A DNA stretch of 64,000 nt from Sphingobium herbicidovorans (GTDB lineage: Bacteria; Pseudomonadota; Alphaproteobacteria; Sphingomonadales; Sphingomonadaceae), in NCBI RefSeq assembly GCF_002080435.1, contig NZ_CP020538.1, positions 620,001-684,000 on the forward strand, in the 5' to 3' direction. Positions 1 through 64,000 of this stretch are shown in pieces. The translations under genes were made by a program, and so were the position numbers. Positions within the stretch are counted from its first letter, which is position 1. Each line of letters begins with the position of its first letter. The notes beneath the pieces are model-generated. The model searched no databases. It was given only the letters and a program-made list of their open reading frames with translations, and had not been told where the DNA came from.

Positions 1-1
1 G

Positions 2-1201
2 GTGGCCGACAGCGGCGACACCGGCTGGATGATCATATGCGCGCTGCTGATCCTGTTTGCCGCTCTACCGGGCCTGCTGCTGCGCCATGCGGGGCTGGTG
101 AATGTGCGGAGCGCCCTTTCCGCGGCCATGCAGGGCATTGCGGTTGCGGCGGGGGCATCGCTTGTGTGGGCTATCGCGGGATACAGCCTGTCCTACGCGC
201 CGGGCAGCGCCTGGCTCGGCGGCGGCGCTAACCTGTTCCTCGCCAATCTGGGTTCGCTGCGTGAAGGGCTGACCGTCCCCGAATCCGCCTTCGTCCTGTT
301 CCAGATGGCTCTTGCCCTGTTAGCCGCCTGCCTTCTTCCGGGCGCGGTGGCGGAGCGCGCACGCTTCGGCTGGATGGCGGGGCTTGCGCCACTATGGCTG
401 CTGATCGTCTACGCCCCGGTGGTCCACGCGGTCTGGGGCGGAGGTTGGCTCGCAGAATTCGGCGTCATGGACTTCGCGGGCAGTCTCGTCATTCACACGA
501 GCGCCGGGTTTTCCGCGCTGGCTTTATCCGTGATACTCGGCAGACGCCGGACGCCGGGTACCGCCAGCCATGCTCCGCTGCTCAGCCTTGCGGGTGGCGC
601 ACTGGTCTGGATCGGCTGGGCGGGCATGGTCGGCGGGTGGGCGCTAGGCGCGACTGATTCCGCCGCCACCGCCATCCTCAATATGCATTTTGCCGCCTGC
701 GCCGGGGCGCTGACCTGGATGCTCATCGATCGCATCGCCACAGGCTATGTGAGCGCCACAGGCGCAGTTTCTGGCGCTGTCGTAGCTCTTGTCGCCATAT
801 CTGCTTCGGCCCCGCTCATCGGCACTGGTGGCGCAATGCTGATCGGCTTGATCTCCGCCCTTCTGTGCCGGACAGGCAAGGCCATGCTCGCAAACCGCAT
901 CGATGACCCGGCAGACGTCTTCCTCCTTCACGGCATCGGCGGCGTGATCGGCACGCTTCTGCTGCCGCTATTCGTCCAGCCCCTTCTTGGCGGCGTCGGG
1001 TATGCAGCGAACATCAGCATTTCCACCGCCATGCTGAGCCAGCTTTCAGGCATCGCCATCGTCGCTCTGTGGTCGATGGCTGGGACGGCGATCGCAGCAC
1101 TTCTCCTCTCCGTCATGCTCCCGATGCGTATCAGCGCACAGCAGGCTGCGAGCGGCCTTGATCAGCTGGATCACGGGCAGCAGGGCTGGGACTTCCGCTA
1201 A
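2..1201 (+). CDS. amt: Amt/Mep/Rh-family ammonium transporter, divergent; 5' end may lie outside the window
   Basis: Polytopic inner-membrane channel protein of the Amt family, predicted to conduct ammonium/ammonia. Seen: about eleven hydrophobic segments, the ERARF/WGGGW block near residues 119-149, the DFAGSLVIHTSAG motif (Asp157, His165) and a second pore histidine at His310 (FLLHGIGG). These correspond to the D160/H168/H318 set of E. coli AmtB. The usual central motif around the second phenylalanine gate is altered: an isoleucine/leucine pair (residues 225-226) sits where Phe is expected by eye alignment. Length 399 aa is near normal for a mature Amt. The start used is a GTG at the second base of the window, so an upstream signal peptide cannot be excluded. 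No PII (glnK) gene is visible. The next gene begins 4 nt downstream, suggesting co-transcription. Confidence 0.85.
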   Translation: MADSGDTGWMIICALLILFAALPGLLLRHAGLVNVRSALSAAMQGIAVAAGASLVWAIAGYSLSYAPGSAWLGGGANLFLANLGSLREGLTVPESAFVLFQMALALLAACLLPGAVAERARFGWMAGLAPLWLLIVYAPVVHAVWGGGWLAEFGVMDFAGSLVIHTSAGFSALALSVILGRRRTPGTASHAPLLSLAGGALVWIGWAGMVGGWALGATDSAATAILNMHFAACAGALTWMLIDRIATGYVSATGAVSGAVVALVAISASAPLIGTGGAMLIGLISALLCRTGKAMLANRIDDPADVFLLHGIGGVIGTLLLPLFVQPLLGGVGYAANISISTAMLSQLSGIAIVALWSMAGTAIAALLLSVMLPMRISAQQAASGLDQLDHGQQGWDFR

Positions 1202-1205
1202 AATC

Positions 1206-2048
1206 ATGGGGATTGCCGTCGGCATCTTCGCGCATCAGGAAGAAAGGCGCATCGGCCTTTGCCTTTCCTCGCTGCCCCTGGATCGCCCGGACACAATCTA
1301 TCATGTGCTCGTGAACGGATCGACCGACGCCACCGCAGCCCTGGCGCGCAGCGCCGCTGGTGGAAGATCCAATGTGCTGGTCCATGATATCGCAGCAGGC
1401 GGCAAATCGCGGACCTGGAACCACTTCGTCCACGATCTGCTGGTCGGAAACGATCAGGCTGTCATCTTCCTTGATGGCGACGCAGAAATCGCGCCGGGTT
1501 CGATCGACAGCTTGGTACGGGCCCTTGACAAAAAAGACGTAAATGCAGCTTCTGCCATGCCTCTCAATGGTCGCCAGGCGTCCCGATACCGCGCCAAGCT
1601 GCGTGAGGAAGGCGGCCTGTTTGGCGATCTATATGCACTGTCAGGCGGCTTCGTGAACCGTATCCGTACACGCGGATTACGGCTTCCCGAAGACCTGATC
1701 GGCGATGATGGACTTGTCGCAGCCTGGGCACATACTGATCTATCGACCGATGATGCATGGGAGCGCGAACGTATTTCCGTCTGCGAGGATGCCGGTTTCT
1801 TCTGTGAGCCGGTCCGGCTCGCCAGCCCCCTGACATGGAAAATGCAATATCGCCGCATGATCAATTATTCGGTCCGCTTTTTCCAGAACCGGATTGTGTC
1901 GGACATCATGGGACGGGACGGGCCAACCGGCCTGCCTCGCGAGATTCGCACCCTCTACCCCACATGGCTTCCGCGTTTTGCGCCCCGTCCCGGTCCCACA
2001 GGCTTGTTCGATCGAAAGGCGCTCGCACGGATGCGGCAGGCGATCTAG
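1206..2048 (+). CDS. Family 2-like (GT-A) glycosyltransferase
   Basis: Predicted cytoplasmic glycosyltransferase with a GT-A fold. Seen: an N-terminal nucleotide-binding strand (IAVGIFAHQEE), a VNGSTDAT stretch near residue 37 typical of family 2 enzymes, and a DxD-type metal/sugar-nucleotide motif LDGDAEI with Asp90 and Asp92. The product is 280 aa with no obvious transmembrane segment. I chose ATG 1206 rather than an earlier in-frame ATG at 1158 because the earlier start would lie inside the Amt gene and the family similarity begins at MGIAVGIF. The gene follows the transporter by 4 nt, so the two are probably one transcript, although no functional link between them is known to me. Its 3' end overlaps the end of the convergent MFS gene by 4 bases. 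Acceptor and donor sugar are unknown. Confidence 0.72.
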   Translation: MGIAVGIFAHQEERRIGLCLSSLPLDRPDTIYHVLVNGSTDATAALARSAAGGRSNVLVHDIAAGGKSRTWNHFVHDLLVGNDQAVIFLDGDAEIAPGSIDSLVRALDKKDVNAASAMPLNGRQASRYRAKLREEGGLFGDLYALSGGFVNRIRTRGLRLPEDLIGDDGLVAAWAHTDLSTDDAWERERISVCEDAGFFCEPVRLASPLTWKMQYRRMINYSVRFFQNRIVSDIMGRDGPTGLPREIRTLYPTWLPRFAPRPGPTGLFDRKALARMRQAI

Positions 2049-3376
2049 CGGTCCTTACCTGCCAGCTCCTTGTTGATGAACAGCGCAAGGCCAGTGACGA
2101 TCGCACCCGAGAGCAAGTATACGCCGGACGCCGCCAAGCCGAAGGTCACTGACAGCGCCAGCGCCACCAGCGGCGCAAAGCCAGCCCCCACGAGCCAGGC
2201 CAGATCCGACGTCAGGGCCGAACCCGTATAGCGGGTGGCGGTCGAGAAATTGGACGCCACCACGCCCGACGACTGCCCAAAGCTGAGCCCCAGAAGCATG
2301 AAGCCCAGAATCATGAACGCGATCTCGGCCAGTTCCCCGCCGTTCAGCAGCAGCGGCGCAGCGATGCTGAATATCCCGATACCAAGCGCCGACCAGGCCA
2401 GCAGCTTGCGACGTCCCACCATGTCCGCCACGAACCCCGAAACGACGATCGCCAGAATGCCAACGCTGGCTCCAATCGCCTCGATCACCAGGAACCGCTC
2501 CAACGGCTGCTGCGTGTAAAGCGCAATCCACGACAGCGGAAACACAGACACCATGTGGAATAGCGCGAAGCTGGCCAGCGGGGCGAACGCACCGATGACG
2601 ATGTTGCGCCCCTCGCTCCGCACCGTTTCCAGCACCGGCGACGGCTGCAGCTCACGCGTTTCAAACAGCCGTTCGAACTCATGAGTCACCACGATCCGCA
2701 ACCGGGCGAACAGCGCCACGACGTTGATCGCGAACGCCACGAAGAAGGGATAGCGCCACCCCCAATCGAGGAAGTCCCCCCGAGAGAGCACTGACAGGAA
2801 GAAAGCGAACAGGCCGCTCGCCACGACCAACGCTATTGGCGCCCCAAGCTGCGGCATCATTGCATACCAGCCGCGCTTGTTCTGCGGCGCATTGAGCGAC
2901 AACAGTGACGCGAGGCCGTCCCAGGTCCCACCCAAAGCGATCCCCTGCCCCGCCCGAAACACGGCCAGCAGAACGGCAGACCAGATGCCGATGGTCTCAT
3001 ATCCTGGCAGGAACGCAATGAAGGCAGTCGATCCGCCGAGCAGGAACAGCGCGATAGTCAGCTTCACGCCCCTCCCATAGGCGCGATCCACCGCCATGAA
3101 GATGAAGGAGCCAATCGGCCGCGTGATGAAGGCCAGGGCAAAGATGGCGAAGGACCAGAGGGTGCCCGCCAGCGGCGTCAGATAAGGGAATACATGCGCC
3201 GGAAACACGATGCAGGAAGCGATTGCGTAAACGAAGAAGTCAAAAAATTCCGACGTGCGCCCGATGATCACGCCAATGGCGATCTCTCCGGGGGCAACCT
3301 TGTGATCCCGCGCGGTTACAAGACGCGCGTCGCGCTCCAGCGACGTGGAAGATGGAGTGGTGGTCGCGGCGGTCAT
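2045..3376 (-). CDS. MFS transporter, metabolite:H+ symporter (MHS) type
   Basis: Inner-membrane secondary transporter of the major facilitator superfamily, 443 aa. The N-terminal part (GVIIGRTSEFFDFFVYAIAS, then FPYLTPLAGTLWSFAIFAL and RPIGSFIF near residues 30-100) resembles the metabolite:proton symporter group, which carries citrate, alpha-ketoglutarate, proline/betaine or shikimate-type substrates; the actual substrate cannot be read from sequence. A DMVGRRK motif marks the cytoplasmic loop of the second half. The ATG at 3376 is preferred over an upstream in-frame ATG at 3520 because the extra 48 residues do not look like a transporter N-terminus and would overlap cyoA. It is transcribed divergently from the cyo operon and converges on the glycosyltransferase gene. 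Confidence 0.8.
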   Translation of the reverse strand: MTAATTTPSSTSLERDARLVTARDHKVAPGEIAIGVIIGRTSEFFDFFVYAIASCIVFPAHVFPYLTPLAGTLWSFAIFALAFITRPIGSFIFMAVDRAYGRGVKLTIALFLLGGSTAFIAFLPGYETIGIWSAVLLAVFRAGQGIALGGTWDGLASLLSLNAPQNKRGWYAMMPQLGAPIALVVASGLFAFFLSVLSRGDFLDWGWRYPFFVAFAINVVALFARLRIVVTHEFERLFETRELQPSPVLETVRSEGRNIVIGAFAPLASFALFHMVSVFPLSWIALYTQQPLERFLVIEAIGASVGILAIVVSGFVADMVGRRKLLAWSALGIGIFSIAAPLLLNGGELAEIAFMILGFMLLGLSFGQSSGVVASNFSTATRYTGSALTSDLAWLVGAGFAPLVALALSVTFGLAASGVYLLSGAIVTGLALFINKELAGKDR

Positions 3377-3402
3377 CGGAGATAGCAAGCCTTCATGCTG
3401 CG

Positions 3403-3427
3403 GGAACGATCCATGCCAACATTCGTC
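3403..3427 (+). promoter_or_regulatory. EcfG-like promoter candidate upstream of the cyo operon
   Basis: GGAAC at 3403-3407, a 16-base spacer, then CGTC at 3424-3427. The general stress sigma factor EcfG of alphaproteobacteria recognises GGAAC-N16/17-CGTT, so this differs at one base. It lies about 80 nt before the cyoA start, in the right orientation. This is a motif match only. Confidence 0.35.
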
Positions 3428-3506
3428 GCAGCATAGCGAATCATCCCGGTGATCGACAGGCCATTGCCCTATTTCGCACCCGCGAGGGGATAGGACAAAA
3501 GGTCCA

Positions 3507-4688
3507 ATGTCGATCCCCAAGCACCCCTCCTATGCGGGCTTCATGACCGCACGCCTCGTTCCCGTACCAGCTGCGTTTTTGCGCCGACTCGCGCCCTTGT
3601 TGCTGCTTCCGCTGGGAGCGTGCGACTGGGTGGTCATGTCGCCCTCCGGCGATGTCGCGATGCAGCAACGCGACCTGATCGTGATTTCCACGCTGCTTAT
3701 GCTGCTCATCATCCTGCCGGTCATGGCCATGACCATATGGTTCGCATGGCGCTACCGGGAAAAGGCGCAGGCAAAGGACTATGATCCCGACTGGGATCAC
3801 TCGACCAGCCTTGAACTGCTGATCTGGTCGGCCCCGCTGCTGATCATCATCGCACTGGGCGCGATCACCTGGACCAGTACCCACCTGCTCGACCCTTACC
3901 GCCCGATCGAGCGTCTGGACGCCGATCGCAAAGTCGAACCGTCGGCAAAGCGATTGCAGGTCGAAGTCGTGGCGCTCGACTGGAAATGGCTGTTCATCTA
4001 CCCGGAACTGGGGATCGCAACCGTCAACGAACTGGCCGCCCCGGTCGACCAGCCGATCGAATTCAAGATCACCTCATCAACCCTGATGAACAGCTTCTTC
4101 GTCCCCGCGCTCGCAGGGCAGATCTATGCCATGCCGGGCATGCAGACGGTGCTGCACGCCGTCGCCAACAAGCCCGGCGATTTCGAAGGCTTCTCCGCCA
4201 ACTATTCGGGCGCTGGCTTTTCCAACATGCGCTTCAGGTTCAGGGCGATGGATCAGGCCGGGTTCGACCGCTGGGTCGCCCAGGTCAGGGCAAGCAACGC
4301 AAGGCTGGATCGCGCCGCTTATGTAAAGCTGGAGCAGCCCAGCGAAAAAGTGCCCCCGATGTATTTCGCCGGCGTCGAGCCCAAGCTGTTTCACGCCGCG
4401 CTCAACATGTGCGCCCAGCCGGGCAAGCGCTGCATGGACGAAGTCATGATGACCGACATGATGGGCGGCGCGGGCAAGGAGTCTGCACGCGATACGCGGG
4501 GCCTGCGTCATGACGGCACAATCGACGTTGGCGGCTATCACCCTGTCGAGCCAGGCAAGAAGGGTGAGATCGCGCAACCCGCCGGCATGACCCCGGCGGC
4601 GGAAAGAACGCCAGCCGCGCAGGGCAATGAAGCCCCCGGCCAAAAAGACACCGATCACAGCGGGCATCACGGCCATGAAGGCATGTAG
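3507..4688 (+). CDS. cyoA: Cytochrome o ubiquinol oxidase subunit II (lipoprotein)
   Basis: Subunit II of the cytochrome bo3-type quinol oxidase, a proton-pumping terminal oxidase of the inner membrane. Seen: a lipoprotein signal with lipobox LGAC (Cys39 from the first ATG, Cys27 from the ATG at 3543), two transmembrane segments (about residues 60-80 and 105-125), and a periplasmic cupredoxin-like domain (VVALDWKWLFIYPELGIATVNEL, then the STLMNSFFVPALAGQIYAMPGM block) without a CuA centre, as expected for a quinol rather than cytochrome c oxidase. At 393 aa it is longer than E. coli CyoA (about 315 aa); the extra length is a low-complexity C-terminal tail rich in Ala, Pro and Glu that ends in a histidine cluster (DHSGHHGHEGM). 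Two starts are possible; 3507 has AAAGG upstream. First gene of the cyoABCD-SURF1-regBA operon. Confidence 0.95.
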   Translation: MSIPKHPSYAGFMTARLVPVPAAFLRRLAPLLLLPLGACDWVVMSPSGDVAMQQRDLIVISTLLMLLIILPVMAMTIWFAWRYREKAQAKDYDPDWDHSTSLELLIWSAPLLIIIALGAITWTSTHLLDPYRPIERLDADRKVEPSAKRLQVEVVALDWKWLFIYPELGIATVNELAAPVDQPIEFKITSSTLMNSFFVPALAGQIYAMPGMQTVLHAVANKPGDFEGFSANYSGAGFSNMRFRFRAMDQAGFDRWVAQVRASNARLDRAAYVKLEQPSEKVPPMYFAGVEPKLFHAALNMCAQPGKRCMDEVMMTDMMGGAGKESARDTRGLRHDGTIDVGGYHPVEPGKKGEIAQPAGMTPAAERTPAAQGNEAPGQKDTDHSGHHGHEGM

Positions 4689-4745
4689 CCTGATGCAGCG
4701 CAGCCCGCTTCCCCACTGTCTCTCTTTCGCCTGAAGGCTCTGCCC

Positions 4746-6764
4746 ATGTCTCCCCATCCCGCATCAGAAAATAGCGGCATCTGGAAGCTGATCTTCGGTC
4801 GGCTCGACTGGAGCGCGATCCCCATTCACGAACCGATCGTGATGGCCACCTTCGTCGCGGTCGTGATCGGCGGCGTGGCGATCCTGGGTCTTGTCACCAA
4901 ATATCGCCTGTGGGGCATGCTCTGGCGCAACTGGTTCACCACCGTGGATCACAAACGCATCGGCATAATGTACATGATCCTGGGCCTCATCATGTTCGTG
5001 CGCGGTTTCGCCGACGCACTGATGATGCGCCTTCAGCAGGCATGGGCTTTCAACGGGTCGGAAGGCTATCTGAACGCGCATCACTACGACCAGATTTTCA
5101 CGGCGCACGGCGTCATAATGATCTTCTTCGTCGCGATGCCGATGATCACCGGGATCATGAACTACATGATCCCGTTGCAGATCGGCGCGCGCGATGTCAG
5201 CTTCCCCTTCCTCAACAATTTCAGCTTCTGGATGACCACGGCTGGCGCGGTCATCACCATGATGTCGCTATTCGTGGGCGAGTTCGCCCGCACCGGCTGG
5301 CTCGCCTATCCGCCTCTGTCCGGCATTGCTTATAGTCCGGGGGTCGGCGTCGATTATTATATTTGGGGCCTGCAGGTAGCGGGCATCGGCACGCTCCTGT
5401 CCGGCGTCAACCTGATCGCGACCATCGTAAAGATGCGCGCGCCCGGCATGTCGATGATGAAGCTGCCCATCTTCGTATGGACCTCGCTGTGCGCCAACAT
5501 TCTGATCGTCGCGGCGTTCCCGGTCCTGACCGCCGTTCTCGCGCTGCTCAGCCTCGACCGCTATGTCAGCACCGCCTTCTTCACCAACGACATGGGCGGC
5601 AATCCCATGATGTACGTAAACCTCATCTGGATCTGGGGCCATCCAGAGGTCTACATCCTCATCCTGCCGCTGTTCGGGGTGTTCAGCGAAGTCACCTCGA
5701 CCTTCTCGTCAAAGCGGCTCTTCGGCTATTCGTCGATGGTCTACGCAACGGTCGTGATCGCCATCCTCAGCTACCTCGTCTGGCTGCACCATTTCTTCAC
5801 CATGGGATCGGGCGCCAGCGTCAACAGCTTCTTCGGCATCACGACAATGGTCATTTCCATCCCGACCGGGGCCAAGCTCTTCAACTGGCTCTTCACCATG
5901 TATCGCGGCCGCATCCGGTTCGAACTGCCGATGATGTGGACGGTCGCTTTCATGCTCACCTTCGTGGTCGGTGGCATGACCGGCGTGCTGCTCGCCGTGC
6001 CGCCAGCCGACTTCGTGCTGCACAACTCGCTGTTTCTGATCGCGCATTTCCACAATGTGATTATCGGCGGCGTGCTGTTCGGGATGTTCGCGGCGATCAA
6101 CTATTGGTGGCCAAAGGCGTTCGGCTTCAGGCTCGACCGCAAATGGGGCGTGCGCAGCTTCTGGCTGTGGGTCGTCGGTTTCTGGGTCGCCTTCATGCCG
6201 CTCTATGTCCTGGGCCTGATGGGTGTCACCCGCCGCATGCGCGTCTTCGACGATCCTTCTCTGCAGATCTGGTTCCAGATCGCTGCCTTGGGCGCGGTGA
6301 TGATCGCCGCCGGTATCGCCTGCATGTTCATCCAGTTCGGCGTCAGCATCATGAAGAGAGACCAGCTGCGTGACACGACCGGAGATCCCTGGGATGGCCG
6401 CACGCTGGAATGGGCGACCAGTTCGCCTCCGCCGGACTATAACTTCGCCTTCACGCCCGTCATCCATGACGGGGACGCATGGGCGGACATGAAGAAGCGG
6501 GGCTATCAGCGCCCACTGACGGGCTATCGACCGATACACATGCCCAGCAACACGGGCACGGGGATCATCCTGTCGGCCCTGTCCGTTGCATTCGCAGTAG
6601 GCATGATCTGGTACATGTGGTGGCTGGCCGGACTCAGCTTCATCGGCATATTGGCGGTCGCGATCGGCCATACCTTCAATTACAAGCGCGACTTCTACAT
6701 CCCGCAGGATGTCGTCGAGCGCACCGAAGGCGAGCGCACCCGTCAGCTCGCCATGCAGGACTGA
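4746..6764 (+). CDS. cyoB: Cytochrome o ubiquinol oxidase subunit I
   Basis: Catalytic heme-copper subunit of the bo3 quinol oxidase: oxidises ubiquinol, reduces O2 to water and pumps protons. At 672 aa it follows E. coli CyoB nearly end to end, with a 15-residue offset. Visible ligands: His121 (low-spin heme), His299 in [15 protein letters not shown] (CuB, cross-linked Tyr nearby), the HH pair near 348-349 in WLHHFF (CuB), and the heme histidines near 434-436 in [11 protein letters not shown]. The quinol-site region RGFADA follows the first helix. Fifteen or so membrane helices are evident. It starts 57 nt after cyoA and ends 6 nt before cyoC. Confidence 0.98.
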
Positions 6765-6770
6765 ACCATC

Positions 6771-7415
6771 ATGGCAAGCGCACCAACAATCGATTCCGCG
6801 TTCCTCGACAAGGATGGAAAGCCGCTCTTCCACCTGGAACATGAGCCGCACCATCCGGAAGGCTCCAGCACCATGCTGGGCTTCTGGATCTACCTGATGA
6901 GCGATTGCCTCATCTTCGCCTGCCTGTTCGCGACCTATGCCGTGCTGGGCGGCAACTATGCCGCTGGCCCGTCGCCCAAGGATCTGTTCGACCTGCCGCT
7001 CGTCGGGCTCAACACCGCAATGCTGCTCTTCTCCTCCATCACCTATGGCTTTGCCATGCTGGCCATGGACAAGAATCGGGTGACGGCGACACAGGCTTGG
7101 TTGGCGATCACCGGCCTGTTCGGCCTCGCCTTCCTCTCGATCGAGATGTACGAGTTCGCCCACCTTATCCATGAAGGCGCGACCCCGATGCGATCGGGTT
7201 TCCTGTCGGCCTTCTTTACCCTGGTCGGCACCCACGGGCTGCATGTCACCTTCGGCATCATCTGGCTGGTGACGCTGATGGTCCAGGTCGCGAAGAAGGG
7301 CCTGATCCCGGCCAACCAGCGCCGCCTGATGTGCCTGTCGATGTTCTGGCACTTCCTTGACGTCGTCTGGATCGGCGTCTTCACCTTCGTCTATCTCATG
7401 GGGATGCTGCGATGA
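6771..7415 (+). CDS. cyoC: Cytochrome o ubiquinol oxidase subunit III
   Basis: Membrane subunit III of the bo3 quinol oxidase, 214 aa, with five hydrophobic helices, as in other CyoC proteins. Recognisable blocks are [21 protein letters not shown] near residues 37-57 and the C-terminal [13 protein letters not shown] and [20 protein letters not shown] segments. It stabilises subunit I and the delivery of protons and oxygen. The start lies 6 nt after cyoB, and the last four bases overlap the first codon of cyoD (ATGA), indicating translational coupling. Confidence 0.96.
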
Positions 7416-7804
7416 GCGCACAGGACCAGCACGACACCCACCGCCATCATGACGAGGGCTACGCCCATGGCAGTTTCCGCAGCTATATGATCGGGTTTGG
7501 GCTGTCGGTGATCCTGACGGCCATCCCTTTTTGGCTCGTCATGACCGGCGTGCTTGGCGATGCGCAGCTCACCGCCTTCATCATTTTGGGTTTTGCAGTG
7601 GTGCAGATCGTCGTTCACATGATCTACTTCCTGCACATGAACACCCGCTCGGAAGGCGGCTGGACCATGTTGGCCCTGATCTTCACGATTGTGCTCGTTG
7701 TCATCACCCTGTCAGGATCCATCTGGGTCATGTATCATCTTAATCACAATATGATGCCCCAGATGCAGGGCATGAGCGCGCATGACATGAGCCAGATGCC
7801 GTGA
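7412..7804 (+). CDS. cyoD: Cytochrome o ubiquinol oxidase subunit IV
   Basis: Small subunit IV of the bo3 oxidase, 130 aa, three transmembrane helices, needed for correct assembly of the CuB site in E. coli. The central sequence [22 protein letters not shown] matches the CyoD signature closely. The N-terminus is histidine-rich ([15 protein letters not shown]), more so than a plain membrane anchor needs, and the C-terminus is methionine-rich ([13 protein letters not shown]). Both could bind copper, which is inference. It overlaps cyoC by 4 nt and the following SURF1 gene by 4 nt. No heme O synthase gene (cyoE/ctaB) follows, unlike in E. coli. Confidence 0.95.
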
Positions 7805-8517
7805 CGAGAGATGTACCTCGCCGCCGCTCGGCGGGGTTTCTCATCGCCTTGTCACTTATAGCCGCGCTGATGGTCGGCGGGCTTGCAACCCTTGGCATGT
7901 GGCAGATCGACCGGCTCGCCTGGAAACGCGATCTGATTGAACAGGTGGAAAGCCGCGTCCATGCCGCACCTGTTCCCGCGCCCCCGACCGGGAGCAAGGA
8001 AGACGCCTACCTCCGTGTGACCGTCACCGGGCACTTCCTCCATGACCGCGCCACGCTGGTACAGGCTTCCACTGTGCGCGGTGCGGGCTATTGGGTGCTG
8101 ACCCCTTTGGTCACCGATCGTGGCTTCACACTGCTGGTCAACCGGGGCTTCGTGCCGCCACAGGAGCGGTCACGATATTCGAAGCCGATGGGCATTGTGC
8201 AGGTGACCGGTCTCATGCGCCTTTCGGAGCCGGGCGGCGGCTTTCTGCGCGGCAATGCGCCTGCAGCCGACCGCTGGTATTCACGCGACGTCGCCGCCAT
8301 AGCCGCCGCTCGTTCGCTTCGCTCGCCCGTCGCCAATTATTTCATTGATGCGGAGCATGATGGCCTCAAAGATGCCCTGCCGATGGGCGGTCTTACCGTT
8401 CTGACATTTCCCAATAATCATCTTTCCTACGCTGCCACATGGTTCGCGCTGGCAGCCATGGCCGCTGGCGCTTACATGATCGTCATGCGGCACGAATGGA
8501 AAGAGCGCGGGACATGA
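7801..8517 (+). CDS. SURF1-family oxidase assembly protein
   Basis: Member of the SURF1/Shy1 family, inner-membrane proteins that help insert heme into subunit I of heme-copper oxidases. Seen: an N-terminal membrane helix (about residues 12-32) followed by LGMWQIDRLAWKRDLI, the LVNRGFVPP block near residue 114, and a second helix at the C-terminus (YAATWFALAAMAAGAYMIV). The length of 238 aa is typical. It starts at a GTG that overlaps the cyoD stop codon, and its own stop overlaps the regB ATG, so it is embedded in the oxidase operon. The obvious inference is that this copy serves the cyo oxidase encoded with it. Confidence 0.9.
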   Translation: MTRDVPRRRSAGFLIALSLIAALMVGGLATLGMWQIDRLAWKRDLIEQVESRVHAAPVPAPPTGSKEDAYLRVTVTGHFLHDRATLVQASTVRGAGYWVLTPLVTDRGFTLLVNRGFVPPQERSRYSKPMGIVQVTGLMRLSEPGGGFLRGNAPAADRWYSRDVAAIAAARSLRSPVANYFIDAEHDGLKDALPMGGLTVLTFPNNHLSYAATWFALAAMAAGAYMIVMRHEWKERGT

Positions 8518-9839
8518 CGCCGAAAACGCCCCTCAGCGCGCGCTGGCTACCCAGCAAATGGCCCGCCGACGCCGCGGGGCGCAAGAATATGGCGCTGCTG
8601 GTGCAACTGCGCTGGATCGCGATCGCGGGGCAAGTCGGGACCATAGCCTTCGTTCACTGGGGCATGGGCATCAACCTTCCGGTCGCGGCGATGCTGCTGG
8701 TAGCATCGGTCGCTGCGATTGTGAATGTCATCACGTTCGCCGCGTTACGCCGCCGCACGGATGTCGCCCATGCAGAGCTTTTCCTGGCTCTGCTGTTTGA
8801 CGTGCTGCTCCTCACAGCCCAGCTTTATCTGTCCGGCGGGGCGACCAACCCATTCATCACCCTCTACCTCCTTCAGGTTGCATTGGGCGCCGTGTTGCTC
8901 GACCGGCTCAGCATCTGGGGCATTGTCCTGATGTCGATGCTGTGCGCCGCGCTGCTTTCCTTCGCGTACCGGCCCCTCGGCCTCACCGACGCATTGGAAG
9001 GGCATCTGTTCGACCTGCACATTGTCGGGACATGGATCTGTCTCGCCATGATAGCCATTCTGCTCGTGCTGTTCATGACCCGCGTCACCGGCAACCTCCA
9101 GGCGCGCGAAGCCTATCTGGCTCAGCTTCGCCAGCAGGCAGCCGAAGAAGAACATATCGTCCGCATGGGTCTCCTCGCTTCGGGCGCGGCCCATGAACTG
9201 GGTACGCCGCTCTCCCAACTCGCGGTCGTACTCGGCGATTGGCGGCGCATGCCAGAGATCACCGATCACCCGCCGATGGTGGAGGAAGTGGAAGAAATGC
9301 AAGCTGCCGTTCAACGCTGCAAGGCGATCGTGACCGGCATCCTGCTATCCGCCGGCGAAGCTCGCGGGGAAGCCCCGCAAGTCACCAATGTCCGTGACTT
9401 TATTGAAGGCATTGCCACTGCTTGGCGCGATGCCAATCCGGGCATGCCATTGCGATGCGATTTCGGCCCTCACGACTATCCACTTATCATCGCGGACCCC
9501 GTCATCCGACAGGCGATCGGCAATCTGCTCGACAACGCGCGGGAAGCGGGCGGCACCTATATCGACTTGCTTGTCGGGCGCGACAGCACATCGCTCAATA
9601 TTGCCGTTCGTGACAATGGTTGCGGTTTTTCGCCGCAGATGCTCGCTGATTTCGGTAAACCCTATCGCACCAGCAAGGGTAAGCAGGGTGGCGGGCTTGG
9701 CCTGTTCCTGGTGGTCAATGTTGTCCGCAAACTGGGCGGCAGCGTCTCGGCCAGCAACGGCGCAGACGGCGGCGCCCTGATCCTGCTCCGCCTGCCGTTG
9801 GGCACCGTCGCACTGGAGGATCAGCCCGATGACAAGTGA
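8514..9839 (+). CDS. regB: Redox-sensing histidine kinase RegB/PrrB/ActS
   Basis: Membrane sensor kinase that responds to the redox state of the quinone pool and phosphorylates RegA. Six membrane helices occupy about residues 28-190. The quinone-binding motif GGATNPF (residues 108-114) is intact between helices. The phosphorylation site is His227 in the family-specific HELGTPL box. A cysteine, Cys269 in VQRCKAI, lies 42 residues further on, close to where RegB carries its redox-active cysteine (40 residues after the histidine in Rhodobacter). The ATPase domain has NLLDNA (337-342), DNGCG and GGGLGL boxes. ATG 8514 overlaps the SURF1 stop (ATGA); an upstream in-frame start at 8439 would sit inside SURF1 and adds nothing conserved. 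It overlaps regA by 11 nt. Confidence 0.93.
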   Translation: MTPKTPLSARWLPSKWPADAAGRKNMALLVQLRWIAIAGQVGTIAFVHWGMGINLPVAAMLLVASVAAIVNVITFAALRRRTDVAHAELFLALLFDVLLLTAQLYLSGGATNPFITLYLLQVALGAVLLDRLSIWGIVLMSMLCAALLSFAYRPLGLTDALEGHLFDLHIVGTWICLAMIAILLVLFMTRVTGNLQAREAYLAQLRQQAAEEEHIVRMGLLASGAAHELGTPLSQLAVVLGDWRRMPEITDHPPMVEEVEEMQAAVQRCKAIVTGILLSAGEARGEAPQVTNVRDFIEGIATAWRDANPGMPLRCDFGPHDYPLIIADPVIRQAIGNLLDNAREAGGTYIDLLVGRDSTSLNIAVRDNGCGFSPQMLADFGKPYRTSKGKQGGGLGLFLVVNVVRKLGGSVSASNGADGGALILLRLPLGTVALEDQPDDK

Positions 9840-10362
9840 ACGGGTTCTCATTCTGGTCGAGGATGACGAGGCCCTCGCCAAGACGCTGAAGCGCTCCTTC
9901 GAACGGCGCGACTATACGGTCCTGACCGCTGACAGCCACGCCGCAGTCCTTTCGCTGCTGGGAAATCACAAGCCCGGCTATGCTGTCGTCGATCTTAAGC
10001 TCGGCCCGGAATCTGGTCTGGTTTGCGTGCAGTCGCTGCATGCCCATAACCCCGAAATGCTGATCGTCGTCCTCACTGGTTTCGCGAGCATTGCAACTGC
10101 GGTGGAAGCGATCAAGCTTGGCGCGTCTCACTATCTCGCCAAACCATCCAATACAGACGATATCGAAGCCGCCTTTGCCCGGTCCACTGGCGACCCTTCA
10201 ACCCCTCTCGCCCCGCGCCCGACGTCAATCAAAACGCTGGAATGGGAACATATCCATGAGGTGCTAAAAGACAGCGATTTCAACATTTCGGAGGCAGCGC
10301 GCCGCCTGGGCATGCACCGCCGTACACTGGCCAGAAAGCTCGCCAAGCGCCAGGTCGGGTGA
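9829..10362 (+). CDS. regA: Response regulator RegA/PrrA/ActR
   Basis: DNA-binding response regulator, 177 aa, partner of RegB. The receiver domain has acidic residues EDDE at 11-14, phosphoacceptor Asp55, the TG switch near 83-84 and Lys105 in LAKPSN. A proline-rich linker near residue 125 leads to a Fis-type helix-turn-helix (about 151-173, NISEAARRLGMHRRTLARKL), which is the almost invariant RegA signature. In related bacteria this regulator controls terminal oxidases, respiration and, where present, photosynthesis or nitrogen metabolism. The Pseudomonas homologue RoxR controls cyo, which matches this gene's position at the end of the cyo operon. Confidence 0.94.
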   Translation: MTSERVLILVEDDEALAKTLKRSFERRDYTVLTADSHAAVLSLLGNHKPGYAVVDLKLGPESGLVCVQSLHAHNPEMLIVVLTGFASIATAVEAIKLGASHYLAKPSNTDDIEAAFARSTGDPSTPLAPRPTSIKTLEWEHIHEVLKDSDFNISEAARRLGMHRRTLARKLAKRQVG

Positions 10363-10371
10363 AAATGCAGG

Positions 10372-10445
10372 TGGAGCGGGTGAGGGGAATCGAACCCCCG
10401 TCGTCAGCTTGGGAAGCTGCTGCTCTACCATTGAGCTACACCCGC
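10372..10445 (-). tRNA. tRNA-Gly (CCC)
   Basis: The 74-nt cloverleaf is read on the reverse strand with encoded CCA (10374-10372). The acceptor stem is GCGGGTG/CACCCGC, the D arm GCTC-AATGGTA-GAGC, the anticodon loop TTCCCAA and the T loop TTCGATT. The residue after the loop's U33 gives anticodon CCC, with A at position 37; reading TCC would put C at position 37, which is not allowed. The anticodon stem appears to carry a G.A mismatch at its first pair. It sits 9 nt downstream of regA on the opposite strand. Confidence 0.93.
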
Positions 10446-10587
10446 GCGCTTGGGTGGGAATTAGCGGCTGTCCCCAACCGCGTCAACGACCTCGCCATCT
10501 TCCGCCCTACCGCACAACGGCTTCGGAAAAATAAGGGCCTATTTATAATGAGATGCCGCTTGGGCCTGTATGCGCCCCGCCAGCCGG

Positions 10588-10612
10588 GGAACGATCGACC
10601 AGTCAGCGTGTT
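10588..10612 (+). promoter_or_regulatory. Weak EcfG-like promoter candidate before the hybrid kinase
   Basis: GGAAC at 10588-10592, 16 bases, then TGTT at 10609-10612, against the consensus GGAAC-N16/17-CGTT. It ends about 38 nt before the kinase start. A TATAAT-like hexamer at 10630-10635 lies too close to the start codon to be a convincing sigma-70 element with this leader. Confidence 0.25.
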
Positions 10613-10649
10613 CGCATGTTTCGATAACATATAATATTATGAGGGCTTT

Positions 10650-12620
10650 ATGAGCACGGCGGAGCCGGAGAACTCTGGAAACCGCTTCGAGTTGCTTGTC
10701 CAGAGCGTCACAGATTACGCGATTTACATGCTATCGGTCGATGGCACGGTCATCAGCTGGAATGCTGGCGCGCGAAGGTTCAAGGGTTATGAAGCCGACG
10801 AGATCATTGGCCAGCATTTTTCCCGCTTCTACACGCCAGAGGATCAGGCAGCCGGCATACCTGCACTTGCATTGAATACCGCAGACCGGGAAGGCCGCTT
10901 CGAAGCCGAGGGATGGCGCGTGCGTAAGGATGGCACGCATTTCTGGGCCAATGTTGTCATCGATCCTATTCGCGATTCCGCAGGCCAGTTGATCGGCTTC
11001 GCAAAGGTGACGCGGGATTTGACGGAGCGGCGCGCGGCGCAGGAAGCGCTGCGAGCGAGCGAGGAGCGCTTCCGGCTGCTGGTCGAAAGCGTCACCGACT
11101 ATGCGATCTACATGCTGGACCCCGTCGGCACCATCACCAGTTGGAACGCGGGCGCGCAGCGCTTCAAGGGCTATGCCGCGGGCGAGATACTGGGGCAGAA
11201 CTTCTCACGCTTCTATTCGGAAGAAGATCGCATGGCCGGCGTGCCTTCCCGTGCGCTGGACACAGCGGCAAGGGAGGGTCGCTTTGAAGCGGAAGGCTGG
11301 CGAATTCGTAAGGATGGTTCACGCTTTTGGGCGAGCGTCGTTATCGACGCCATCCGTAACCCCATGGGCGAACTTATAGGCTTTGCGAAAATCACGCGCG
11401 ATCTTACCGAAAGGCGAGAGACCCAACTCGCGCTGGAGGAAGCACGCGAAGCCATCTTCCAGTCACAAAAAATGGATGCGATCGGCAAGCTGACCGGGGG
11501 CGTTGCCCATGATTTCAACAATCTGCTTGCCGTTATCGTAGGCAGCCTGGACCTGGCCAGACAACGGCTTGGCACCGGCGCCGACATCTCCCGCTACATT
11601 GACAATGCAATGACTGCAGCCGATCGCGGCGCGACTCTGACGCAGCGCATGCTCGCTTTCGCGCGCAGGCAGGAATTGAGGTTAAGCAGTGTCGATTGCG
11701 TGGCCTTGATCCGCAACATGGCCGGGCTGCTGAAATCTACCCTGGGTTCGACCGTGACCATCGAGACCCGCTTTCCACTGATTCTTAGCTCCGCTCATGC
11801 CGACCCCGCCCAGTTGGAGCTGGCACTGCTGAATCTGGCCGTAAACGCCCGCGACGCAATGCCGAACGGCGGCCGGATCATTATAGAGGGCACGGACGCC
11901 AAGGTGTCGGCTGCACAACGGCCCGATCTGGCAACGGGTGATTATGTTTGCCTGTCGGTCATAGACGAAGGTGAAGGGATGGATGAAGTCACGCTTTCAC
12001 GTGCTCGAGAACCCTTCTTCACGACCAAAGGGATTGGCAAGGGTACGGGTCTTGGCCTTTCCATGGTGCATGGTTTCGCCCAACAGTGCGGCGGATCCCT
12101 GATCATCTCCAGCGTGCCGGGACAGGGGACAAGCGTGTCGCTGTGGCTGCCGGTCGCCGTCGGGTCCGATGAACCATTACCCCAAGTCGAAGTGCAGCCT
12201 TTCGTCCCAAGCGTTGCGAGCGATCAGCCGTTGGTCATATTGGCGGTCGATGACGACGATCTGGTGCTGACCAACACGGCGGGGATGCTGGAGGAGCTTG
12301 GGCATACCGTGTTTCAAGCTGGATCTGGCGCCGACGCACTGCGCGTGCTGAGCGAGGGTGACGTCGATCTGGTCATTACCGATCATGCCATGCCTCACAT
12401 GACCGGCGCTCAACTGGCAGACGCGCTGGATGAAAGCCATCCCGGCCTGCCCGTCATCATCATCACCGGTTATGCCGAACTCCCTCCCCACGCAACGAAG
12501 CGTCTGCGGCTCGATAAACCGTTCAGACAAGCGGACCTCGCACGCATCCTGGCGCTTGCTCACGGTGATCGCGCCAGCGGGCGGTCCATCTCACTTGAGC
12601 CACCGCCCAGGGATTTTTGA
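10650..12620 (+). CDS. Hybrid sensor histidine kinase with tandem duplicated PAS domains and a receiver
   Basis: Cytoplasmic (no membrane segment) hybrid kinase, 656 aa. Order: PAS 1 (about 16-127), PAS 2 (about 144-255), a HisKA dimerisation domain with phosphoacceptor His287 (GGVAHDFNNLL), a HATPase domain (NLAVNARDAMP, DEGEGM, GTGLGLSMVHGF), and a C-terminal receiver with phosphoacceptor Asp578 (VITDHAMP). The two PAS domains repeat at a spacing of 128 residues and are about three-quarters identical by eye, including the runs SVTDYAIYML, GRFEAEGW and TRDLTERR, so they come from a tandem duplication. Each PAS ends in the TRDLTERR linker typical of PAS-PAC units. Ligand or cofactor is unknown; the Cys of a LOV domain is absent. 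ATG 10650 has GAGGG just upstream. No partner regulator lies beside it. Confidence 0.88.
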   Translation: MSTAEPENSGNRFELLVQSVTDYAIYMLSVDGTVISWNAGARRFKGYEADEIIGQHFSRFYTPEDQAAGIPALALNTADREGRFEAEGWRVRKDGTHFWANVVIDPIRDSAGQLIGFAKVTRDLTERRAAQEALRASEERFRLLVESVTDYAIYMLDPVGTITSWNAGAQRFKGYAAGEILGQNFSRFYSEEDRMAGVPSRALDTAAREGRFEAEGWRIRKDGSRFWASVVIDAIRNPMGELIGFAKITRDLTERRETQLALEEAREAIFQSQKMDAIGKLTGGVAHDFNNLLAVIVGSLDLARQRLGTGADISRYIDNAMTAADRGATLTQRMLAFARRQELRLSSVDCVALIRNMAGLLKSTLGSTVTIETRFPLILSSAHADPAQLELALLNLAVNARDAMPNGGRIIIEGTDAKVSAAQRPDLATGDYVCLSVIDEGEGMDEVTLSRAREPFFTTKGIGKGTGLGLSMVHGFAQQCGGSLIISSVPGQGTSVSLWLPVAVGSDEPLPQVEVQPFVPSVASDQPLVILAVDDDDLVLTNTAGMLEELGHTVFQAGSGADALRVLSEGDVDLVITDHAMPHMTGAQLADALDESHPGLPVIIITGYAELPPHATKRLRLDKPFRQADLARILALAHGDRASGRSISLEPPPRDF

Positions 12621-12726
12621 AGGGCCGACCGGCCCCTCCTCCCGATTTGGCACGGGAATGCGCCGATCTTCCTCATTATCGTCACCAATTACCTGGCGAA
12701 TGCTGTTATAACAGCTGCGTCACAAC

Positions 12727-13683
12727 ATGCCCGTTACCACATTGCGGAGTACGCCCGAGGACATGAACGTCACGCCTTCCTTCTCTGGCCCTCGCAACGA
12801 TCGTACGGACGGCCCGTGGGCAAACAGCCCAACCTCGCATTTCTTCACCTCGCTGCGCACACGTCTTCATTATGTGGATTGGGGCAATCATTCCGCTCCT
12901 ACACTGATCCTGGTTCATGGTGCGCTGGACCATGCCCGCAGTTGGGACTGGACGGCGCGGGCGCTGGCCCGCGACTATCATGTGGTCGCCCTTGACCTTC
13001 GTGGGCATGGGGACAGTGCATGGTCTGCTGAAGGCGCTTATCTGATGGCAGACTTCGTCTATGATCTCGCACAACTGGTGGACCAGTTCAGTCGCGACAA
13101 GGTGACCCTTATCGGCCATTCGCTCGGCGGATCTTTGGTCCTGCGCTATGCTGGCCTTTTCCCGGATCGGGTCGAACGCCTGGTCGCGATCGAGGGGTTG
13201 GGCTTGTCGCCCCAGGCTATCAGGGAGAAGGCTGCACGGGCAGCACCGGACCGTTGGCGGGAATGGATCGAGCAGCGCCGTGCCAGCGCCCGGCAGACGG
13301 CGCGCCACTATCCCACGCTGGAGGCGGCAGTGGCCCGGATGCGGGAACGCAACGACCACCTGTCTGTCGAACAGGCGCTTCACCTGACGGCTCATGGCGT
13401 CAACCGCAACGAGGACGGCAGCTACGGCTGGAAATTCGATCCTTATCTCCGCAACCCCGCGCCGCAGGATATGGCGGATGATGAGCTGCCTAATTTCTGG
13501 AGGCGAATCTCCTGCCCCGTCCTACTCTGCCTGGGACTGGACAGTTGGGCGTCCAATCCCGTGAAGGATGGGCGAGCCGCTCATTTCCAAAACGCTCGGC
13601 TGGTCGAGTTCGCGCATGCGGGGCACTGGCTCCATCACGATCAATTCGACTCTTTCCTCGCGGAACTGCGCGCCTTTCTATGA
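12727..13683 (+). CDS. Alpha/beta-fold hydrolase
   Basis: Soluble hydrolase of the alpha/beta superfamily, up to 318 aa. Seen: the oxyanion-hole strand LILVHGALDHARSWDW near residue 60, the nucleophile elbow GHSLGG (Ser about 126), a late acidic residue in LGLDSW, and the catalytic histidine region AGHWLHHDQ near the C-terminus. The substrate cannot be named; epoxide hydrolase, haloalkane dehalogenase and esterase relatives share this layout. Two starts are possible: ATG 12727 without a clear Shine-Dalgarno sequence, or ATG 12763 preceded closely by GAGG. The gene converges on the flavin oxidoreductase gene and the two stops overlap by 6 bp. Confidence 0.78.
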   Translation: MPVTTLRSTPEDMNVTPSFSGPRNDRTDGPWANSPTSHFFTSLRTRLHYVDWGNHSAPTLILVHGALDHARSWDWTARALARDYHVVALDLRGHGDSAWSAEGAYLMADFVYDLAQLVDQFSRDKVTLIGHSLGGSLVLRYAGLFPDRVERLVAIEGLGLSPQAIREKAARAAPDRWREWIEQRRASARQTARHYPTLEAAVARMRERNDHLSVEQALHLTAHGVNRNEDGSYGWKFDPYLRNPAPQDMADDELPNFWRRISCPVLLCLGLDSWASNPVKDGRAAHFQNARLVEFAHAGHWLHHDQFDSFLAELRAFL

Positions 13684-14610
13684 TCGAAAGGCCGCGATCG
13701 CCGTCTGATATTGCGCCTTCAGCTCCTCAATGAAGGACCCAGCCGGCTGAATTTTGCGAATCGCGCCTATCCCCTGTCCGGCGCCCCATACGTCACGCCA
13801 GGCTTTTTTTCCGTCATCAGCTATGGACGCCACATCCATATCGGCAGCCTTCGGCAGCTTCTCAGGATCAAGACCGCATGCTGCGATGCTTGCCCTCAGG
13901 TAGTTCCCATGGACGCCCGTAAAATAGTCAGAATAGACGATCTCTTCCGCGCCGCTATCGACGATCATCTGCTTATAGTCAGCCGCGGCATTCGCTTCCT
14001 CCGTCGCGATGAAGGGCGATCCCATATAGGCGAGATCGGCCCCCATCATCCGCGCTGCGGCTATCGATCGGCCGGTCGCGATGGCCCCCGACAGTATCAG
14101 CGGGCCGTCGAACCAGGCACGGATTTCCTCCACCAGCGCGAAGGGAGACAAGGTTCCCGCATGACCGCCCGCCCCCGCCGCAACGGCGATAAGACCATCG
14201 GCTCCCTTTTCGATCGCCTTCTTGGCGAACATGTTATTGATGACGTCATGCAGGACTATGCCGCCATAGCTGTGCACGGCATCGTTGACCTCCGGGCGGG
14301 CGCCAAGCGATGTGATGACGATCGGCACACGATACTTCACGCAAAGGGCGAGATCTTCCTCCAGTCGCGCATTGGTCTTATGCACGATGAGGTTTACGGC
14401 AAAGGGCGCATCCTGTTCCGTCAATGCTTCACCCAGCAGTTGAAGCCATTGCTCGAATATGCCCGACGGCCGCGCATTGAGCGAAGGGAAAGACCCTACG
14501 ACGCCAGCGCGGCATTGGGCAATCACCAGCGCGGGTTGTGAAATGATGAACATCGGCGATGCGATGAGGGGCAATGAGAGACGTCCGTGAAGCAATGCAG
14601 GCAGGGACAT
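13678..14610 (-). CDS. NAD(P)H-dependent flavin oxidoreductase, nitronate monooxygenase family
   Basis: FMN-dependent TIM-barrel enzyme of the 2-nitropropane dioxygenase/nitronate monooxygenase family, 310 aa. Seen: the N-terminal strand PLIASPMFIIS, the glycine-rich DGLIAVAAGAGGHAGTLSPF block, and the phosphate-binding LILSGAIATGRSIAAARMMGADLAYMGSPF region near residues 180-210. Members oxidise nitronates or act as enoyl reductases; which applies here cannot be told. I chose ATG 14610 because similarity starts with MSLPALLHGRLSLP and an AAGAAGAG stretch precedes it; an upstream ATG at 14661 would add 17 charged residues. Confidence 0.82.
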   Translation of the reverse strand: MSLPALLHGRLSLPLIASPMFIISQPALVIAQCRAGVVGSFPSLNARPSGIFEQWLQLLGEALTEQDAPFAVNLIVHKTNARLEEDLALCVKYRVPIVITSLGARPEVNDAVHSYGGIVLHDVINNMFAKKAIEKGADGLIAVAAGAGGHAGTLSPFALVEEIRAWFDGPLILSGAIATGRSIAAARMMGADLAYMGSPFIATEEANAAADYKQMIVDSGAEEIVYSDYFTGVHGNYLRASIAACGLDPEKLPKAADMDVASIADDGKKAWRDVWGAGQGIGAIRKIQPAGSFIEELKAQYQTAIAAFRS

Positions 14611-14718
14611 GCGCGAACTCTTCTTCTTGTTCAGCTCACCGGTAGCAACAGCCATAGCCATGGCAAGCCGACTTTATAATGTGATACCCCAACGCCACGG
14701 CAATGACAGACGATAAGG

Positions 14719-15063
14719 TCAATCCCGCACGATTTTGAGAAGACGGCGCTCCACCGGAGCCAATATGCCTTGAAGCTCCGCTCCGCGTTTCAATATGTTG
14801 CCAGTCTCGCCAATCAGCGCCCACATACCCTGACGATGACGTAGCGAAGGACGTTTTTCTATCCGATATTCAGGTCGCTCGGCGGAGCGTCGGAAGGCGG
14901 AGAAAACGGCGGCTTCCCTGCCCAGATCAATGGCGTAATCCCGCCAATGACCGGCCGATACCATGCGCCCGTAAAGATCCATTATCCTTTGAAGCTCAAG
15001 CCGGTCGAAAGCCGTCTGTTCTGCCCTAGGGGCTTGAAACGGAAACGGCGTGACATTGGTCAT
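14719..15063 (-). CDS. DUF2794 domain protein
   Basis: Small soluble protein of 114 aa matching the alphaproteobacterial DUF2794 family as I remember it. Characteristic pieces are FDRLELQRIMDLYGRMVSAGHWRDYAID near residues 20-46, VFSAFRRSAERPEYRIEK near 53-70, and the C-terminal ILKRGAELQGIL. The function is unknown. It is translationally coupled to cysE: its ATG (15063-15061) overlaps the last base of the cysE stop codon. A WRDYAIDL-type core with basic residues gives no catalytic clue. Confidence 0.8.
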   Translation of the reverse strand: MTNVTPFPFQAPRAEQTAFDRLELQRIMDLYGRMVSAGHWRDYAIDLGREAAVFSAFRRSAERPEYRIEKRPSLRHRQGMWALIGETGNILKRGAELQGILAPVERRLLKIVRD

Positions 15064-15785
15064 CAGGCGCGGCCACGCTCCTGGAACAAGGGAATGTCAT
15101 CGTCATCAGGGCTGACCGCCTTTGCATCCCGCTGCTCGATCAGGTCCGTCAACCGCTTCTGAAGCTGCTGGACCTCGGCCTGTAGCTGTTCCAGCTTATG
15201 CCTGTCGGGATCGTAGCAATCGGAGCATGGAGTGCCATAGGGCAAGAATTCCCGCTGATAGGCCGTAACATCCACCAACATCTGGCGCGCGGGGATGCCT
15301 ACCATGGTCGCTGCTTCCGGCACATCCTTCGTCACCACGGCGTTGGCGCCGATGCGGGCGCGCGAACCCACCTGAATCGGCCCCAGCACCTGCGCGCCAG
15401 AACCAACGATGACGCCATCTGCCAATGTCGGGTGGCGCTTGCCCGCAATGCCGTTCGCAGGATCGGTGCCGCCCAGCGTGACATTCTGATAAAGGGTAAC
15501 ATCATCGCCAATTTCCGCTGTCTCCCCAATCACCGTGAAGCCGTGGTCAATGAAGAACCGTTTGCCGATACGCGCACCGGGATGGATGTCGTTGCCCGTC
15601 AGAAAGCGCGACAGGTGATTGACGGCACGCGCCAGAAAATAGAGGCGCGCGCCGTAAAGGCGATGCGCGACGCGATGAAATGCAAGCGACCATACGCCTG
15701 GATAAAGGAGTATTTCCGCACGGGAACGAGGCGCAGGATCGCGCGATTTCACCGAGTCCAGATAAGCAACAAGATTGCGCAGCAT
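15063..15785 (-). CDS. cysE: Serine O-acetyltransferase (EpsC-type CysE)
   Basis: Transfers acetyl from acetyl-CoA to serine, giving O-acetylserine for cysteine synthesis. Length is 240 aa. The N-terminal helical part ([20 protein letters not shown]) is the short form typical of EpsC-type enzymes rather than the longer enteric CysE. The left-handed beta-helix begins at [19 protein letters not shown], with the catalytic His in FIDHG, followed by hexapeptide repeats and the [21 protein letters not shown] segment. A charged, coiled-coil-like C-terminal extension ([19 protein letters not shown]) follows and is longer than in many homologues. It is divergent from the TSUP exporter gene and coupled to DUF2794 downstream. 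Confidence 0.93.
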
Positions 15786-15942
15786 GCAGCGGCCCCTGAA
15801 AACCCAACTTTCCCTACATAATCGCGGGGGAACGGGTTTTCCAGATGCGGCTATTTCGGCTTGGTATCATAAAACAGAAAGTTTCTTGGCCGGGAATGAT
15901 ATACCAATCAAAGCAGTAGACAATTCAGTCAGAGGCCGAGGA

Positions 15943-16716
15943 ATGACCGACCCCCTACTTGCGCATCTCAGCGATCTGTTGCCATTCATTCTTATCGGCT
16001 TCGGGGCGCAGGTGATCGATGGCGCTCTCGGCATGGCCTATGGCGTCATTTCCAGTACGCTCTTGCTGACGCTGGGCGTGCCCCCCAGCCGGGCATCGGC
16101 CAGCGTGCATGCCGCGGAAACCTTCACAACAGCAGTGTCAGCGCTCAGTCATATCGCGCATCGCAACGTCGACTGGCGGTTGTTCGCGCGCCTCGTCATT
16201 CCTGGGATTATTGGCGGCATAACGGGGGCTTATATTCTCTCCAACATCGATGGATCGATCATAAAGCCTTTTGTCCAAATCTATCTGACTGCGATCGGTG
16301 CATATCTCATCTGGCGAGGATTTCATCTTCCCCCTCATCCTCGCAATCCAAAATGGGTGGCGCCGCTCGGCCTTTTTGGCGGCTTCATGGACGCGACCGG
16401 CGGCGGCGGCTGGGGGCCGATCGTGACCTCCAACCTGCTGATCCAGGGGGCCAGCCCCCGTCACACGATCGGCACCGTCAATACGGTTGAATTCGTCCTG
16501 ACGCTCTCCATCAGCCTCACATTCATTCTGCATCTGGGCTGGCAGGCATTCACGACCTACACTGTCGGCCTCCTGATAGGTGGCGTGGTAGCGGCGCCCT
16601 TCGGCGCGGTGCTTGCCCGTCACATTGCGCCCCGCCTGCTATTCATGGCGGTGGGCACGATCCTGACGCTGACGTCGCTGTTCGGCGTCGTCAAAGGGCT
16701 TGGATATATCGGATAA
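15943..16716 (+). CDS. TSUP-family (TauE/SafE) sulfite/organosulfonate exporter-like permease
   Basis: Inner-membrane protein of about 257 aa with seven to eight hydrophobic segments. The first helix motif GFGAQVIDGALGMAYGVISSTLLLTLG and the central GGFMDATGGGGWGPIVTSNLL repeat of that motif are the hallmark of the TauE/SafE (TSUP) family, which moves sulfite, sulfoacetate or related anions. The direction of transport is unknown. ATG 15943, preceded by GAGGA, gives a normal N-terminus; the frame stays open upstream to 15775, but that part overlaps the cysE 5' end and looks non-coding. The pairing with divergent cysE supports a sulfur-related role. Confidence 0.85.
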   Translation: MTDPLLAHLSDLLPFILIGFGAQVIDGALGMAYGVISSTLLLTLGVPPSRASASVHAAETFTTAVSALSHIAHRNVDWRLFARLVIPGIIGGITGAYILSNIDGSIIKPFVQIYLTAIGAYLIWRGFHLPPHPRNPKWVAPLGLFGGFMDATGGGGWGPIVTSNLLIQGASPRHTIGTVNTVEFVLTLSISLTFILHLGWQAFTTYTVGLLIGGVVAAPFGAVLARHIAPRLLFMAVGTILTLTSLFGVVKGLGYIG

Positions 16717-16755
16717 TGCTCTTATCTTCGACTTTCTAATCGAGAAAGGCGATCA

Positions 16756-17682
16756 ATGTCGAGCTACATGCCCACTCTCAAACAGCTGCAATATCTTGTC
16801 GCGCTGAAGCAGCATGGGCATTTCGGCAAGGCGGCAGATAGCTGTTACGTTACGCAATCCACCCTTTCCGCCGGCATTCGCGAGTTGGAATCCCTGATCG
16901 GTGTCACTCTGGTGGAGCGCACCCGCCGGGTGGTTCGCTTCACGGCCCTTGGCGATCGCATCGTGGAAAAGGCGCATCGTGTGCTGCGCGAGGCCGAGGA
17001 ACTGGCGGCAATTGCCGAAGCATCGGGCAAGCCGCTGACCGGCGAGCTGCGAATGAGCGTCATCCCCACCATCGCACCCTTCCTGCTCCCCAGCCTGCTG
17101 CCTCGACTCCGGGCGGAGCGCCCGGAACTTAAACTCTATCTTCGGGAAGAGACCTCACAGACAGCTATCGAATCGCTGCGCCACGGCAATGTGGATTGCG
17201 TACTCTTGGCGCTTCCCTTCCCGACCGGCGACCTGGACAGCGAGCTGTTGTTTCAGGACCGGCTTTACGTCGCATTTCCCCACGACGATCCGCGCGATCC
17301 GCCCGAATGGATCGCGCCTGACACGATCGACGAAACGAAGCTGCTGCTGCTGGAAGACGGTCATTGCCTTAAGGACCACGCTCTTGCCGCATGCAATCGT
17401 CCCGAAATTCGCTCCAGCGCCATGATGATGGGCACGTCACTGCACACATTGGTGCAGATGGTCGATAACGGGCTTGGCATGACGATCATGCCTGAAATGG
17501 CGATCAATGGCGGTATATTGGATCACACGCGCATCACTGCGCGACCACTACGATCTGACCGATCGCATCGCGACATCGCCCTGGTCTGGCGGAAAAATAG
17601 TCCAAGGGAGAAGGAATTCCGGCTGCTCGCGGAAATCCTGCGAGACGCCGCCGATCTGCCTCAACCGAGCGTCGCCGCCTGA
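16756..17682 (+). CDS. oxyR: Hydrogen peroxide-responsive LysR regulator OxyR
   Basis: LysR-type activator, 308 aa, that senses H2O2 by disulfide formation. The winged helix-turn-helix covers about residues 7-65 (HFGKAADSCYVTQSTLSAGIRELE). The redox pair is intact: Cys204 and Cys213 in GHCLKDHALAAC, spaced exactly as Cys199 and Cys208 in E. coli OxyR. The effector domain continues to MPEMAINGG near residue 248. GAGAAAGG lies upstream of ATG 16756. No catalase or ahpC gene lies beside it, so its targets are elsewhere. It ends directly at the last base of the convergent moaE gene. Confidence 0.93.
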   Translation: MSSYMPTLKQLQYLVALKQHGHFGKAADSCYVTQSTLSAGIRELESLIGVTLVERTRRVVRFTALGDRIVEKAHRVLREAEELAAIAEASGKPLTGELRMSVIPTIAPFLLPSLLPRLRAERPELKLYLREETSQTAIESLRHGNVDCVLLALPFPTGDLDSELLFQDRLYVAFPHDDPRDPPEWIAPDTIDETKLLLLEDGHCLKDHALAACNRPEIRSSAMMMGTSLHTLVQMVDNGLGMTIMPEMAINGGILDHTRITARPLRSDRSHRDIALVWRKNSPREKEFRLLAEILRDAADLPQPSVAA

Positions 17683-18126
17683 TCAACCTATCCAGCCGCG
17701 CGCTTTCACGTCATCTTCGGCCCGCGCCTCCACCCAGGCGGTGGCGCCGTCAGCGAAATGCTCCTTTTTCCAGAACGGCGCCTCGGACTTGAGCCAGTCG
17801 ATAAGGAAGGCGCAGCTTTCCAGCGCTGCGGTGCGGTGTCGCGATGCGGTCCCGACAAATACGATGCGATCGCCCGGCTCCAAGCGGCCAAAGCGATGGA
17901 TGATCCGTATCCCCAAAAGTGGCCAGCGCGCCATTGCCTGCTCAACAATGCGCTCGACCTGAGGCGCGGTCATCGCGGGGTAATGGTGCAGTTCGAGCGC
18001 GGCCAGCCCATTTTCGCCGCGCACGATACCGGTGAAACTCGCAACGCCTCCGCCGCCGGTCGCCTCCAGTGCGGCCAATTCGATGGCGGGGTCAAAATCA
18101 TCCGCCTGGATCGAAATCCGGTTCAT
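17683..18126 (-). CDS. moaE: Molybdopterin synthase catalytic subunit
   Basis: Large subunit of molybdopterin synthase; converts precursor Z (cPMP) to molybdopterin using the thiocarboxylate carried by MoaD. 147 aa, usual length. Seen: GGVASFTGIVRGENG near residues 26-40, the LELHHYPAMT segment, IIHRFGRLEPGDRIVFVG near 78-95, and the active-site lysine region LIDWLKSEAPFWKKEHF. It overlaps moaD by 4 nt and ends one base from the oxyR stop. Confidence 0.95.
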   Translation of the reverse strand: MNRISIQADDFDPAIELAALEATGGGGVASFTGIVRGENGLAALELHHYPAMTAPQVERIVEQAMARWPLLGIRIIHRFGRLEPGDRIVFVGTASRHRTAALESCAFLIDWLKSEAPFWKKEHFADGATAWVEARAEDDVKARGWIG

Positions 18127-18383
18127 CCACCCGTTACCGGCGGAAAGATCGCCAGCTCCTTCGCTTCACCGATCGGCGTTTCAAGCGGAACAAACCGCTG
18201 GTCGAGCGCCGCCCGCAGCCGCTGCCGGTCGCCCAGCACCTCGGCATAGCCGCCGCCACGATCGGCAAGCGAGGAGATAAGTTCTGCCACCGTAACGTCA
18301 GGCGCAGGCCGCTCTATCTGCTCAGCATCGCGACCGACACCTTCGCGAACCCAGGCGAAATAGAGGATGTCGAGCGTCGCCAT
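18123..18383 (-). CDS. moaD: Molybdopterin synthase sulfur carrier subunit
   Basis: Ubiquitin-like sulfur carrier, 86 aa, ending in the required Gly-Gly (IFPPVTGG), whose terminal carboxylate becomes a thiocarboxylate. The body has the beta-grasp pattern with ILYFAWVREGVGRDAEQIE at the N-terminus. It overlaps moaE by 4 nt and starts 3 nt after pgsA, so the three genes form one transcript. Confidence 0.93.
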   Translation of the reverse strand: MATLDILYFAWVREGVGRDAEQIERPAPDVTVAELISSLADRGGGYAEVLGDRQRLRAALDQRFVPLETPIGEAKELAIFPPVTGG

Positions 18384-18386
18384 GGG

Positions 18387-18950
18387 TCAATCCATATGCT
18401 TGATGCCGACCCGCAGATAGTCCCATCCGGTGATCAGCGTCAGTATGGCCGCAGCCCAAAGGGTCGCGATACCCGTAAGCTGCACAAAGGGGAAATGGGG
18501 CACTGCTCCGGCGAGGATCAATGCGCCAAGGGCGATGAGCTGGAACGCGGTCTTCCACTTTGCGAGCCGCGAAACGGGCACAGACACCTGAAGCCCGGCG
18601 AGGAATTCGCGGAGCCCGGATACGGCAATCTCGCGCAAAAGGATGATCATGGCGGCAGCGATGTGAATACCCGCAATGTCTCGCGTCGCAGCGAGCATCA
18701 GGATGACGGCGCCCACCATTATCTTGTCCGCGATCGGATCAAGGAAAATGCCAAGCCTCGACACTGCGCCCTGCGCCCGCGCCAGATAGCCGTCAAAATA
18801 ATCAGTAATGCCCATCAGGCAGTAAAGCGCAAACGCCAGCGCATAGCCCGTCGTCCAGCGCGCACCGACCTCGGCCGGCCACAGCAATGCAACAAGCAGG
18901 GGCACGGTAAATATGCGCGAAAGCGTCAGCAGATTGGGCAGCGTCAGCAT
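18387..18950 (-). CDS. pgsA: CDP-diacylglycerol-glycerol-3-phosphate 3-phosphatidyltransferase
   Basis: Inner-membrane enzyme that makes phosphatidylglycerophosphate, the committed step to phosphatidylglycerol and cardiolipin. The CDP-alcohol phosphotransferase signature DG-x2-AR-x8-G-x3-D-x3-D is complete (DGYLARAQG then GIFLDPIAD, about residues 53-75). N-terminal LTLPNLLTLSRIFTVPLL is typical. Four or five hydrophobic helices are present. I prefer ATG 18950 (187 aa) because family similarity begins at MLTLPN; an ATG at 18998 would add 16 residues. It heads the pgsA-moaD-moaE transcript. Confidence 0.93.
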   Translation of the reverse strand: MLTLPNLLTLSRIFTVPLLVALLWPAEVGARWTTGYALAFALYCLMGITDYFDGYLARAQGAVSRLGIFLDPIADKIMVGAVILMLAATRDIAGIHIAAAMIILLREIAVSGLREFLAGLQVSVPVSRLAKWKTAFQLIALGALILAGAVPHFPFVQLTGIATLWAAAILTLITGWDYLRVGIKHMD

Positions 18951-19096
18951 GGCGGCGACCTGCCACAGTCCGCGCCCTTGCACAAGCAGCCGCATCAATC
19001 CCCTTTATCCATCTTCATGCGTTGGGGGTTGGACAGAGGACGCGGCAACCGCTAGACCGCGCCCGCTACTCCACAGCGAAGAAGACCCCCTCGCCT

Positions 19097-20392
19097 ATGC
19101 AAGCCTCCCTAAGGCTCCTTAACAAGCGACGTTTTCTGCCGCTTTTCATCACCCAGCTCCTCGGCGCATTCAACGACAACCTGTTCAAGAACGCGATGGT
19201 GCTGTTCGTCGTATACAGCGTCTACAATGATGAACGGTCCGAAACCTGGTTCAGCGCGCTTGCGACAGGCATCTTCATCCTGCCGTTTTTCCTTTTATCC
19301 GCGCTATCGGGGCAATTGGCTGACCAGCGCGACAAAGCGGTCATCATACGCTACGTCAAAGCGGCTGAAATCGTCATCATGCTGGTCGGCGCGGCAGGGC
19401 TGGCGCTGATCTGGAGCGGCATCGCAATTCACAGCCTTGCCATCCCGCTGCTGCTGTGCGCCCTGTTCGCTATGGGCGTTCACTCGACTTTCTTTGGTCC
19501 CATCAAATATGCGATCCTGCCCCAGCATCTGCACGATGACGAAGTGCTTGGCGGCACCGGGCTGGTGGAGGCGGGCACTTATATCGCGATTCTCGCAGGG
19601 ACCATCCTGGCCGGCATCATCCCCGTCGAAGTGGCCGCAATCGGCATCGTGATCACCGCAGCGGTCGGCTATGCAGCGGGCAGGGAAGTTCCGCCCGCTC
19701 CCTCGCTACTCTCCCGGCAACCGATCGATTTCCACATCATCCGATCCTCCGTGGCGCTGGTGCGTGGCACGATGCATATCCGGCGCCTTTACCTAGCCAT
19801 CATGGCGATCAGTTTCTTCTGGGCGGTCGGTTCGATCCTCTTCATCCAGTTCCCGCCACTCGTGAAGAATGTGCTGACCGCCGACAAGGCGGTCGCCAGC
19901 CTGTTCCTGGCGATCTTTTCCGTGGGCATCGCGATCGGGTCGATCGCGATCAACCGCCTTTTGAAGGGCCATGTGTCGGCGCGTTATGGACCCGCGTCGG
20001 TCATCGGCATGGGCCTGTGCATCGTCGCATTTCACATCGTATGCGATCTGTGGGCGCCTTCTCCTGACGGCGCGCGGCTTTCGCTCGAAGGCTTCCTCGC
20101 CCACCCGCTCGCACTCGCCCTGTCGGCATGCCTGCTGGGCGTGGCGACATTCGGCGGAATGTTCGTCGTACCACTCTACGCCTTCCTGACGACGACCGTT
20201 GAAAAATGCGAAGCGGCCCGCACGGTGGCGGCGAATAATATCGTCAATTCCGGGGCCATGGTGCTGGGATCCGTCTTCGCAATCGGCTTGAGCGTCGCGG
20301 GCATGTCCGTCGTCAACCAGTTGCTGCTGGTGGCTGCGCTGTGCCTTCCCTGCGCGTGGATCGCATGGACCCTTCACAAGGCATGCGATTGA
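19097..20392 (+). CDS. MFS transporter resembling lysophospholipid transporter LplT
   Basis: Twelve-helix MFS protein, 431 aa from ATG 19097. The N-terminal FITQLLGAFNDNLFKNAMVLF block and the FFGPIKYAILPQHLHDDEVLGGTGLVEAGTYIAILAG segment near residue 140 are characteristic of the LplT group, which flips lysophospholipids inward across the inner membrane. In some bacteria this domain is fused to an acyltransferase (Aas); here it stands alone and stops after the transporter part. The frame continues upstream to 19022, but that stretch is arginine-rich and lacks a hydrophobic start; no strong ribosome-binding site is visible for either start. Confidence 0.78.
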   Translation: MQASLRLLNKRRFLPLFITQLLGAFNDNLFKNAMVLFVVYSVYNDERSETWFSALATGIFILPFFLLSALSGQLADQRDKAVIIRYVKAAEIVIMLVGAAGLALIWSGIAIHSLAIPLLLCALFAMGVHSTFFGPIKYAILPQHLHDDEVLGGTGLVEAGTYIAILAGTILAGIIPVEVAAIGIVITAAVGYAAGREVPPAPSLLSRQPIDFHIIRSSVALVRGTMHIRRLYLAIMAISFFWAVGSILFIQFPPLVKNVLTADKAVASLFLAIFSVGIAIGSIAINRLLKGHVSARYGPASVIGMGLCIVAFHIVCDLWAPSPDGARLSLEGFLAHPLALALSACLLGVATFGGMFVVPLYAFLTTTVEKCEAARTVAANNIVNSGAMVLGSVFAIGLSVAGMSVVNQLLLVAALCLPCAWIAWTLHKACD

Positions 20393-20400
20393 CGCCTGTT

Positions 20401-20583
20401 CTAGAAGATGAAGCTGTAGAACGCCGTGAAGAAAGCCCCGAAGCTGAGCAGGAACAGCTTCCAGTCGTTGTCATCCGATGTGGGGGCGGCGACATCCCGC
20501 ACTTCCACCACATGCCGCGGTAACCGCTGGCGAAAGGGATGCCGAGCCGATTCAGTCGTCAGGATGAGTGGACGGGTTCGCAT
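20401..20583 (-). CDS. Small single-helix membrane protein, unknown function
   Basis: 60 aa. The first half is basic and soluble-looking (RHPFRQRLPRHVVEVRDV), the last 20 residues are a hydrophobic, aromatic-rich helix (LFLLSFGAFFTAFYSF), so this looks like a tail-anchored membrane protein with its N-terminus inside. It ends 8 nt from the convergent LplT-like gene. No strong Shine-Dalgarno sequence is visible. I do not recognise the family; it fills an otherwise empty interval and its helix argues for being real. Confidence 0.5.
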   Translation of the reverse strand: MRTRPLILTTESARHPFRQRLPRHVVEVRDVAAPTSDDNDWKLFLLSFGAFFTAFYSFIF

Positions 20584-20804
20584 AGCCGCATGTTAACGCC
20601 TCATTTACCTTTTCGACCATCCCCAATCGTAGTTAATGCGCGGCTGTCCCACGGCAGGACAATCTTGACTGTATCAAACGAATAATACAGCATGACCGAA
20701 CCGATGAGAGACCCCCTCCCCGCCCCCCAACCCGATCAACCGGCTCGCGAATTCGGCGCCGGGCCGCCCAGCGCCTTCCCCCACCCACGCCTTGGCGACG
20801 GCGG

Positions 20805-22751
20805 TTGCAGATCGCCGGATGGATGATGGCGGCCATGCTGGCATTGCTGATGCTGATGATCGCCTGGCTGGCGGTCACCGCGCCCCTCTCGCAATCGCTA
20901 AAGCCGATAGCGCCGCCCAGCGTCAGCCTGATGTCCGCCGACGGCCATCTCATCGCGCGACGCGGGGCAATGATAGACCGGCCCGTTGCGATTGCTGACT
21001 TGCCCAAGCATGTGCCTCAGGCCTTCATGGCGATCGAGGACCGGCGCTTCTACAGTCATTGGGGGATCGATCCGCGCGGCATAGCCCGCGCCGCGTGGCA
21101 CAATCTATGGTCGGACGGCTCCTCTCAGGGCGGCAGCACCATCACCCAGCAGCTCGCGAAAGGCATATTTCTGTCCAGCGACCGGACCTTCGGCCGGAAA
21201 GCGCGGGAGGCGATGATCGCTTTCTGGCTGGAGGCCTGGCTGACCAAGGATCAGATTTTCGAACGATATCTGTCGAACGTCTATTTCGGCGACAATGTCT
21301 ACGGCCTGCGCGCCGCCTCGCTCCATTATTTCAGCCGCCAGCCCGAGCGGTTGACCATTCCGCAAGCGGCTATGCTTGCAGGGCTTCTCAAGGCCCCTTC
21401 GCGCCTCGCCCCCACCGCCAACCTCGCAGGAGCGCGGGCGCGCGCCGCGCTGGTGACGCAGGCGATGGTGGAAGCTGGCTATATCGGCAAGTCCGAACGG
21501 GATCGCTTGCGTCCTGCCCGGCTGGACGTACGCGAGACACCGGATTCAACGACCGGGACCTATTTCGCCGACTGGGTTCTTCCACAGGCTCGCGACCGTG
21601 CAGGTGCGGTCTATGGCGCGCAGACCGTTTCCACGACCCTGGATTGGCGCGTGCAGCGGCTGGCCGAGGCCGCGATCCGACGCGCACCGCTGGGGAAGGC
21701 AGAGGCCGCGCTGGTGGCGATGAAGCCGGACGGCAGCGTGGTCGCGATGGTTGGCGGCAGGGATTATCGCAGGAGCAGCTTCAACAGGGCGGTGCAAGCC
21801 AAACGCCAGCCCGGATCGACTTTCAAGCTATTCGTCTATCTCGCAGCCTTTCGCGCAGGGATGACGCCGGAGGATTTCGTTGAAGATCGCCCTATCACCG
21901 CCGGCACTTACCGTCCCGCCAATCATGGCGGCAAATATCGCGGTCGCATAACCCTGCGGCAGGCCTTTGCCGCATCCAGCAATGTCGCAGCGGTGCGGCT
22001 GACGCAGAAGGTGGGCGTCGATGCCGTCATCAAGGTTGCCCGTGACCTGGGCATCACGACGCCACTGACAGAAGACCTCAGCCTCGCGCTGGGCACATCC
22101 GAAGTCCCGCTGGTGGAACTGGCGCAAGCCTATGCGACGGTGGCTGCGGGCGCCTATCCCGTGATCGCCCATGGCCTGCCGCCAGAGGAGCAGGGATGGT
22201 TTGAAAGGCTTATGAGCCGTCAACGGCGTTTCAGCCAGGATCAGCTGGCAATGATTCGCGATCTACTGTCATCGGCCGCGAACCGGGGCACGGGCAGCGC
22301 AGCGGCGCTCCGTACCAGCACTTTCGGCAAGACCGGCACGACGCAGGACAGCCGCGACGCGATCTTTGTCGGTTATGCGGGCGGACTCGTCACAGCGGTG
22401 TGGATCGGCAATGACGACAATTCTCCCCTGCCCGGCGGCGCGGCGGGCGGTGGCGTGCCAGCGCGCATTTGGCGCAATTTCATGTCGGGCGCGATCAACG
22501 AACCGGCCGAAGTCGCACCGGAGGAGCAGGACAGCGACCTGGTCAACGCCATCGCCAATGTCGCTATGGAAGCGGGCTTGGGCAATATGAGCGTCGGCAT
22601 CGATCAGGACGGCATGTCGGTCAACATCGGCCCCAACCAGCTCCGCCTGCCAATCGATCAGCCCGAACCAATCCCGCCCCTGCCTGTTCCCGCCACCCCG
22701 CCGCCCCGATTGACGCCAACCCAGCCGGTCGATGAAGGGGCGGCTCCCTGA
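20805..22751 (+). CDS. Bifunctional penicillin-binding protein (class A, PBP1-like); start uncertain
   Basis: Peptidoglycan glycosyltransferase and transpeptidase anchored in the inner membrane, 648 aa from the TTG at 20805. Seen: one membrane helix (residues 5-26), the GT51 domain with catalytic Glu78 in AIEDRRFYSHWG and the GGSTITQQLAKG motif, and a transpeptidase domain with Ser338-x-x-Lys341 (STFK), SSN in AASSNVAAV, and KTGTTQ near residue 507. The C-terminal tail is proline-rich. The start is odd: the reading frame extends upstream through an arginine-rich stretch (PWRRRLQIAGW) to a stop at 20634 without ATG or GTG, whereas an ATG at 20692 opens a plausible N-terminus in another frame. 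A frameshift or sequencing error near 20740-20760 is possible. Confidence 0.9.
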   Translation: MQIAGWMMAAMLALLMLMIAWLAVTAPLSQSLKPIAPPSVSLMSADGHLIARRGAMIDRPVAIADLPKHVPQAFMAIEDRRFYSHWGIDPRGIARAAWHNLWSDGSSQGGSTITQQLAKGIFLSSDRTFGRKAREAMIAFWLEAWLTKDQIFERYLSNVYFGDNVYGLRAASLHYFSRQPERLTIPQAAMLAGLLKAPSRLAPTANLAGARARAALVTQAMVEAGYIGKSERDRLRPARLDVRETPDSTTGTYFADWVLPQARDRAGAVYGAQTVSTTLDWRVQRLAEAAIRRAPLGKAEAALVAMKPDGSVVAMVGGRDYRRSSFNRAVQAKRQPGSTFKLFVYLAAFRAGMTPEDFVEDRPITAGTYRPANHGGKYRGRITLRQAFAASSNVAAVRLTQKVGVDAVIKVARDLGITTPLTEDLSLALGTSEVPLVELAQAYATVAAGAYPVIAHGLPPEEQGWFERLMSRQRRFSQDQLAMIRDLLSSAANRGTGSAAALRTSTFGKTGTTQDSRDAIFVGYAGGLVTAVWIGNDDNSPLPGGAAGGGVPARIWRNFMSGAINEPAEVAPEEQDSDLVNAIANVAMEAGLGNMSVGIDQDGMSVNIGPNQLRLPIDQPEPIPPLPVPATPPPRLTPTQPVDEGAAP

Positions 22752-22811
22752 CGACTGACCACCGCTGGCAGCATGCCCCTGTATTGAAGCAGGCGATTCG
22801 AAGGACAAGTA

Positions 22812-23046
22812 ATGACGTTCCCAGCGGAGATATTGCTGCTTGGCTCGGGCGAGCTTGGGCGTGAATTCGCAATCTCGGCCAAGAGGCTGGGGGTCAGGTG
22901 ATCGCAAAATCGACTTGAGGATATTCGCCAAACCCACGACGCGTCACCGGCGTATGGGCGTGACGCTGGCCTTGGCCGATGACGCGGACAGCGCCCGTCG
23001 TATCGCCGCCGAGGCGGCAGCAAAACTGCGGATTATCTACAAGTAA
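22812..23046 (+). pseudogene. purT: purT remnant with large internal deletion
   Basis: Remains of formate-dependent phosphoribosylglycinamide formyltransferase 2. The ATG at 22812, with AAGGA upstream, opens 29 codons that match the PurT N-terminus (ILLLGSGELGREFAISAKRLGV), then a stop at about 22899. From about 22896, in a different frame, the sequence matches the PurT C-terminus (IDLRIFAKPTTRHRRMGVTLALA, then SARRIAAEAAAKL) to the stop at 23044-23046. Full-length PurT is about 390 aa, so roughly 310 codons, holding the whole ATP-grasp core, are missing and the join is out of frame. It cannot encode an active enzyme. Confidence 0.88.
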
Positions 23047-23094
23047 TTGTCTGCGGCCTTCCTCCCACGCCTGACCTGTCCTAAAGGAGCAAGG

Positions 23095-23517
23095 ATGAGC
23101 GCTCCTCTCTACAACAAGGACATATTGCGGCTTGCCGCAACTATTCCGCATCATCAGCGGCTGCCGGATGCGCAGGCCAGCGTTGAGAAGCGTTCCCCGA
23201 CCTGCGGCTCACGGGTGACGGCGGATGTACGGATGGAGGGTGGCAAGCTGACCGCGCTTGGACTGGATGTCAAAGCCTGCGCCCTCGGCCAGGCCTCCGC
23301 TTCGCTGATGGCGGCTCAGGCAATCGGGATGACCGCCGATGAACTGGCCGATGCCCGCGACAAACTGGCCGCCTATCTTTCCGGGCAGAGCGACGACCTC
23401 GACTTCTGGCCGGGGCTTACGATCCTTGCACCTGCGCGCGGCTATCCGGCACGTCATGCATCGATCCGCCTTGGCTTTGAGGCCATTGCAGAAGCCGCCC
23501 GGATAGCCGACGCCTGA
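23095..23517 (+). CDS. NifU/IscU-like iron-sulfur cluster scaffold domain protein
   Basis: 140-aa protein resembling the N-terminal scaffold domain of NifU and IscU. Seen: YNKDILRLAATIPHHQRL at the N-terminus, a first cysteine in SPTCGSRV, and a second in VKACALGQASASLM, the two positions expected for cluster ligands in this fold; the third canonical cysteine is not obvious near the C-terminus. ATG 23095 is preceded by the strong ribosome-binding site AAAGGAG, which decides the start against an in-frame upstream codon at 23047. Its stop overlaps the ATG of the antiporter gene (TGATG). It could act as an auxiliary carrier, but that is inference. Confidence 0.75.
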   Translation: MSAPLYNKDILRLAATIPHHQRLPDAQASVEKRSPTCGSRVTADVRMEGGKLTALGLDVKACALGQASASLMAAQAIGMTADELADARDKLAAYLSGQSDDLDFWPGLTILAPARGYPARHASIRLGFEAIAEAARIADA

Positions 23518-25337
23518 TGTCCACCCCAGCTGTGAGCGCCGCAAGCGCGCCCATCTCCGCAACCGACGTCCTGTTGACCGAAGGCGTGATACTCCTCGGC
23601 GCGGCGGTGCTGTTCGTCATGCTCTTCCGCCGCTTTGGCCTGGGGGCCGTGCTCGGCTATCTTGTCGCGGGCGCCTTGGTTGGACCGCAGGGACTGGGGC
23701 TAGTAGCGGGCGCCGAATCAAAACTGGCCATCGCGGAAATCGGCATCGTCCTGCTGCTTTTCCTCGTCGGGCTCGAACTGCATCCAGCGCGACTGTGGCG
23801 ATTGAAACGGGACATCTTTGCCCTGGGTCTTGCCCAGGTGGTGATCTGCGGACTGGCGCTGACCGCGATCATCTTCTTTACCACCGGCTTCACATGGGGC
23901 GCGGCGATCGCTCTCGGGCTGCCCCTGGCGTTGTCTTCCACCGCGCAGGTGCTGCCCGGCCTCAAGAGCAGCGGCCGCATCAATTCGCCTTTTGGCGAGA
24001 AGGTCTTTTCCATCCTGCTGTTTCAGGACCTGTCGATCGTCCCGCTGATCACAATCGTCGCCGCACTATCGCGCAACCCCGCCGATGCTGGCGGTCCTCC
24101 AGGGTGGTTGCTCGCGGGCTACACGGTCGCCGCGATAGCAGGGCTGGTCCTTGCGGGCCGTTTCATCCTGCGCCCTCTGCTGCAACTTGTCGGCCGCCTG
24201 GGCGAGCGGGAACTGTTCGTGGTGGTTGGACTGTTCACCGTTCTGGCTGCCGCCGCCCTGATGCATGCGCTGCATCTTTCGACGGCGCTCGGTGCTTTTG
24301 TGGCGGGCGTGATGCTAGCCGACTCGCCCTACCGGCATGAGATTGAATCAGATGTTGAGCCGTTCCGATCGATCCTGCTCGGCTTGTTCTTCCTCGCCGT
24401 GGGTATGGTGCTGGACCTGCATACCGTCGCGGCCAATCCGTTGTTCGTCATCGGAATGGCGATAGCGCTCGTCACCACCAAAGCACTGCTGATCGCTGGC
24501 CTTGCCAGATTGTTCGGCATGGAATGGACCCAAGCCCTGGGCGCCGGCATGCTGCTTAGTCAAGGCGGCGAGTTCGGTTTCGTCCTGTTCGCTCAGGCAC
24601 AGAATGCCATGCTGATCGCACCGGAAGGCGCGAGCCTGTTCAGCGCGATCGTCACCTTCTCGATGGCGACCACGCCGTTCCTGATGCTGATTGCCCGCAG
24701 ATTCGAATTCGCCAGGCCCAGGAGCGGAGACAATCTTCCCGGCCCCGACGAAGCGACACGCGGCACGGCGATCATCGTCGGCTATGGCCGTTTTGGCCAA
24801 ACCGTTGCCCAGATGTTGATGGGTCACGGGTTCGAGGTCGTTCTGATCGACAAGAAGCCCGCGCAGATCGAGGTTTCCAGCCGGTTCGACATGAAGGTCT
24901 ATTATGGCGACGGCACCCGTATGGACCTGCTGCGCCGGTCAGGAGCGGACGAAGCGCGATTGATCGCCTTCTGTCACGACGATCCTTCGTTCGATAACAG
25001 AATGCTTGAGCCCATTGCAGAAGCGTTCCCACAGGCGGCGCTTCTCGTCCGTGCCTTTGATCGGCGGCAAGTGCTCGCTCTCAAGGACGTGGATCTCGCG
25101 GGCGTCGTCCGGGAGGTGTTCGAATCCGCCATCTGCATGGGCGTGCAGGCGATGGAGACTTTGGGCGTCCCGCAGGCGGAGATTGAAGAAGTAGAGCGGC
25201 AATATCGCGCGAATGACGCGGAGCGAATGACCGTACAAGGCGAACAGGGGACGCTGCTAGCGGCGAAGGATCTGATGTTCCGGCCTGGCCGCCGCATGCG
25301 CCTGATCGCGCGGGGAGAGGAAGAGGAAAAGGCATGA
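23517..25337 (+). CDS. CPA2-family cation:proton antiporter with RCK domain (KefB/KefC-like)
   Basis: Inner-membrane monovalent cation/proton antiporter, 606 aa. About twelve helices in residues 15-390 carry the CPA2 blocks VLGYLVAGALVGPQGLGL, LLLFLVGLELHPARLW and ALSSTAQVLPGL, and the conserved QDLSIVPL region. A Rossmann RCK_N domain begins near residue 418 (AIIVGYGRFGQTVAQMLMGHGFEVVLIDK) and binds a nucleotide that gates transport. Relatives include glutathione-gated K+ efflux systems KefB/KefC; no KefF/KefG partner is next to it. It is translationally coupled to the scaffold gene upstream and overlaps the DUF423 gene downstream by 4 nt. Confidence 0.9.
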   Translation: MSTPAVSAASAPISATDVLLTEGVILLGAAVLFVMLFRRFGLGAVLGYLVAGALVGPQGLGLVAGAESKLAIAEIGIVLLLFLVGLELHPARLWRLKRDIFALGLAQVVICGLALTAIIFFTTGFTWGAAIALGLPLALSSTAQVLPGLKSSGRINSPFGEKVFSILLFQDLSIVPLITIVAALSRNPADAGGPPGWLLAGYTVAAIAGLVLAGRFILRPLLQLVGRLGERELFVVVGLFTVLAAAALMHALHLSTALGAFVAGVMLADSPYRHEIESDVEPFRSILLGLFFLAVGMVLDLHTVAANPLFVIGMAIALVTTKALLIAGLARLFGMEWTQALGAGMLLSQGGEFGFVLFAQAQNAMLIAPEGASLFSAIVTFSMATTPFLMLIARRFEFARPRSGDNLPGPDEATRGTAIIVGYGRFGQTVAQMLMGHGFEVVLIDKKPAQIEVSSRFDMKVYYGDGTRMDLLRRSGADEARLIAFCHDDPSFDNRMLEPIAEAFPQAALLVRAFDRRQVLALKDVDLAGVVREVFESAICMGVQAMETLGVPQAEIEEVERQYRANDAERMTVQGEQGTLLAAKDLMFRPGRRMRLIARGEEEEKA

Positions 25338-25660
25338 TCGCGATTCTGGCTGCCCTGTCTGCGGCTTTCGCCATTGCAGCGGGCGCTTTCGGCGCCCACG
25401 GCGCTTCCAGCCCGCAAGCGGCCGAGTGGCTGCGGACCGGCGGCCTTTACCAGCTGATCCACGCCGTCGCCGCCCTTACCCTGGCGGGTCAAGCACGCGG
25501 CGCTGCGGTGCTGCTCCTGACGGGCGCAGCAATTTTCGCCTTCACCCTCTACGCCATGGCGGCAGGCGCGCCGCGCTGGCTGGGGGCGATCACGCCCATC
25601 GGTGGGACCCTGATGATCGCAGGCTGGTTGTGGGCCGCGTGGATCTATTGGCGCGCCTGA
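25334..25660 (+). CDS. DUF423 (YgdD-like) small membrane protein
   Basis: 108 aa, four hydrophobic helices. The pattern AFAIAAGAFGAHGASSPQAAEWLRTGGLYQLIHAVAALTL is the recognisable DUF423/YgdD signature, with PIGGTLMIAGWLWAAW at the C-terminus. Function is unknown. It overlaps the antiporter stop by 4 nt and is probably the last gene of that short operon. Confidence 0.87.
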   Translation: MIAILAALSAAFAIAAGAFGAHGASSPQAAEWLRTGGLYQLIHAVAALTLAGQARGAAVLLLTGAAIFAFTLYAMAAGAPRWLGAITPIGGTLMIAGWLWAAWIYWRA

Positions 25661-25706
25661 TACCCCGCCCTTGCCCGAACCAGCACCCGAGCCTAGACTG
25701 ACCGAT

Positions 25707-26174
25707 ATGGCCGAACACCATCATCACCATCATGAGCCGACCGGGTCCAGCCTTGCCGACGCGGCGCGCATCACGCTTGAAGCGCAGAATGAGCAATGGA
25801 CGCCGATGCGGGCCGCAATTTTCGATGCGCTGGCGGCCGAAGAAAAGCCGACATCGGCCTATGATATCGCCGATCATGTCTCAAAGGCGCGGGGAAAGCG
25901 TGTCGCCCCTAACAGCGTTTACCGTATCCTCGACCTTTTCGTGACGAACAACATCGCGATGCGAGTGGAAAGCGCCAACGCGTATATCGCCAACGCCCAT
26001 CCCGGCTGCCACCATGACTGCATCTTCCTTGTTTGCCGCAATTGCAAGGAAGCCACGCATGTCGATAACGACGTGGTCACAGGCGATGTTCGCGCGGTAG
26101 CAGAGCATGAAGGATTCCGTGCAGAACGGCCCGTCATCGAAATTTTGGGAACCTGCGCCAAGTGCATGGCGTGA
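25707..26174 (+). CDS. zur: Fur-family regulator, Zur-type, with an N-terminal His6 run
   Basis: 155-aa metal-responsive repressor. The N-terminal winged helix (about 15-85) leads into a dimerisation domain with paired cysteine motifs CRNC (110/113) and CAKC (150/153), the structural zinc site of Zur/Fur proteins; further Cys101 and Cys105 with His102-His103 lie at the domain junction. The Zur assignment rather than Fur rests on the cysteine-rich HPGCHHDC segment and general resemblance. Residues 4-9 are six consecutive histidines, a natural metal-binding tract. ATG 25707 is preferred; an upstream in-frame codon at 25671 is TTG with no ribosome-binding site. Candidate targets (zinc uptake genes) are not in the window. 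Confidence 0.8.
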   Translation: MAEHHHHHHEPTGSSLADAARITLEAQNEQWTPMRAAIFDALAAEEKPTSAYDIADHVSKARGKRVAPNSVYRILDLFVTNNIAMRVESANAYIANAHPGCHHDCIFLVCRNCKEATHVDNDVVTGDVRAVAEHEGFRAERPVIEILGTCAKCMA

Positions 26175-26232
26175 AGGGAGCGTTGCGCTTTCACCCGGAA
26201 CGGCCTAGCGCGCTTGGGAGTCTATATCTTTC

Positions 26233-28158
26233 ATGAATGATCGCCCATCCACCCCGCTCCTCGACCAGGTTATCTGGCCGTCGGACCTGCGCGCGCTTAA
26301 GCCGGAGCAGCTGGACCAACTCGCTGACGAACTGCGGCAGGAAGTGATTTCCGCCGTTGGCGTGACCGGCGGCCATCTGGGATCAGGGCTGGGCGTCGTC
26401 GAACTTACTACGGCCATCCATTATGTGTTCGACACGCCTAACGACAAGCTGGTCTGGGACGTCGGTCATCAATGCTATCCGCACAAGATACTGACTGGTC
26501 GGCGCGATCGCATTCGCACGCTGCGGCAAGGCGGGGGCTTGTCGGGCTTCACCAAGCGGGCGGAAAGCGAATATGATCCGTTCGGCGCTGCGCACAGTTC
26601 GACGTCCATCAGCGCCGCGCTCGGCTTTGCGGTCGCCAGCAAGCTCGCGGGCAAGCCGGGCAAGGGCATAGCGGTCATAGGCGACGGGGCCATGTCGGCC
26701 GGCATGGCCTATGAAGCGATGAACAACGCGCGCGAGGCCGGGAACCGGTTGATCGTCATCCTCAACGACAACGACATGTCGATCGCGCCACCCGTAGGCG
26801 GCCTGTCCGCTTATCTCGCTCGCCTCGTATCGAGCCGCGAGTTCCTGGGCCTGCGCGATCTTGCCAAGCGCCTCGCGCGAAGGCTCCCTCGCCCGCTTCA
26901 CAACGCCGCCCGCAAGACCGATGAGTTCGCCCGTGGAATGGCGATGGGCGGCACGTTGTTTGAGGAACTGGGCTTCTATTATGTCGGCCCCGTCGATGGG
27001 CATAATCTGGATCAGTTGATCCCCGTCCTGGAAAATGTCCGCGATGCGGCCGAAGGGCCCTGCCTGATCCATGTCGTGACGCAGAAGGGTAAGGGTTACG
27101 CCCCTGCCGAAGCTGCCGCGGACAAATATCATGGCGTTCAGAAGTTCGACGTTATCACGGGAACCCAGGCGAAAGCGCCTCCCGGTCCGCCAAGCTACAC
27201 CACCGTCTTTGCCAACGCACTGATTGCCGAAGCGCGTCGCGACGACAGCATCTGCGCGATCACCGCAGCCATGCCTTCAGGCACCGGGCTCGACAAATTC
27301 GCGCAGGCCTTTCCCACTCGCGCCTTCGATGTGGGCATCGCCGAACAGCATGCCGTGACCTTCGCGGCAGGGCTTGCCGCGAAGGGCATGCGTCCCTTCT
27401 GCGCTATTTATTCAACCTTCCTGCAGCGCGCCTATGATCAGGTCGTGCATGATGTCGCGATTCAGAATTTGCCGGTGCGGTTCGCAATCGACCGCGCGGG
27501 TCTGGTGGGCGCTGACGGCTCGACCCATGCGGGCAGTTTCGACATCACCTATCTCGCCACCTTGCCCAACATGGTGGTGATGGCCGCGGCTGACGAAGCC
27601 GAACTGGTACACATGGTGCACACCTGCGCCATGCACGACGATGGCCCAATTGCTGTCCGTTATCCGCGTGGCAACGGCCTTGGCGTCCCGATGCCGGAAA
27701 TTCCTGAGCGGCTGGAAATTGGCAAGGGCCGCATCGTCCGTGAAGGGCGGCAGGTCGCCATTCTCTCGCTGGGAACCCGGCTCGAGGAAGCGCTGAAAGC
27801 CGCGGACGTGCTGGAGGCCAAGGGGTTATCGACCACCGTAGCAGATCTGCGTTTCGCAAAACCTCTGGATGAAGCGATGATCCGCCGCCTGCTGACGACC
27901 CACGAAGTTGCCGTCACAATCGAGGAAGGCGCCATTGGCGGCCTTGGCGCCCATGTGCTTACACTGGCGAGCGACCTGGGGCTGATCGACAATGGCCTCA
28001 AGCTGCGCACGATGCGGCTGCCGGACGTCTTCCAGGATCAGGACAAGCCGGAAGTGCAATATGCCAATGCGCGATTGGACGCCGCAGCGGTCGTGGATAC
28101 CGTGCTGACGGCTCTTCGTCACAATAGCCCCGGAATCGGCTCCGAAGCACGCGCCTGA
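26233..28158 (+). CDS. dxs: 1-deoxy-D-xylulose-5-phosphate synthase
   Basis: Thiamine-diphosphate enzyme that condenses pyruvate and glyceraldehyde 3-phosphate, the first step of the MEP isoprenoid pathway and a source for thiamine and pyridoxal. 641 aa, usual length. Seen: early [21 protein letters not shown], the TPP/Mg motif [16 protein letters not shown] (about 154-169) with NDNDMSI following, the transketolase central block [17 protein letters not shown] near 372, and the C-terminal domain with [11 protein letters not shown]. In sphingomonads the pathway also feeds carotenoid synthesis. It stands alone, downstream of zur by 58 nt. Confidence 0.97.
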
Positions 28159-28168
28159 CCCAAATCCA

Positions 28169-28194
28169 CGCGCCCGTCGAACAGATCGGGCGCG
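28169..28194 (+). terminator. GC-rich hairpin after dxs, possible transcript end
   Basis: Perfect 8-bp stem CGCGCCCG/CGGGCGCG around a 10-base loop, beginning 11 nt after the dxs stop. No U-run follows, so it is not a classical intrinsic terminator; it could stabilise the 3' end or mark a Rho-dependent stop. Confidence 0.35.
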
Positions 28195-28329
28195 CATCGA
28201 TCGATCAGGAGAGGTTCGGACGGCAGCGTCTCGTGACGATCACCAGCCTTCACGCTCGGCCAGCCATCAACCAAGCCTTGGACCGGTTCACGACCTTTGT
28301 CGAAAACCAGTCCTAAGCCGTCATATCGA

Positions 28330-28743
28330 TTAGGGCTGCGGGATTGCGGCGCGGGCGTCCTGACCGTCGCCTTCCGGAGCGGCGATGATTTCACGCGTGG
28401 CCGCGCCCTTGTCAACGACATCGGTGCCGGGGTCGCCCACCGACGAGCGAATACCCGCGGCGGCATTTTCACGGCCCGCAGCCGTCAAGGCCGAGCTTTC
28501 AGCCGCACTGCGCTGAGCGGGGCCGCCGAACATGGCGTCCATGGCGGCGCGGCCGGAATCGACGGTCGCGGCGGCGGGCGTGCCGGGCGCGGGCGGGACC
28601 AGCGCATAATCGGGCGGAATCACCAGAGGAGCCTGACGCGACACGGCGAACTCATCGGGCCGCGAACGGTTGAAGAGGCCGCCGCCACCGCCGCAAGCGG
28701 ACAGCAAGGAAATCAGGCCAGCGGCGAGGATCAGTTTACGCAT
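28330..28743 (-). CDS. DUF3035 lipoprotein (possible BamF-type subunit)
   Basis: 137-aa outer-membrane lipoprotein candidate. Seen: a signal peptide with lipobox LSAC followed by a glycine run (Cys17), then RPDEFAVSRQAPLVIPPDYAL, the hallmark of DUF3035, and a disordered Ala/Pro-rich C-terminus. To my knowledge this family is linked to the beta-barrel assembly machinery of alphaproteobacteria under the name BamF; I hold that link less firmly than the family call. The start at 28743 is set by the signal peptide; the open frame extends upstream into lspA without one. It overlaps the lspA stop. Confidence 0.75.
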   Translation of the reverse strand: MRKLILAAGLISLLSACGGGGGLFNRSRPDEFAVSRQAPLVIPPDYALVPPAPGTPAAATVDSGRAAMDAMFGGPAQRSAAESSALTAAGRENAAAGIRSSVGDPGTDVVDKGAATREIIAAPEGDGQDARAAIPQP

Positions 28744-29255
28744 CAGTTCAATGACTCCGTCTTTGCGCCCTTCTCGCGCAGCAGGAGCGCCCGCGCAAGA
28801 AGGATCAGCACGCCGAAGGTGATGGCCGCGTCGGCGAGGTTGAAAATCAGGAAGGGCCGCCATTCACCGAAATGCAGGTCGGCATAATCAATCACATAGC
28901 CCAGCCGGATACGGTCTACGATATTGCCGATGGCGCCGCCCAGCACTAGGCCAAGGGCCGCGACATCCTGCCGCGCCTTTTCGCGCCACATCCACACGCC
29001 CACGAAACCGGCGATCAGCATTGTCATGCCGACCAGTATCCAGCGCATCAGGTCCGTGTCAGCGTGGAAAAAACCCATCGAAACACCGCGATTTTCCAGC
29101 CAGCGCAGGCGGAAGATCGGCAGGATCTCGATCCCCTCGTCCATCCGGCTTTTGAGTGCGAGCGGATAGGTGACCGTATATTTGACCAACTGGTCGAGCG
29201 CCAATGTGACGATCGCCACGGTCAGCCCGAGCGGGCGGTGGTTGACGGCGGCCAT
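28743..29255 (-). CDS. lspA: Lipoprotein signal peptidase (signal peptidase II)
   Basis: Inner-membrane aspartyl protease that removes the signal peptide from prolipoproteins. 170 aa, four membrane helices. The two catalytic aspartates are seen in GGAIGNIVDRI and in FNLADAAI, together with the VIDYADLHF segment typical of LspA. N-terminal LTVAIVTLALDQLVKY carries the first conserved Asp-Gln. Downstream of ileS in the conserved ribF-ileS-lspA order, and coupled to a lipoprotein gene that would be one of its substrates. Confidence 0.96.
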   Translation of the reverse strand: MAAVNHRPLGLTVAIVTLALDQLVKYTVTYPLALKSRMDEGIEILPIFRLRWLENRGVSMGFFHADTDLMRWILVGMTMLIAGFVGVWMWREKARQDVAALGLVLGGAIGNIVDRIRLGYVIDYADLHFGEWRPFLIFNLADAAITFGVLILLARALLLREKGAKTESLN

Positions 29256-29375
29256 CAGCTACATGCGCCGCAGGATTTGAGTGACGATAGTGACACGAGG
29301 GAACCCCTGAGATGCGCCATTAAGCAGTGCGCCCGGCGTATAGCCCGGCGCGGCGACTGTAGGACAGAGTAAAGA

Positions 29376-32327
29376 TCATGCGCCAAGCACTTCGTCGCAA
29401 CGATTGCATAGCGCGCCGTCCTCCTTGACCTCTGGCAGCAGGCGCCAGCAGCGGCCGCATTTGTGCCAGTCGCTGGGCTTGACGACGATACCGTCGCCTA
29501 CCCCTGTTTCAATGCGCGCCACGATGGCGATTTCGGCGAAGTTCACACCGTCACTGGGAACCTGCTCACCCATCGTGACGTCGGCCTCCAGACTGGAGCG
29601 GATCACCTTTTCGCGGCGGAGCGGTTCGATGGCTTCGTTGACCTGATTGCGCTGGCTGCGCAGGCCGGTCCATTTGTCGTCCAGACCGCTGTCGAGCCAA
29701 TTCCCATCCACTTCCGGCCATTCGAGAAAATGGACGCTTTCCTCGAGGTTTGGATAGCGGCTTTGCCACACTTCCTCAGCGGTGAAGGGGATGATCGGCG
29801 CAGCGTAGCGGACGAGTGCATGGAACAGCGTGTCCAGCACGGTGCGATAGGCGCGGCGCTTAAGGTCCGACTTCGCATCGCAATAGAGACAGTCCTTGCG
29901 GATGTCGAAGAAGAAGGCCGACAGGTCGCTGTTGGCGAAGTCAAACAGGGCGCGGGTGTAGCGGCTGAATTCCAGCCAGTTTTCGCTGTCGGCGGCTTTG
30001 TCGACCACAGCTTTCAGGTCCGCGTCGAGCTTGGCCAGCAGATGAAGCATGTAGCGCTCCAGTTCCGGCATTTCGCTGAAAGGCAGCCTTTCATCTTCCG
30101 AAAAATCGGAAAGAGCGCCAAGCAAGTAACGGAATGTATTGCGAAGTTTTCGATAGGCGTCGGACGATCCGGCCAGCACTTCCTTACCAATGCGGACGTC
30201 GTCGAAATAGTCGGTGCTGGCGACCCATACGCGCAGGATGTCGGAGCCGCTTTCGGCAATGACCTTCAGCGGGTCGACCACATTGCCGAGGCTCTTCGAC
30301 ATTTTGCGCCCCTGCCCGTCCAGCGCAAAGCCGTGGGTTAGGACAGCGTCATAGGGTGCCCGGCCACGGGTGCCGCTTGCCTCCAGCAACGAGGACTGGA
30401 ACCAGCCGCGATGCTGGTCTGAGCCTTCCAGATAGAGGTCGGCCCGGACACCTTCGCCATAGCGACCCTCCACCACGAAGCTGTGGGTCGAACCACTGTC
30501 GAACCAGACGTCGAGAATGTCGTTCACCACCTCATAGTCATTGAGGTCATAATCGGGGCCTAGCAGCGCCTGATGATCCGCGCCGAACCATGCGTCCGCA
30601 CCCGCGCCCTTGAACGCTTCGATGATGCGGGCATTTACTGCCTTATCAACGAGATATTCGCCGGTCTTGCGATGAACATATAGGGCGATAGGCACACCCC
30701 ATGCCCGCTGGCGGGAGATCACCCAGTCAGGACGCCCCTCCACCATCGAACGGATGCGATTAATCGAGCGTTCCGGCACCCAGCGGGTATTCTCGATCGC
30801 GTCCAGCGCCGTGCCGCGCAGGGTCGCGCCATTGCCCTGACGCGCGAGGATTGCCTCTTCCTCGGCGCAACGCGGAATGACGCCGTCGCTGATCGCGCGG
30901 TCCATCGGGATGAACCATTGCGGGGTGCAGCGGAAGATGATCTTCGCCTTCGAGCGCCAGCTATGGGGATAGCTGTGCTTGAAGTCGTCGGACGCGGCGA
31001 GCAGGCCGCCCGCTTCTCGCAGGTGGGTGCAGATCGGGCCGTCCTTGCTGACGAATTTCGGGTTGATGACCGATCCCTGGCCACCGAGCCAGAGCCAGTC
31101 CTCACGATATTTGCCGTCATTCTCGACTGCGAATACGGGGTTGATGCCATGGGCTTTGCAGAGGGCGAAGTCGTCCTCGCCATGATCGGGCGCCATGTGA
31201 ACAAGGCCGGTGCCCGCGTCGGTGGTGACGAAATCGCCCATTAGGAACGGGCGCGGCCTAGCAAAGAAGCCGCCGAGGGCGTGCATCGGGTGGTGGGCGA
31301 CAGCTCCGGCGAGATCGGTGCCCCTGATGTTGGAGAGAACCTTGAGATGTGCGTTCAGCGACACTTCGGGCTGGGTACTCTTGTCTCGCAGGTCGTTGTT
31401 CAGGCGCGCTTTCAAATGAGGAATGAGTTCGTTCGCGACGACCAACCGTTTGAAGTTCAGAGCTTCCATCAAAGGATTACGCCGCTGCTCAAGCGATAAA
31501 TTGCCGTCCCCAGCATCAGAGACGCCGAGGCTGACCTCAATGATCGAGTAATCAATCTCCGGTCCATAAGCCAAAGCCTGGTTGACCGGGATCGTCCAGG
31601 GCGTCGTCGTCCAGATCACCGCATGCGCGCCGACCAGTTCCGGCGCGTTCGGCGCTTCGACAATCTCGAACGCCACATCGATCTGGGTCGAGACGATATC
31701 CTCATATTCGACCTCCGCCTCGGCCAGCGCGGTCTTTTCGACCGGGGACCACATGACGGGCTTGGCGCCGCGATAAAGCTGGCCGCTTTCCGCGAACTTC
31801 AGCAGTTCAGACACGATAGTAGCTTCGGCGTCGAACTTCATGGTCAGATAGGGATCGTCCCAATCGCCCATGACACCCAAACGCTTGAACTGCTCCTTCT
31901 GCACGCCGACCCATTTGTCCGCATAGGCGCGGCATTGGGCGCGGAACTCCTGCGCGGGAACCTCGTCCTTGTTCTGCTTCTTCTTGCGATATTCCTCCTC
32001 GATCTTCCATTCGATCGGAAGGCCGTGGCAGTCCCAGCCGGGGACATAGGGCGCGTCCCTGCCGAGCAGCGACTGGCTGCGGACGATGATGTCCTTCAGC
32101 ACCTTGTTCATCGCATGGCCCATATGGATGTCGCCATTGGCGTAGGGCGGGCCGTCATGCAGGATGAAGCGTTCGCGGCCCTTGCGCCGCTCTCGCAGCT
32201 TGCCATAGAGGTCCATTTCCTCCCAGCGCGCGAGGATAGCCGGTTCCTTCTGCGCAAGACCAGCCTTCATCGGGAAGTCGGTGACGGGCAGGAAAACGGT
32301 GGACTTATAGTCAGGCTGGTCGGTCAT
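29376..32327 (-). CDS. ileS: Isoleucyl-tRNA synthetase
   Basis: Class I aminoacyl-tRNA synthetase, 983 aa. The HIGH-type motif is HMGH (His68 to His71 in NGDIHMGHAMNK), the KMSKS loop is near residue 673 (KMSKSLGNV), and a large editing domain inserted between them includes TTPWTIPVNQAL. The C-terminal zinc-binding domain has two CxxC pairs, CGRC and CNRC. Length and layout match the bacterial type with C-terminal zinc finger. It lies between ribF (45 nt upstream) and lspA (120 nt downstream). Confidence 0.97.
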   Translation of the reverse strand: MTDQPDYKSTVFLPVTDFPMKAGLAQKEPAILARWEEMDLYGKLRERRKGRERFILHDGPPYANGDIHMGHAMNKVLKDIIVRSQSLLGRDAPYVPGWDCHGLPIEWKIEEEYRKKKQNKDEVPAQEFRAQCRAYADKWVGVQKEQFKRLGVMGDWDDPYLTMKFDAEATIVSELLKFAESGQLYRGAKPVMWSPVEKTALAEAEVEYEDIVSTQIDVAFEIVEAPNAPELVGAHAVIWTTTPWTIPVNQALAYGPEIDYSIIEVSLGVSDAGDGNLSLEQRRNPLMEALNFKRLVVANELIPHLKARLNNDLRDKSTQPEVSLNAHLKVLSNIRGTDLAGAVAHHPMHALGGFFARPRPFLMGDFVTTDAGTGLVHMAPDHGEDDFALCKAHGINPVFAVENDGKYREDWLWLGGQGSVINPKFVSKDGPICTHLREAGGLLAASDDFKHSYPHSWRSKAKIIFRCTPQWFIPMDRAISDGVIPRCAEEEAILARQGNGATLRGTALDAIENTRWVPERSINRIRSMVEGRPDWVISRQRAWGVPIALYVHRKTGEYLVDKAVNARIIEAFKGAGADAWFGADHQALLGPDYDLNDYEVVNDILDVWFDSGSTHSFVVEGRYGEGVRADLYLEGSDQHRGWFQSSLLEASGTRGRAPYDAVLTHGFALDGQGRKMSKSLGNVVDPLKVIAESGSDILRVWVASTDYFDDVRIGKEVLAGSSDAYRKLRNTFRYLLGALSDFSEDERLPFSEMPELERYMLHLLAKLDADLKAVVDKAADSENWLEFSRYTRALFDFANSDLSAFFFDIRKDCLYCDAKSDLKRRAYRTVLDTLFHALVRYAAPIIPFTAEEVWQSRYPNLEESVHFLEWPEVDGNWLDSGLDDKWTGLRSQRNQVNEAIEPLRREKVIRSSLEADVTMGEQVPSDGVNFAEIAIVARIETGVGDGIVVKPSDWHKCGRCWRLLPEVKEDGALCNRCDEVLGA

Positions 32328-32372
32328 GCAGGTCCGCGCGGTTAAGCTATATGCTGGAATATCCGCGCGGCA

Positions 32373-33314
32373 TTAGGCGAGGCGAGGCGTTCCCGCAAGG
32401 ATTTGCCGCGCGGCGTCGCAGTCCTTGGCAATCTGCGCGGTCAATGCCTCCAGCCCGTCATATTTCGCTTCGGGGCGCAGATATTCGATCAACTGCACCT
32501 CGATGCACTGATCGTAGAGGCTTTCGGCAAAGTCGAAGAAATGCGGCTCCAGCAATTCCTTGGGCGGGTTGAAGCTGGGACGCACGCCCAGATTGGCCGC
32601 ACCATCCAGCACGCGCCCGTCCGGCAAAATCCCGCGCACGGCATAAATGCCGTAAGCGGGGCGCAGATAATGGCCAAGGTCGATATTGGCGGTGGGGAAG
32701 CCGATCGTGCGGCCCAGCTTGTCGCCGTGCTGGACGACGCCCTGTATAGCGAAGGGGCGGGTCAGCAGGCGGGTCGCCTCGGCGCAGTCCCCAGCCCTCA
32801 AGGCAGCACGGATGCGGCTGGAAGAGACGACTTCATCGTTTTCGTCAGTGACGGGCGCGACCGCCTCAGCGCTCATGCCGCGGGCGGCGCCCAACTGGGC
32901 CAGCGTAGCCACCGTGCCGCTGCGCCCCTGCCCGAAGGTAAAATCCTGCCCCGTGACGACGCCCGCGACGCCCATCCCCTCCACCAGCAGTTCGACGAAT
33001 TGCGCGGGGTCCAATGCAGCGAGTTGGCGCGTGAAGGCGAATACCAACATTGCATCCGCCCCGGCGGCGGCGAACAATGCCTGCCGCTGATCCAGTGACG
33101 TCAGGCGAAACCAGGGCGTGTCGGGCCGGAAAAGGCGCATGGGGTGCGGATCGAATGTCGCGACGATGACGGGACGCCCCTCCGCGCGGGCGCGGGCGAC
33201 CGCCCGGCCCACGACCGCCTGATGACCGAGGTGAAACCCGTCAAAATTGCCCAGCGCCATGATGCTCCCGCGCAGATGGGCAGGGATCGGGACGCCGCTT
33301 TCAAGCCGCTCCAT
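32373..33314 (-). CDS. ribF: Bifunctional riboflavin kinase / FAD synthetase
   Basis: Makes FMN from riboflavin, then FAD. 313 aa from ATG 33314. The N-terminal nucleotidyltransferase domain has ALGNFDGFHLGHQAVV (about 19-34), TFDPHPMRLF and the SSSRIR motif near residue 165; the C-terminal kinase domain has GRTIGFPTANIDL and GVRPSF. The reading frame runs 48 codons further upstream, but that extension is low-complexity and lies toward folA; the family N-terminus fits 33314. Confidence 0.95.
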   Translation of the reverse strand: MERLESGVPIPAHLRGSIMALGNFDGFHLGHQAVVGRAVARARAEGRPVIVATFDPHPMRLFRPDTPWFRLTSLDQRQALFAAAGADAMLVFAFTRQLAALDPAQFVELLVEGMGVAGVVTGQDFTFGQGRSGTVATLAQLGAARGMSAEAVAPVTDENDEVVSSSRIRAALRAGDCAEATRLLTRPFAIQGVVQHGDKLGRTIGFPTANIDLGHYLRPAYGIYAVRGILPDGRVLDGAANLGVRPSFNPPKELLEPHFFDFAESLYDQCIEVQLIEYLRPEAKYDGLEALTAQIAKDCDAARQILAGTPRLA

Positions 33315-33357
33315 GGCGGTGGCTATAGAGTCGCGCCCCGCCGCTGGCAATGCGGCT

Positions 33358-33858
33358 TCATGACGCAATCCGGCGGCGGAAGGTGACGAAGCTGTAGGCG
33401 GGATAATCGCCCTGAGCGGGATGATCCCGCCGGGCGACCTCCTGCCATTCGGCAGCATCGGGATAGGGAATGGCCGCGTCGCCAGGCGCGTCCAGATGCA
33501 CCTCGGTCAGCTCAATACGGTCGGCTTGCGGCAGGAACAGGTGATGGATTTCCGCGCCGCCGATCACCATGACGACGGGGGCATCCGCGAGCCGGATGGC
33601 CGCGGCAACATCATGGGCGACCTCCGCGCCCTGCCCTGTCCATTGCGTGTCGCGGGTCAGGACGATGTGGCGGCGGCCGGGCAGCAGGCCGGGCAGGCTG
33701 TCAAAGGTCTTGCGTCCCATGATCATGGGGTGACCGAGCGTCAGGGCCTTGAAATGCTTGAGATCGCCGGGCAGGCGCCATGGCAGCCCCCCGTCCCTGC
33801 CGATCACGCCATTATCGGCGCGGGCTAGGACAAGGACGATCTCGGGCGTCACGCTCAC
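33358..33858 (-). CDS. folA: Dihydrofolate reductase
   Basis: Reduces dihydrofolate to tetrahydrofolate with NADPH, needed for thymidylate and purine synthesis. 166 aa. The classical blocks are present: VLVLARADNGVIGRDGGLPWRLPGDLKHFK (active-site Asp near residue 32), GHPMIMGRKTFDSLPG and LPGRRHIVLTR, and VMVIGGAEIHHLFLP. Its ATG overlaps the purK stop by 4 nt. This placement, purE-purK-folA, is unusual but the coupling is clear. Confidence 0.96.
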   Translation of the reverse strand: MSVTPEIVLVLARADNGVIGRDGGLPWRLPGDLKHFKALTLGHPMIMGRKTFDSLPGLLPGRRHIVLTRDTQWTGQGAEVAHDVAAAIRLADAPVVMVIGGAEIHHLFLPQADRIELTEVHLDAPGDAAIPYPDAAEWQEVARRDHPAQGDYPAYSFVTFRRRIAS

Positions 33859-34925
33859 AATGTCAGCCGGGTGACGTGGCCCATCTTGCGGCCGGGGCGC
33901 GCCTCATGCTTGCCATAGAGATGCAGGTGATTGACCGGGTCGGCCAGGATCGCCTGCCAGTCATTGGCCTCTTCGCCGATGAGGTTGCGCATCTGAACGC
34001 TCTTTGCGGCCAGCGCCGTGTCGCCGAGCGGCAGGCCGCAAATGGCGCGGACGTGATTTTCGAACTGGCTGGTGACAGCGCCCTCGATCGTCCAATGGCC
34101 GCTGTTATGAACGCGCGGGGCCATTTCGTTGAAAACGGGGCCATCGGCGCTTGCGAAAAATTCCAGCGTCAGCACGCCGACATAGTCGAGCGCCTGAGCC
34201 ACCTGCGCGGCAAGGGCGCGTGCCGCATCGACCTGCGCCTCAATCCGTTCGCCGCCGGGCGCTATGGAGGTGGAGAGAATGCCATCGACATGGACGTTGG
34301 CCGGCGAATCCCAGAAGCGGATGCCGCCATCGACGCTCCGCGCCAGGATGACGGAAAACTCCTCCTCAAAGGTGACGAAGCCCTCCAGGATTGCGCTCTG
34401 CCTGCCGATAGCATTCCATGCGCCGACGGCATCGCCCGGCTCGTTGAGGCGCGCCTGCCCCTTGCCGTCATAGCCCATGCGGTTGGTTTTCAGGATCGCG
34501 CGGCTACCGATCGTGGCGATCGCCTGCTCAAGGTCGTCGAGGCTCTCGACCGAGGCGAAGGGCGCGGTGAGCCCGCCCAGGTGACGGACGAAATTCTTCT
34601 CGGCCAGCCGGTCCTGCGCCACGCGCAAGGCGGCGGCTCCGGGCCGGACCAGTCCATGCGTGGACAAGACTTCGACAGCGCCCGGATCGATATTCTCGAA
34701 CTCGTATGTCACGACATCGACGCTGTCCGCGAACGCCGCGAGCGCAGAGGCGTCCTCATAGGCGGCGCAGGTCCAGCGGGGGGAAACATCGGCGGCGGGA
34801 CCGCTCGTTTCCGGCGCATAGATATGGGTGCGATAGCCCAGCTGCGCGGCGGCAATCGCGATCATCCGGCCGAGCTGGCCGCCGCCAAGAATGCCGATGG
34901 TGGAACCGGGCGTAATCGTCGTCAT
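33855..34925 (-). CDS. purK: N5-carboxyaminoimidazole ribonucleotide synthase
   Basis: ATP-grasp enzyme of purine synthesis that carboxylates aminoimidazole ribonucleotide, 356 aa. N-terminal IGILGGGQLGRMIAIAAAQLGY is the PurK nucleotide-fold signature; ILKTNRMGYDGKGQARL is the ATP-binding loop, EEFSVILAR and FNEMAPRVHNSGHWTIEGA are the conserved central and late blocks. It begins one base after the purE stop and overlaps folA. Confidence 0.96.
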   Translation of the reverse strand: MTTITPGSTIGILGGGQLGRMIAIAAAQLGYRTHIYAPETSGPAADVSPRWTCAAYEDASALAAFADSVDVVTYEFENIDPGAVEVLSTHGLVRPGAAALRVAQDRLAEKNFVRHLGGLTAPFASVESLDDLEQAIATIGSRAILKTNRMGYDGKGQARLNEPGDAVGAWNAIGRQSAILEGFVTFEEEFSVILARSVDGGIRFWDSPANVHVDGILSTSIAPGGERIEAQVDAARALAAQVAQALDYVGVLTLEFFASADGPVFNEMAPRVHNSGHWTIEGAVTSQFENHVRAICGLPLGDTALAAKSVQMRNLIGEEANDWQAILADPVNHLHLYGKHEARPGRKMGHVTRLTL

Positions 34926-34926
34926 C

Positions 34927-35418
34927 TTATTCCGGCGTCTCCGCTACATCGTCGGTCTGCTTTTCCCGCCACATGTCCAACCGCTCGGCCAGAGCATCGT
35001 CCGTGGTCGCCAGGATGGAGGCCGCGAGCAGGGCCGCGTTGATCGCGCCTGGCTTGCCGATGGCCAGCGTGCCGACGGGAACGCCACCCGGCATCTGAAC
35101 GATGGACAGCAGCGAATCCATGCCCTTCAATGACTTGGACTCCACCGGCACACCCAGCACCGGCAGGCGCGTCATGGATGCAGTCATGCCGGGCAAATGC
35201 GCCGCGCCCCCGGCTCCTGCGATGATGACCTTTAGCCCCCGCGACACAGCGCCGGTCGCATAGTCATAGAGGCGTTGCGGCGTACGATGGGCCGACACGA
35301 CCTTGCACTCATGGGGCACGCCAAGCGCGGCGAGCGTCTCGGACGCGTGGCGCATGGTTTCCCAATCGGATCGCGATCCCATGATGATGCCGACTGTCGC
35401 GGCGCTCTCTCCGGTCAT
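34927..35418 (-). CDS. purE: N5-carboxyaminoimidazole ribonucleotide mutase
   Basis: Moves the carboxyl group on the imidazole ring, the step after PurK. 163 aa from ATG 35418. [21 protein letters not shown] and the active-site [17 protein letters not shown] are diagnostic, followed by [19 protein letters not shown]. Short bacterial (class I) type, matching the presence of purK. The start at 35418 leaves four residues before the family core; an ATG 33 nt upstream is also in frame. Confidence 0.96.
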
Positions 35419-35444
35419 TCGCCTGACTTCCCCTGATGGCGCGG

Positions 35445-35481
35445 AAAGCAAAGCCCCTTAGCGGCAGGACCGGAAAGGGGC
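35445..35481 (-). terminator. Intrinsic terminator after gpmA
   Basis: On the reverse strand a 7-bp stem GCCCCTT/AAGGGGC (35481-35475 with 35459-35453) with a 15-base loop is followed by TTTGCTTT. It lies 19 nt beyond the gpmA stop and before purE, so it should separate gpmA from the pur operon. Confidence 0.6.
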
Positions 35482-35499
35482 AATGCGGATTTGGCGGGC

Positions 35500-36186
35500 T
35501 TAACGCTCCGACAGATAATAGCGGTCCTTCGCCGTCAGATCATCGGCCAGTTCATAGACGATCGGCTGGCCGGTCGGGATTTCCAGCTCGGTGATCTCGT
35601 CATCGGGGATACCGGACAGATGCTTCACCAGCGCACGGAGCGAATTGCCGTGGGCGGAAATGAGGACACGCTTGCCCGCCTTCAGCTCCGGCACGATCCG
35701 GCTTTCCCAATAAGGCAGCACACGCGCAATCGTGTCCTTGAGCGATTCCGTCGACGGGATCGCGATCCCGTCATAACGGCGATCCTTCGACAGGTCGAAT
35801 TCGCCGCCAGCCTCCAGCACCGGCGGCGGAATGTCGAAGCTGCGGCGCCAGATCTTCACCTGTGCGTCGCCATGTTTGGCCGCCGTCTCCGCCTTGTTGA
35901 GGCCGGTCAGCCCACCATAATGCCGCTCATTGAGGCGCCAGTCCTTTTCAACCGGAAGCCATAGCCGCCCCATTTCCTCCAGCGCGAGGTTCAGCGTCTT
36001 GATCGCGCGGGTCTGGACCGAAGTGAAGCAGCAATCGAAATCCAGCCCCTTTTCAGACAGCAACCGGCCAGCAGCCTGGGCTTCCTCGATACCCTTTTCC
36101 GTCAGATCGACGTCCCACCAGCCGGTGAAGCGATTTTCCAGGTTCCAGGCCGATTGGCCATGACGGATCAGAACGAGTTGGGACAT
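35500..36186 (-). CDS. gpmA: 2,3-bisphosphoglycerate-dependent phosphoglycerate mutase
   Basis: Glycolytic enzyme interconverting 3- and 2-phosphoglycerate, 228 aa. [27 protein letters not shown] holds the phosphorylated histidine (His9), [17 protein letters not shown] the substrate loop, and [15 protein letters not shown] the second active-site histidine. The start at 36186 is fixed by a GGAG ribosome-binding site and the family N-terminus [10 protein letters not shown]; the frame stays open far upstream, antisense to sppA, but that part is not coding. Divergent from sppA. Confidence 0.96.
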
Positions 36187-36339
36187 GAAACGCGTCTCCT
36201 GCACTAAGAGCGAATGTTGGCGCATCCCATAGCGCCGGAAATCATGGGCGCAAGCTTGCGCGCCCAGCCAGCCGCCCCACATTGCAGTCGGTCCGCCGAT
36301 CGGATAGCTCGAAGGACATCTGGAAAAGGAACCGGCAAC

Positions 36340-38226
36340 TTGGCATTTGTGAAGGGCGTTTGGCGCATATTGGTCGCGATCAAGGACGGGCTGGTGCTGC
36401 TGTTCCTGCTCGGCTTTTTCGGCCTGCTTTATGCCGCCCTGTCGTGGTCGCCCAAGCCCGCCCGCAGCGTGAACAGCGGAGCACTGCTGCTGAATCTGGA
36501 CGGCACGATTGTCGAGCAGCCTGCGGAGATGGACCCCTTTTCCCTGCTGGCCGGATCCGGGCCGGGCATGAAGGAATATCGCCTGGCCGACATCGTCGCC
36601 GCGCTTGAAGCGGCAAGGAAAGACGGCAAGGTCAAGGCGGTCGTCCTGAACCTCGATGGCTTCATGGGCGGCGGGCAAGTCGCGCTGTCCCGCGTCGGCA
36701 AGGCGCTGGATGCCGTGCGCGCGGCGAAGAAGCCCGTCTTCGCCTTCGCGACCATCTATACCGACGACAGCTACCAACTGGCCGCCCATGCCAGCGAAAC
36801 ATGGGTCGATCCGCTGGGCGGGGTCGCCATAATGGGCCGGGGCGGTTCGGGCCTCTATTATAAGGGGTTGATCGACAAGCTGGGCGTCAACACGCATGTC
36901 TATCGTGTCGGCACCTACAAGAGCTTCGTCGAACCCTTCATCCGCACCGACCAGTCGCCCGAGGCGCGACAGGCCAATCAGGCGCTGGCTGACGCATTGT
37001 GGCAGGACTGGCAGGATGAAGTTTCCAGGGCACGGCCCAAGGCGAAGCTGGCCGCCTATGCCGCCAATCCGGCGGCGGCGGCGGAGGCTGCACGCGGCAA
37101 TCTGGCCAAGGCGGGTCAGAACGCAGGTCTGATCGACCGGCTGGGCGACGAAGCAGCCTTTGGAGAGCGCGTGGCGCAGGTGGCGGGCGAACCGGCGGAC
37201 GACCGCGCCGGGGACTTCGCCAGCATCGATCTCACCGCCTATGCAAAGGCGCATCGACCGGCCAATAATGGCCAGATCGGCGTCATCACCGTTGCGGGCG
37301 ACATCGTCGATGGCGAGGCCGGACCGGGCAGCGCGGCGGGGGACACGATCTCAGCCCTGCTCTACAAGGCTTTGTCGGAGAAGGATTTGAAGGCGCTGGT
37401 CGTGCGCGTCGATTCCCCCGGCGGGTCCGTCATGGCGTCGGAAAAGATCCGGCAGGCCATAATGGAGGCCAAGCGAAAGGGACTGCCGATCGTTGCATCG
37501 ATGGGCAATGTCGCGGCGAGCGGCGGCTATTGGGTCTCGACTCCCGCCGACATGATCTTTGCCGAACCCGGCACTATCACCGGTTCGATTGGCGTTTTCG
37601 GCATCTTGCCCAGCTTTGAAGGAACGCTGGCGAAGATGGGGATTACCACCGATGGCGTGCGCACCACGCCGCTTTCGGGCCAGCCGGACCTTGCGGGCGG
37701 CACAACGCCCGAATTCGACCGCATCATGCAGATGGGGGTCGAGGATATCTATGGCCGCTTCGTCGGTCTGGTCGCCAAGGCGCGGGGCAAAGCGCCCCAG
37801 CAGATCGACGCGATCGCACAGGGCCGTGTGTGGGATGGCGGCGCCGCGAGGCAGATCGGCCTCGTCGATCGCTTCGGCGGGTTGGAGGACGCGATTGCGC
37901 AAGCGGCAAAGCTGGCCAAGCTCGACCCCGCGAAAGCGAAAGCCTATCGGATCGAGAAGGAACCCGACAAGTTCGCCGAGTTCATCCAGTCCATGACGGA
38001 ACGCGAAGACGAAGATGCAGACACTGGCCGCGACCTGCTGAGCCGTCAGGCGATGATCCAGCGCCGCTGGGCCATGCAGGCGATTTCCGATGTACGAGGA
38101 TTACTAAGCGGCGCAGGCGTACGCGCGGATTGCCTGGAGTGCCGGGGCTATGGCGCGCCAACGGCTTCGAGTGCCGCTGATGAGCGGGGATTGATGGCGC
38201 TGATTGGTGCGTGGTTGCGGGGGTGA
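36340..38226 (+). CDS. sppA: Signal peptide peptidase SppA, 67-kDa type
   Basis: Inner-membrane serine-lysine protease that cuts leftover signal peptides. 628 aa with an N-terminal anchor ([19 protein letters not shown]) and two tandem S49 domains. The catalytic dyad is intact: Lys194 in [12 protein letters not shown] and Ser394 in AASGGYW, exactly 200 residues apart as in E. coli (209 and 409). I chose TTG 36340 because AAAAGGA lies nine bases upstream and the protein then begins right before the anchor; ATG 36214 would add an unrelated leader and GTG 36349 is too far from the ribosome-binding site. Confidence 0.93.
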
Positions 38227-38410
38227 TGGGCGGCCTGTTTGGCCTGTGAGGAGCTTCCAAACAGAAGCTTACAGAAAACACCCAGCGAAAAAGTCCTATG
38301 AGGTCGGCTCTGATAGGATCGTTTAATTTTTGGCTGATGCGTGTCGCCATGCATATAGCTCTTTTCTGCCGATAACTACTCGATACAGCGTGTCAGAAGG
38401 GCAAAGAACT

Positions 38411-39010
38411 GTGGAAGGTGATAATCGACCATCGTTGAAACTGGCTGATTTGCCAGCCCTTCGAGACATTTATCGCGTCAATGCCACCTTGGCAGACGAA
38501 GAGCTATCCATCACCACGAGGCGATATGAGCAAACAGTAGATCGCCGCGACAAGCTACGGGAACGCACTCGATTTGGACTGCTTGCCCTCAATGCGGCGT
38601 CGTTGGCGGCTTTGCTGAGCAGCTTGGGAAGCCAGTGGATCATAAAGCTTCAGATTACTGATGCCGACATTGCTCAAACTGTGTTTTGCTTCCTCGCCGG
38701 CCTAATGGCCGGGGCCACCGCAATCTGGTGGAGTGGGATCACAGCGACCCGAGATGCCGCTAGTGATTTCGAGAACCTATTAGAGGTTCGCCAGCGCAAG
38801 GCTGACTACGATGGGGCAGCGACTGCCGAAGCTGAAATGAAGCTAGTCAGTCGCCCAACGCCAAAGTGGAAAATCCCACCTGATTATCGTTGGTCAAAGA
38901 TCGACAATATGCTCACAAATCTTGCTGGGGCTGCTTGGTTGAGTGCAATTGGAGGCATTGCCTGGAAGGTCGCTCAGCACGTTGAGTGGTGTAGTCCATG
39001 GTGTAGTTAA
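38411..39010 (+). CDS. Hypothetical membrane protein in low-GC segment
   Basis: 199 aa from a GTG preceded by AGAAGGG at nine bases; an upstream TTG at 38330 is in frame but has no such site. The N-terminal third is charged and helical (LADEELSITTRRYEQTVDRRDKLRERTRFG), followed by two hydrophobic helices (LLALNAASLAALLSSLG and FCFLAGLMAGATAIWW), a charged helical stretch, and a third C-terminal helix (GAAWLSAIGGIAWKV). Base composition and codon use are visibly more AT-rich than in sppA and the TRIC gene on either side. I do not recognise the family. The composition suggests recent acquisition; no mobility gene accompanies it. Confidence 0.65.
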   Translation: MEGDNRPSLKLADLPALRDIYRVNATLADEELSITTRRYEQTVDRRDKLRERTRFGLLALNAASLAALLSSLGSQWIIKLQITDADIAQTVFCFLAGLMAGATAIWWSGITATRDAASDFENLLEVRQRKADYDGAATAEAEMKLVSRPTPKWKIPPDYRWSKIDNMLTNLAGAAWLSAIGGIAWKVAQHVEWCSPWCS

Positions 39011-39085
39011 GAGCCTGTTGATACGGCCGCTATGCCGCCTGCGCTCATGAAAGCCGCCAGTCCGCACTCCACTCAAATCCGCCAA

Positions 39086-39721
39086 TCACTCATCCCGATA
39101 TACTGGCAGCCCCAAGCCGCGCCGTATGGCGATCGCCCGCAGCAGAAAGCCCAGCAGCGCCGCGATGACGCCTGCGACCGGAACGTCCATTCCCCACCAG
39201 TGTAACAATACGAACAGGCCCGAGGCGAAGGCGGCAGCGGTGACATAAAGCTCGGGCCGCAGCAGGATGGACGGCTCATGCGCGAGCAGATCGCGCAGGA
39301 TGCCGCCGACGCACGCGGTCACAATGCCCATCATCGCCGCGACGAAGGGCGGAATGCCGTAGCTCATGGCCTTGGCCGCGCCGAACACAGCAAAGGCTGC
39401 CAGCCCGACGGCGTCGAGCCAGTCAAGCGCGCGGTCGCTCCACAGCCGCCGGGGCGTGAACCAGACGAGCAGCGCCGCGATCATGCATGTGACGGCGGGG
39501 ACTGGATCATGCACCCAGAATACCGGCGCGCCGATCAACAGATCGCGCAATGTGCCGCCCCCTACTCCGGTCACAAGCGCGAAAAATGCGAAGGTGACGA
39601 GCGTCTGGCCCAGCCGTGCGGCAGCCAGCGCGCCGGACGCCGCAAAGACGAAGATACCCACGGCGCTTAGCGTTTCGAGCACCGGACCGATCTGATGAAG
39701 GGCGATGGAGGATGGGAGCAT
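39086..39721 (-). CDS. Trimeric intracellular cation channel (TRIC/UPF0126) family protein
   Basis: 211-aa inner-membrane protein with two homologous halves, each containing the glycine-rich helix typical of bacterial TRIC channels (YadS/YicG type): FVFAASGALAAARLG with GVGGGTLRDLLIG, and AAFAVFGAAKAMSYG with ACVGGILRDLLAH. The repeated GGxxRDLL motifs are diagnostic. Prokaryotic TRIC proteins conduct monovalent cations; the physiological role is unclear. It stands alone, on the opposite strand to the low-GC gene next to it. Confidence 0.9.
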   Translation of the reverse strand: MLPSSIALHQIGPVLETLSAVGIFVFAASGALAAARLGQTLVTFAFFALVTGVGGGTLRDLLIGAPVFWVHDPVPAVTCMIAALLVWFTPRRLWSDRALDWLDAVGLAAFAVFGAAKAMSYGIPPFVAAMMGIVTACVGGILRDLLAHEPSILLRPELYVTAAAFASGLFVLLHWWGMDVPVAGVIAALLGFLLRAIAIRRGLGLPVYRDE

Positions 39722-39847
39722 GGCGCAAGCTAGCCTCGGGCATCCCCGCCTGTCGAGGGGCGGCGAGGGAGAGCATCCCGCGCCGCCGCCCGATTATTCC
39801 ATTTGGCCGACCCTTGTTACGGTCAGCACCGGAACGAACGCACTCGC

Positions 39848-40393
39848 CTATTTCGCCAGTTCAGCCTCAATCGCAGCCACCAGCGCCGGATCGTCGGGCG
39901 TCGTGGCGGGAGCAAAGCGCGCAGCTACAGTGCCGTCCTTCGCGATCAGGAACTTTTCGAAATTCCACAGCACTTCAGGCTCTTGGGTCGGCGTCATGCC
40001 ATAGCCTTTCAGCTGCTCGCGGAACGCGTCGCCATCGCCCTGCGCCTTGGGCTGCTGGCTGGTGAGCGCGGCGTAAAGCGGGTGCTTGTCCGGGCCGGTC
40101 ACGACGATCTTTTCGAACATGGGGAAATCGACGCCGAAATTGGTGGTGCAGAAGGTCGCGATCTCGTCATTGCTGCCCGGCTCCTGCGCACCGAAGTCAT
40201 TGGCGGGGAAACCTGCGACGACCAGCCCTTTGTCCTTATAATCGCGGTAGAGCTTTTCCAGCCCTTCATATTGCGGGGTGAGGCCGCATTTGGAGGCGAC
40301 GTTGACCGCCAAAACCACCTTGCCGTCATAGTCGGACAGGCTGGCGTCTGCGCCCTTGATCGTCTTCAACGGAATTTGCTGGATCGCGGTCAT
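39848..40393 (-). CDS. Glutathione peroxidase (cysteine type)
   Basis: Thioredoxin-fold peroxidase, 181 aa, that reduces hydroperoxides with glutathione or thioredoxin. Catalytic Cys36 lies in NVASKCGLTPQY (cysteine replacing selenocysteine), with the Gln/Trp partners in GFPANDFGAQEPGS and LWNFEKFLI. Another cysteine in IATFCTTNFGVDFPMF matches the resolving position of thioredoxin-dependent members. The start MTAIQQIPLKTI is preceded by GGAGAAG. Cytosolic, no signal peptide. Confidence 0.94.
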   Translation of the reverse strand: MTAIQQIPLKTIKGADASLSDYDGKVVLAVNVASKCGLTPQYEGLEKLYRDYKDKGLVVAGFPANDFGAQEPGSNDEIATFCTTNFGVDFPMFEKIVVTGPDKHPLYAALTSQQPKAQGDGDAFREQLKGYGMTPTQEPEVLWNFEKFLIAKDGTVAARFAPATTPDDPALVAAIEAELAK

Positions 40394-40433
40394 GATCTTC
40401 TCCTGGGGATTCTGAACGGGCCGGACCTTGCCA

Positions 40434-41168
40434 TCATATCGCAGCGCCGAAAAGCCTTCCGGCCCCCGCCGTCACCGCCATCGCCAGCATGCCCCAGAAC
40501 ACGACCCGCCCGACCGACCGGCCGATCTTGCCGCCGCCCAGACGCGCGCCAACATATCCCAGCAACGCCAGGCACAGCAGCGAGGTCACAACGACGACGA
40601 CAAGAGCCACTGGTGCCGGGCTGACGGCTGCGGCGAGGACGGGGGCGACAGCGCCCGCTGAAAAGGTCGCGGCGGATGTCAACGCGGCCTGCACCGGGCG
40701 TGCGGTGCTGATCTCCGAAATGCCAAGCTCGTCCCGCGCGTGAGCGGCCAGAGCGTCGGCCTCCATCAGCTGCCGCGCAACCTCTTCGGCCAGTTCAGGC
40801 TTCAGGCCACGCTCGACATAAATGTTGCGCAGTTCCTGCAATTCGACGTCAGGCTGCTGCGCTATCGCCTTTTTTTCCTTGGCAAGGTCAGCGCGCTCCG
40901 TGTCCGACTGCGCGCTGACGGACACATATTCCCCGGCGGCCATCGACATGGCGCCCGCAAACAGCGCCGCTATCCCCGACAACAGGATGACGTCGGGCGA
41001 CGCGCCAGAGGCGGCGATGCCCGCGAGCAGGCTGGCGGTCGAAACGATGCCGTCATTCGCACCCAATACGCCGGCGCGCAGCCATCCGATGCGGTTGACA
41101 TAATGGACGGCATGATGCGCCTGCGCCTGCTCGAGCGCGCCTGCCGCTGATCCTTCCATCGCCACCAT
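40434..41168 (-). CDS. VIT1/CCC1-family transporter
   Basis: Inner-membrane protein, 244 aa, related to the vacuolar iron/manganese transporters VIT1 and CCC1. Seen: RAGVLGANDGIVSTASLLAGIAASG (first helix), GAMSMAAGEYVSVSAQSDTERADLAKEKK (the metal-gating region with acidic residues), a cytoplasmic helical part with NIYVERGLKPELAEEVARQLM, and three C-terminal helices. Bacterial members are thought to export Fe2+ or Mn2+ from the cytoplasm; the metal here is not determined. It lies 17 nt after the ABC-F gene on the same strand. Confidence 0.9.
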   Translation of the reverse strand: MVAMEGSAAGALEQAQAHHAVHYVNRIGWLRAGVLGANDGIVSTASLLAGIAASGASPDVILLSGIAALFAGAMSMAAGEYVSVSAQSDTERADLAKEKKAIAQQPDVELQELRNIYVERGLKPELAEEVARQLMEADALAAHARDELGISEISTARPVQAALTSAATFSAGAVAPVLAAAVSPAPVALVVVVVTSLLCLALLGYVGARLGGGKIGRSVGRVVFWGMLAMAVTAGAGRLFGAAI

Positions 41169-41185
41169 CGTCAGATCCCCTGTCG

Positions 41186-42964
41186 TCAGCCGTTCAGTCC
41201 CTCGGCCTTTTCCGCCAATTCCAGCCAGCGTTCCTCGGCCGCATCCTTGTCGGCGCGCGCCTGCTCTATGGCCTTGGTCAGTGATGCAAAACGATCGGGA
41301 TCACGGCTGTAGAGAGCCGGGTCGGCAAGCGCATCCTCATCACGTGCGATGGCCGCTTCCAGTTCCTCGATCTTGCCGGGCAGCAGGTCCAGATCGCGTT
41401 GATCCTTGTAGGTCAGCTTGGTCGCAGCGGTCCGCGGCGGCGGGGCGGCAACAGCCTTCTTTTCCGCACGAGGAGCGTTCCTGGGCTGGCGCTTGGCGAC
41501 CCAGTCGGCATAGCCGCCGACGATCACATCCACCTGCCCCGACCCGTCGAGGCCAAGCGTCACGGTCACCGTCCGGTCAAGAAAGTCGCGGTCATGGCTG
41601 ACAATCAGCACCGTGCCGTCATAGTCGGCGATGACCTCCTGCAGCAGGTCCAGCGTTTCCAGGTCAAGGTCGTTGGTCGGTTCGTCCAGCACCAGCAGGT
41701 TCGATTCGCGGGCGAACTCACGCGCGAACAGCAGGCGTGATCGTTCGCCGCCGGACAGCGTGCCAACCCGCGCTTCGGCCAGCGAAGGATCGAACAGAAA
41801 TTCCTTCAGATAACCGTGAACATGCTTGCGCACCCCCCGCACGTCGATCCAGTCGCCGCCTTCGGCCAATATGTCACGCACACGCTTGTCGGGTTGCATC
41901 AGGCTGCGTTGCTGGTCGATGAAGATCATGTCGAGCGACTTGGCCTGCCTGACGACGCCTGAATCCGCGGCAAGTTCGCCGGTCAGCAGCCTGAGCAGCG
42001 TCGTCTTGCCCGCGCCATTGCCGCCGACGATCCCGATCCGGTCGCCGCGCTGGATACGCAGTGTGAAGTCCTTGATGACCGTGCGTTCGCCAAAATTCTT
42101 CGTGACATGCTCGGCGGTGATGACGCTTTTCGTCTTGCTGTCATCCGCCGCGACCGCGATCTTCGCCACGCCCTGCGGTCCGACCATCGCGGCACGCTGA
42201 GCGCGCATTTCCCACAGTTTCGCCAGACGCCCCTGATTGCGCTTGCGGCGGGCGGTGACGCCGCGCTGCAACCAGTGCGCCTCCAGCTTCAGCTTGGCGT
42301 CCAGCTTCTCGGCGGCGCGGGCCTCCTCGGCATAGATCGCCTCCATCCAATCCTCGAACCCGCCAAAACCGATCTCGTTGCGCCGGATCGATCCCCGGTC
42401 CAGCCACAGCGTCTGCCGCGTCAGCCGGGTCAGGAACGCGCGGTCGTGGCTGATGACGATGAAGGCCCCGTTGTAGCGGGCCAGCCAGCCTTCCAGCCAG
42501 TCGATTGCGTCGATGTCGAGATGGTTGGTCGGCTCGTCGAGCAGCAACAGGTCCGGCTCGCTCGCCAGAGCGCGCGCTATGGCGGCACGGCGGCGCTCGC
42601 CCCCGCTCGCGGTTGCTGCTTCACGTGACAGGTCTATGCCAAGCTGGCTGGCGATCGCCTCCACCTCATGCGCGGGCGGCGCATACTGCCCGGCGAGCGC
42701 AAAGTCGCGCAGCGTCGCAAATCCGACGACGTCCGGGTCTTGTTCCAGCATGATGACGCGCGCGCCGGGACGAACCGACCGCGTGCCCTCGTCAGGCTCC
42801 ACCTGTCCAGCGATCAGCTTGAGCAGCGTCGTCTTACCCGCCCCGTTGCGCCCGATCAGCGCCAGCCGATCCTTCTCTCCCACAAAAATATCGAGATGAC
42901 GGAAAAGCCAGTGGGTGCCCTGGCTGAGGCCGAGATTTTCAAAGGAGAATATGGGTGCGGGCAT
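41186..42964 (-). CDS. uup: ABC-F ATPase, Uup-like
   Basis: Soluble tandem-ABC protein, 592 aa, of the ABC-F group that acts on ribosomes or DNA intermediates rather than transport. Two full cassettes: Walker A GRNGAGKTT and GGNGAGKTT, signatures SGGERRRAAIARAL and SGGERSRLLFAREF, Walker B LLLDEPTNHLD and LVLDEPTNDLD. The C-terminal 75 residues form a charged coiled coil (LTYKDQRDLDLLPGKIEELEAAI), which points to Uup rather than EttA. ATG 42964 starts at the conserved MPAPIFSFENLGL; an ATG 36 nt upstream adds an unrelated leader. Divergent from the SIMPL gene. Confidence 0.88.
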   Translation of the reverse strand: MPAPIFSFENLGLSQGTHWLFRHLDIFVGEKDRLALIGRNGAGKTTLLKLIAGQVEPDEGTRSVRPGARVIMLEQDPDVVGFATLRDFALAGQYAPPAHEVEAIASQLGIDLSREAATASGGERRRAAIARALASEPDLLLLDEPTNHLDIDAIDWLEGWLARYNGAFIVISHDRAFLTRLTRQTLWLDRGSIRRNEIGFGGFEDWMEAIYAEEARAAEKLDAKLKLEAHWLQRGVTARRKRNQGRLAKLWEMRAQRAAMVGPQGVAKIAVAADDSKTKSVITAEHVTKNFGERTVIKDFTLRIQRGDRIGIVGGNGAGKTTLLRLLTGELAADSGVVRQAKSLDMIFIDQQRSLMQPDKRVRDILAEGGDWIDVRGVRKHVHGYLKEFLFDPSLAEARVGTLSGGERSRLLFAREFARESNLLVLDEPTNDLDLETLDLLQEVIADYDGTVLIVSHDRDFLDRTVTVTLGLDGSGQVDVIVGGYADWVAKRQPRNAPRAEKKAVAAPPPRTAATKLTYKDQRDLDLLPGKIEELEAAIARDEDALADPALYSRDPDRFASLTKAIEQARADKDAAEERWLELAEKAEGLNG

Positions 42965-43105
42965 GGCCGTGCAGCTAGGACTTCCTGCGCGCTGCGGCAA
43001 GAGCGCACGGAACCGGAAGCTGACCGACGGCTTTCAACGTGTGTCAGCGTCCATTCATCGCAAGCGTCACAAACAGGGCGCTCGCTTTCCAAGGAGACAA
43101 GCTCA

Positions 43106-43834
43106 ATGAAGTCCGCCCTCGCCATGATGGCCCTTGCCGCCGCGTCCCTGCCCGCCATGGCGGTCGCGCAGACCAGCGTAACAATCGCCGAAACCGCTCC
43201 CGTCGTGACGCTCAACGTCACCGAAACGGTGGAAGCCGCGCCTGACCAGGCTGTCGTGGGCACCGGTGTCCAGACGCGCGCGCCTACCGCAACGCAGGCG
43301 ATGCGCGAAAATGCGGCGAAGATGGAACGCCTTATCGCTACTCTGGCCAAATCCGGGATCGCCAAGAAGGATATCCAGACGAGCGGCATCAATTTGAACG
43401 CCCAATATGATTACAGCAATCGCGACGGTCAGCCCTCTACGCCCCGATTCATCGGATATGAGGCGTCCAATCAGGTCACGATCAAATTGCGCGACATCAA
43501 GAAGGTGGGGCCGCTGCTCGATACGCTGGTTGAGGCAGGCGCGACCAATGTGAACGGGCCGACCTTCGCCATCGAAGACCCCACCCCCATGCTGGCGCAG
43601 GCGCGGGCCGCGGCGATGAAGAGCGCCAGGTCGCAGGCTGACTTTTACGCCCAGGCCGCCGGATACCGATCGGCCCGGCTGATCACCATTTCCGAAAGCA
43701 ATAGCGGCGGCAATCCCCCGATGCCGATGATGACACAGCGGTTCAAAGCCGATTCAGCCGCCGCGACGCCGGTCGAACCCGGTCAGGTCGGATCGTCGGT
43801 GACATTGACCGTGCAATACGCCCTGGAGCGCTGA
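43106..43834 (+). CDS. SIMPL (DUF541) domain periplasmic protein
   Basis: 242 aa with a Sec signal peptide (cleavage likely after AMAVA) and one SIMPL/DUF541 domain. Typical pieces: ETVEAAPDQAVVGTGVQTRAPTA, AMRENAAKMERLIATLAKSGIAKKDIQTSGI, and ANQVTIKLRDIKKVGPLLDTLVEAGAT-like stretch here reading SNQVTIKLRD. Family members (YggE, BP26) form periplasmic oligomers linked to oxidative stress; the precise role is open. AAGGAG nine bases before ATG 43106 fixes the start, although the frame is open far upstream. Confidence 0.9.
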   Translation: MKSALAMMALAAASLPAMAVAQTSVTIAETAPVVTLNVTETVEAAPDQAVVGTGVQTRAPTATQAMRENAAKMERLIATLAKSGIAKKDIQTSGINLNAQYDYSNRDGQPSTPRFIGYEASNQVTIKLRDIKKVGPLLDTLVEAGATNVNGPTFAIEDPTPMLAQARAAAMKSARSQADFYAQAAGYRSARLITISESNSGGNPPMPMMTQRFKADSAAATPVEPGQVGSSVTLTVQYALER

Positions 43835-43904
43835 TCCAGCGCAAATCAACGCATTCACGCCACCATTCACCACCTGTTCAATGCTTTGCCGCTATGGCAT
43901 CCCA

Positions 43905-44216
43905 ATGAAGATGAAGCATAGCATCCTGTTTACCGGCCTGGCCGCCATCGCAGCGATGGTGGCCTCGCCTCCCCATGCTGAAGCCCGTCAGCGGGACGAA
44001 CAGGATGCGGCACGGCGCGCGATGCTGGATGGGCAGACCATGCCCTTCTCCCTCATCAAGCGCCGGGTCGATGCCGCCATGGGCGGCGCGACCTATCTCG
44101 GCGCCGAATTCAATCCTTCGTCCAACCGCTACCGGTTGAAATATGTGAAGGATGGCAAGGTGGTTTGGGTTGATGCGGACGGGCGCACAGGCGATATAAC
44201 CGGTAGGGCGCACTAA
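43905..44216 (+). CDS. Periplasmic PepSY-like small protein
   Basis: About 103 aa with a signal peptide (KHSILFTGLAAIAAMVASPPHAEA) and a compact domain containing MPFSLIKRRVDAAMGGATYLGAEFN and the strands YRLKYVKDGKVVWVDADGRTGDI, the pattern of a single PepSY-like unit. Such proteins often precede envelope-sensing two-component systems, as here, where the response regulator starts 35 nt further on. It may modulate the sensor or a protease, which is inference. Several ATGs lie close together (43881, 43905, 43911); the exact start is not decided by a ribosome-binding site. Confidence 0.7.
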   Translation: MKMKHSILFTGLAAIAAMVASPPHAEARQRDEQDAARRAMLDGQTMPFSLIKRRVDAAMGGATYLGAEFNPSSNRYRLKYVKDGKVVWVDADGRTGDITGRAH

Positions 44217-44251
44217 CGCGCCAAAGGCATAATACAAAGAAACGGGGCCAT

Positions 44252-44917
44252 ATGCGTCTGCTGATCGTCGAAGATGAACCGAGCCTCGGGCAACAGCTCC
44301 GCAATACACTGGAAGGTGCAGGCTATGCCGTGGACCTCGCGACGGATGGCGAGGACGGGCACTTTCTGGGCACGACCGAAAGCTATGACGCGGTCGTGCT
44401 GGACCTGGGCCTCCCCACCATTGACGGCCTGACGGTGCTGGACCGCTGGCGCAAGGAAGGGCGGGCGTTTCCAGTGCTGGTGTTGACAGCGCGCGACAGC
44501 TGGTCGGACAAGGTCGCGGGTCTCGACGCGGGCGCGGACGATTATCTGGCAAAGCCGTTCCAGAGCGAGGAACTGATCGCTCGCCTGCGCGCGCTTATCC
44601 GGCGGGCGTCGGGCAATGCGTCCAGCGAACTGACTGCCGGGGACGTGCGGCTGGACACGCGATCGGGCAAGGTCACGCTGAAAGGCGAGCCGGTGAAGCT
44701 GACCGCGCAGGAATATAAGCTGCTGTCCTATCTGCTTCATCACAAGGGCAAGGTGGTCAGCCGTACCGAACTGATCGAACATATTTACGATCAGGATTTC
44801 GACCGCGATTCCAACACGATCGAAGTGTTCGTAACGCGCATCCGCAAAAAGCTGGGCGCGGATGTCATCACGACGATCCGTGGCCTGGGCTACAGCCTGG
44901 ATGAGCCGGGCCGCTGA
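44252..44917 (+). CDS. OmpR/PhoB-family response regulator
   Basis: 221 aa. Receiver domain with acidic pocket VEDEPS, phosphoacceptor Asp51 (VVLDLGLPTIDGL), switch Thr in VLTARDSW and Lys in LAKPFQSEEL; then a winged helix with the OmpR pattern QEYKLLSYLLHHKGKVVSRTELIEHIYDQDFDRDSNTIEVFVTRIRKKLG. Resembles the PhoP/FeuP/QseB branch. Pairs with the kinase that starts 47 nt downstream. Targets unknown; the upstream PepSY-like gene is an obvious candidate. Confidence 0.93.
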   Translation: MRLLIVEDEPSLGQQLRNTLEGAGYAVDLATDGEDGHFLGTTESYDAVVLDLGLPTIDGLTVLDRWRKEGRAFPVLVLTARDSWSDKVAGLDAGADDYLAKPFQSEELIARLRALIRRASGNASSELTAGDVRLDTRSGKVTLKGEPVKLTAQEYKLLSYLLHHKGKVVSRTELIEHIYDQDFDRDSNTIEVFVTRIRKKLGADVITTIRGLGYSLDEPGR

Positions 44918-44964
44918 CCCCCCTCACTCTCCGATCAAAACGACCGGGGTCGGCATAAAGCGCC

Positions 44965-46335
44965 ATGGCCAGCCAATCGGAACCTATCGCGCCTCCCCCG
45001 GTCCATTCCACAGGGTCGCTCAGCCGCCGCATGATCGGCATCGCGGCGCTGTGGATCAGCGTCCTGTTGCTGGGTGGCGGGCTGGCGCTTGACCGGGTTC
45101 TGTCGGCGGCCATCACCCGCAATTTCGACGATGGCCTGAATTATGTGCTGACGGCTATGATCGCATCCGCCGAAATCGGCCCGGACGGCGAAGTGCTGTT
45201 CAACCGGCCGCTTGCCGACCAGCGCTTTCTGGAACCCAATAGCGGGCTTTATTACCAGATCAGTGCAAAGGGGCATGAGGACTGGCGGTCGCGATCCTTG
45301 TGGGACCGCGCGCTCAAGGTGCTGCCCGAGCATGAAGACCGTGGTTTCCATGTCTATGACAGCAAGCAGTTTCCTGGCGAGGACCTGCGGATCATGGAGA
45401 GGACGATCGTCCTGCCCGGCTCCAGGACCCGTTGGCTGTTCATGGTCGCTGCCGCCCGCGCCGGGTTGGACGATCAAATCCGCGCGTTGCGATCCACCCT
45501 GACGCAGAGCTTCGCGCTGCTGGCGCTGGGTCTGATCGTGCTGACGACGCTCCAGACGCTCTACGGTCTGCGGCCGCTTCGCCGGGTGCGCAGGGAAATC
45601 GTGCACATGCGCACCGGCGACAAAAACCGTGTGACCGAACCGATGCCGGCCGAAGTGCTGCCCATGGTAGAGGAACTGAACGCCCTGCTCGCCCATAATG
45701 AGCGGCAGGCCGAAGAGGCGCGCACCCATGCCGGCAATCTCGCTCACGCGTTGAAGACCCCACTGACGGTGATCATGAACGCCGCGACCGCGCAGGCCGA
45801 CGATCTGGGCGAAACAGTGATCCGCGAAGCCACCACCATGCGTCGTCAGGTCGATCATCATCTCGCCCGCGCGCGCGCCGTCGGGCGACGCGGTGCGGCG
45901 CAGAGCCGGGCAGAGGTATGGGCCAGCCTGCAGGCTGTGGAGCGCGCGGTTCAGCGCCTCTATCCCGAAGCGCGCATCGACATGGATGGCGACAAGGGGG
46001 CCGCCGTCCGCGTCGAACGGCAGGATCTGGACGAAATGCTCGGAAACCTCGTTGAAAATGCCGCCAAATATGGCGGGGGCAGCGTGTTCGCGACGGTAAG
46101 CCGTGCCGGCGACATGGTGGAAATCATGGTCGAGGACGATGGCGCGGGCATCCCAAAGGAAGAACGCACGCGTATCTTCGATCGCGGCGTCCGGCTCGAT
46201 TCGGGAAAGCCCGGCACAGGTCTTGGTCTTGCAATCGTGCGCGACGTCGCTGAAATCTACGGCGGCACGGTCGCCATGGAGGAAAGCGAAGATCTGGGCG
46301 GCCTGCTGGTGCGGCTGCGCCTTCCTGCGGTCTGA
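44965..46335 (+). CDS. Membrane sensor histidine kinase
   Basis: 456 aa, partner of the preceding OmpR-type regulator. Two transmembrane helices (about residues 30-50 and 175-195) bracket a periplasmic sensor domain of about 120 residues. A short HAMP-like linker (GLRPLRRVRREIVHMRTGDKNRV) leads to a HisKA domain with His261 in NLAHALKTPLTV and a HATPase domain with NLVENAAKYG, EDDGAGIP and GTGLGLAIV. Overall similar to PhoQ/FeuQ-type sensors. Its stop overlaps the start of the DUF454 gene (TGATG). Confidence 0.92.
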   Translation: MASQSEPIAPPPVHSTGSLSRRMIGIAALWISVLLLGGGLALDRVLSAAITRNFDDGLNYVLTAMIASAEIGPDGEVLFNRPLADQRFLEPNSGLYYQISAKGHEDWRSRSLWDRALKVLPEHEDRGFHVYDSKQFPGEDLRIMERTIVLPGSRTRWLFMVAAARAGLDDQIRALRSTLTQSFALLALGLIVLTTLQTLYGLRPLRRVRREIVHMRTGDKNRVTEPMPAEVLPMVEELNALLAHNERQAEEARTHAGNLAHALKTPLTVIMNAATAQADDLGETVIREATTMRRQVDHHLARARAVGRRGAAQSRAEVWASLQAVERAVQRLYPEARIDMDGDKGAAVRVERQDLDEMLGNLVENAAKYGGGSVFATVSRAGDMVEIMVEDDGAGIPKEERTRIFDRGVRLDSGKPGTGLGLAIVRDVAEIYGGTVAMEESEDLGGLLVRLRLPAV

Positions 46336-46694
46336 TGCGGCGGACGCTTTATCTGAGCGGCGGATTTATCGCTCTGGCGCTCGGCGCGGTGGGCATCTTC
46401 CTGCCATTGTTGCCGACGGTGCCCTTCATGATCCTGGCCGCGTTCTGCTTTGCCCGGTCAAGCCCTGCGCTGGAAGCAAGGCTTCTGGATCATCGTCATT
46501 TCGGCCCGCACATTCGCCGTTGGCGTGAACAGGGCGCTATCAGCCGCCGCGGCAAACGCGCGGCCCTCCTGGCTTTTGGGTTCAGCGCAATGCTGGCTGT
46601 TCTTCTTGCGCCCTTCCCCTGGATGCTGATCCCGTTGGCAGCGGCGCTGATCGGCGGCACATGGATCTGGGGCCGCCCGGAAGGCGGCGCTTAG
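46335..46694 (+). CDS. DUF454 (YbaN-like) inner-membrane protein
   Basis: 119 aa with an N-terminal hydrophobic pair (YLSGGFIALALGAVGIFLPLLPTVPFMILAAFCFARSS, here split over two helices), a basic cytoplasmic loop containing HRHFGPHIRRWREQGAISRRGKRAA, and a C-terminal hydrophobic pair. This is the YbaN/DUF454 pattern. Function unknown. Translationally coupled to the sensor kinase, so the four genes from 43905 form one transcript. It converges on phaZ with one base between the stops. Confidence 0.87.
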   Translation: MRRTLYLSGGFIALALGAVGIFLPLLPTVPFMILAAFCFARSSPALEARLLDHRHFGPHIRRWREQGAISRRGKRAALLAFGFSAMLAVLLAPFPWMLIPLAAALIGGTWIWGRPEGGA

Positions 46695-46695
46695 G

Positions 46696-47919
46696 TCAGT
46701 TCATCGTCAGGATCATGTTGCGAACCTGCGGAAAGACTTCCTTTTCCCACTTGCTGCCGGAAAAGACGCCATAATGGCCCGCCCCGATCTGCAGATGATG
46801 GCGTTTAAGATGCGGGCGCAGGCCCGTACATAGCGCATGGGCGGCGGCGGTCTGGCCCACGGCACAGATATCGTCCCTCTCACCCTCGACCGTCAGCAGA
46901 GCCGTCTTGCGAATCGCGCCCGGATTGACCAGGCGGCCGCGATGCTCGAGTTCCCCCTTGGCGAGCAGCATCCGCTGGAAAACGCGATCGATAGTTTCCA
47001 GGTAAAATTCAGCGGTCATGTCCAACACCGCGAAATATTCCTGATAGAAGCTCTTGATCTTTTCCGCTTCCACATCCTTGCCGTCGGCGAGCAGCTGATA
47101 CAATTCCCGGTGCTGCGCGCCGTGGCGTTCCAGATTCATCGACATGAACGCCGATAGCTGGAGAAAGCCGGGATATACCTTTCGCCCCGCGCCCGGATAG
47201 CGCAGCGGCACCCGGGTAATCAGGTTCTTTTCGAACCAATCCATCGGCCGTTCATTGGACAGTTCATTGACCACCGTCGGCGCAGCGCGAGGATCGATCG
47301 GACCGCCCATCAGCGTCATGGATCGTGGCGTCGCAGCGTCGTCATCCTCCGCCATCAGCGCGACGGCGGCAAAGGCGGGAACGCAGGGCTGGCACACCGA
47401 AAACATATGGGCGCCCGGACCCATTTCCTGCAGGAAGGTGATTACATAATCGATATAGTCGTCAAAGCCGAAACGACCGGCCGAAAAGGGCACGTCACGC
47501 GCATTCTTCCAGTCGGTGATATATACGTCATGGTCGCGCAGCAATGTGCGTACCGTGCTGCGCAGCAATGTCGAAAAATGGCCGGACATCGGCGCGACCA
47601 ACAGGACGCGCGGCTGTTCCGTTCCCACATCGTCCTTGGCGAAATGGAGAAGGTTGCCGAATGGCAGATCCAGCACAACCTCTTCTCGCACCGCAGCAAG
47701 AGTGTTGCCGCAACGCACCTCTTCAATATCGTAGGGTGGGCGCCTGTGGGTCAGCCTTGCCCCCTGGAATACATCCATCAGGGCGAACATGCGGCGTGAC
47801 ATGGGCCAGTCAGCTGCCGGACCTATCTTGTCCCGCAATCCCAAGGCCAATTGCGCACCGAAACGAGCCGGGGCGAGCATGTCTTCAAAAGCCTGGTAGC
47901 CGTTATACAGCATCATCAT
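46696..47919 (-). CDS. phaZ: Intracellular polyhydroxybutyrate depolymerase
   Basis: Degrades stored polyhydroxyalkanoate granules, 407 aa. The lipase-box-like element is SVCQPCVPA with the nucleophile Cys176, as in the Ralstonia-type intracellular depolymerases that use cysteine instead of serine; a second Cys179 follows. Also typical are YITDWKNARDVPF, the family-specific GPIDPRAAPTVVN block, the C-terminal VEGERDDICAVGQT and the likely catalytic His in GAGHYGVFSG. Three ATGs in a row (47919-47911) open the protein; the frame is open upstream to 48000 but without family similarity. Divergent from a GST gene. Confidence 0.92.
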   Translation of the reverse strand: MMMLYNGYQAFEDMLAPARFGAQLALGLRDKIGPAADWPMSRRMFALMDVFQGARLTHRRPPYDIEEVRCGNTLAAVREEVVLDLPFGNLLHFAKDDVGTEQPRVLLVAPMSGHFSTLLRSTVRTLLRDHDVYITDWKNARDVPFSAGRFGFDDYIDYVITFLQEMGPGAHMFSVCQPCVPAFAAVALMAEDDDAATPRSMTLMGGPIDPRAAPTVVNELSNERPMDWFEKNLITRVPLRYPGAGRKVYPGFLQLSAFMSMNLERHGAQHRELYQLLADGKDVEAEKIKSFYQEYFAVLDMTAEFYLETIDRVFQRMLLAKGELEHRGRLVNPGAIRKTALLTVEGERDDICAVGQTAAAHALCTGLRPHLKRHHLQIGAGHYGVFSGSKWEKEVFPQVRNMILTMN

Positions 47920-47985
47920 AATATGAATGGTGCCCCAAAATGTTCCCCCGGACCGATTCGGTCCCTTCCGTTCATTTATACCGCT

Positions 47986-48007
47986 TTTTGCATATTGCAC
48001 TGCATCA
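47986..48007. promoter_or_regulatory. TTGCA-rich repeat, possible PhaR binding region
   Basis: TTGCATATTGCACTGCATCA holds three TGCA elements in 20 bp within the divergent interval between phaZ and the GST gene. PhaR repressors of PHA metabolism bind TGC/GCA-rich sites near phasin and depolymerase genes in Paracoccus and related bacteria. The link here is inference from position and sequence only. Confidence 0.3.
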
Positions 48008-48044
48008 TGTTTGATGAAAGATAAGAATGAGTGGGAGGAATGTC

Positions 48045-48701
48045 ATGGCCGCAGCGGAACTGACCATATCAAGCAAGGTATATTCCTCATGGTCGCTCAG
48101 GGGGTGGCTGCTGTGCCGATTGGCGGGGCTGCGCGTCTCTGAAAAGATGATCGCGCTGGAAAATCCGGAAAACCGGGCCGAACTGCTGCTGCTGACCCCT
48201 TCAGTGCTGGTTCCTCGCCTTACCCATGAGGGCGCGAGCGTATGGGACACGTTGGCCATCGCGGAATATCTGCACGAACTCTATCCCAATGCTGGCATGT
48301 ATCCCAAGGACCGCATCGCCCGCGCCCATTGCCGGTCGATATCGGGTGAAATCCATTCCGGCTTCGCAAACCTGCGGTCGGCCTTGCCGATGAACCTGAA
48401 AATCAGGCACAAGAAATTCCCTATTTTTTCAGGCGCAAAACCCGACATCGAACGAGTCGAGGCGATCTGGACCGAATGCCTTTCCAGCTATGGCGGCCCT
48501 TGGCTGTTCGGCGACAGCCCTACGGTTGCCGACGCCATGTTCGCGCCGGTGGCCCAGCGTTTCCTGACCTATGCGGTTCAGCTGTCGGACAAGGCGGCGG
48601 GCTATTGCGACACGATCAACAGCTGGGACCTGATGCGCGAGTGGATCGATGACGCGCGCAACGAGCCTGACGAGGTGGAAGAACTCGACATCGAGTTCTG
48701 A
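48045..48701 (+). CDS. Glutathione S-transferase family protein
   Basis: 218-aa cytosolic GST. N-terminal thioredoxin-fold domain with ISSKVYSSWSLRGWLLCRLAGL, the cis-Pro region VLVPRLTHEGASVWDTLAIAEYLHELYP (about 60-90, with the Glu/Asp-Thr glutathione contact), then an all-helical C-terminal domain including GPWLFGDSPTVADAMFAPVAQRF. The Ser in YSSWSLR is a plausible catalytic residue. Substrate unknown. ATG 48045 has GGGAGGA at five bases, better than an ATG 18 nt upstream. Confidence 0.9.
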   Translation: MAAAELTISSKVYSSWSLRGWLLCRLAGLRVSEKMIALENPENRAELLLLTPSVLVPRLTHEGASVWDTLAIAEYLHELYPNAGMYPKDRIARAHCRSISGEIHSGFANLRSALPMNLKIRHKKFPIFSGAKPDIERVEAIWTECLSSYGGPWLFGDSPTVADAMFAPVAQRFLTYAVQLSDKAAGYCDTINSWDLMREWIDDARNEPDEVEELDIEF

Positions 48702-48716
48702 TCCTCCGCCCCCCGG

Positions 48717-49418
48717 TCACGCCCGCAACTGCGCCAGCCAGTCCCCGATCATGGATCGGCCAGCCGCGACCGCACCGGGGCCATGCTCATCATGATCGCG
48801 CCGCAGCGCAACGCCGCACTGTCTGGCGATGTCGAGATCGGCCCAGAAATGGGTCAGCCAATCCTCGAACCGTGGATCCTCGCCCATTTCGGCATGAAAC
48901 TGCAACGCCAGCAGGTTGCGCCCCCGCCGAAACGCCTGATGTTCATAGGCGGAAGTGGAGGCAAGCAGCTCGACGCCGCGCGGCAATTCGAACGTATCGC
49001 TGTGCCAATGCAGCACCGGCACATCCTGAAGGTGCCGGAGCGGCGAATCGACGCCCGCGCCATTCAATGCGACCGGCGCGAAGCCCAGTTCCATGCTGTG
49101 TCCCGGATACACCCGTGCGCCAAGGGCCGCCGCAATCATCTGGCTGCCAAGGCACACGCCCAGCGTCGGCAAATCCTGCTCCAGCCGAGCGGCGAGTTTG
49201 CCGATCTGCGTGGGTATCCATGGATGCAGGTCATGCTCATAGACGCCCATCGGCCCGCCCATCATGATCAGCAGGTCAGGCGTGCATAGATCGATATGGT
49301 GAAATTCGGGGCCGGCGACATCGACCCGCTCAATCTCATAACCAGCGGCCTCGATAGGCTGGAGATACCCAGCCGCACCTTCTCTCGGCACGTGACGGAT
49401 GATAAGCGCTTTTTTCAT
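48717..49418 (-). CDS. Class I glutamine amidotransferase-like protein
   Basis: 233 aa. Catalytic Cys89 in LGVCLGSQMIAAALGARVYPG, and the His/Glu pair in LQFHAEMGED, match the class I amidotransferase triad. The IIRHVPREGAAGYL start and the IMMGGPMGVYEHD block place it with the stand-alone GMP-synthase-like amidotransferases (YfeJ type), which may act as gamma-glutamyl hydrolases or on free substrates. No partner synthetase lies next to it. Confidence 0.87.
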   Translation of the reverse strand: MKKALIIRHVPREGAAGYLQPIEAAGYEIERVDVAGPEFHHIDLCTPDLLIMMGGPMGVYEHDLHPWIPTQIGKLAARLEQDLPTLGVCLGSQMIAAALGARVYPGHSMELGFAPVALNGAGVDSPLRHLQDVPVLHWHSDTFELPRGVELLASTSAYEHQAFRRGRNLLALQFHAEMGEDPRFEDWLTHFWADLDIARQCGVALRRDHDEHGPGAVAAGRSMIGDWLAQLRA

Positions 49419-49488
49419 TGCCAGGCGAACCTAGCCAATCGGCGCAACGGCCACCACCTCAGCCTTTCTTGCGGGAATGATAATCCTG

Positions 49489-49746
49489 CTATTGACCGCC
49501 GGGGCCCTTCCTTCGGCTGATGCGCCACAGGGCCGTAAACCCGATGCAGCCCCAGATGATGTTCAGCACCATGGACGGGATAGCTCCATGCCACCAGGTA
49601 TTCAGCACGAAGAAGGTGGCGCCCATAGCGTTCATCCACTGGAAGGCAGCGGAATCACCTGACAAACGGCCCGTCGACACGAGGATATAGGCGCCCAAGA
49701 TCAGGAGCGCGCCGATCCAGCCGACCAGTTCCACGAAAATCGCCAC
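49489..49746 (-). CDS. CBU_0592-type small membrane protein
   Basis: About 85 aa with three hydrophobic helices: FVELVGWIGALLILGAYILVS, WMNAMGATFFVLNTWWHG and MVLNIIWGCIGFTALWRI. The pattern LVGWIGALLILGAY...GATFFVLN...NIIW is that of the CBU_0592-like family of unknown function. The start is probably GTG 49746; the frame is open to 49872 with a soluble, poorly structured extension that reaches the terminator and is not convincing. Confidence 0.65.
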   Translation of the reverse strand: MAIFVELVGWIGALLILGAYILVSTGRLSGDSAAFQWMNAMGATFFVLNTWWHGAIPSMVLNIIWGCIGFTALWRISRRKGPGGQ

Positions 49747-49872
49747 GTGCCCCACCGCCTCATCATCTCCCGGCTCTTGCCGGGGAGACCGGTCTGCCAG
49801 ATCCCGCGACAGCTTGTGGGGCACAGCGGATGCTGAAACAAGCTGCGCCTGCCACGCACAGGCACGCCGCAT

Positions 49873-49909
49873 AAAAAAAGGCCCCCTCCATCCGAAGGGG
49901 GCCTTTTTT
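49873..49909 (-). terminator. Strong intrinsic terminator after acnA
   Basis: An 8-bp GC-rich stem GGCCCCCT/AGGGGGCC with an 8-base loop is flanked by seven A on one side and six T on the other, so it can work in both directions. It lies 21 nt past the acnA stop. Confidence 0.92.
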
Positions 49910-49929
49910 CAGATCATTTGGTCAGCGGA

Positions 49930-52599
<2,670 letters not shown>

Positions 52600-53002
52600 G
52601 AGTCGTGCGTCTCCTCGCATTGCCCCGGCCAGGAGCGAGAGGAAAACGACATTCCACCATCGCCCGCCGCACCGCTAAAAATCGGCCGACAAGGTGGCGG
52701 GATGCGCCCCAACCGATGGCCGAAGCAGGTATGTCCCTTGATGCGCGCCGCCATAGCGCCTGCTCGCCTCAAGTCAAATGCGAAGGCGCGAAATGGGACG
52801 TTGGGCGAATCTTTCTTGTAGACGCCCCGGCCGCGCAGCGGATACATTGGGCCGTGGCCGCGTTCTGCAAAAGAGCGGGCTGCCAGGACACCCAAATGGG
52901 TCGCACGCTCTGACGTTTGTCGCTGCATCAATACGGCATTGAAATTATTTCTGAATTCTTCGCCTGATGTTCGAGAAATATATGTCTGAGGAGGAAGAGA
53001 CG
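52600..53002. other. Non-coding interval between acnA and a zinc-ribbon gene
   Basis: 403 bases that should hold the acnA promoter (reverse strand) and the promoter of the zinc-ribbon gene (forward). Open frames on both strands here are rich in Arg, Ser and Gly, lack ribosome-binding sites and match no family I know. The last 90 bases before 52980 are AT-rich (TTGAAATTATTTCTGAATTC), fitting a promoter. No hairpin with a U-run and no known RNA fold was recognised. Confidence 0.5.
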
Positions 53003-53269
53003 ATGCGCCCAGCTTCGAGCCTCGCGACCGGTCAGTCATTTGACCCGGCCCTAAGGGGATACATCATCCATTACCACGTTGGGGAAGCCAATCATTGCCC
53101 CAGCTGCGGCCGCAGCCAGTGGCTTGTCGGTCGCATAATGGCCGAATGCGCCTATTGCGAAACTGCATTGCCGCTGGAAAACAACCGGGGCGTCGGCGCT
53201 TGCGCACGCTTCGTGCGAACCCATGCACCGGCGCAACCCGTTGGCGGAGGCGGTCCGACAATCGCCTGA
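53003..53269 (+). CDS. Small zinc-ribbon protein, unknown function
   Basis: 88 aa. Two CxxC knuckles, CPSC (Cys32/Cys35) and CAYC (Cys49/Cys52), 13 residues apart, form a probable zinc ribbon. The preceding DPALRGYIIHYHVGEANH and following ETALPLENN are otherwise unremarkable. The C-terminus is low-complexity. ATG 53003 follows the purine-rich GAGGAGGAAGAGA, a strong ribosome-binding region, so it is preferred over ATGs at 52967 and 52982. I do not recognise a named family. Confidence 0.65.
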   Translation: MRPASSLATGQSFDPALRGYIIHYHVGEANHCPSCGRSQWLVGRIMAECAYCETALPLENNRGVGACARFVRTHAPAQPVGGGGPTIA

Positions 53270-53300
53270 GCTTTGGCCAATCGCCGCCGCAGGATTGAAC

Positions 53301-53504
53301 TCACGCGGCGGCGACGCCTTCTACCTCGACCACGCCGTCGCCTGCGTAAAACCCCTGCACGCGCACGCGCTTTTCGACATGATCGACCGGCACGCGTAGC
53401 AGCACCAGCCGGAATGTTCCGCCTAGATCGCGCTGGAGCAGAAAACCGGCCTCGTCACGCAGCAACCTGCCCGTCTCATCCACTCCAGCGCCGACCTCAA
53501 TCAT
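53301..53504 (-). CDS. Small DUF5818-like protein
   Basis: 67 aa: GVDETGRLLRDEAGFLLQRDLGGTFRL, then strands ending in KRVRVQGFYAGDGVVEVEGV. This beta-rich pattern, with the LLRDEAGFLLQRD stretch, resembles the small DUF5818 proteins I associate with sphingomonads; the match is from memory. It begins 4 nt after the stop of the DUF1328 gene, so both are one transcript driven by the EcfG-like promoter upstream. Confidence 0.6.
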   Translation of the reverse strand: MIEVGAGVDETGRLLRDEAGFLLQRDLGGTFRLVLLRVPVDHVEKRVRVQGFYAGDGVVEVEGVAAA

Positions 53505-53508
53505 GGCG

Positions 53509-53694
53509 TCAATCTATTGCGTTCTTGATCCCTTTTCCAGCCAACAGGCCAAGGACAAGGAAAATCACGAACAACGCGATCGCCAGGAAGAACAGGATCT
53601 TGGCAATTCCTACAAAGGTGCCCGCGGCGCCGCCAAAGCCAAGAATGGCCAGCACGGCGGCGATGACGAGCGAGATGATAGCGAGCTTGATCAT
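53509..53694 (-). CDS. DUF1328 (UPF0391, YtjA-like) small membrane protein
   Basis: 61 aa, almost entirely two hydrophobic helices: [49 protein letters not shown], here summarised by the diagnostic GFGGAAG turn and the AKILFFLAI start of the second helix. DUF1328 proteins are common stress-induced membrane proteins without known mechanism. AAGGA precedes the ATG, and a consensus EcfG-type promoter lies 38-62 nt upstream. Confidence 0.9.
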
Positions 53695-53721
53695 CCTACG
53701 GTCCTTCTTTTAATTTCAGCC

Positions 53722-53892
53722 ATGTATCTCGAACGGCTGATCCGCCCTCCAGTTCCGCCCGTCCTTGAACCGATGATGGGCATGCTGGAAAGCGACTATG
53801 GGATCGAAAAATATTTCAGCTATGTCGTGATCAAATCGCCCTTCATAAAACATCATTATCCGATCCAGCATCTGTTTGGTGAGCACAAATGA
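53722..53892 (+). CDS. Possible 56-aa protein coupled to the M20 gene
   Basis: Opens at ATG 53722 and overlaps the amidohydrolase ATG by 4 nt (ATGA). The sequence is proline-rich then helical (PPVPPVLEPMMGMLESDYG, KYFSYVVIKSPFIKHHY) with coding-like third positions in its first half. No ribosome-binding site is seen, and its first 35 bases overlap the reverse-strand EcfG-like promoter. No family recognised. Confidence 0.45.
   Translation: MYLERLIRPPVPPVLEPMMGMLESDYGIEKYFSYVVIKSPFIKHHYPIQHLFGEHK
53732..53756 (-). promoter_or_regulatory. Consensus EcfG-type promoter for DUF1328-DUF5818
   Basis: Read on the reverse strand: GGAAC (53756-53752), 16 bases, CGTT (53735-53732). This is a perfect match to the alphaproteobacterial general stress consensus GGAAC-N16-CGTT. 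Transcription would start near 53725, giving a leader of about 30 nt with AAGGA before the DUF1328 ATG. Confidence 0.75.
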
Positions 53893-55034
53893 TTGACGAC
53901 CTGCTCGAACCCCTGATCGCCTTCCGCCGCGATATTCACGCGCATCCGGAACTGGGCTTTTGCGAGCATCGGACCGCAGGCCGCATCGCGGAACAGCTGC
54001 GGGCGCTGGGTCTGGAAGTGCATGAGGGGATCGGCGGCACCGGCGTCGTCGGAGTCCTGAAAAACGGCACATCCACCCGCAGCATCGGCCTGCGCGCAGA
54101 CATGGATGCGTTGCCGATCCATGAGCAGACCAACCTGCCCTATGCCAGCAAGACACATGGCAGCTTCCACGGCTGCGGGCATGACGGCCATGTCGCCATG
54201 CTGCTGGGCGCCGCGCAGCATCTGGCGCGAAGCCGCAATTTCGACGGCACCGTCAACTTCTTCTTCCAACCTGCCGAAGAAGGGCTGGGCGGCGCGCGGG
54301 AGATGGTGAAGGAGGGGCTGTTCGAACGCTTCCCCTGCGAGCGTGTGTTCGGCCTGCACAACTGGCCGGACCTGCCCGCTGGCACGATCGCCACGCGCCC
54401 CGGCCCGATCATGGCCGCAGCCGACAGGTTTGAAATCAGCCTGGAAGGACGCGGTGGCCACGCCGCCATCCCGCAGGACACGCCAGACGCGATCCTGGCT
54501 GCCGCCAGCCTCGTCACCCAACTCAACAGCATCGTCGCCCGCCGCATCGCGCCGACCGCATCGGCGGTGCTATCCATCACCCAGATTCACGGTGGCCACA
54601 CGCATAATGTGATCCCGGCGGAAGTGAGCGTCAGCGGCACCGTCCGCACCTTCGACGCCGCCGTGCGGGACGTGATCGAGGACGCCTTGCGCAAGATCGC
54701 CGCTGGCGTGGCGATGGCCCATGATGTGACCGCGCATGTGGATTATCAACGCTGCTACCCCGCCACGATCAACGATGCGCAGGCCGCGCAGGAGGCGTTG
54801 GAAGCCGCCAGGACCGTCGGCAATGCTCAAATCGCGCCCGAACCCGCCTTCACCTCCGAGGATTTCGCCTTCATGCTTCAGGCATGCCAGGGCGCCTATA
54901 TCTGGCTCGGGCAGGCGAAGGCGGAAGGATCCGTGCCGCTCCACAATCCACATTATGATTTTAACGACGATGTGCTCGGCCTCGGCATCCGCCTGCACGT
55001 TGCGCTTGCCGAACGGCATCTGGCCAAAGGCTGA
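53889..55034 (+). CDS. M20-family amidohydrolase (hippurate hydrolase-like)
   Basis: Metal-dependent peptidase-fold amidohydrolase, 381 aa. RRDIHAHPELGFCEHRTA at the start, the metal ligands in GCGHDGHVAMLLGAAQHL (about 96-113) and QPAEEGLGGAREMVKEGLF, the lid domain with GRGGHAAIPQDTPDAI, and the C-terminal ligand block PAFTSEDFAFML are typical of N-acyl amino acid amidohydrolases such as hippuricase or IAA-amino acid hydrolase. Natural substrate unknown. No signal peptide, so cytosolic. Confidence 0.92.
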   Translation: MIDDLLEPLIAFRRDIHAHPELGFCEHRTAGRIAEQLRALGLEVHEGIGGTGVVGVLKNGTSTRSIGLRADMDALPIHEQTNLPYASKTHGSFHGCGHDGHVAMLLGAAQHLARSRNFDGTVNFFFQPAEEGLGGAREMVKEGLFERFPCERVFGLHNWPDLPAGTIATRPGPIMAAADRFEISLEGRGGHAAIPQDTPDAILAAASLVTQLNSIVARRIAPTASAVLSITQIHGGHTHNVIPAEVSVSGTVRTFDAAVRDVIEDALRKIAAGVAMAHDVTAHVDYQRCYPATINDAQAAQEALEAARTVGNAQIAPEPAFTSEDFAFMLQACQGAYIWLGQAKAEGSVPLHNPHYDFNDDVLGLGIRLHVALAERHLAKG

Positions 55035-55067
55035 AGCCCTCGCCCTCCGCCAGAGCTTCCGCGACAT

Positions 55068-56030
55068 TCAGAACCAGAAACGCACGCCCATGACGAGGCT
55101 GGCGGCCGACGCACGCTTGCCTTCCGCGCGAGCAAAGCGCGCCGTATCGCCCAGCTTGCGTTCCCAGTTGACCCCCACATAGGGCGCGAATTCGCGCGCG
55201 AATTCATAGCGCAGTCGCAGCCCCAATTCGATGTCGGACACGCCCGACCCGATCCCGAGTTCCGGCACATCCTGCGCGGCGATATTCACTTCGGCGGCCG
55301 GTTGCAGGATCAGCCGCTGGGTGATCCGCTGGTCATAGCTTGCCTCCAGCCGCAGATGCGCGTCCCCCTTGTGGGAGAGGAAAGCCTGCGCGCCCACTTC
55401 GAACCAATAGGGTGCAAGCCCGTCTACACCAATCACCGCATAGGTTCGGTCCGGACCAGCACCGAAATCGTGCCGCACGCCCGCTTCCAGGTTGAACCAC
55501 GGATCGATCGCGCGGCTGTAGAGCGCCTGCGCCTCCGCGCTTTCCAGGCCGCCGCCCACCTCTCCCTCGCCCTCGGTCTTGAACGCGAAGCGGTTTATGT
55601 CGCCGCCGATCCACCCTTCGCCCTCCCAATGGTAGCCGTCGCGTCCCTTGCCCATCCGATATTCCAACCGGTCGAGCATCAACTGCGAAAAGGCCATGCC
55701 ACCGCTTTCCTTGAGCATCGCCGCACGCGCGCGGGCCATGTCGGCCGGGCTGTAAAATGCTTCGGCGGCGTGATCGGTGGGGACAGGCGGCGCATCGCCC
55801 TTGGGGATGGCGTCATCTGTTGACGACATGGCGTGCCCGGCATGGGGATTATCATCCGAGGGCGCTTCAACAGGGGCCGGATGGGCCGAATGATCCTGCG
55901 GGGGCGGCTGCTGCTGCTCGGGCGCGCCATGATCCATCTGGCTGTGGTCCATCTGGCCATGGTCCATTTCCTGCGCCAGCGCGGGGGAGGATGCGGATGC
56001 CAGCATAAGGGCTGCGGCAATCATCCTCAT
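55068..56030 (-). CDS. copB: Copper resistance outer-membrane protein CopB
   Basis: 320 aa. Sec signal peptide (cleavage near ALAQ), then a His/Met-rich segment with three tandem copies of the element MDHxQ/MDHG (MDHGQMDHSQMDHG) that should bind copper, a disordered His-rich linker (PHAGHAMSS), and a C-terminal beta-barrel domain with alternating strands ending in the aromatic VRFWF expected for Bam substrates. In plasmid-type copABCD systems CopB sits in the outer membrane. Its ATG overlaps the copA stop by 4 nt. Confidence 0.93.
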   Translation of the reverse strand: MRMIAAALMLASASSPALAQEMDHGQMDHSQMDHGAPEQQQPPPQDHSAHPAPVEAPSDDNPHAGHAMSSTDDAIPKGDAPPVPTDHAAEAFYSPADMARARAAMLKESGGMAFSQLMLDRLEYRMGKGRDGYHWEGEGWIGGDINRFAFKTEGEGEVGGGLESAEAQALYSRAIDPWFNLEAGVRHDFGAGPDRTYAVIGVDGLAPYWFEVGAQAFLSHKGDAHLRLEASYDQRITQRLILQPAAEVNIAAQDVPELGIGSGVSDIELGLRLRYEFAREFAPYVGVNWERKLGDTARFARAEGKRASAASLVMGVRFWF

Positions 56031-57781
56031 ACCGCCGCTCCCTCATGCCGGACGGTCACGACACGCATCATGCCCGTATGCATGTGCATCAGCATGTGAC
56101 AGTGAAAGGCCCAGTCGCCCAACGCGTCGGCGGTTAGATCGAAACTCACCTTGCCGCCCGGCAGCACATTCACCGTGTGCTTGAGCGGATTATGCTCCCC
56201 AGCACCCGTCACCAGTTCAAAGAAATGGCCGTGCAAGTGGATCGGATGCGGCATCATCGTGTCGTTGATCAGGTTCACGCGCACCCGCTCCATATGGCGG
56301 AAGGCGATGGGATCGGCTCCGTCGGACAGCTTTACCCCATCGAACGACCACATATAGCGTTCCATGTTCGCGGTCAGGTGGATGTCCAGCGTCCGCGTGG
56401 GCGTGCGCCTGTCCTTGTTCGGCTCCAGCGATTTGAGGTCAGCATAGGTCAGCACCCGGTGCTCGACATTTTCCAGCCCGGTTGGCCGGTCAGCCGTCCG
56501 ATCAGCGGGCATGGGGGAAAGGGTGGCGACGCCCGGCCCCATCTTCACCTGCGGCGCGACCGACTTGTCGCGCATCTTCATCGAATGGCCGGACATGCTG
56601 TCATTGGCGGGCTGGCTGAGGTCTATGACGCCCCCCTGCCCCATGTCCATCCCGGACATGTCCATCCCCATGTCCTTCATGCCCAGTAGCGGCCGATCCC
56701 GCAGGGCGGGCACCTCCGCCGCCATGCCGACGCGCGGCGCCAGCGTCGCCCGCACCAGCCCGGACCGGTCGATCGCTTCGGCGATCAAGCCATAGGCTTT
56801 CGCCTCCGTCGGCTGCACCACCACATCGTAGGTTTCGGCGATGCCGATCTGGAACTCGTCGGTTTCGACCGGCTGGACATGCTGGCCGTCGCACTGCACC
56901 ACCGTCATCGGCAGCCCCGGCAGGCGCACGTTGAAATTCGTCATGGCCGACGCGTTGATGATCCGCAGCCGCACCCGTTCGCCCGGCGTGAACAGCCCGG
57001 TCCAATTCTCCGCCGTGCCATGTCCGTTGACGAGGAAGCTGTAGGTCGATCCCGTGACGTCCGAAATGTCGGTCGGGTCCATGCGCATCGCGCCCCATTC
57101 CAGCCGCTCCTTGGCGCTCTGGTCCTTACCCGCAAGCAGCCCGGCCAGCGTCTGCTTCTGCATGTTGAAATAGCCGCCCATCTGCTTGAGGCGCTTGAGC
57201 AGCACATGCGGATGAATGGGGCTCCAATCGGACAGCACGATCACATGCTCGCGCTCGCTGCGCACCGGGTCGGCTCCGGCGGGGTCAATAACGATAGGCC
57301 CATAATGGCCCATCGCCTCCTGCATCCCCGAATGGCTATGATACCAGTAAGTGCCCGATTGCCGGATCGGAAATGCGTAGGTGAAGGTTTCGCCCGGCCG
57401 GATGCCGGGGAAGCTGACGCCGGGAACGCCATCCATCTGGAATGGCACGATCAAACCATGCCAGTGGATCGACGTGTCTTCCTTAAGCCGGTTGGTTACG
57501 GACAGGCGGACATTCTGTCCTTCCTTCAACCTGATGAGCGGGGCAGGCAAGGCGCCGTTGATCGTCACCGCATGGGCCGACCGCCCGCCTGTGGAAAAAT
57601 GGCTTTCGGCGATGGTCAGCGCGATATCCTCACCGCTCAGCACACCCGGCGCTGGCGCAAGTCCGGCAGTCCCGTTCTTCGCCCAGGTCGGAAGCGCGCG
57701 GCTCAAGGCCAGCGCACCGCCGAAATGGCCCAACCCACGGATCAAGCTGCGGCGATCAACATCATGTAAGGGGAAGGGCAT
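56027..57781 (-). CDS. copA: Copper resistance multicopper oxidase CopA (periplasmic, Tat-exported)
   Basis: 584 aa. Twin-arginine signal DRRSLIRGLGHFGGALAL (Arg10-Arg11). Four copper-binding motifs of multicopper oxidases are intact: IHWHGLIVP, YWYHSHSGMQ, HPIHLHGHFFEL and HCHMLMHMHTGMM (the type 1 site, Met as axial ligand). Between domains lies a Met-rich stretch (MKDMGMDMSGMDMGQGG) typical of CopA/PcoA. It oxidises Cu(I) and sequesters copper in the periplasm. Start at 57781; it follows the sigma-factor gene by 33 nt and overlaps copB. Confidence 0.95.
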   Translation of the reverse strand: MPFPLHDVDRRSLIRGLGHFGGALALSRALPTWAKNGTAGLAPAPGVLSGEDIALTIAESHFSTGGRSAHAVTINGALPAPLIRLKEGQNVRLSVTNRLKEDTSIHWHGLIVPFQMDGVPGVSFPGIRPGETFTYAFPIRQSGTYWYHSHSGMQEAMGHYGPIVIDPAGADPVRSEREHVIVLSDWSPIHPHVLLKRLKQMGGYFNMQKQTLAGLLAGKDQSAKERLEWGAMRMDPTDISDVTGSTYSFLVNGHGTAENWTGLFTPGERVRLRIINASAMTNFNVRLPGLPMTVVQCDGQHVQPVETDEFQIGIAETYDVVVQPTEAKAYGLIAEAIDRSGLVRATLAPRVGMAAEVPALRDRPLLGMKDMGMDMSGMDMGQGGVIDLSQPANDSMSGHSMKMRDKSVAPQVKMGPGVATLSPMPADRTADRPTGLENVEHRVLTYADLKSLEPNKDRRTPTRTLDIHLTANMERYMWSFDGVKLSDGADPIAFRHMERVRVNLINDTMMPHPIHLHGHFFELVTGAGEHNPLKHTVNVLPGGKVSFDLTADALGDWAFHCHMLMHMHTGMMRVVTVRHEGAAV

Positions 57782-57814
57782 GGGATGCTCTGCAAAAAAG
57801 GGAGTCGTTCAGAT

Positions 57815-58396
57815 TTATACGCGTGTGGAGCCGTCACCCCTTAAAAATTCGGCCAGCTTTTGGCGGGCTCGATAAAGACGGGTCTCCACCGCCTTCTCGC
57901 TCAATCCCAGCGTCTGCGCCACCTCCGCCTGGCTCATCCCTTCGATCGTCCGCAACAGCAGCACATCCTTGAGATTGGCTGGCAAAGCAGCAATCGCCGC
58001 ATGGATTCGCGCGAGCAGCGCCTGCGATTGCATCGCCTCCTCGGGCGTCGGCCCGTTATCGGCGACAGTCGCCGCTTCCTCCATCGGCCGTGCGAAGGTG
58101 AAAAAACGCCGCACCGCCCGCCGCCGCGCCCAGTCATGGCATTTGTTGATCGCGATCCGGGCGATCCATAGCCGGAAAGGCCGCGCCCCGTCATAGCGCG
58201 CCAGCGCGGCGAAAGCCGAAATGAACGTCTCCTGCGTGATATCAAGGGCCTCGGTCGCGTCGCCCGCATGTCCACGCGCCAGCCTGTAAACGCCATCACG
58301 ATGCCGCCGCATCAATTCGCCATAAGCGGCCTGCTGCCCCGCCAAGGCCAGCTCCGCCAGCTCGGCATCACCTCGGTCGGCGAGTGAAGGCCTCAC
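57815..58396 (-). CDS. ECF sigma factor of a CnrH-like module
   Basis: 193 aa with region 2 (LMRRHRDGVYRLARGHAGDATEALDITQETFISAFAALARYD, here the DITQETF motif) and region 4 helix-turn-helix (IEGMSQAEVAQTLGLSEKAVETRLYRARQKL). No regulatory C-terminal domain. Its position, third after a small anti-sigma-like membrane protein and a periplasmic metal sensor-like protein, with 4-nt overlap to the latter, is the CnrY-CnrX-CnrH order of Cupriavidus. It should direct transcription of copA/copB and probably its own operon. The promoter it recognises cannot be identified with confidence. Confidence 0.88.
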   Translation of the reverse strand: MRPSLADRGDAELAELALAGQQAAYGELMRRHRDGVYRLARGHAGDATEALDITQETFISAFAALARYDGARPFRLWIARIAINKCHDWARRRAVRRFFTFARPMEEAATVADNGPTPEEAMQSQALLARIHAAIAALPANLKDVLLLRTIEGMSQAEVAQTLGLSEKAVETRLYRARQKLAEFLRGDGSTRV

Positions 58397-58833
58397 CGCG
58401 CAGGTTCGGTCAGGACCTTGACGACGGCGGCGTCGAACTGTGCCGCCTGATCGGGCCGCAAAACCGCGCGCATTGCAAATATGTGCTTCAGCGTCTCTTT
58501 CTGCAGCATTCCCATGACATGGTGCGTTCGATCGACGGCCTCGCTCACCTTCGGCCCATAGCCATGTTCGGCAGCTATAGCCTGCGCCAGCCGCGCGTTA
58601 TCCGCGCGCATCTCGGCCTCCATCGCCGCCCGCCGTCTGGCGAAATCCATCTCCAGCGCATGAATGCGCCGCTCCTGCTCGTCATCCAGCTTCAGCTTTT
58701 GGTGGATCAGGGCATGCACCTCGCTCTCGACCCGCGGTTCAGGCGCGATCCATATGCGCGCGACCAGCACTGCCGCCAGCGCAGCCGCAAAGGCGACCAG
58801 CGCGACCAGCCCATATCGGCCCGCCCCCTTCAT
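58393..58833 (-). CDS. Periplasmic metal-sensing protein of the CnrX/ZraP type
   Basis: 146 aa: an N-terminal membrane anchor (LVALVAFAAALAAVLVA) followed by an all-helical periplasmic domain. The CnrX metal-ligand pattern appears retained: His40-x3-His44 (VHALIH), Glu61 seventeen residues on (HALE), and His105-x3-Met109 (HHVMGM), matching CnrX His42, His46, Glu63, His119 and Met123 in order and local spacing, with the helical hairpin about 12 residues shorter. In Cupriavidus metal binding by CnrX releases CnrH from CnrY. The metal sensed here is not known; neighbouring genes suggest copper. Confidence 0.8.
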   Translation of the reverse strand: MKGAGRYGLVALVAFAAALAAVLVARIWIAPEPRVESEVHALIHQKLKLDDEQERRIHALEMDFARRRAAMEAEMRADNARLAQAIAAEHGYGPKVSEAVDRTHHVMGMLQKETLKHIFAMRAVLRPDQAAQFDAAVVKVLTEPAR

Positions 58834-58836
58834 CCC

Positions 58837-59103
58837 CTATTGTCCCAATAGTTGCGAAGGCGCGTAATCGGACATGCCGATCACGACCGGCGCGGACGCC
58901 GCCTGTGCCGGAGCGCCGGGCACGACACTGCCGGCCCAGCCGATGCCGATCGCCACCATCCCCGCCAGCGCCAGGCTGCGCCGCGCGACGGCCCGCTCAC
59001 GGCGAACCGCCGCGCCGGCCATCACCACCTCTTCCATCGCCTCAAGGCGCGGATCGGCGGGCAGCGCACGAACCTGGCTCAGCAATTGGTCGAGGTCGCT
59101 CAT
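58837..59103 (-). CDS. CnrY-like membrane anti-sigma factor
   Basis: 88 aa: a cytoplasmic N-terminal part of about 45 residues (MSDLDQLLSQVRALPADPRLEAMEEVVMAG, then a basic RRERAVARR), one transmembrane helix (LALAGMVAIGIGWAGSVV) and a short periplasmic tail. Size and layout match CnrY, whose N-terminus wraps the sigma factor; direct sequence similarity is weak, so the call leans on gene order and topology. ATG 59103 is chosen because the frame upstream (to 59310) is antisense to copC and has no such N-terminus. First gene of the Y-X-H-copA-copB transcript. Confidence 0.68.
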   Translation of the reverse strand: MSDLDQLLSQVRALPADPRLEAMEEVVMAGAAVRRERAVARRSLALAGMVAIGIGWAGSVVPGAPAQAASAPVVIGMSDYAPSQLLGQ

Positions 59104-59244
59104 CACTTGCACTCCCGTTACATCCTCCAGGATACGCGTTGCAGGCGCCGATCCTTCATGCAAAAGTTTATGCCGGTTCGTCGAGGGGTGACAAAATCCG
59201 TTGCGTACTATCTCGTAACCGCAATCCGATTGGAGATCATTCCC

Positions 59245-59622
59245 ATGCGTCGCATCCTGTTCACCGCCGCCATCGCGCTCGCTGCCTTGCCCTCCGTGGC
59301 GATGGCGCATCCCAAGCTGCTCTCATCCACGCCGGCGGCCAACGCCACCGTCGCCAAGCCGACCAGGCTGACCCTGACCTTCTCCGAAAAGCTGCTTGCG
59401 CCGACCAGCGGTGTTGATCTGACCATGACCGGCATGCCCGGCATGGCCAACCACGCGCCGATGCCGATCAAGGGCTTCAAGACCGCTGTCGAAGGCGATG
59501 GCAAGACACTGGCCGTCACCCTACCTCGGGCGCTTCCGGCGGGCAGCTACGACCTTAACTGGCACGTCGTTAGCGCCGACCAGCACAAGATCACGGGCAA
59601 ATACAGCTTCTCGGTAAAGTAA
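59245..59622 (+). CDS. copC: Periplasmic copper-binding protein CopC
   Basis: 125 aa with a Sec signal peptide ending at AMAHP, so the mature protein starts with His1, a copper ligand. The fold signature STPAANATVAKPTRLTLTFSEKL and the C-terminal DLNWHVVSADQHKITGKYSFSV, with its DxH-type ligands, are characteristic. A Met cluster (MTGMPGMANHAPMP) gives a second, Cu(I)-type site. Divergent from the anti-sigma gene, and GGAG lies ten bases before the ATG. No copD follows. Confidence 0.93.
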   Translation: MRRILFTAAIALAALPSVAMAHPKLLSSTPAANATVAKPTRLTLTFSEKLLAPTSGVDLTMTGMPGMANHAPMPIKGFKTAVEGDGKTLAVTLPRALPAGSYDLNWHVVSADQHKITGKYSFSVK

Positions 59623-59754
59623 ACCGCGCCAATCGACGGCCCTCTCGCGCGCCGCCGATGGCCAGGAACTGGCGTCGGCCCGCACCCATTTGCGATTGTC
59701 GCTGACGCTGGAAACGATCCCGGCCGCGACAATCCCGGCGCCGGTCGCGCCGCC

Positions 59755-60753
59755 CTAGATCCAGCCTTCCAGAACCTGATTGGGCGGACGGTGACCATCC
59801 ACCCAGCTACGGATGTTGGCAATCACCCGCGCGCCGGTGGCGTCCCGTCCTTCGAAGGTCGCCGATCCCATATGGGGCAGCAATACGACATTTGACAACG
59901 CCAGCAGGCGCGGATCGACGGCCGGTTCATGCGTATATACGTCCAGCCCCGCTCCCGCGATGCGGCCCTCCGCCAGCGCGGCGATCAGCGCCGGTTCGTC
60001 CGTGATCTCGGCGCGTGACGTATTGATCAGATAGGCGTCGGGCCGCATCAGAGCGATGCTGCGCGCGTCGATCATGCCCCTGCTGTCAGCATTGAGCGGA
60101 CAGTTGATCGATACGATGTCGCTTTCGCGGAGCAGGGAATCAAGGTCGGGACGCCACTCCGCCGCCAATTCCTGCTCCACCTCGAACGGCATGCGGTGGC
60201 GGTTGTGATAAGCGATCGACAGGCCGAACGCAGCCGCACGCTTCGCCACCGCCCGGCCGATCCGGCCCATGCCGATGATGCCCAGCTTCTTGCCGCCAAT
60301 GCGATGCCCCAGCATGCCGGAAGGGCTCCAGCCGGGCCATTCCCCCGTCCGCACCAGCTTTTCACCTTCGGCGAGGCGTCGCGGCACCGACAGGATCAGC
60401 GCCATCGTCATGTCCGCCGTATCTTCCGTCAGCACGCCGGGCGTATTGGTGACGATGATGCCCCTTCGCCGGGCTGCGCCCAGGTCGATATGATCCACGC
60501 CGCTGCCAAAGCTGGCGATCAGTTGCAGCCGGTCGGGCGCCGCATCGATCAGCGCCGCGTCGATCTGGTCCGTGACGGCGGGCACCAGCACATCGCACTG
60601 CGCCATGGCGCGAGTCAGGGCGGTGCGGTCCATGGGCACGTCGCCCACATTGAACACCGTGTCGAACAGTTCCGCCATTCGCGCCTCCACATTTGGGGGC
60701 AGGCGGCGCGTCACGACGACGCGCGGCTTGGCGGGACGCGGTTTCTTGGCCAT
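59755..60753 (-). CDS. D-isomer-specific 2-hydroxyacid dehydrogenase (glyoxylate/hydroxypyruvate reductase-like)
   Basis: 332 aa, NAD(P)-dependent. Rossmann motif KKLGIIGMGRIGRAVAKRAAAFG (about 158-180), catalytic Arg in LINTSRAEI, Glu in AGLDVYTHEP and His in VVLLPHMGSATFEG. These place it with the GyaR/glyoxylate reductase group. The N-terminal KPRPAKPRVVVTRRLP is strongly basic. The 3' end faces copC across 130 nt without a gene. Confidence 0.9.
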   Translation of the reverse strand: MAKKPRPAKPRVVVTRRLPPNVEARMAELFDTVFNVGDVPMDRTALTRAMAQCDVLVPAVTDQIDAALIDAAPDRLQLIASFGSGVDHIDLGAARRRGIIVTNTPGVLTEDTADMTMALILSVPRRLAEGEKLVRTGEWPGWSPSGMLGHRIGGKKLGIIGMGRIGRAVAKRAAAFGLSIAYHNRHRMPFEVEQELAAEWRPDLDSLLRESDIVSINCPLNADSRGMIDARSIALMRPDAYLINTSRAEITDEPALIAALAEGRIAGAGLDVYTHEPAVDPRLLALSNVVLLPHMGSATFEGRDATGARVIANIRSWVDGHRPPNQVLEGWI

Positions 60754-60877
60754 GCTTGGCCGCTATTCCTGGTGGCGGCGATGGTCAAGCACCTTGTAGA
60801 GCGCGCCAAGACAATGGTTGTCGGCAGCGACTGCCGGGCGCTATAACGTGGCCACATATGAAAGGGAAAGATCGGGC

Positions 60878-61348
60878 ATGAAGGGCTATTTGCGGCGCGC
60901 AGGAATTGTCGCCGCCGCGCTGTGCATTGCAGGCGAAGCGTCCGCCTCGCCGACAAAGCCCGTCCCCTACTGGGCATCGGTCAGGCAAGACGAAGCACGC
61001 ATGCGCGTCGGCCCCAGCCTCGATTATCCGTCCAACTGGATCTATCGCCGTCGCGACCTGCCCGTGAAGGTCGTTCAGGTGTTGGGCCTGTGGCGCAAGG
61101 TGGAAGACCCCAGCGGCGCGCAGGGCTGGATGCACGTGCGATTGCTGAGCGACACGCCGACCGCCATCGTCACCGCTCCGGTCGCGCCGATGCGGCGATC
61201 GGCCAATGATGGCGCCCCTACCGTCTTCCGCGCGGAAAAGGGCGTCGTCGGCCGGCTGTCATCCTGTCGTGACGGCTGGTGCGGCTTCGACGTCAGCGGC
61301 CAGCGGGGCTACATTCGCGCCGCCGACATATGGGGCGCGACCTCCTGA
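60878..61348 (+). CDS. Periplasmic bacterial SH3 domain protein
   Basis: 156 aa with a signal peptide (cleavage near ASAS). First SH3b domain: YWASVRQDEARMRVGPSLDYPSNWIYRRRDLPVKVVQVLGLWRKVEDPSGAQGWMHVRLL; typical pieces are ARMRVGPS and GWMHVRLL. A second, degenerate SH3-like unit follows (VGRLSSCRDGWCGFDVSGQRGYIRA) with two cysteines that could pair. Known relatives bind cell wall or act in envelope signalling; role here unknown. AAAGGGA lies upstream of ATG 60878. Confidence 0.83.
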   Translation: MKGYLRRAGIVAAALCIAGEASASPTKPVPYWASVRQDEARMRVGPSLDYPSNWIYRRRDLPVKVVQVLGLWRKVEDPSGAQGWMHVRLLSDTPTAIVTAPVAPMRRSANDGAPTVFRAEKGVVGRLSSCRDGWCGFDVSGQRGYIRAADIWGATS

Positions 61349-61352
61349 CCGT

Positions 61353-62933
61353 TCACTTCTGCCCTTCGCCCTTGTCATCGACGATCGCGAAACTGTCGCG
61401 CTGCGCCTGGGCTTGCGCCCCCTCCTCACCGCTGAACTGATCGTCGTGCATCAGCCGCTTGACCAGCGGCGCGATGGCCATCACCACGATACCGATGCCG
61501 ATCGACCACCAGCCGATCTGGCCATAGACAGCCAGCACCCCATCGCGCGACGCCGCGCCGTCTTCGCCCCCCGTCGCGGCGGCGATCATCCCGGCCGCAT
61601 ATTGGCCGAGCGCCATCGCCAGGAACCAGATGCCCATCATCAGGCCGATCATGCGGGACGGCGCAAGCCTGGACATGGCCGACAACCCCACCGGCGACAG
61701 GCACAGCTCGCCCAGCGTGTGGCAAAGATAGAGAAGAAAGATGAACAACACCGGCGTCAACGTCCCCGGCGCGCCGGTCCCCGCCACCAGCACGAGGAAT
61801 CCGGCGCCCACCAGGGCCAGCGCCATGCCGAACTTCGCAGGGGTAGAAGGCTCCCACCCCCGCTTCGCCAACGCGATCCAGAGCGCGGCGATCACCGGTC
61901 CGAATATCAGGATATAGGCGGCGTTGACCGACTGGAACATCGACGCTGGCACATCGAATCCCAGAATATGCCGGTCGGCATAGCGGTGGGTAAACAGGCT
62001 GAGCGAGGATCCCGTCTGCTCGTAAAGTCCCCAGAATAATGGATTTACGACCAGCAGGAATAGTGCGGCCAGCATCCGGTCGCGCCCGATGCGCTCCATC
62101 CGTCCGAACGCTTCCCAAAGGATGTAGACCACCATCAACATGCTGGCGCCCGCCAGCATCCATCCCACCACGACATGCTGCTGGATCAACAGCCAGCACA
62201 GCAGGATGGACAGCAGGCTCGACAGATAGACCAGCCATTCGCGGCTGATGACGCCGCCGATCCGCTCCGCCAGCCGCTGCGGGTCAGGCGGTTCTCCTCC
62301 ACCCTGCAACAACGGCCGGCACAGGACGAAACCGATCACGCCCGCGATCATTCCCACCGACGCCGCGCCAAACCCCCAATGCCAGCCCCAGCGTTGCCCC
62401 AGATAGCCGCATATCACCGGGCCCAGCGTCGCGCCCACATTGATGCCCATGTAGAAAATCGTATAGGCCGGGTCGCGGCGGATGTCGTCGCGCGGATATA
62501 GCTGACCCACGAGCGCCGACACGCTGGCCTTCAGGAAACCCGTGCCGACGATCACCGTCGCCAGCCCCAGCCAGAACAGGCCAAGGCCCATGCTGCTGGC
62601 CCCATCTTCCGCCTCCAGCCCCAATATGATGTGACCTATCGCGATGACGACGCCGCCGAACAGGACCGCCTTGCGCTGTCCCAGATAGCGGTCGGCCAGA
62701 TAGCCGCCCATCAGCGGCGAGATATAGATCAGCGACATGTAGGCGCCGTAGGAATGGGCGGCATCGCGGTCGGAAAAAAGGAAATGCTGCGTCAGGTAGA
62801 AGATCAGGAGCGCGCGCATGCCGTAGAAGGAAAAACGCTCCCACATTTCGACGAAAAACAGCAGGAACAGTCCGCGCGGATGGCCGATCCAGGTCTTGCC
62901 CGCCACAGGTTGGATTTCAGATTGGGTCGCCAT
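61353..62933 (-). CDS. POT/PTR-family peptide:H+ symporter (DtpA-like)
   Basis: 526 aa, about fourteen helices, imports di- and tripeptides with protons. The diagnostic ExxERFxxYG motif is EMWERFSFYGMRALL (about residues 30-44), followed by LIYISPLMGGYLADRYLGQRKAVLFGG, the PTR2 signature, and FYMGINVGATLGPVICGYLG. The C-terminal end is charged. Converges on the SH3 gene with 4 nt between them. Confidence 0.93.
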   Translation of the reverse strand: MATQSEIQPVAGKTWIGHPRGLFLLFFVEMWERFSFYGMRALLIFYLTQHFLFSDRDAAHSYGAYMSLIYISPLMGGYLADRYLGQRKAVLFGGVVIAIGHIILGLEAEDGASSMGLGLFWLGLATVIVGTGFLKASVSALVGQLYPRDDIRRDPAYTIFYMGINVGATLGPVICGYLGQRWGWHWGFGAASVGMIAGVIGFVLCRPLLQGGGEPPDPQRLAERIGGVISREWLVYLSSLLSILLCWLLIQQHVVVGWMLAGASMLMVVYILWEAFGRMERIGRDRMLAALFLLVVNPLFWGLYEQTGSSLSLFTHRYADRHILGFDVPASMFQSVNAAYILIFGPVIAALWIALAKRGWEPSTPAKFGMALALVGAGFLVLVAGTGAPGTLTPVLFIFLLYLCHTLGELCLSPVGLSAMSRLAPSRMIGLMMGIWFLAMALGQYAAGMIAAATGGEDGAASRDGVLAVYGQIGWWSIGIGIVVMAIAPLVKRLMHDDQFSGEEGAQAQAQRDSFAIVDDKGEGQK

Positions 62934-63043
62934 CCGTTTCCTGTCCGGCCAAATGCTTGATGGCGAACCTAGAGCGGAAATCGCCAGCCTGTCAAAACAG
63001 TCGGCACTTGCACGCCGCGCGCGGCTTCGCCATCTGATGCGCC

Positions 63044-63622
63044 ATGTTCAATGACGCCTCCACCCCGCTGTCGCTCCTGCGCACCCGTCGTTCGGGCAAG
63101 CCGCGAGACCTGGTCGCCCCCGGTCCGGACGCCGCCCAGTTGCGCCAGATATTGGAAATCGCCCTGCGCACGCCTGACCATGGCAAGCTCGCCCCCTGGC
63201 GCTTCGTCATCGTCCCGCAGGACAGGCGTGCCGATCTGGCGGACCTTCTGGACAGCGCTTATCGCCGGGAGAAGCCGGATGCCGGGCGATTGGAGCTGGA
63301 ATCCATGCATCAGTTCGCCCACCAGGCGCCTGCACTGGTGGTCGCGCTGTCCGCCCCGGTTCTGGGCAGCAAGATTCCGCTTTGGGAACAGGAATTGTCC
63401 TCCGGCGCGGCGATCATGAACCTGCTGCACGCCAGCCACGCGCTCGGTTTTGCCGCAGGATGGCTCACCGGCTGGCCGGCCTATAATGAAGATGTCCGCG
63501 CCGCCTTCGCGCAGGGCAGCGAACGGATTGCCGGGTTTATCTTCATCGGCACGCCGGGCCGTCCTCAAGAGGAACGTCCCCGCCCGGACTATGACCAGAT
63601 AGTTTCAGTCTGGAACAGCTAG
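63044..63622 (+). CDS. Nitroreductase-family flavoprotein (YdjA-like)
   Basis: 192-aa FMN enzyme of the nitroreductase superfamily. The FMN-binding start LLRTRRSGKPRDLV, the active-site APWRF in RTPDHGKLAPWRFVIV (about 40-57), and the C-terminal HALGFAAGWLTGWPAYNEDV with FIFIGTPGRPQEERPRP are typical of the short, YdjA-like branch. Electron acceptor unknown. Divergent from the peptide transporter gene. Confidence 0.88.
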   Translation: MFNDASTPLSLLRTRRSGKPRDLVAPGPDAAQLRQILEIALRTPDHGKLAPWRFVIVPQDRRADLADLLDSAYRREKPDAGRLELESMHQFAHQAPALVVALSAPVLGSKIPLWEQELSSGAAIMNLLHASHALGFAAGWLTGWPAYNEDVRAAFAQGSERIAGFIFIGTPGRPQEERPRPDYDQIVSVWNS

Positions 63623-63694
63623 TTGCAGCGACAACTGTCAAAGGATGGCGGACCGCCTTGACCTGCATCGCTGTATTATGGCACCGATGCACCC

Positions 63695-64000
63695 ATGGCC
63701 GACGATTCCAAGCCCGTCTATATGCGCCTTCGCGACATCATCGCGGCATCGATACTTGATGGCAGCTATGGCGATGGCGACATGCTTCCCTCTGTCCGAG
63801 CGCTTGCCATGCAGCAGGGCGCAAATCCCCTGACGGTGGCCAAGGCCTATCAATGCTTCCAGGACGATGGGCTGGTATTGGTCAAACGTGGGGTCGGGAT
63901 GTTCGTGGCAGACGGCGCATCCCGTCGCCTGCGCGAGGCGGAACGCCGCCGTTTTCTCGACACTGTGTGGCCGCCGGTTGCCGAACAGATCAAGCGCCTG
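63695..64000 (+). CDS. GntR-family regulator, 3' end outside the window
   Basis: First 102 codons of a transcriptional regulator. The GntR winged helix is complete: PVYMRLRDIIAASILDGSYGDGDMLPSVRALAMQQGANPLTVAKAYQCFQDDGLV, followed by RGVGMFVADGA, as in the YtrA-like subgroup, which has a short helical effector part. ATG 63695 is the only start in frame near the family N-terminus. The remainder, and thus any ligand domain, is not visible. Confidence 0.85.
   Translation, partial: MADDSKPVYMRLRDIIAASILDGSYGDGDMLPSVRALAMQQGANPLTVAKAYQCFQDDGLVLVKRGVGMFVADGASRRLREAERRRFLDTVWPPVAEQIKRL

Follow-up and report, generated by a model that had tools for sequence, protein, structure and literature searches.

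The Y-X-H locus of Sphingobium herbicidovorans probably represents a sister lineage of the CnrYXH regulatory module that is dedicated to copper; CnrX, the sensor of CnrYXH, is a textbook case of metal-selective sigma control. Homology, conservation across 152 X loci and predicted promoter cores ahead of Y, copA and copC lend strong support to the wiring of this CnrYXH-type module to copper genes, as read from the DNA. The sister version is widespread in sphingomonad-type bacteria. Because the module adjoins copper-defense genes and their matching promoters, its probable role is to signal copper stress at the cell surface; the metal bound by X may be copper, nickel or both. In the open-licence full-text literature searched, control of copA by a sensor of the CnrX type was not found described.

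The locus lies in a window of 64,000 nucleotides, the whole stretch of DNA that was analyzed. On the minus strand, the 88-aa ORF Y (58837..59103) encodes a predicted CnrY-type anti-sigma factor, a single-span membrane protein with N-in/C-out orientation. It is followed by X (58393..58833; PF13801), a 146-aa periplasmic sensor with an N-terminal membrane anchor and the CnrX/NccX fold, and by H (57815..58396; PF04542/PF08281), a 193-aa ECF sigma factor of the CnrH type with a GTG start. The same strand continues with copA (56027..57781), encoding a periplasmic multicopper oxidase (TIGR01480, E 2.5e-242, above cut-off), and copB (55068..56030), encoding the outer-membrane copper resistance protein B (PF05275, E 5e-93), while copC (59245..59622, plus strand; NF033814 above cut-off), encoding a periplasmic copper-binding protein, is divergent. 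The ORF coordinates give 4-nt overlaps between X and H and between copA and copB, and together with the family matches they bear out the gene order, positions, overlaps and strands given in the preliminary description. Family searches at the locus identify the downstream target as copAB/copC, not cnrCBA-type RND efflux genes. The reported lack of CopRS and CueR also holds within the window, where the CueR model has 0 matches and a kinase (44965-46335) scores under the CopS cut-off; a profile search found no kinase above the CopS/SilS/CztS cut-off in the window's genome. Elsewhere in this genome CueR occurs at C2:665865, at a distance of 5 kb from another copy of YXH-copAB.

Among solved proteins, X is closest to CnrX and NccX (PDB phmmer E 3.4e-17 and 4.1e-17, respectively). 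Superposition of a predicted X structure on CnrX, suggested earlier as a check, matched the hooked-hairpin fold of CnrX, with model residues 37-143 corresponding to residues 39-145 of the 2y3d chain (107 residues, constant offset of 2). The sequence alignment of X with CnrX is ungapped across the hairpin. By these sequence and structural alignments, the CnrX metal ligands H42/H46/E63/H119/M123 correspond to H40/H44/E61/H117/M121 of X. His40, His44 and Glu61 had thus been assigned correctly from the outset, but the proposed ligands His105 and Met109 and a hairpin about 12 residues shorter are ruled out by the ungapped alignments; the hairpin is not shorter than that of CnrX, and the earlier details stem from a misalignment. 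The minus-strand codons for His40 (58714..58716), His44 (58702..58704), Glu61 (58651..58653) and His117 (58483..58485) specify residues present in 80/80 aligned X proteins, and that for Met121 (58471..58473) a residue present in 79/80. Four copper-linked but distant relatives (L230, L231, L278 and L280) have Asp in place of His40.

Two further positions, His104 (58522..58524, minus strand) and Met107 (58513..58515, minus strand), are specific to the copper clade and occur in 80/80 aligned X proteins each, whereas the corresponding columns hold Glu and Ala in 63/63 CnrX-like proteins. Across the representative loci, His/Met is found in 149/149 copper-type X proteins and Glu/Ala in the 3 cnr-linked ones. 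The window X also carries Gln and Phe in place of H131 and Y135 of CnrX. The window X and its copper-type relatives form a sister lineage to the CnrX/NccX type, with an SH-aLRT of 100 on the dividing branch; of the "Ni/Co-type sensor driving copper genes" in the preliminary description, the CnrYXH-to-copper wiring is retained and the Ni/Co type is considered less likely. Only six columns (47, 53, 104, 107, 129 and 133) differ between the clades while being fixed to 90% or more in each, which indicates that the change between the clades was focused and contradicts the view of the H104/M107 difference as mere general divergence. This difference is confined to one branch of the tree, so its association with copper genes counts as one independent event. 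Weak PF13801-like matches outside the module (L198-L202 and L217-L222) were considered as an outgroup and rejected as too distant for the ancestral state.

Several observations concern the distribution of the two types. In a search for an X of the Glu/Ala (EA) type in the window's own family, a CnrX query against 298 genomes gave identities of at most 43% among the matches listed, and CnrX-like proteins labelled Novosphingobium (P0035 and P0060) occur in the protein search. The one same-genome contrast seen is in G983, a member of another family, which carries two copper-type loci (L238 and L239) and one of the cnr type (L241). Within X, H104 and M107 lie 10-13 residues ahead of H117 in the same helix, a geometry that would place them too far from the CnrX site within one chain.

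H has CnrH as its best PDB match (E 1.3e-33), with 41% identity. It ends about 12 residues past region 4, and its 193-aa sequence carries no Cys-rich extension. For Y, whose topology was assigned from the sequence, no Pfam family was matched and plain BLASTP against CnrY gave no pairwise match. A profile comparison with CnrY reached Prob 88.7 and a score of 33.7, with 20 column shuffles scoring at most 13.0. When the Y genes of the compared loci are chosen by a simple rule, a Y-like ORF stands ahead of X in 152/152 representatives, and a conserved C-terminal tail, APSxLL, is found in 123 of these genes.

X was matched in 127 of the 298 sampled family genomes, a tally that takes in one weak match (G138, E 2e-4). 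X and CopA occur together in 120 genomes, X only in 7, CopA only in 95 and neither in 76 (Fisher P 4e-15, on species that are not independent); the 95 of 215 CopA genomes that lack X indicate that copA is often under other regulation. For the loci themselves, 152 representatives were drawn from 173 distinct X proteins by removing those at least 95% alike in a crude ungapped comparison. The gene next downstream is copA in 119, and other copper genes lie within 6 kb in 25, with cnrC in 3 and none in 5, so that copper genes are near 144/149 copper-type representatives. Conservation of Y-X-H beside copA, suggested earlier as a point to check, is seen in the 119/149 copper-type representatives with copA next downstream. 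In the 131 loci of at least 7 kb (21 of the 152 being shorter), the corresponding counts are 107 with copA next, 18 with other copper genes, 3 with cnr and 3 with none, and a divergent copC or copD lies within 1.5 kb in 84. The five copper-type X proteins with no copper gene by the queries used are L145, L097 and L059, in 12 kb loci, and L281 and L283, in 3.4 kb loci too short for judging copper neighbors. L145 and L059 have an RND pump gene, 25-32% identical to CnrA, 0.5-0.7 kb off. L059 also shares a contig region with L084, which has copAB. X relatives are found on 74 plasmid records, 35 of which are typed conjugative, and loci are also chromosomal. With regard to sampling, the 80 regions fetched from the family match rows were mostly top-scoring with 20 lower ones, one being the window genome's second copy; the 80 named loci, the best of 584 confirmed, came from a search with a copper-clade peptide pattern and are hence biased to that clade; and the protein sample of 120 is the best 120 of 954.

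Predicted CnrH-type promoters occur at three positions of the locus. The promoter of Y (59133..59157, minus strand; GAAGG-N15-GCGTA) and that of copC (59183..59207, plus strand; GAGGG-N15-GCGTA) are exact pattern matches. The candidate promoter of copA (57818..57842, minus strand; AAGGG-N15-GCGTATA), which overlaps the 3' end of H, has one mismatch, and one-mismatch matches in general are no commoner than chance. In the compared loci, the core A[AG]GG-N16-CGTA is found before copA in 113/119, as against 0/119 on the opposite strand and 10/1530 background windows. It also lies within 160 nt before Y in 129/152 and, on the opposite strand and often on the copC side, within 160 nt of Y in 110/152; the spacers of these cores are not conserved. 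The strict motif is present in 13/13 genomes of the genus, with 51 sites compared with 2 for the reversed pattern. Among 30 strict sites with loci, 21 stand ahead of YXH, copA or copC and another 3 ahead of DUF411-like genes (Pfam having been run on one). A looser motif shows no excess in the window genome (14 matches versus 24 for the reversed control). Shuffle controls were first-order Markov samples. On pMOL28, GGGG-N16-CGTATA is present in the promoters of cnrY and cnrC, at a position that fits the start sites described as mapped 23-24 bp upstream in the cited passages of PMC9045368.

Several known systems resemble this module in part. CnrYXH of Cupriavidus metallidurans pMOL28, like NccYXH, shares the Y-X-H order, the fold and five ligands of X, a CnrH-type sigma factor and a CnrY-like protein, as well as GGG-N16-CGTA promoters ahead of Y and of the first resistance gene. 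However, CnrYXH drives cnrCBAT rather than copAB/copC, and the window module differs in the H104/M107 and H131/Y135 positions of X and in a further divergent promoter facing copC. The two-component systems CopRS, CusRS and PcoRS relay a periplasmic copper signal to copABCD (copAB/copC); unlike these, the window module is a sigma/anti-sigma relay with no histidine kinase. CorE of Myxococcus xanthus is a copper-responsive ECF sigma factor, described in the passages cited as controlling a multicopper oxidase (PMC10141476). It senses copper by its own Cys-rich C-terminal extension, without an anti-sigma factor, whereas H has no extension of this CorE type (ECF44/ECF238). SigAb-AabA-AabB of Acinetobacter baumannii comprises a copper-induced ECF sigma factor and a small anti-sigma factor modelled like CnrY on CnrH. 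In the cited portion of that report a sensor of the CnrX type is not mentioned, and the direct targets described number only three, metal genes being affected indirectly (PMC12153292), in contrast to the predicted sites of the window module directly before copA and copC.

Three other readings of the locus deserve consideration. X could still be a Ni/Co or broad divalent metal sensor acting through the five CnrX ligands, all of which it keeps, with the copper genes serving general metal defense. In one strain, Sphingobium sp. ba1, 10 mM nickel raises copA, copB and copC, according to the cited part of PMC5557971, and nickel sensing is accordingly a possibility to be reckoned with, though an unlikely one. 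Such a dose is very high and may act indirectly, while the copper genes near almost all copper-type representatives, the invariant H104/M107 and the altered H131 and Y135 positions set the clade apart. It is considerably less probable that X senses envelope damage or misfolding in the manner of Spy/CpxP/ZraP-type proteins, with copper acting via damage and H104 and M107 being structural, since the CnrX ligands are retained, CnrX and NccX are closest in both sequence and structure, and an invariant His and Met would be an odd choice for packing alone. The least probable reading, which we regard as very remote, is that the sigma factor has no targets outside its own operon and that copper genes hitch-hike on plasmids. 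The plasmid-borne copies noted above speak for it, but in most loci the core directly precedes copA and also flanks Y on its opposite side, with spacers that are not conserved.

Under the favored reading of a copper-dedicated module, Y would keep H at the inner membrane by a presumed Y-H contact, and X, anchored beside Y, would monitor the periplasm. Rising copper would presumably be bound by X, upon which Y would free H, and RNA polymerase carrying H would initiate at the GAGGG-N15-GCGTA promoters of Y (providing feedback), copA-copB and copC. Through these shared promoters, the copper oxidase, the outer-membrane copper protein and the copper carrier are proposed to rise together. H104 and M107 may be what retunes a sensor of the CnrX type to copper, whether they form a second site or alter the shape of the first. 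A more specific version, which we hold tentatively and at somewhat less than even odds, is that a CnrX-type sensor was rebuilt in Sphingomonadaceae and Caulobacteraceae as a two-site periplasmic copper sensor (the five-ligand site plus a His-xx-Met Cu(I) site) that controls, via an ECF sigma factor, YXH, copAB, copC, DUF411 and others as a copper regulon, a task for which other bacteria use CopRS/CusRS.

Since this large sister family shares site and promoter type with CnrX but has two fixed substitutions, it constitutes a natural experiment on metal change in a sensor. The readable promoter offers a route to the whole regulon, and the module is proposed as a copper regulator for many sphingomonads.

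The module consists of three adjoining open reading frames on the reverse strand, encoding a CnrY-type anti-sigma factor (Y, 59103-58837), a periplasmic sensor of the CnrX/NccX fold (X, 58833-58393; PF13801) and an ECF sigma factor of the CnrH type (H, 58396-57815). They are followed on the same strand by copA (57781-56027) and copB (56030-55068), with copC (59245-59622) divergent on the forward strand, and these ORF coordinates bear out the gene order proposed in the preliminary description; the three copper genes are clear members of their families. Among solved proteins, X is closest to NccX (E 3.4e-17) and CnrX (E 4.1e-17), and H to CnrH (E 1.3e-33), with 41% identity across 191 columns. 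Y matches no Pfam family, and BLASTP against CnrY gives no match; a profile-profile comparison of 149 Y proteins with three CnrY-type proteins gives Prob 88.7 and a score of 33.7, compared with at most 13.0 in 20 column-shuffled controls. An APSxLL tail ends 123 of 152 Y proteins (58837-58866 for the C-terminus of the window's Y), CnrY likewise ends in a similar stretch, SPFGLL, and this conserved tail is perhaps the part contacting X.

The association with copper genes extends well beyond the window. After 173 distinct X proteins had been pooled and reduced to 152 representatives at <95% identity, copA was the next gene downstream in the same direction in 119, other copper genes lay within 6 kb in 25, cnrC was a neighbor in 3 (pMOL28 and two others), and both copper genes and cnrC were absent by the queries used in 5. 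A divergent copC or copD is located within 1.5 kb in 84 of 131 longer loci. CnrB/CnrC-like genes occur near 5 of 204 X sequences with the copper-type residues described below (duplicates included), and one more (L145) has a nearby pump gene recognized by CnrA alone; copper genes are therefore not the sole possible neighbors, RND pump genes being found near few such loci. At L059/L084 (one genome) and L064, genes resembling, by eye, PepSY-type membrane proteins and TonB receptors adjoin copies of the module without an adjacent copA, perhaps representing an arm of the regulon for copper or iron uptake.

Copper-type X proteins carry a residue signature, His104 and Met107, which is present in 80/80 aligned sequences, in 204/204 rows with duplicates included and five cnr-linked rows set apart, and in 120/120 proteins of a profile search (the best 120 of 954), whereas aligned CnrX-like proteins have Glu/Ala at these columns in 63/63. 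Both types coexist in one genome (G983), the former beside copAB (L238, L239) and the latter beside cnrCBA (L241). Six columns separate the types at a level of at least 90% (L47/V, Q53/E, H104/E, M107/A, Q129/H and F133/Y), of which 129 and 133 correspond in the CnrX sequence to H131 and Y135. Four distant copper-linked copies have Asp in place of H40, and six rows show Leu, Val or Ile instead of M121; H104/M107 are therefore kept more strictly than two classical ligands. In a tree of 102 X proteins from which columns 104 and 107 were left out, the His/Met (75) and Glu/Ala (27) types are split by one branch (SH-aLRT 100), so that the agreement between signature and gene context amounts to one evolutionary event despite the many sequences. 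The structural model of X places H104/M107 on a helix (94-124), 10-13 residues ahead of H117, and helix geometry suggests a separation of roughly 15-20 A; the pair would form a second site, make a dimer contact or act indirectly.

AGGG-N16-CGTA lies upstream of Y in 120 of 139 non-redundant regions by two-block counting (0.4 expected from shuffles). In the same set, 101 regions contain the reverse complement, TACG-N16-CCCT. The core A[AG]GG-N16-CGTA is found within 160 nt before Y in 129 of 152 loci and an oppositely pointing core in 110, with no conservation of spacer letters; before copA it is present in 113/119 loci and on the opposite strand in 0/119, against a background of 10/1530 random 205-nt windows from the same loci. 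The consensus is tGAGGGnt-N12-tGCGTAt, and in the window promoters are predicted for Y (59133-59157, reverse strand), copC (59183-59207, forward strand) and, with one mismatch, copA (57818-57842, reverse strand). One-mismatch matches in the 64 kb are at chance level (8 vs 7.1), and the copA site therefore rests on its position and on conservation elsewhere. On pMOL28, GGGG-N16-CGTA ends 32 nt before cnrY and 33 nt before cnrC, a placement consistent with start sites that one report maps to 23 and 24 bp upstream of the two genes and assigns to CnrH (PMC9045368).

Across the window's genome, exact GARGG-N15-GCGTA is not enriched overall (14 matches vs 24 in the reversed control), so the majority of its hits are noise. 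The two YXH-cop loci account for four of the 14, and one, at C2:703504-703530, precedes a DUF411 gene with a CGCC motif (L295, L330). A third CopA gene (C2:705755) is situated about 2 kb from the latter. The stricter TGAGGG-N15-GCGTAT yields 51 matches vs 2 in the control across 13 genus genomes. At the 30 such sites with loci, the next gene is copA (12), the YXH operon (8), copC (1), a DUF411-like gene (3), a cytochrome c-like gene (2) or a pyridine-nucleotide oxidoreductase gene (2), while one site precedes a PAS/histidine-kinase gene and one has no assignment; targets were identified by Pfam on one example per kind and otherwise named by sequence likeness. The cytochrome c-like (L322, L336) and oxidoreductase (L338, L342) genes are possible further regulon members.

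In the window's family, X (E 1e-3 or better) is detected in 127 of 298 sampled genomes and CopA (TIGR01480, E 1e-150) in 215; the two occur together in 120 genomes, while 7 have only X, 95 only CopA and 76 neither. Profile matches to X occur in 10/385 genomes of the class sample and 23/398 of the phylum sample, counts that include family members and weak matches, and a CnrX query matches 41/99 genomes in one further family of the class. Relatives of X are carried on 74 of 72,556 plasmid records, mainly from Sphingobium, Sphingomonas and Novosphingobium. The arrangement copD-copC facing Y-X-H-copA-copB is annotated in Sphingobium sp. RAC03, Sphingobium sp. SYK-6 and Sphingomonas sanxanigenens; on plasmids of Caulobacter sp. 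FWC26 and Asticcacaulis excentricus the module lies amid copper genes with copA not directly behind. A second copy in the window's own genome, about 60% identical (L033, C2:665853-675321), has the order CueR-copper P-type ATPase-copD-copC facing Y-X-H-copA-copB, and a block of this order also appears on sphingomonad plasmids (SYK-6 pSLPG).

With regard to other copper regulators, no kinase of this genome attains the CopS/SilS/CztS cut-off, and the one CueR match above cut-off adjoins that second copy. A two-component pair at 44252-46335 (forward strand), about 9 kb from copB, includes a kinase below the CopS/SilS/CztS cut-off; by eye, the pair looks PhoPQ/FeuPQ-like.

Sequence shows the homology, the architecture and the promoter elements; how the circuit operates may be proposed by analogy with CnrYXH: metal bound by X would loosen Y from H, and released H would switch on Y-X-H, copA-copB and copC. 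Copper is favored as the sensed metal because of the targets, the neighbors and the His/Met gain. Counting against copper, 10 mM nickel is reported to raise copA, copB and copC in Sphingobium sp. ba1, an involvement the authors term previously unreported; that paper describes the strain's copAB alongside dehydrogenase genes, and its text lacks the word sigma (PMC5557971). In Caulobacter crescentus, the portion consulted of another study gives copper induction of pcoAB as confined to stalked cells and to a single medium (PMC8224329).

Among known systems, CorE senses copper without an anti-sigma factor (PMC10141476), and the copper-responsive SigAb has an anti-sigma factor modeled like CnrY (PMC12153292); neither description, in the sections consulted, mentions a CnrX-type sensor. 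The components already bear NCBI names such as "periplasmic heavy metal sensor" and "copper resistance system multicopper oxidase", and full-text searches of open-licence papers yielded no description of this CnrX-type-sensor copper circuit. The window's module is classed as a variant within the CnrYXH kind and not as a cnr determinant.
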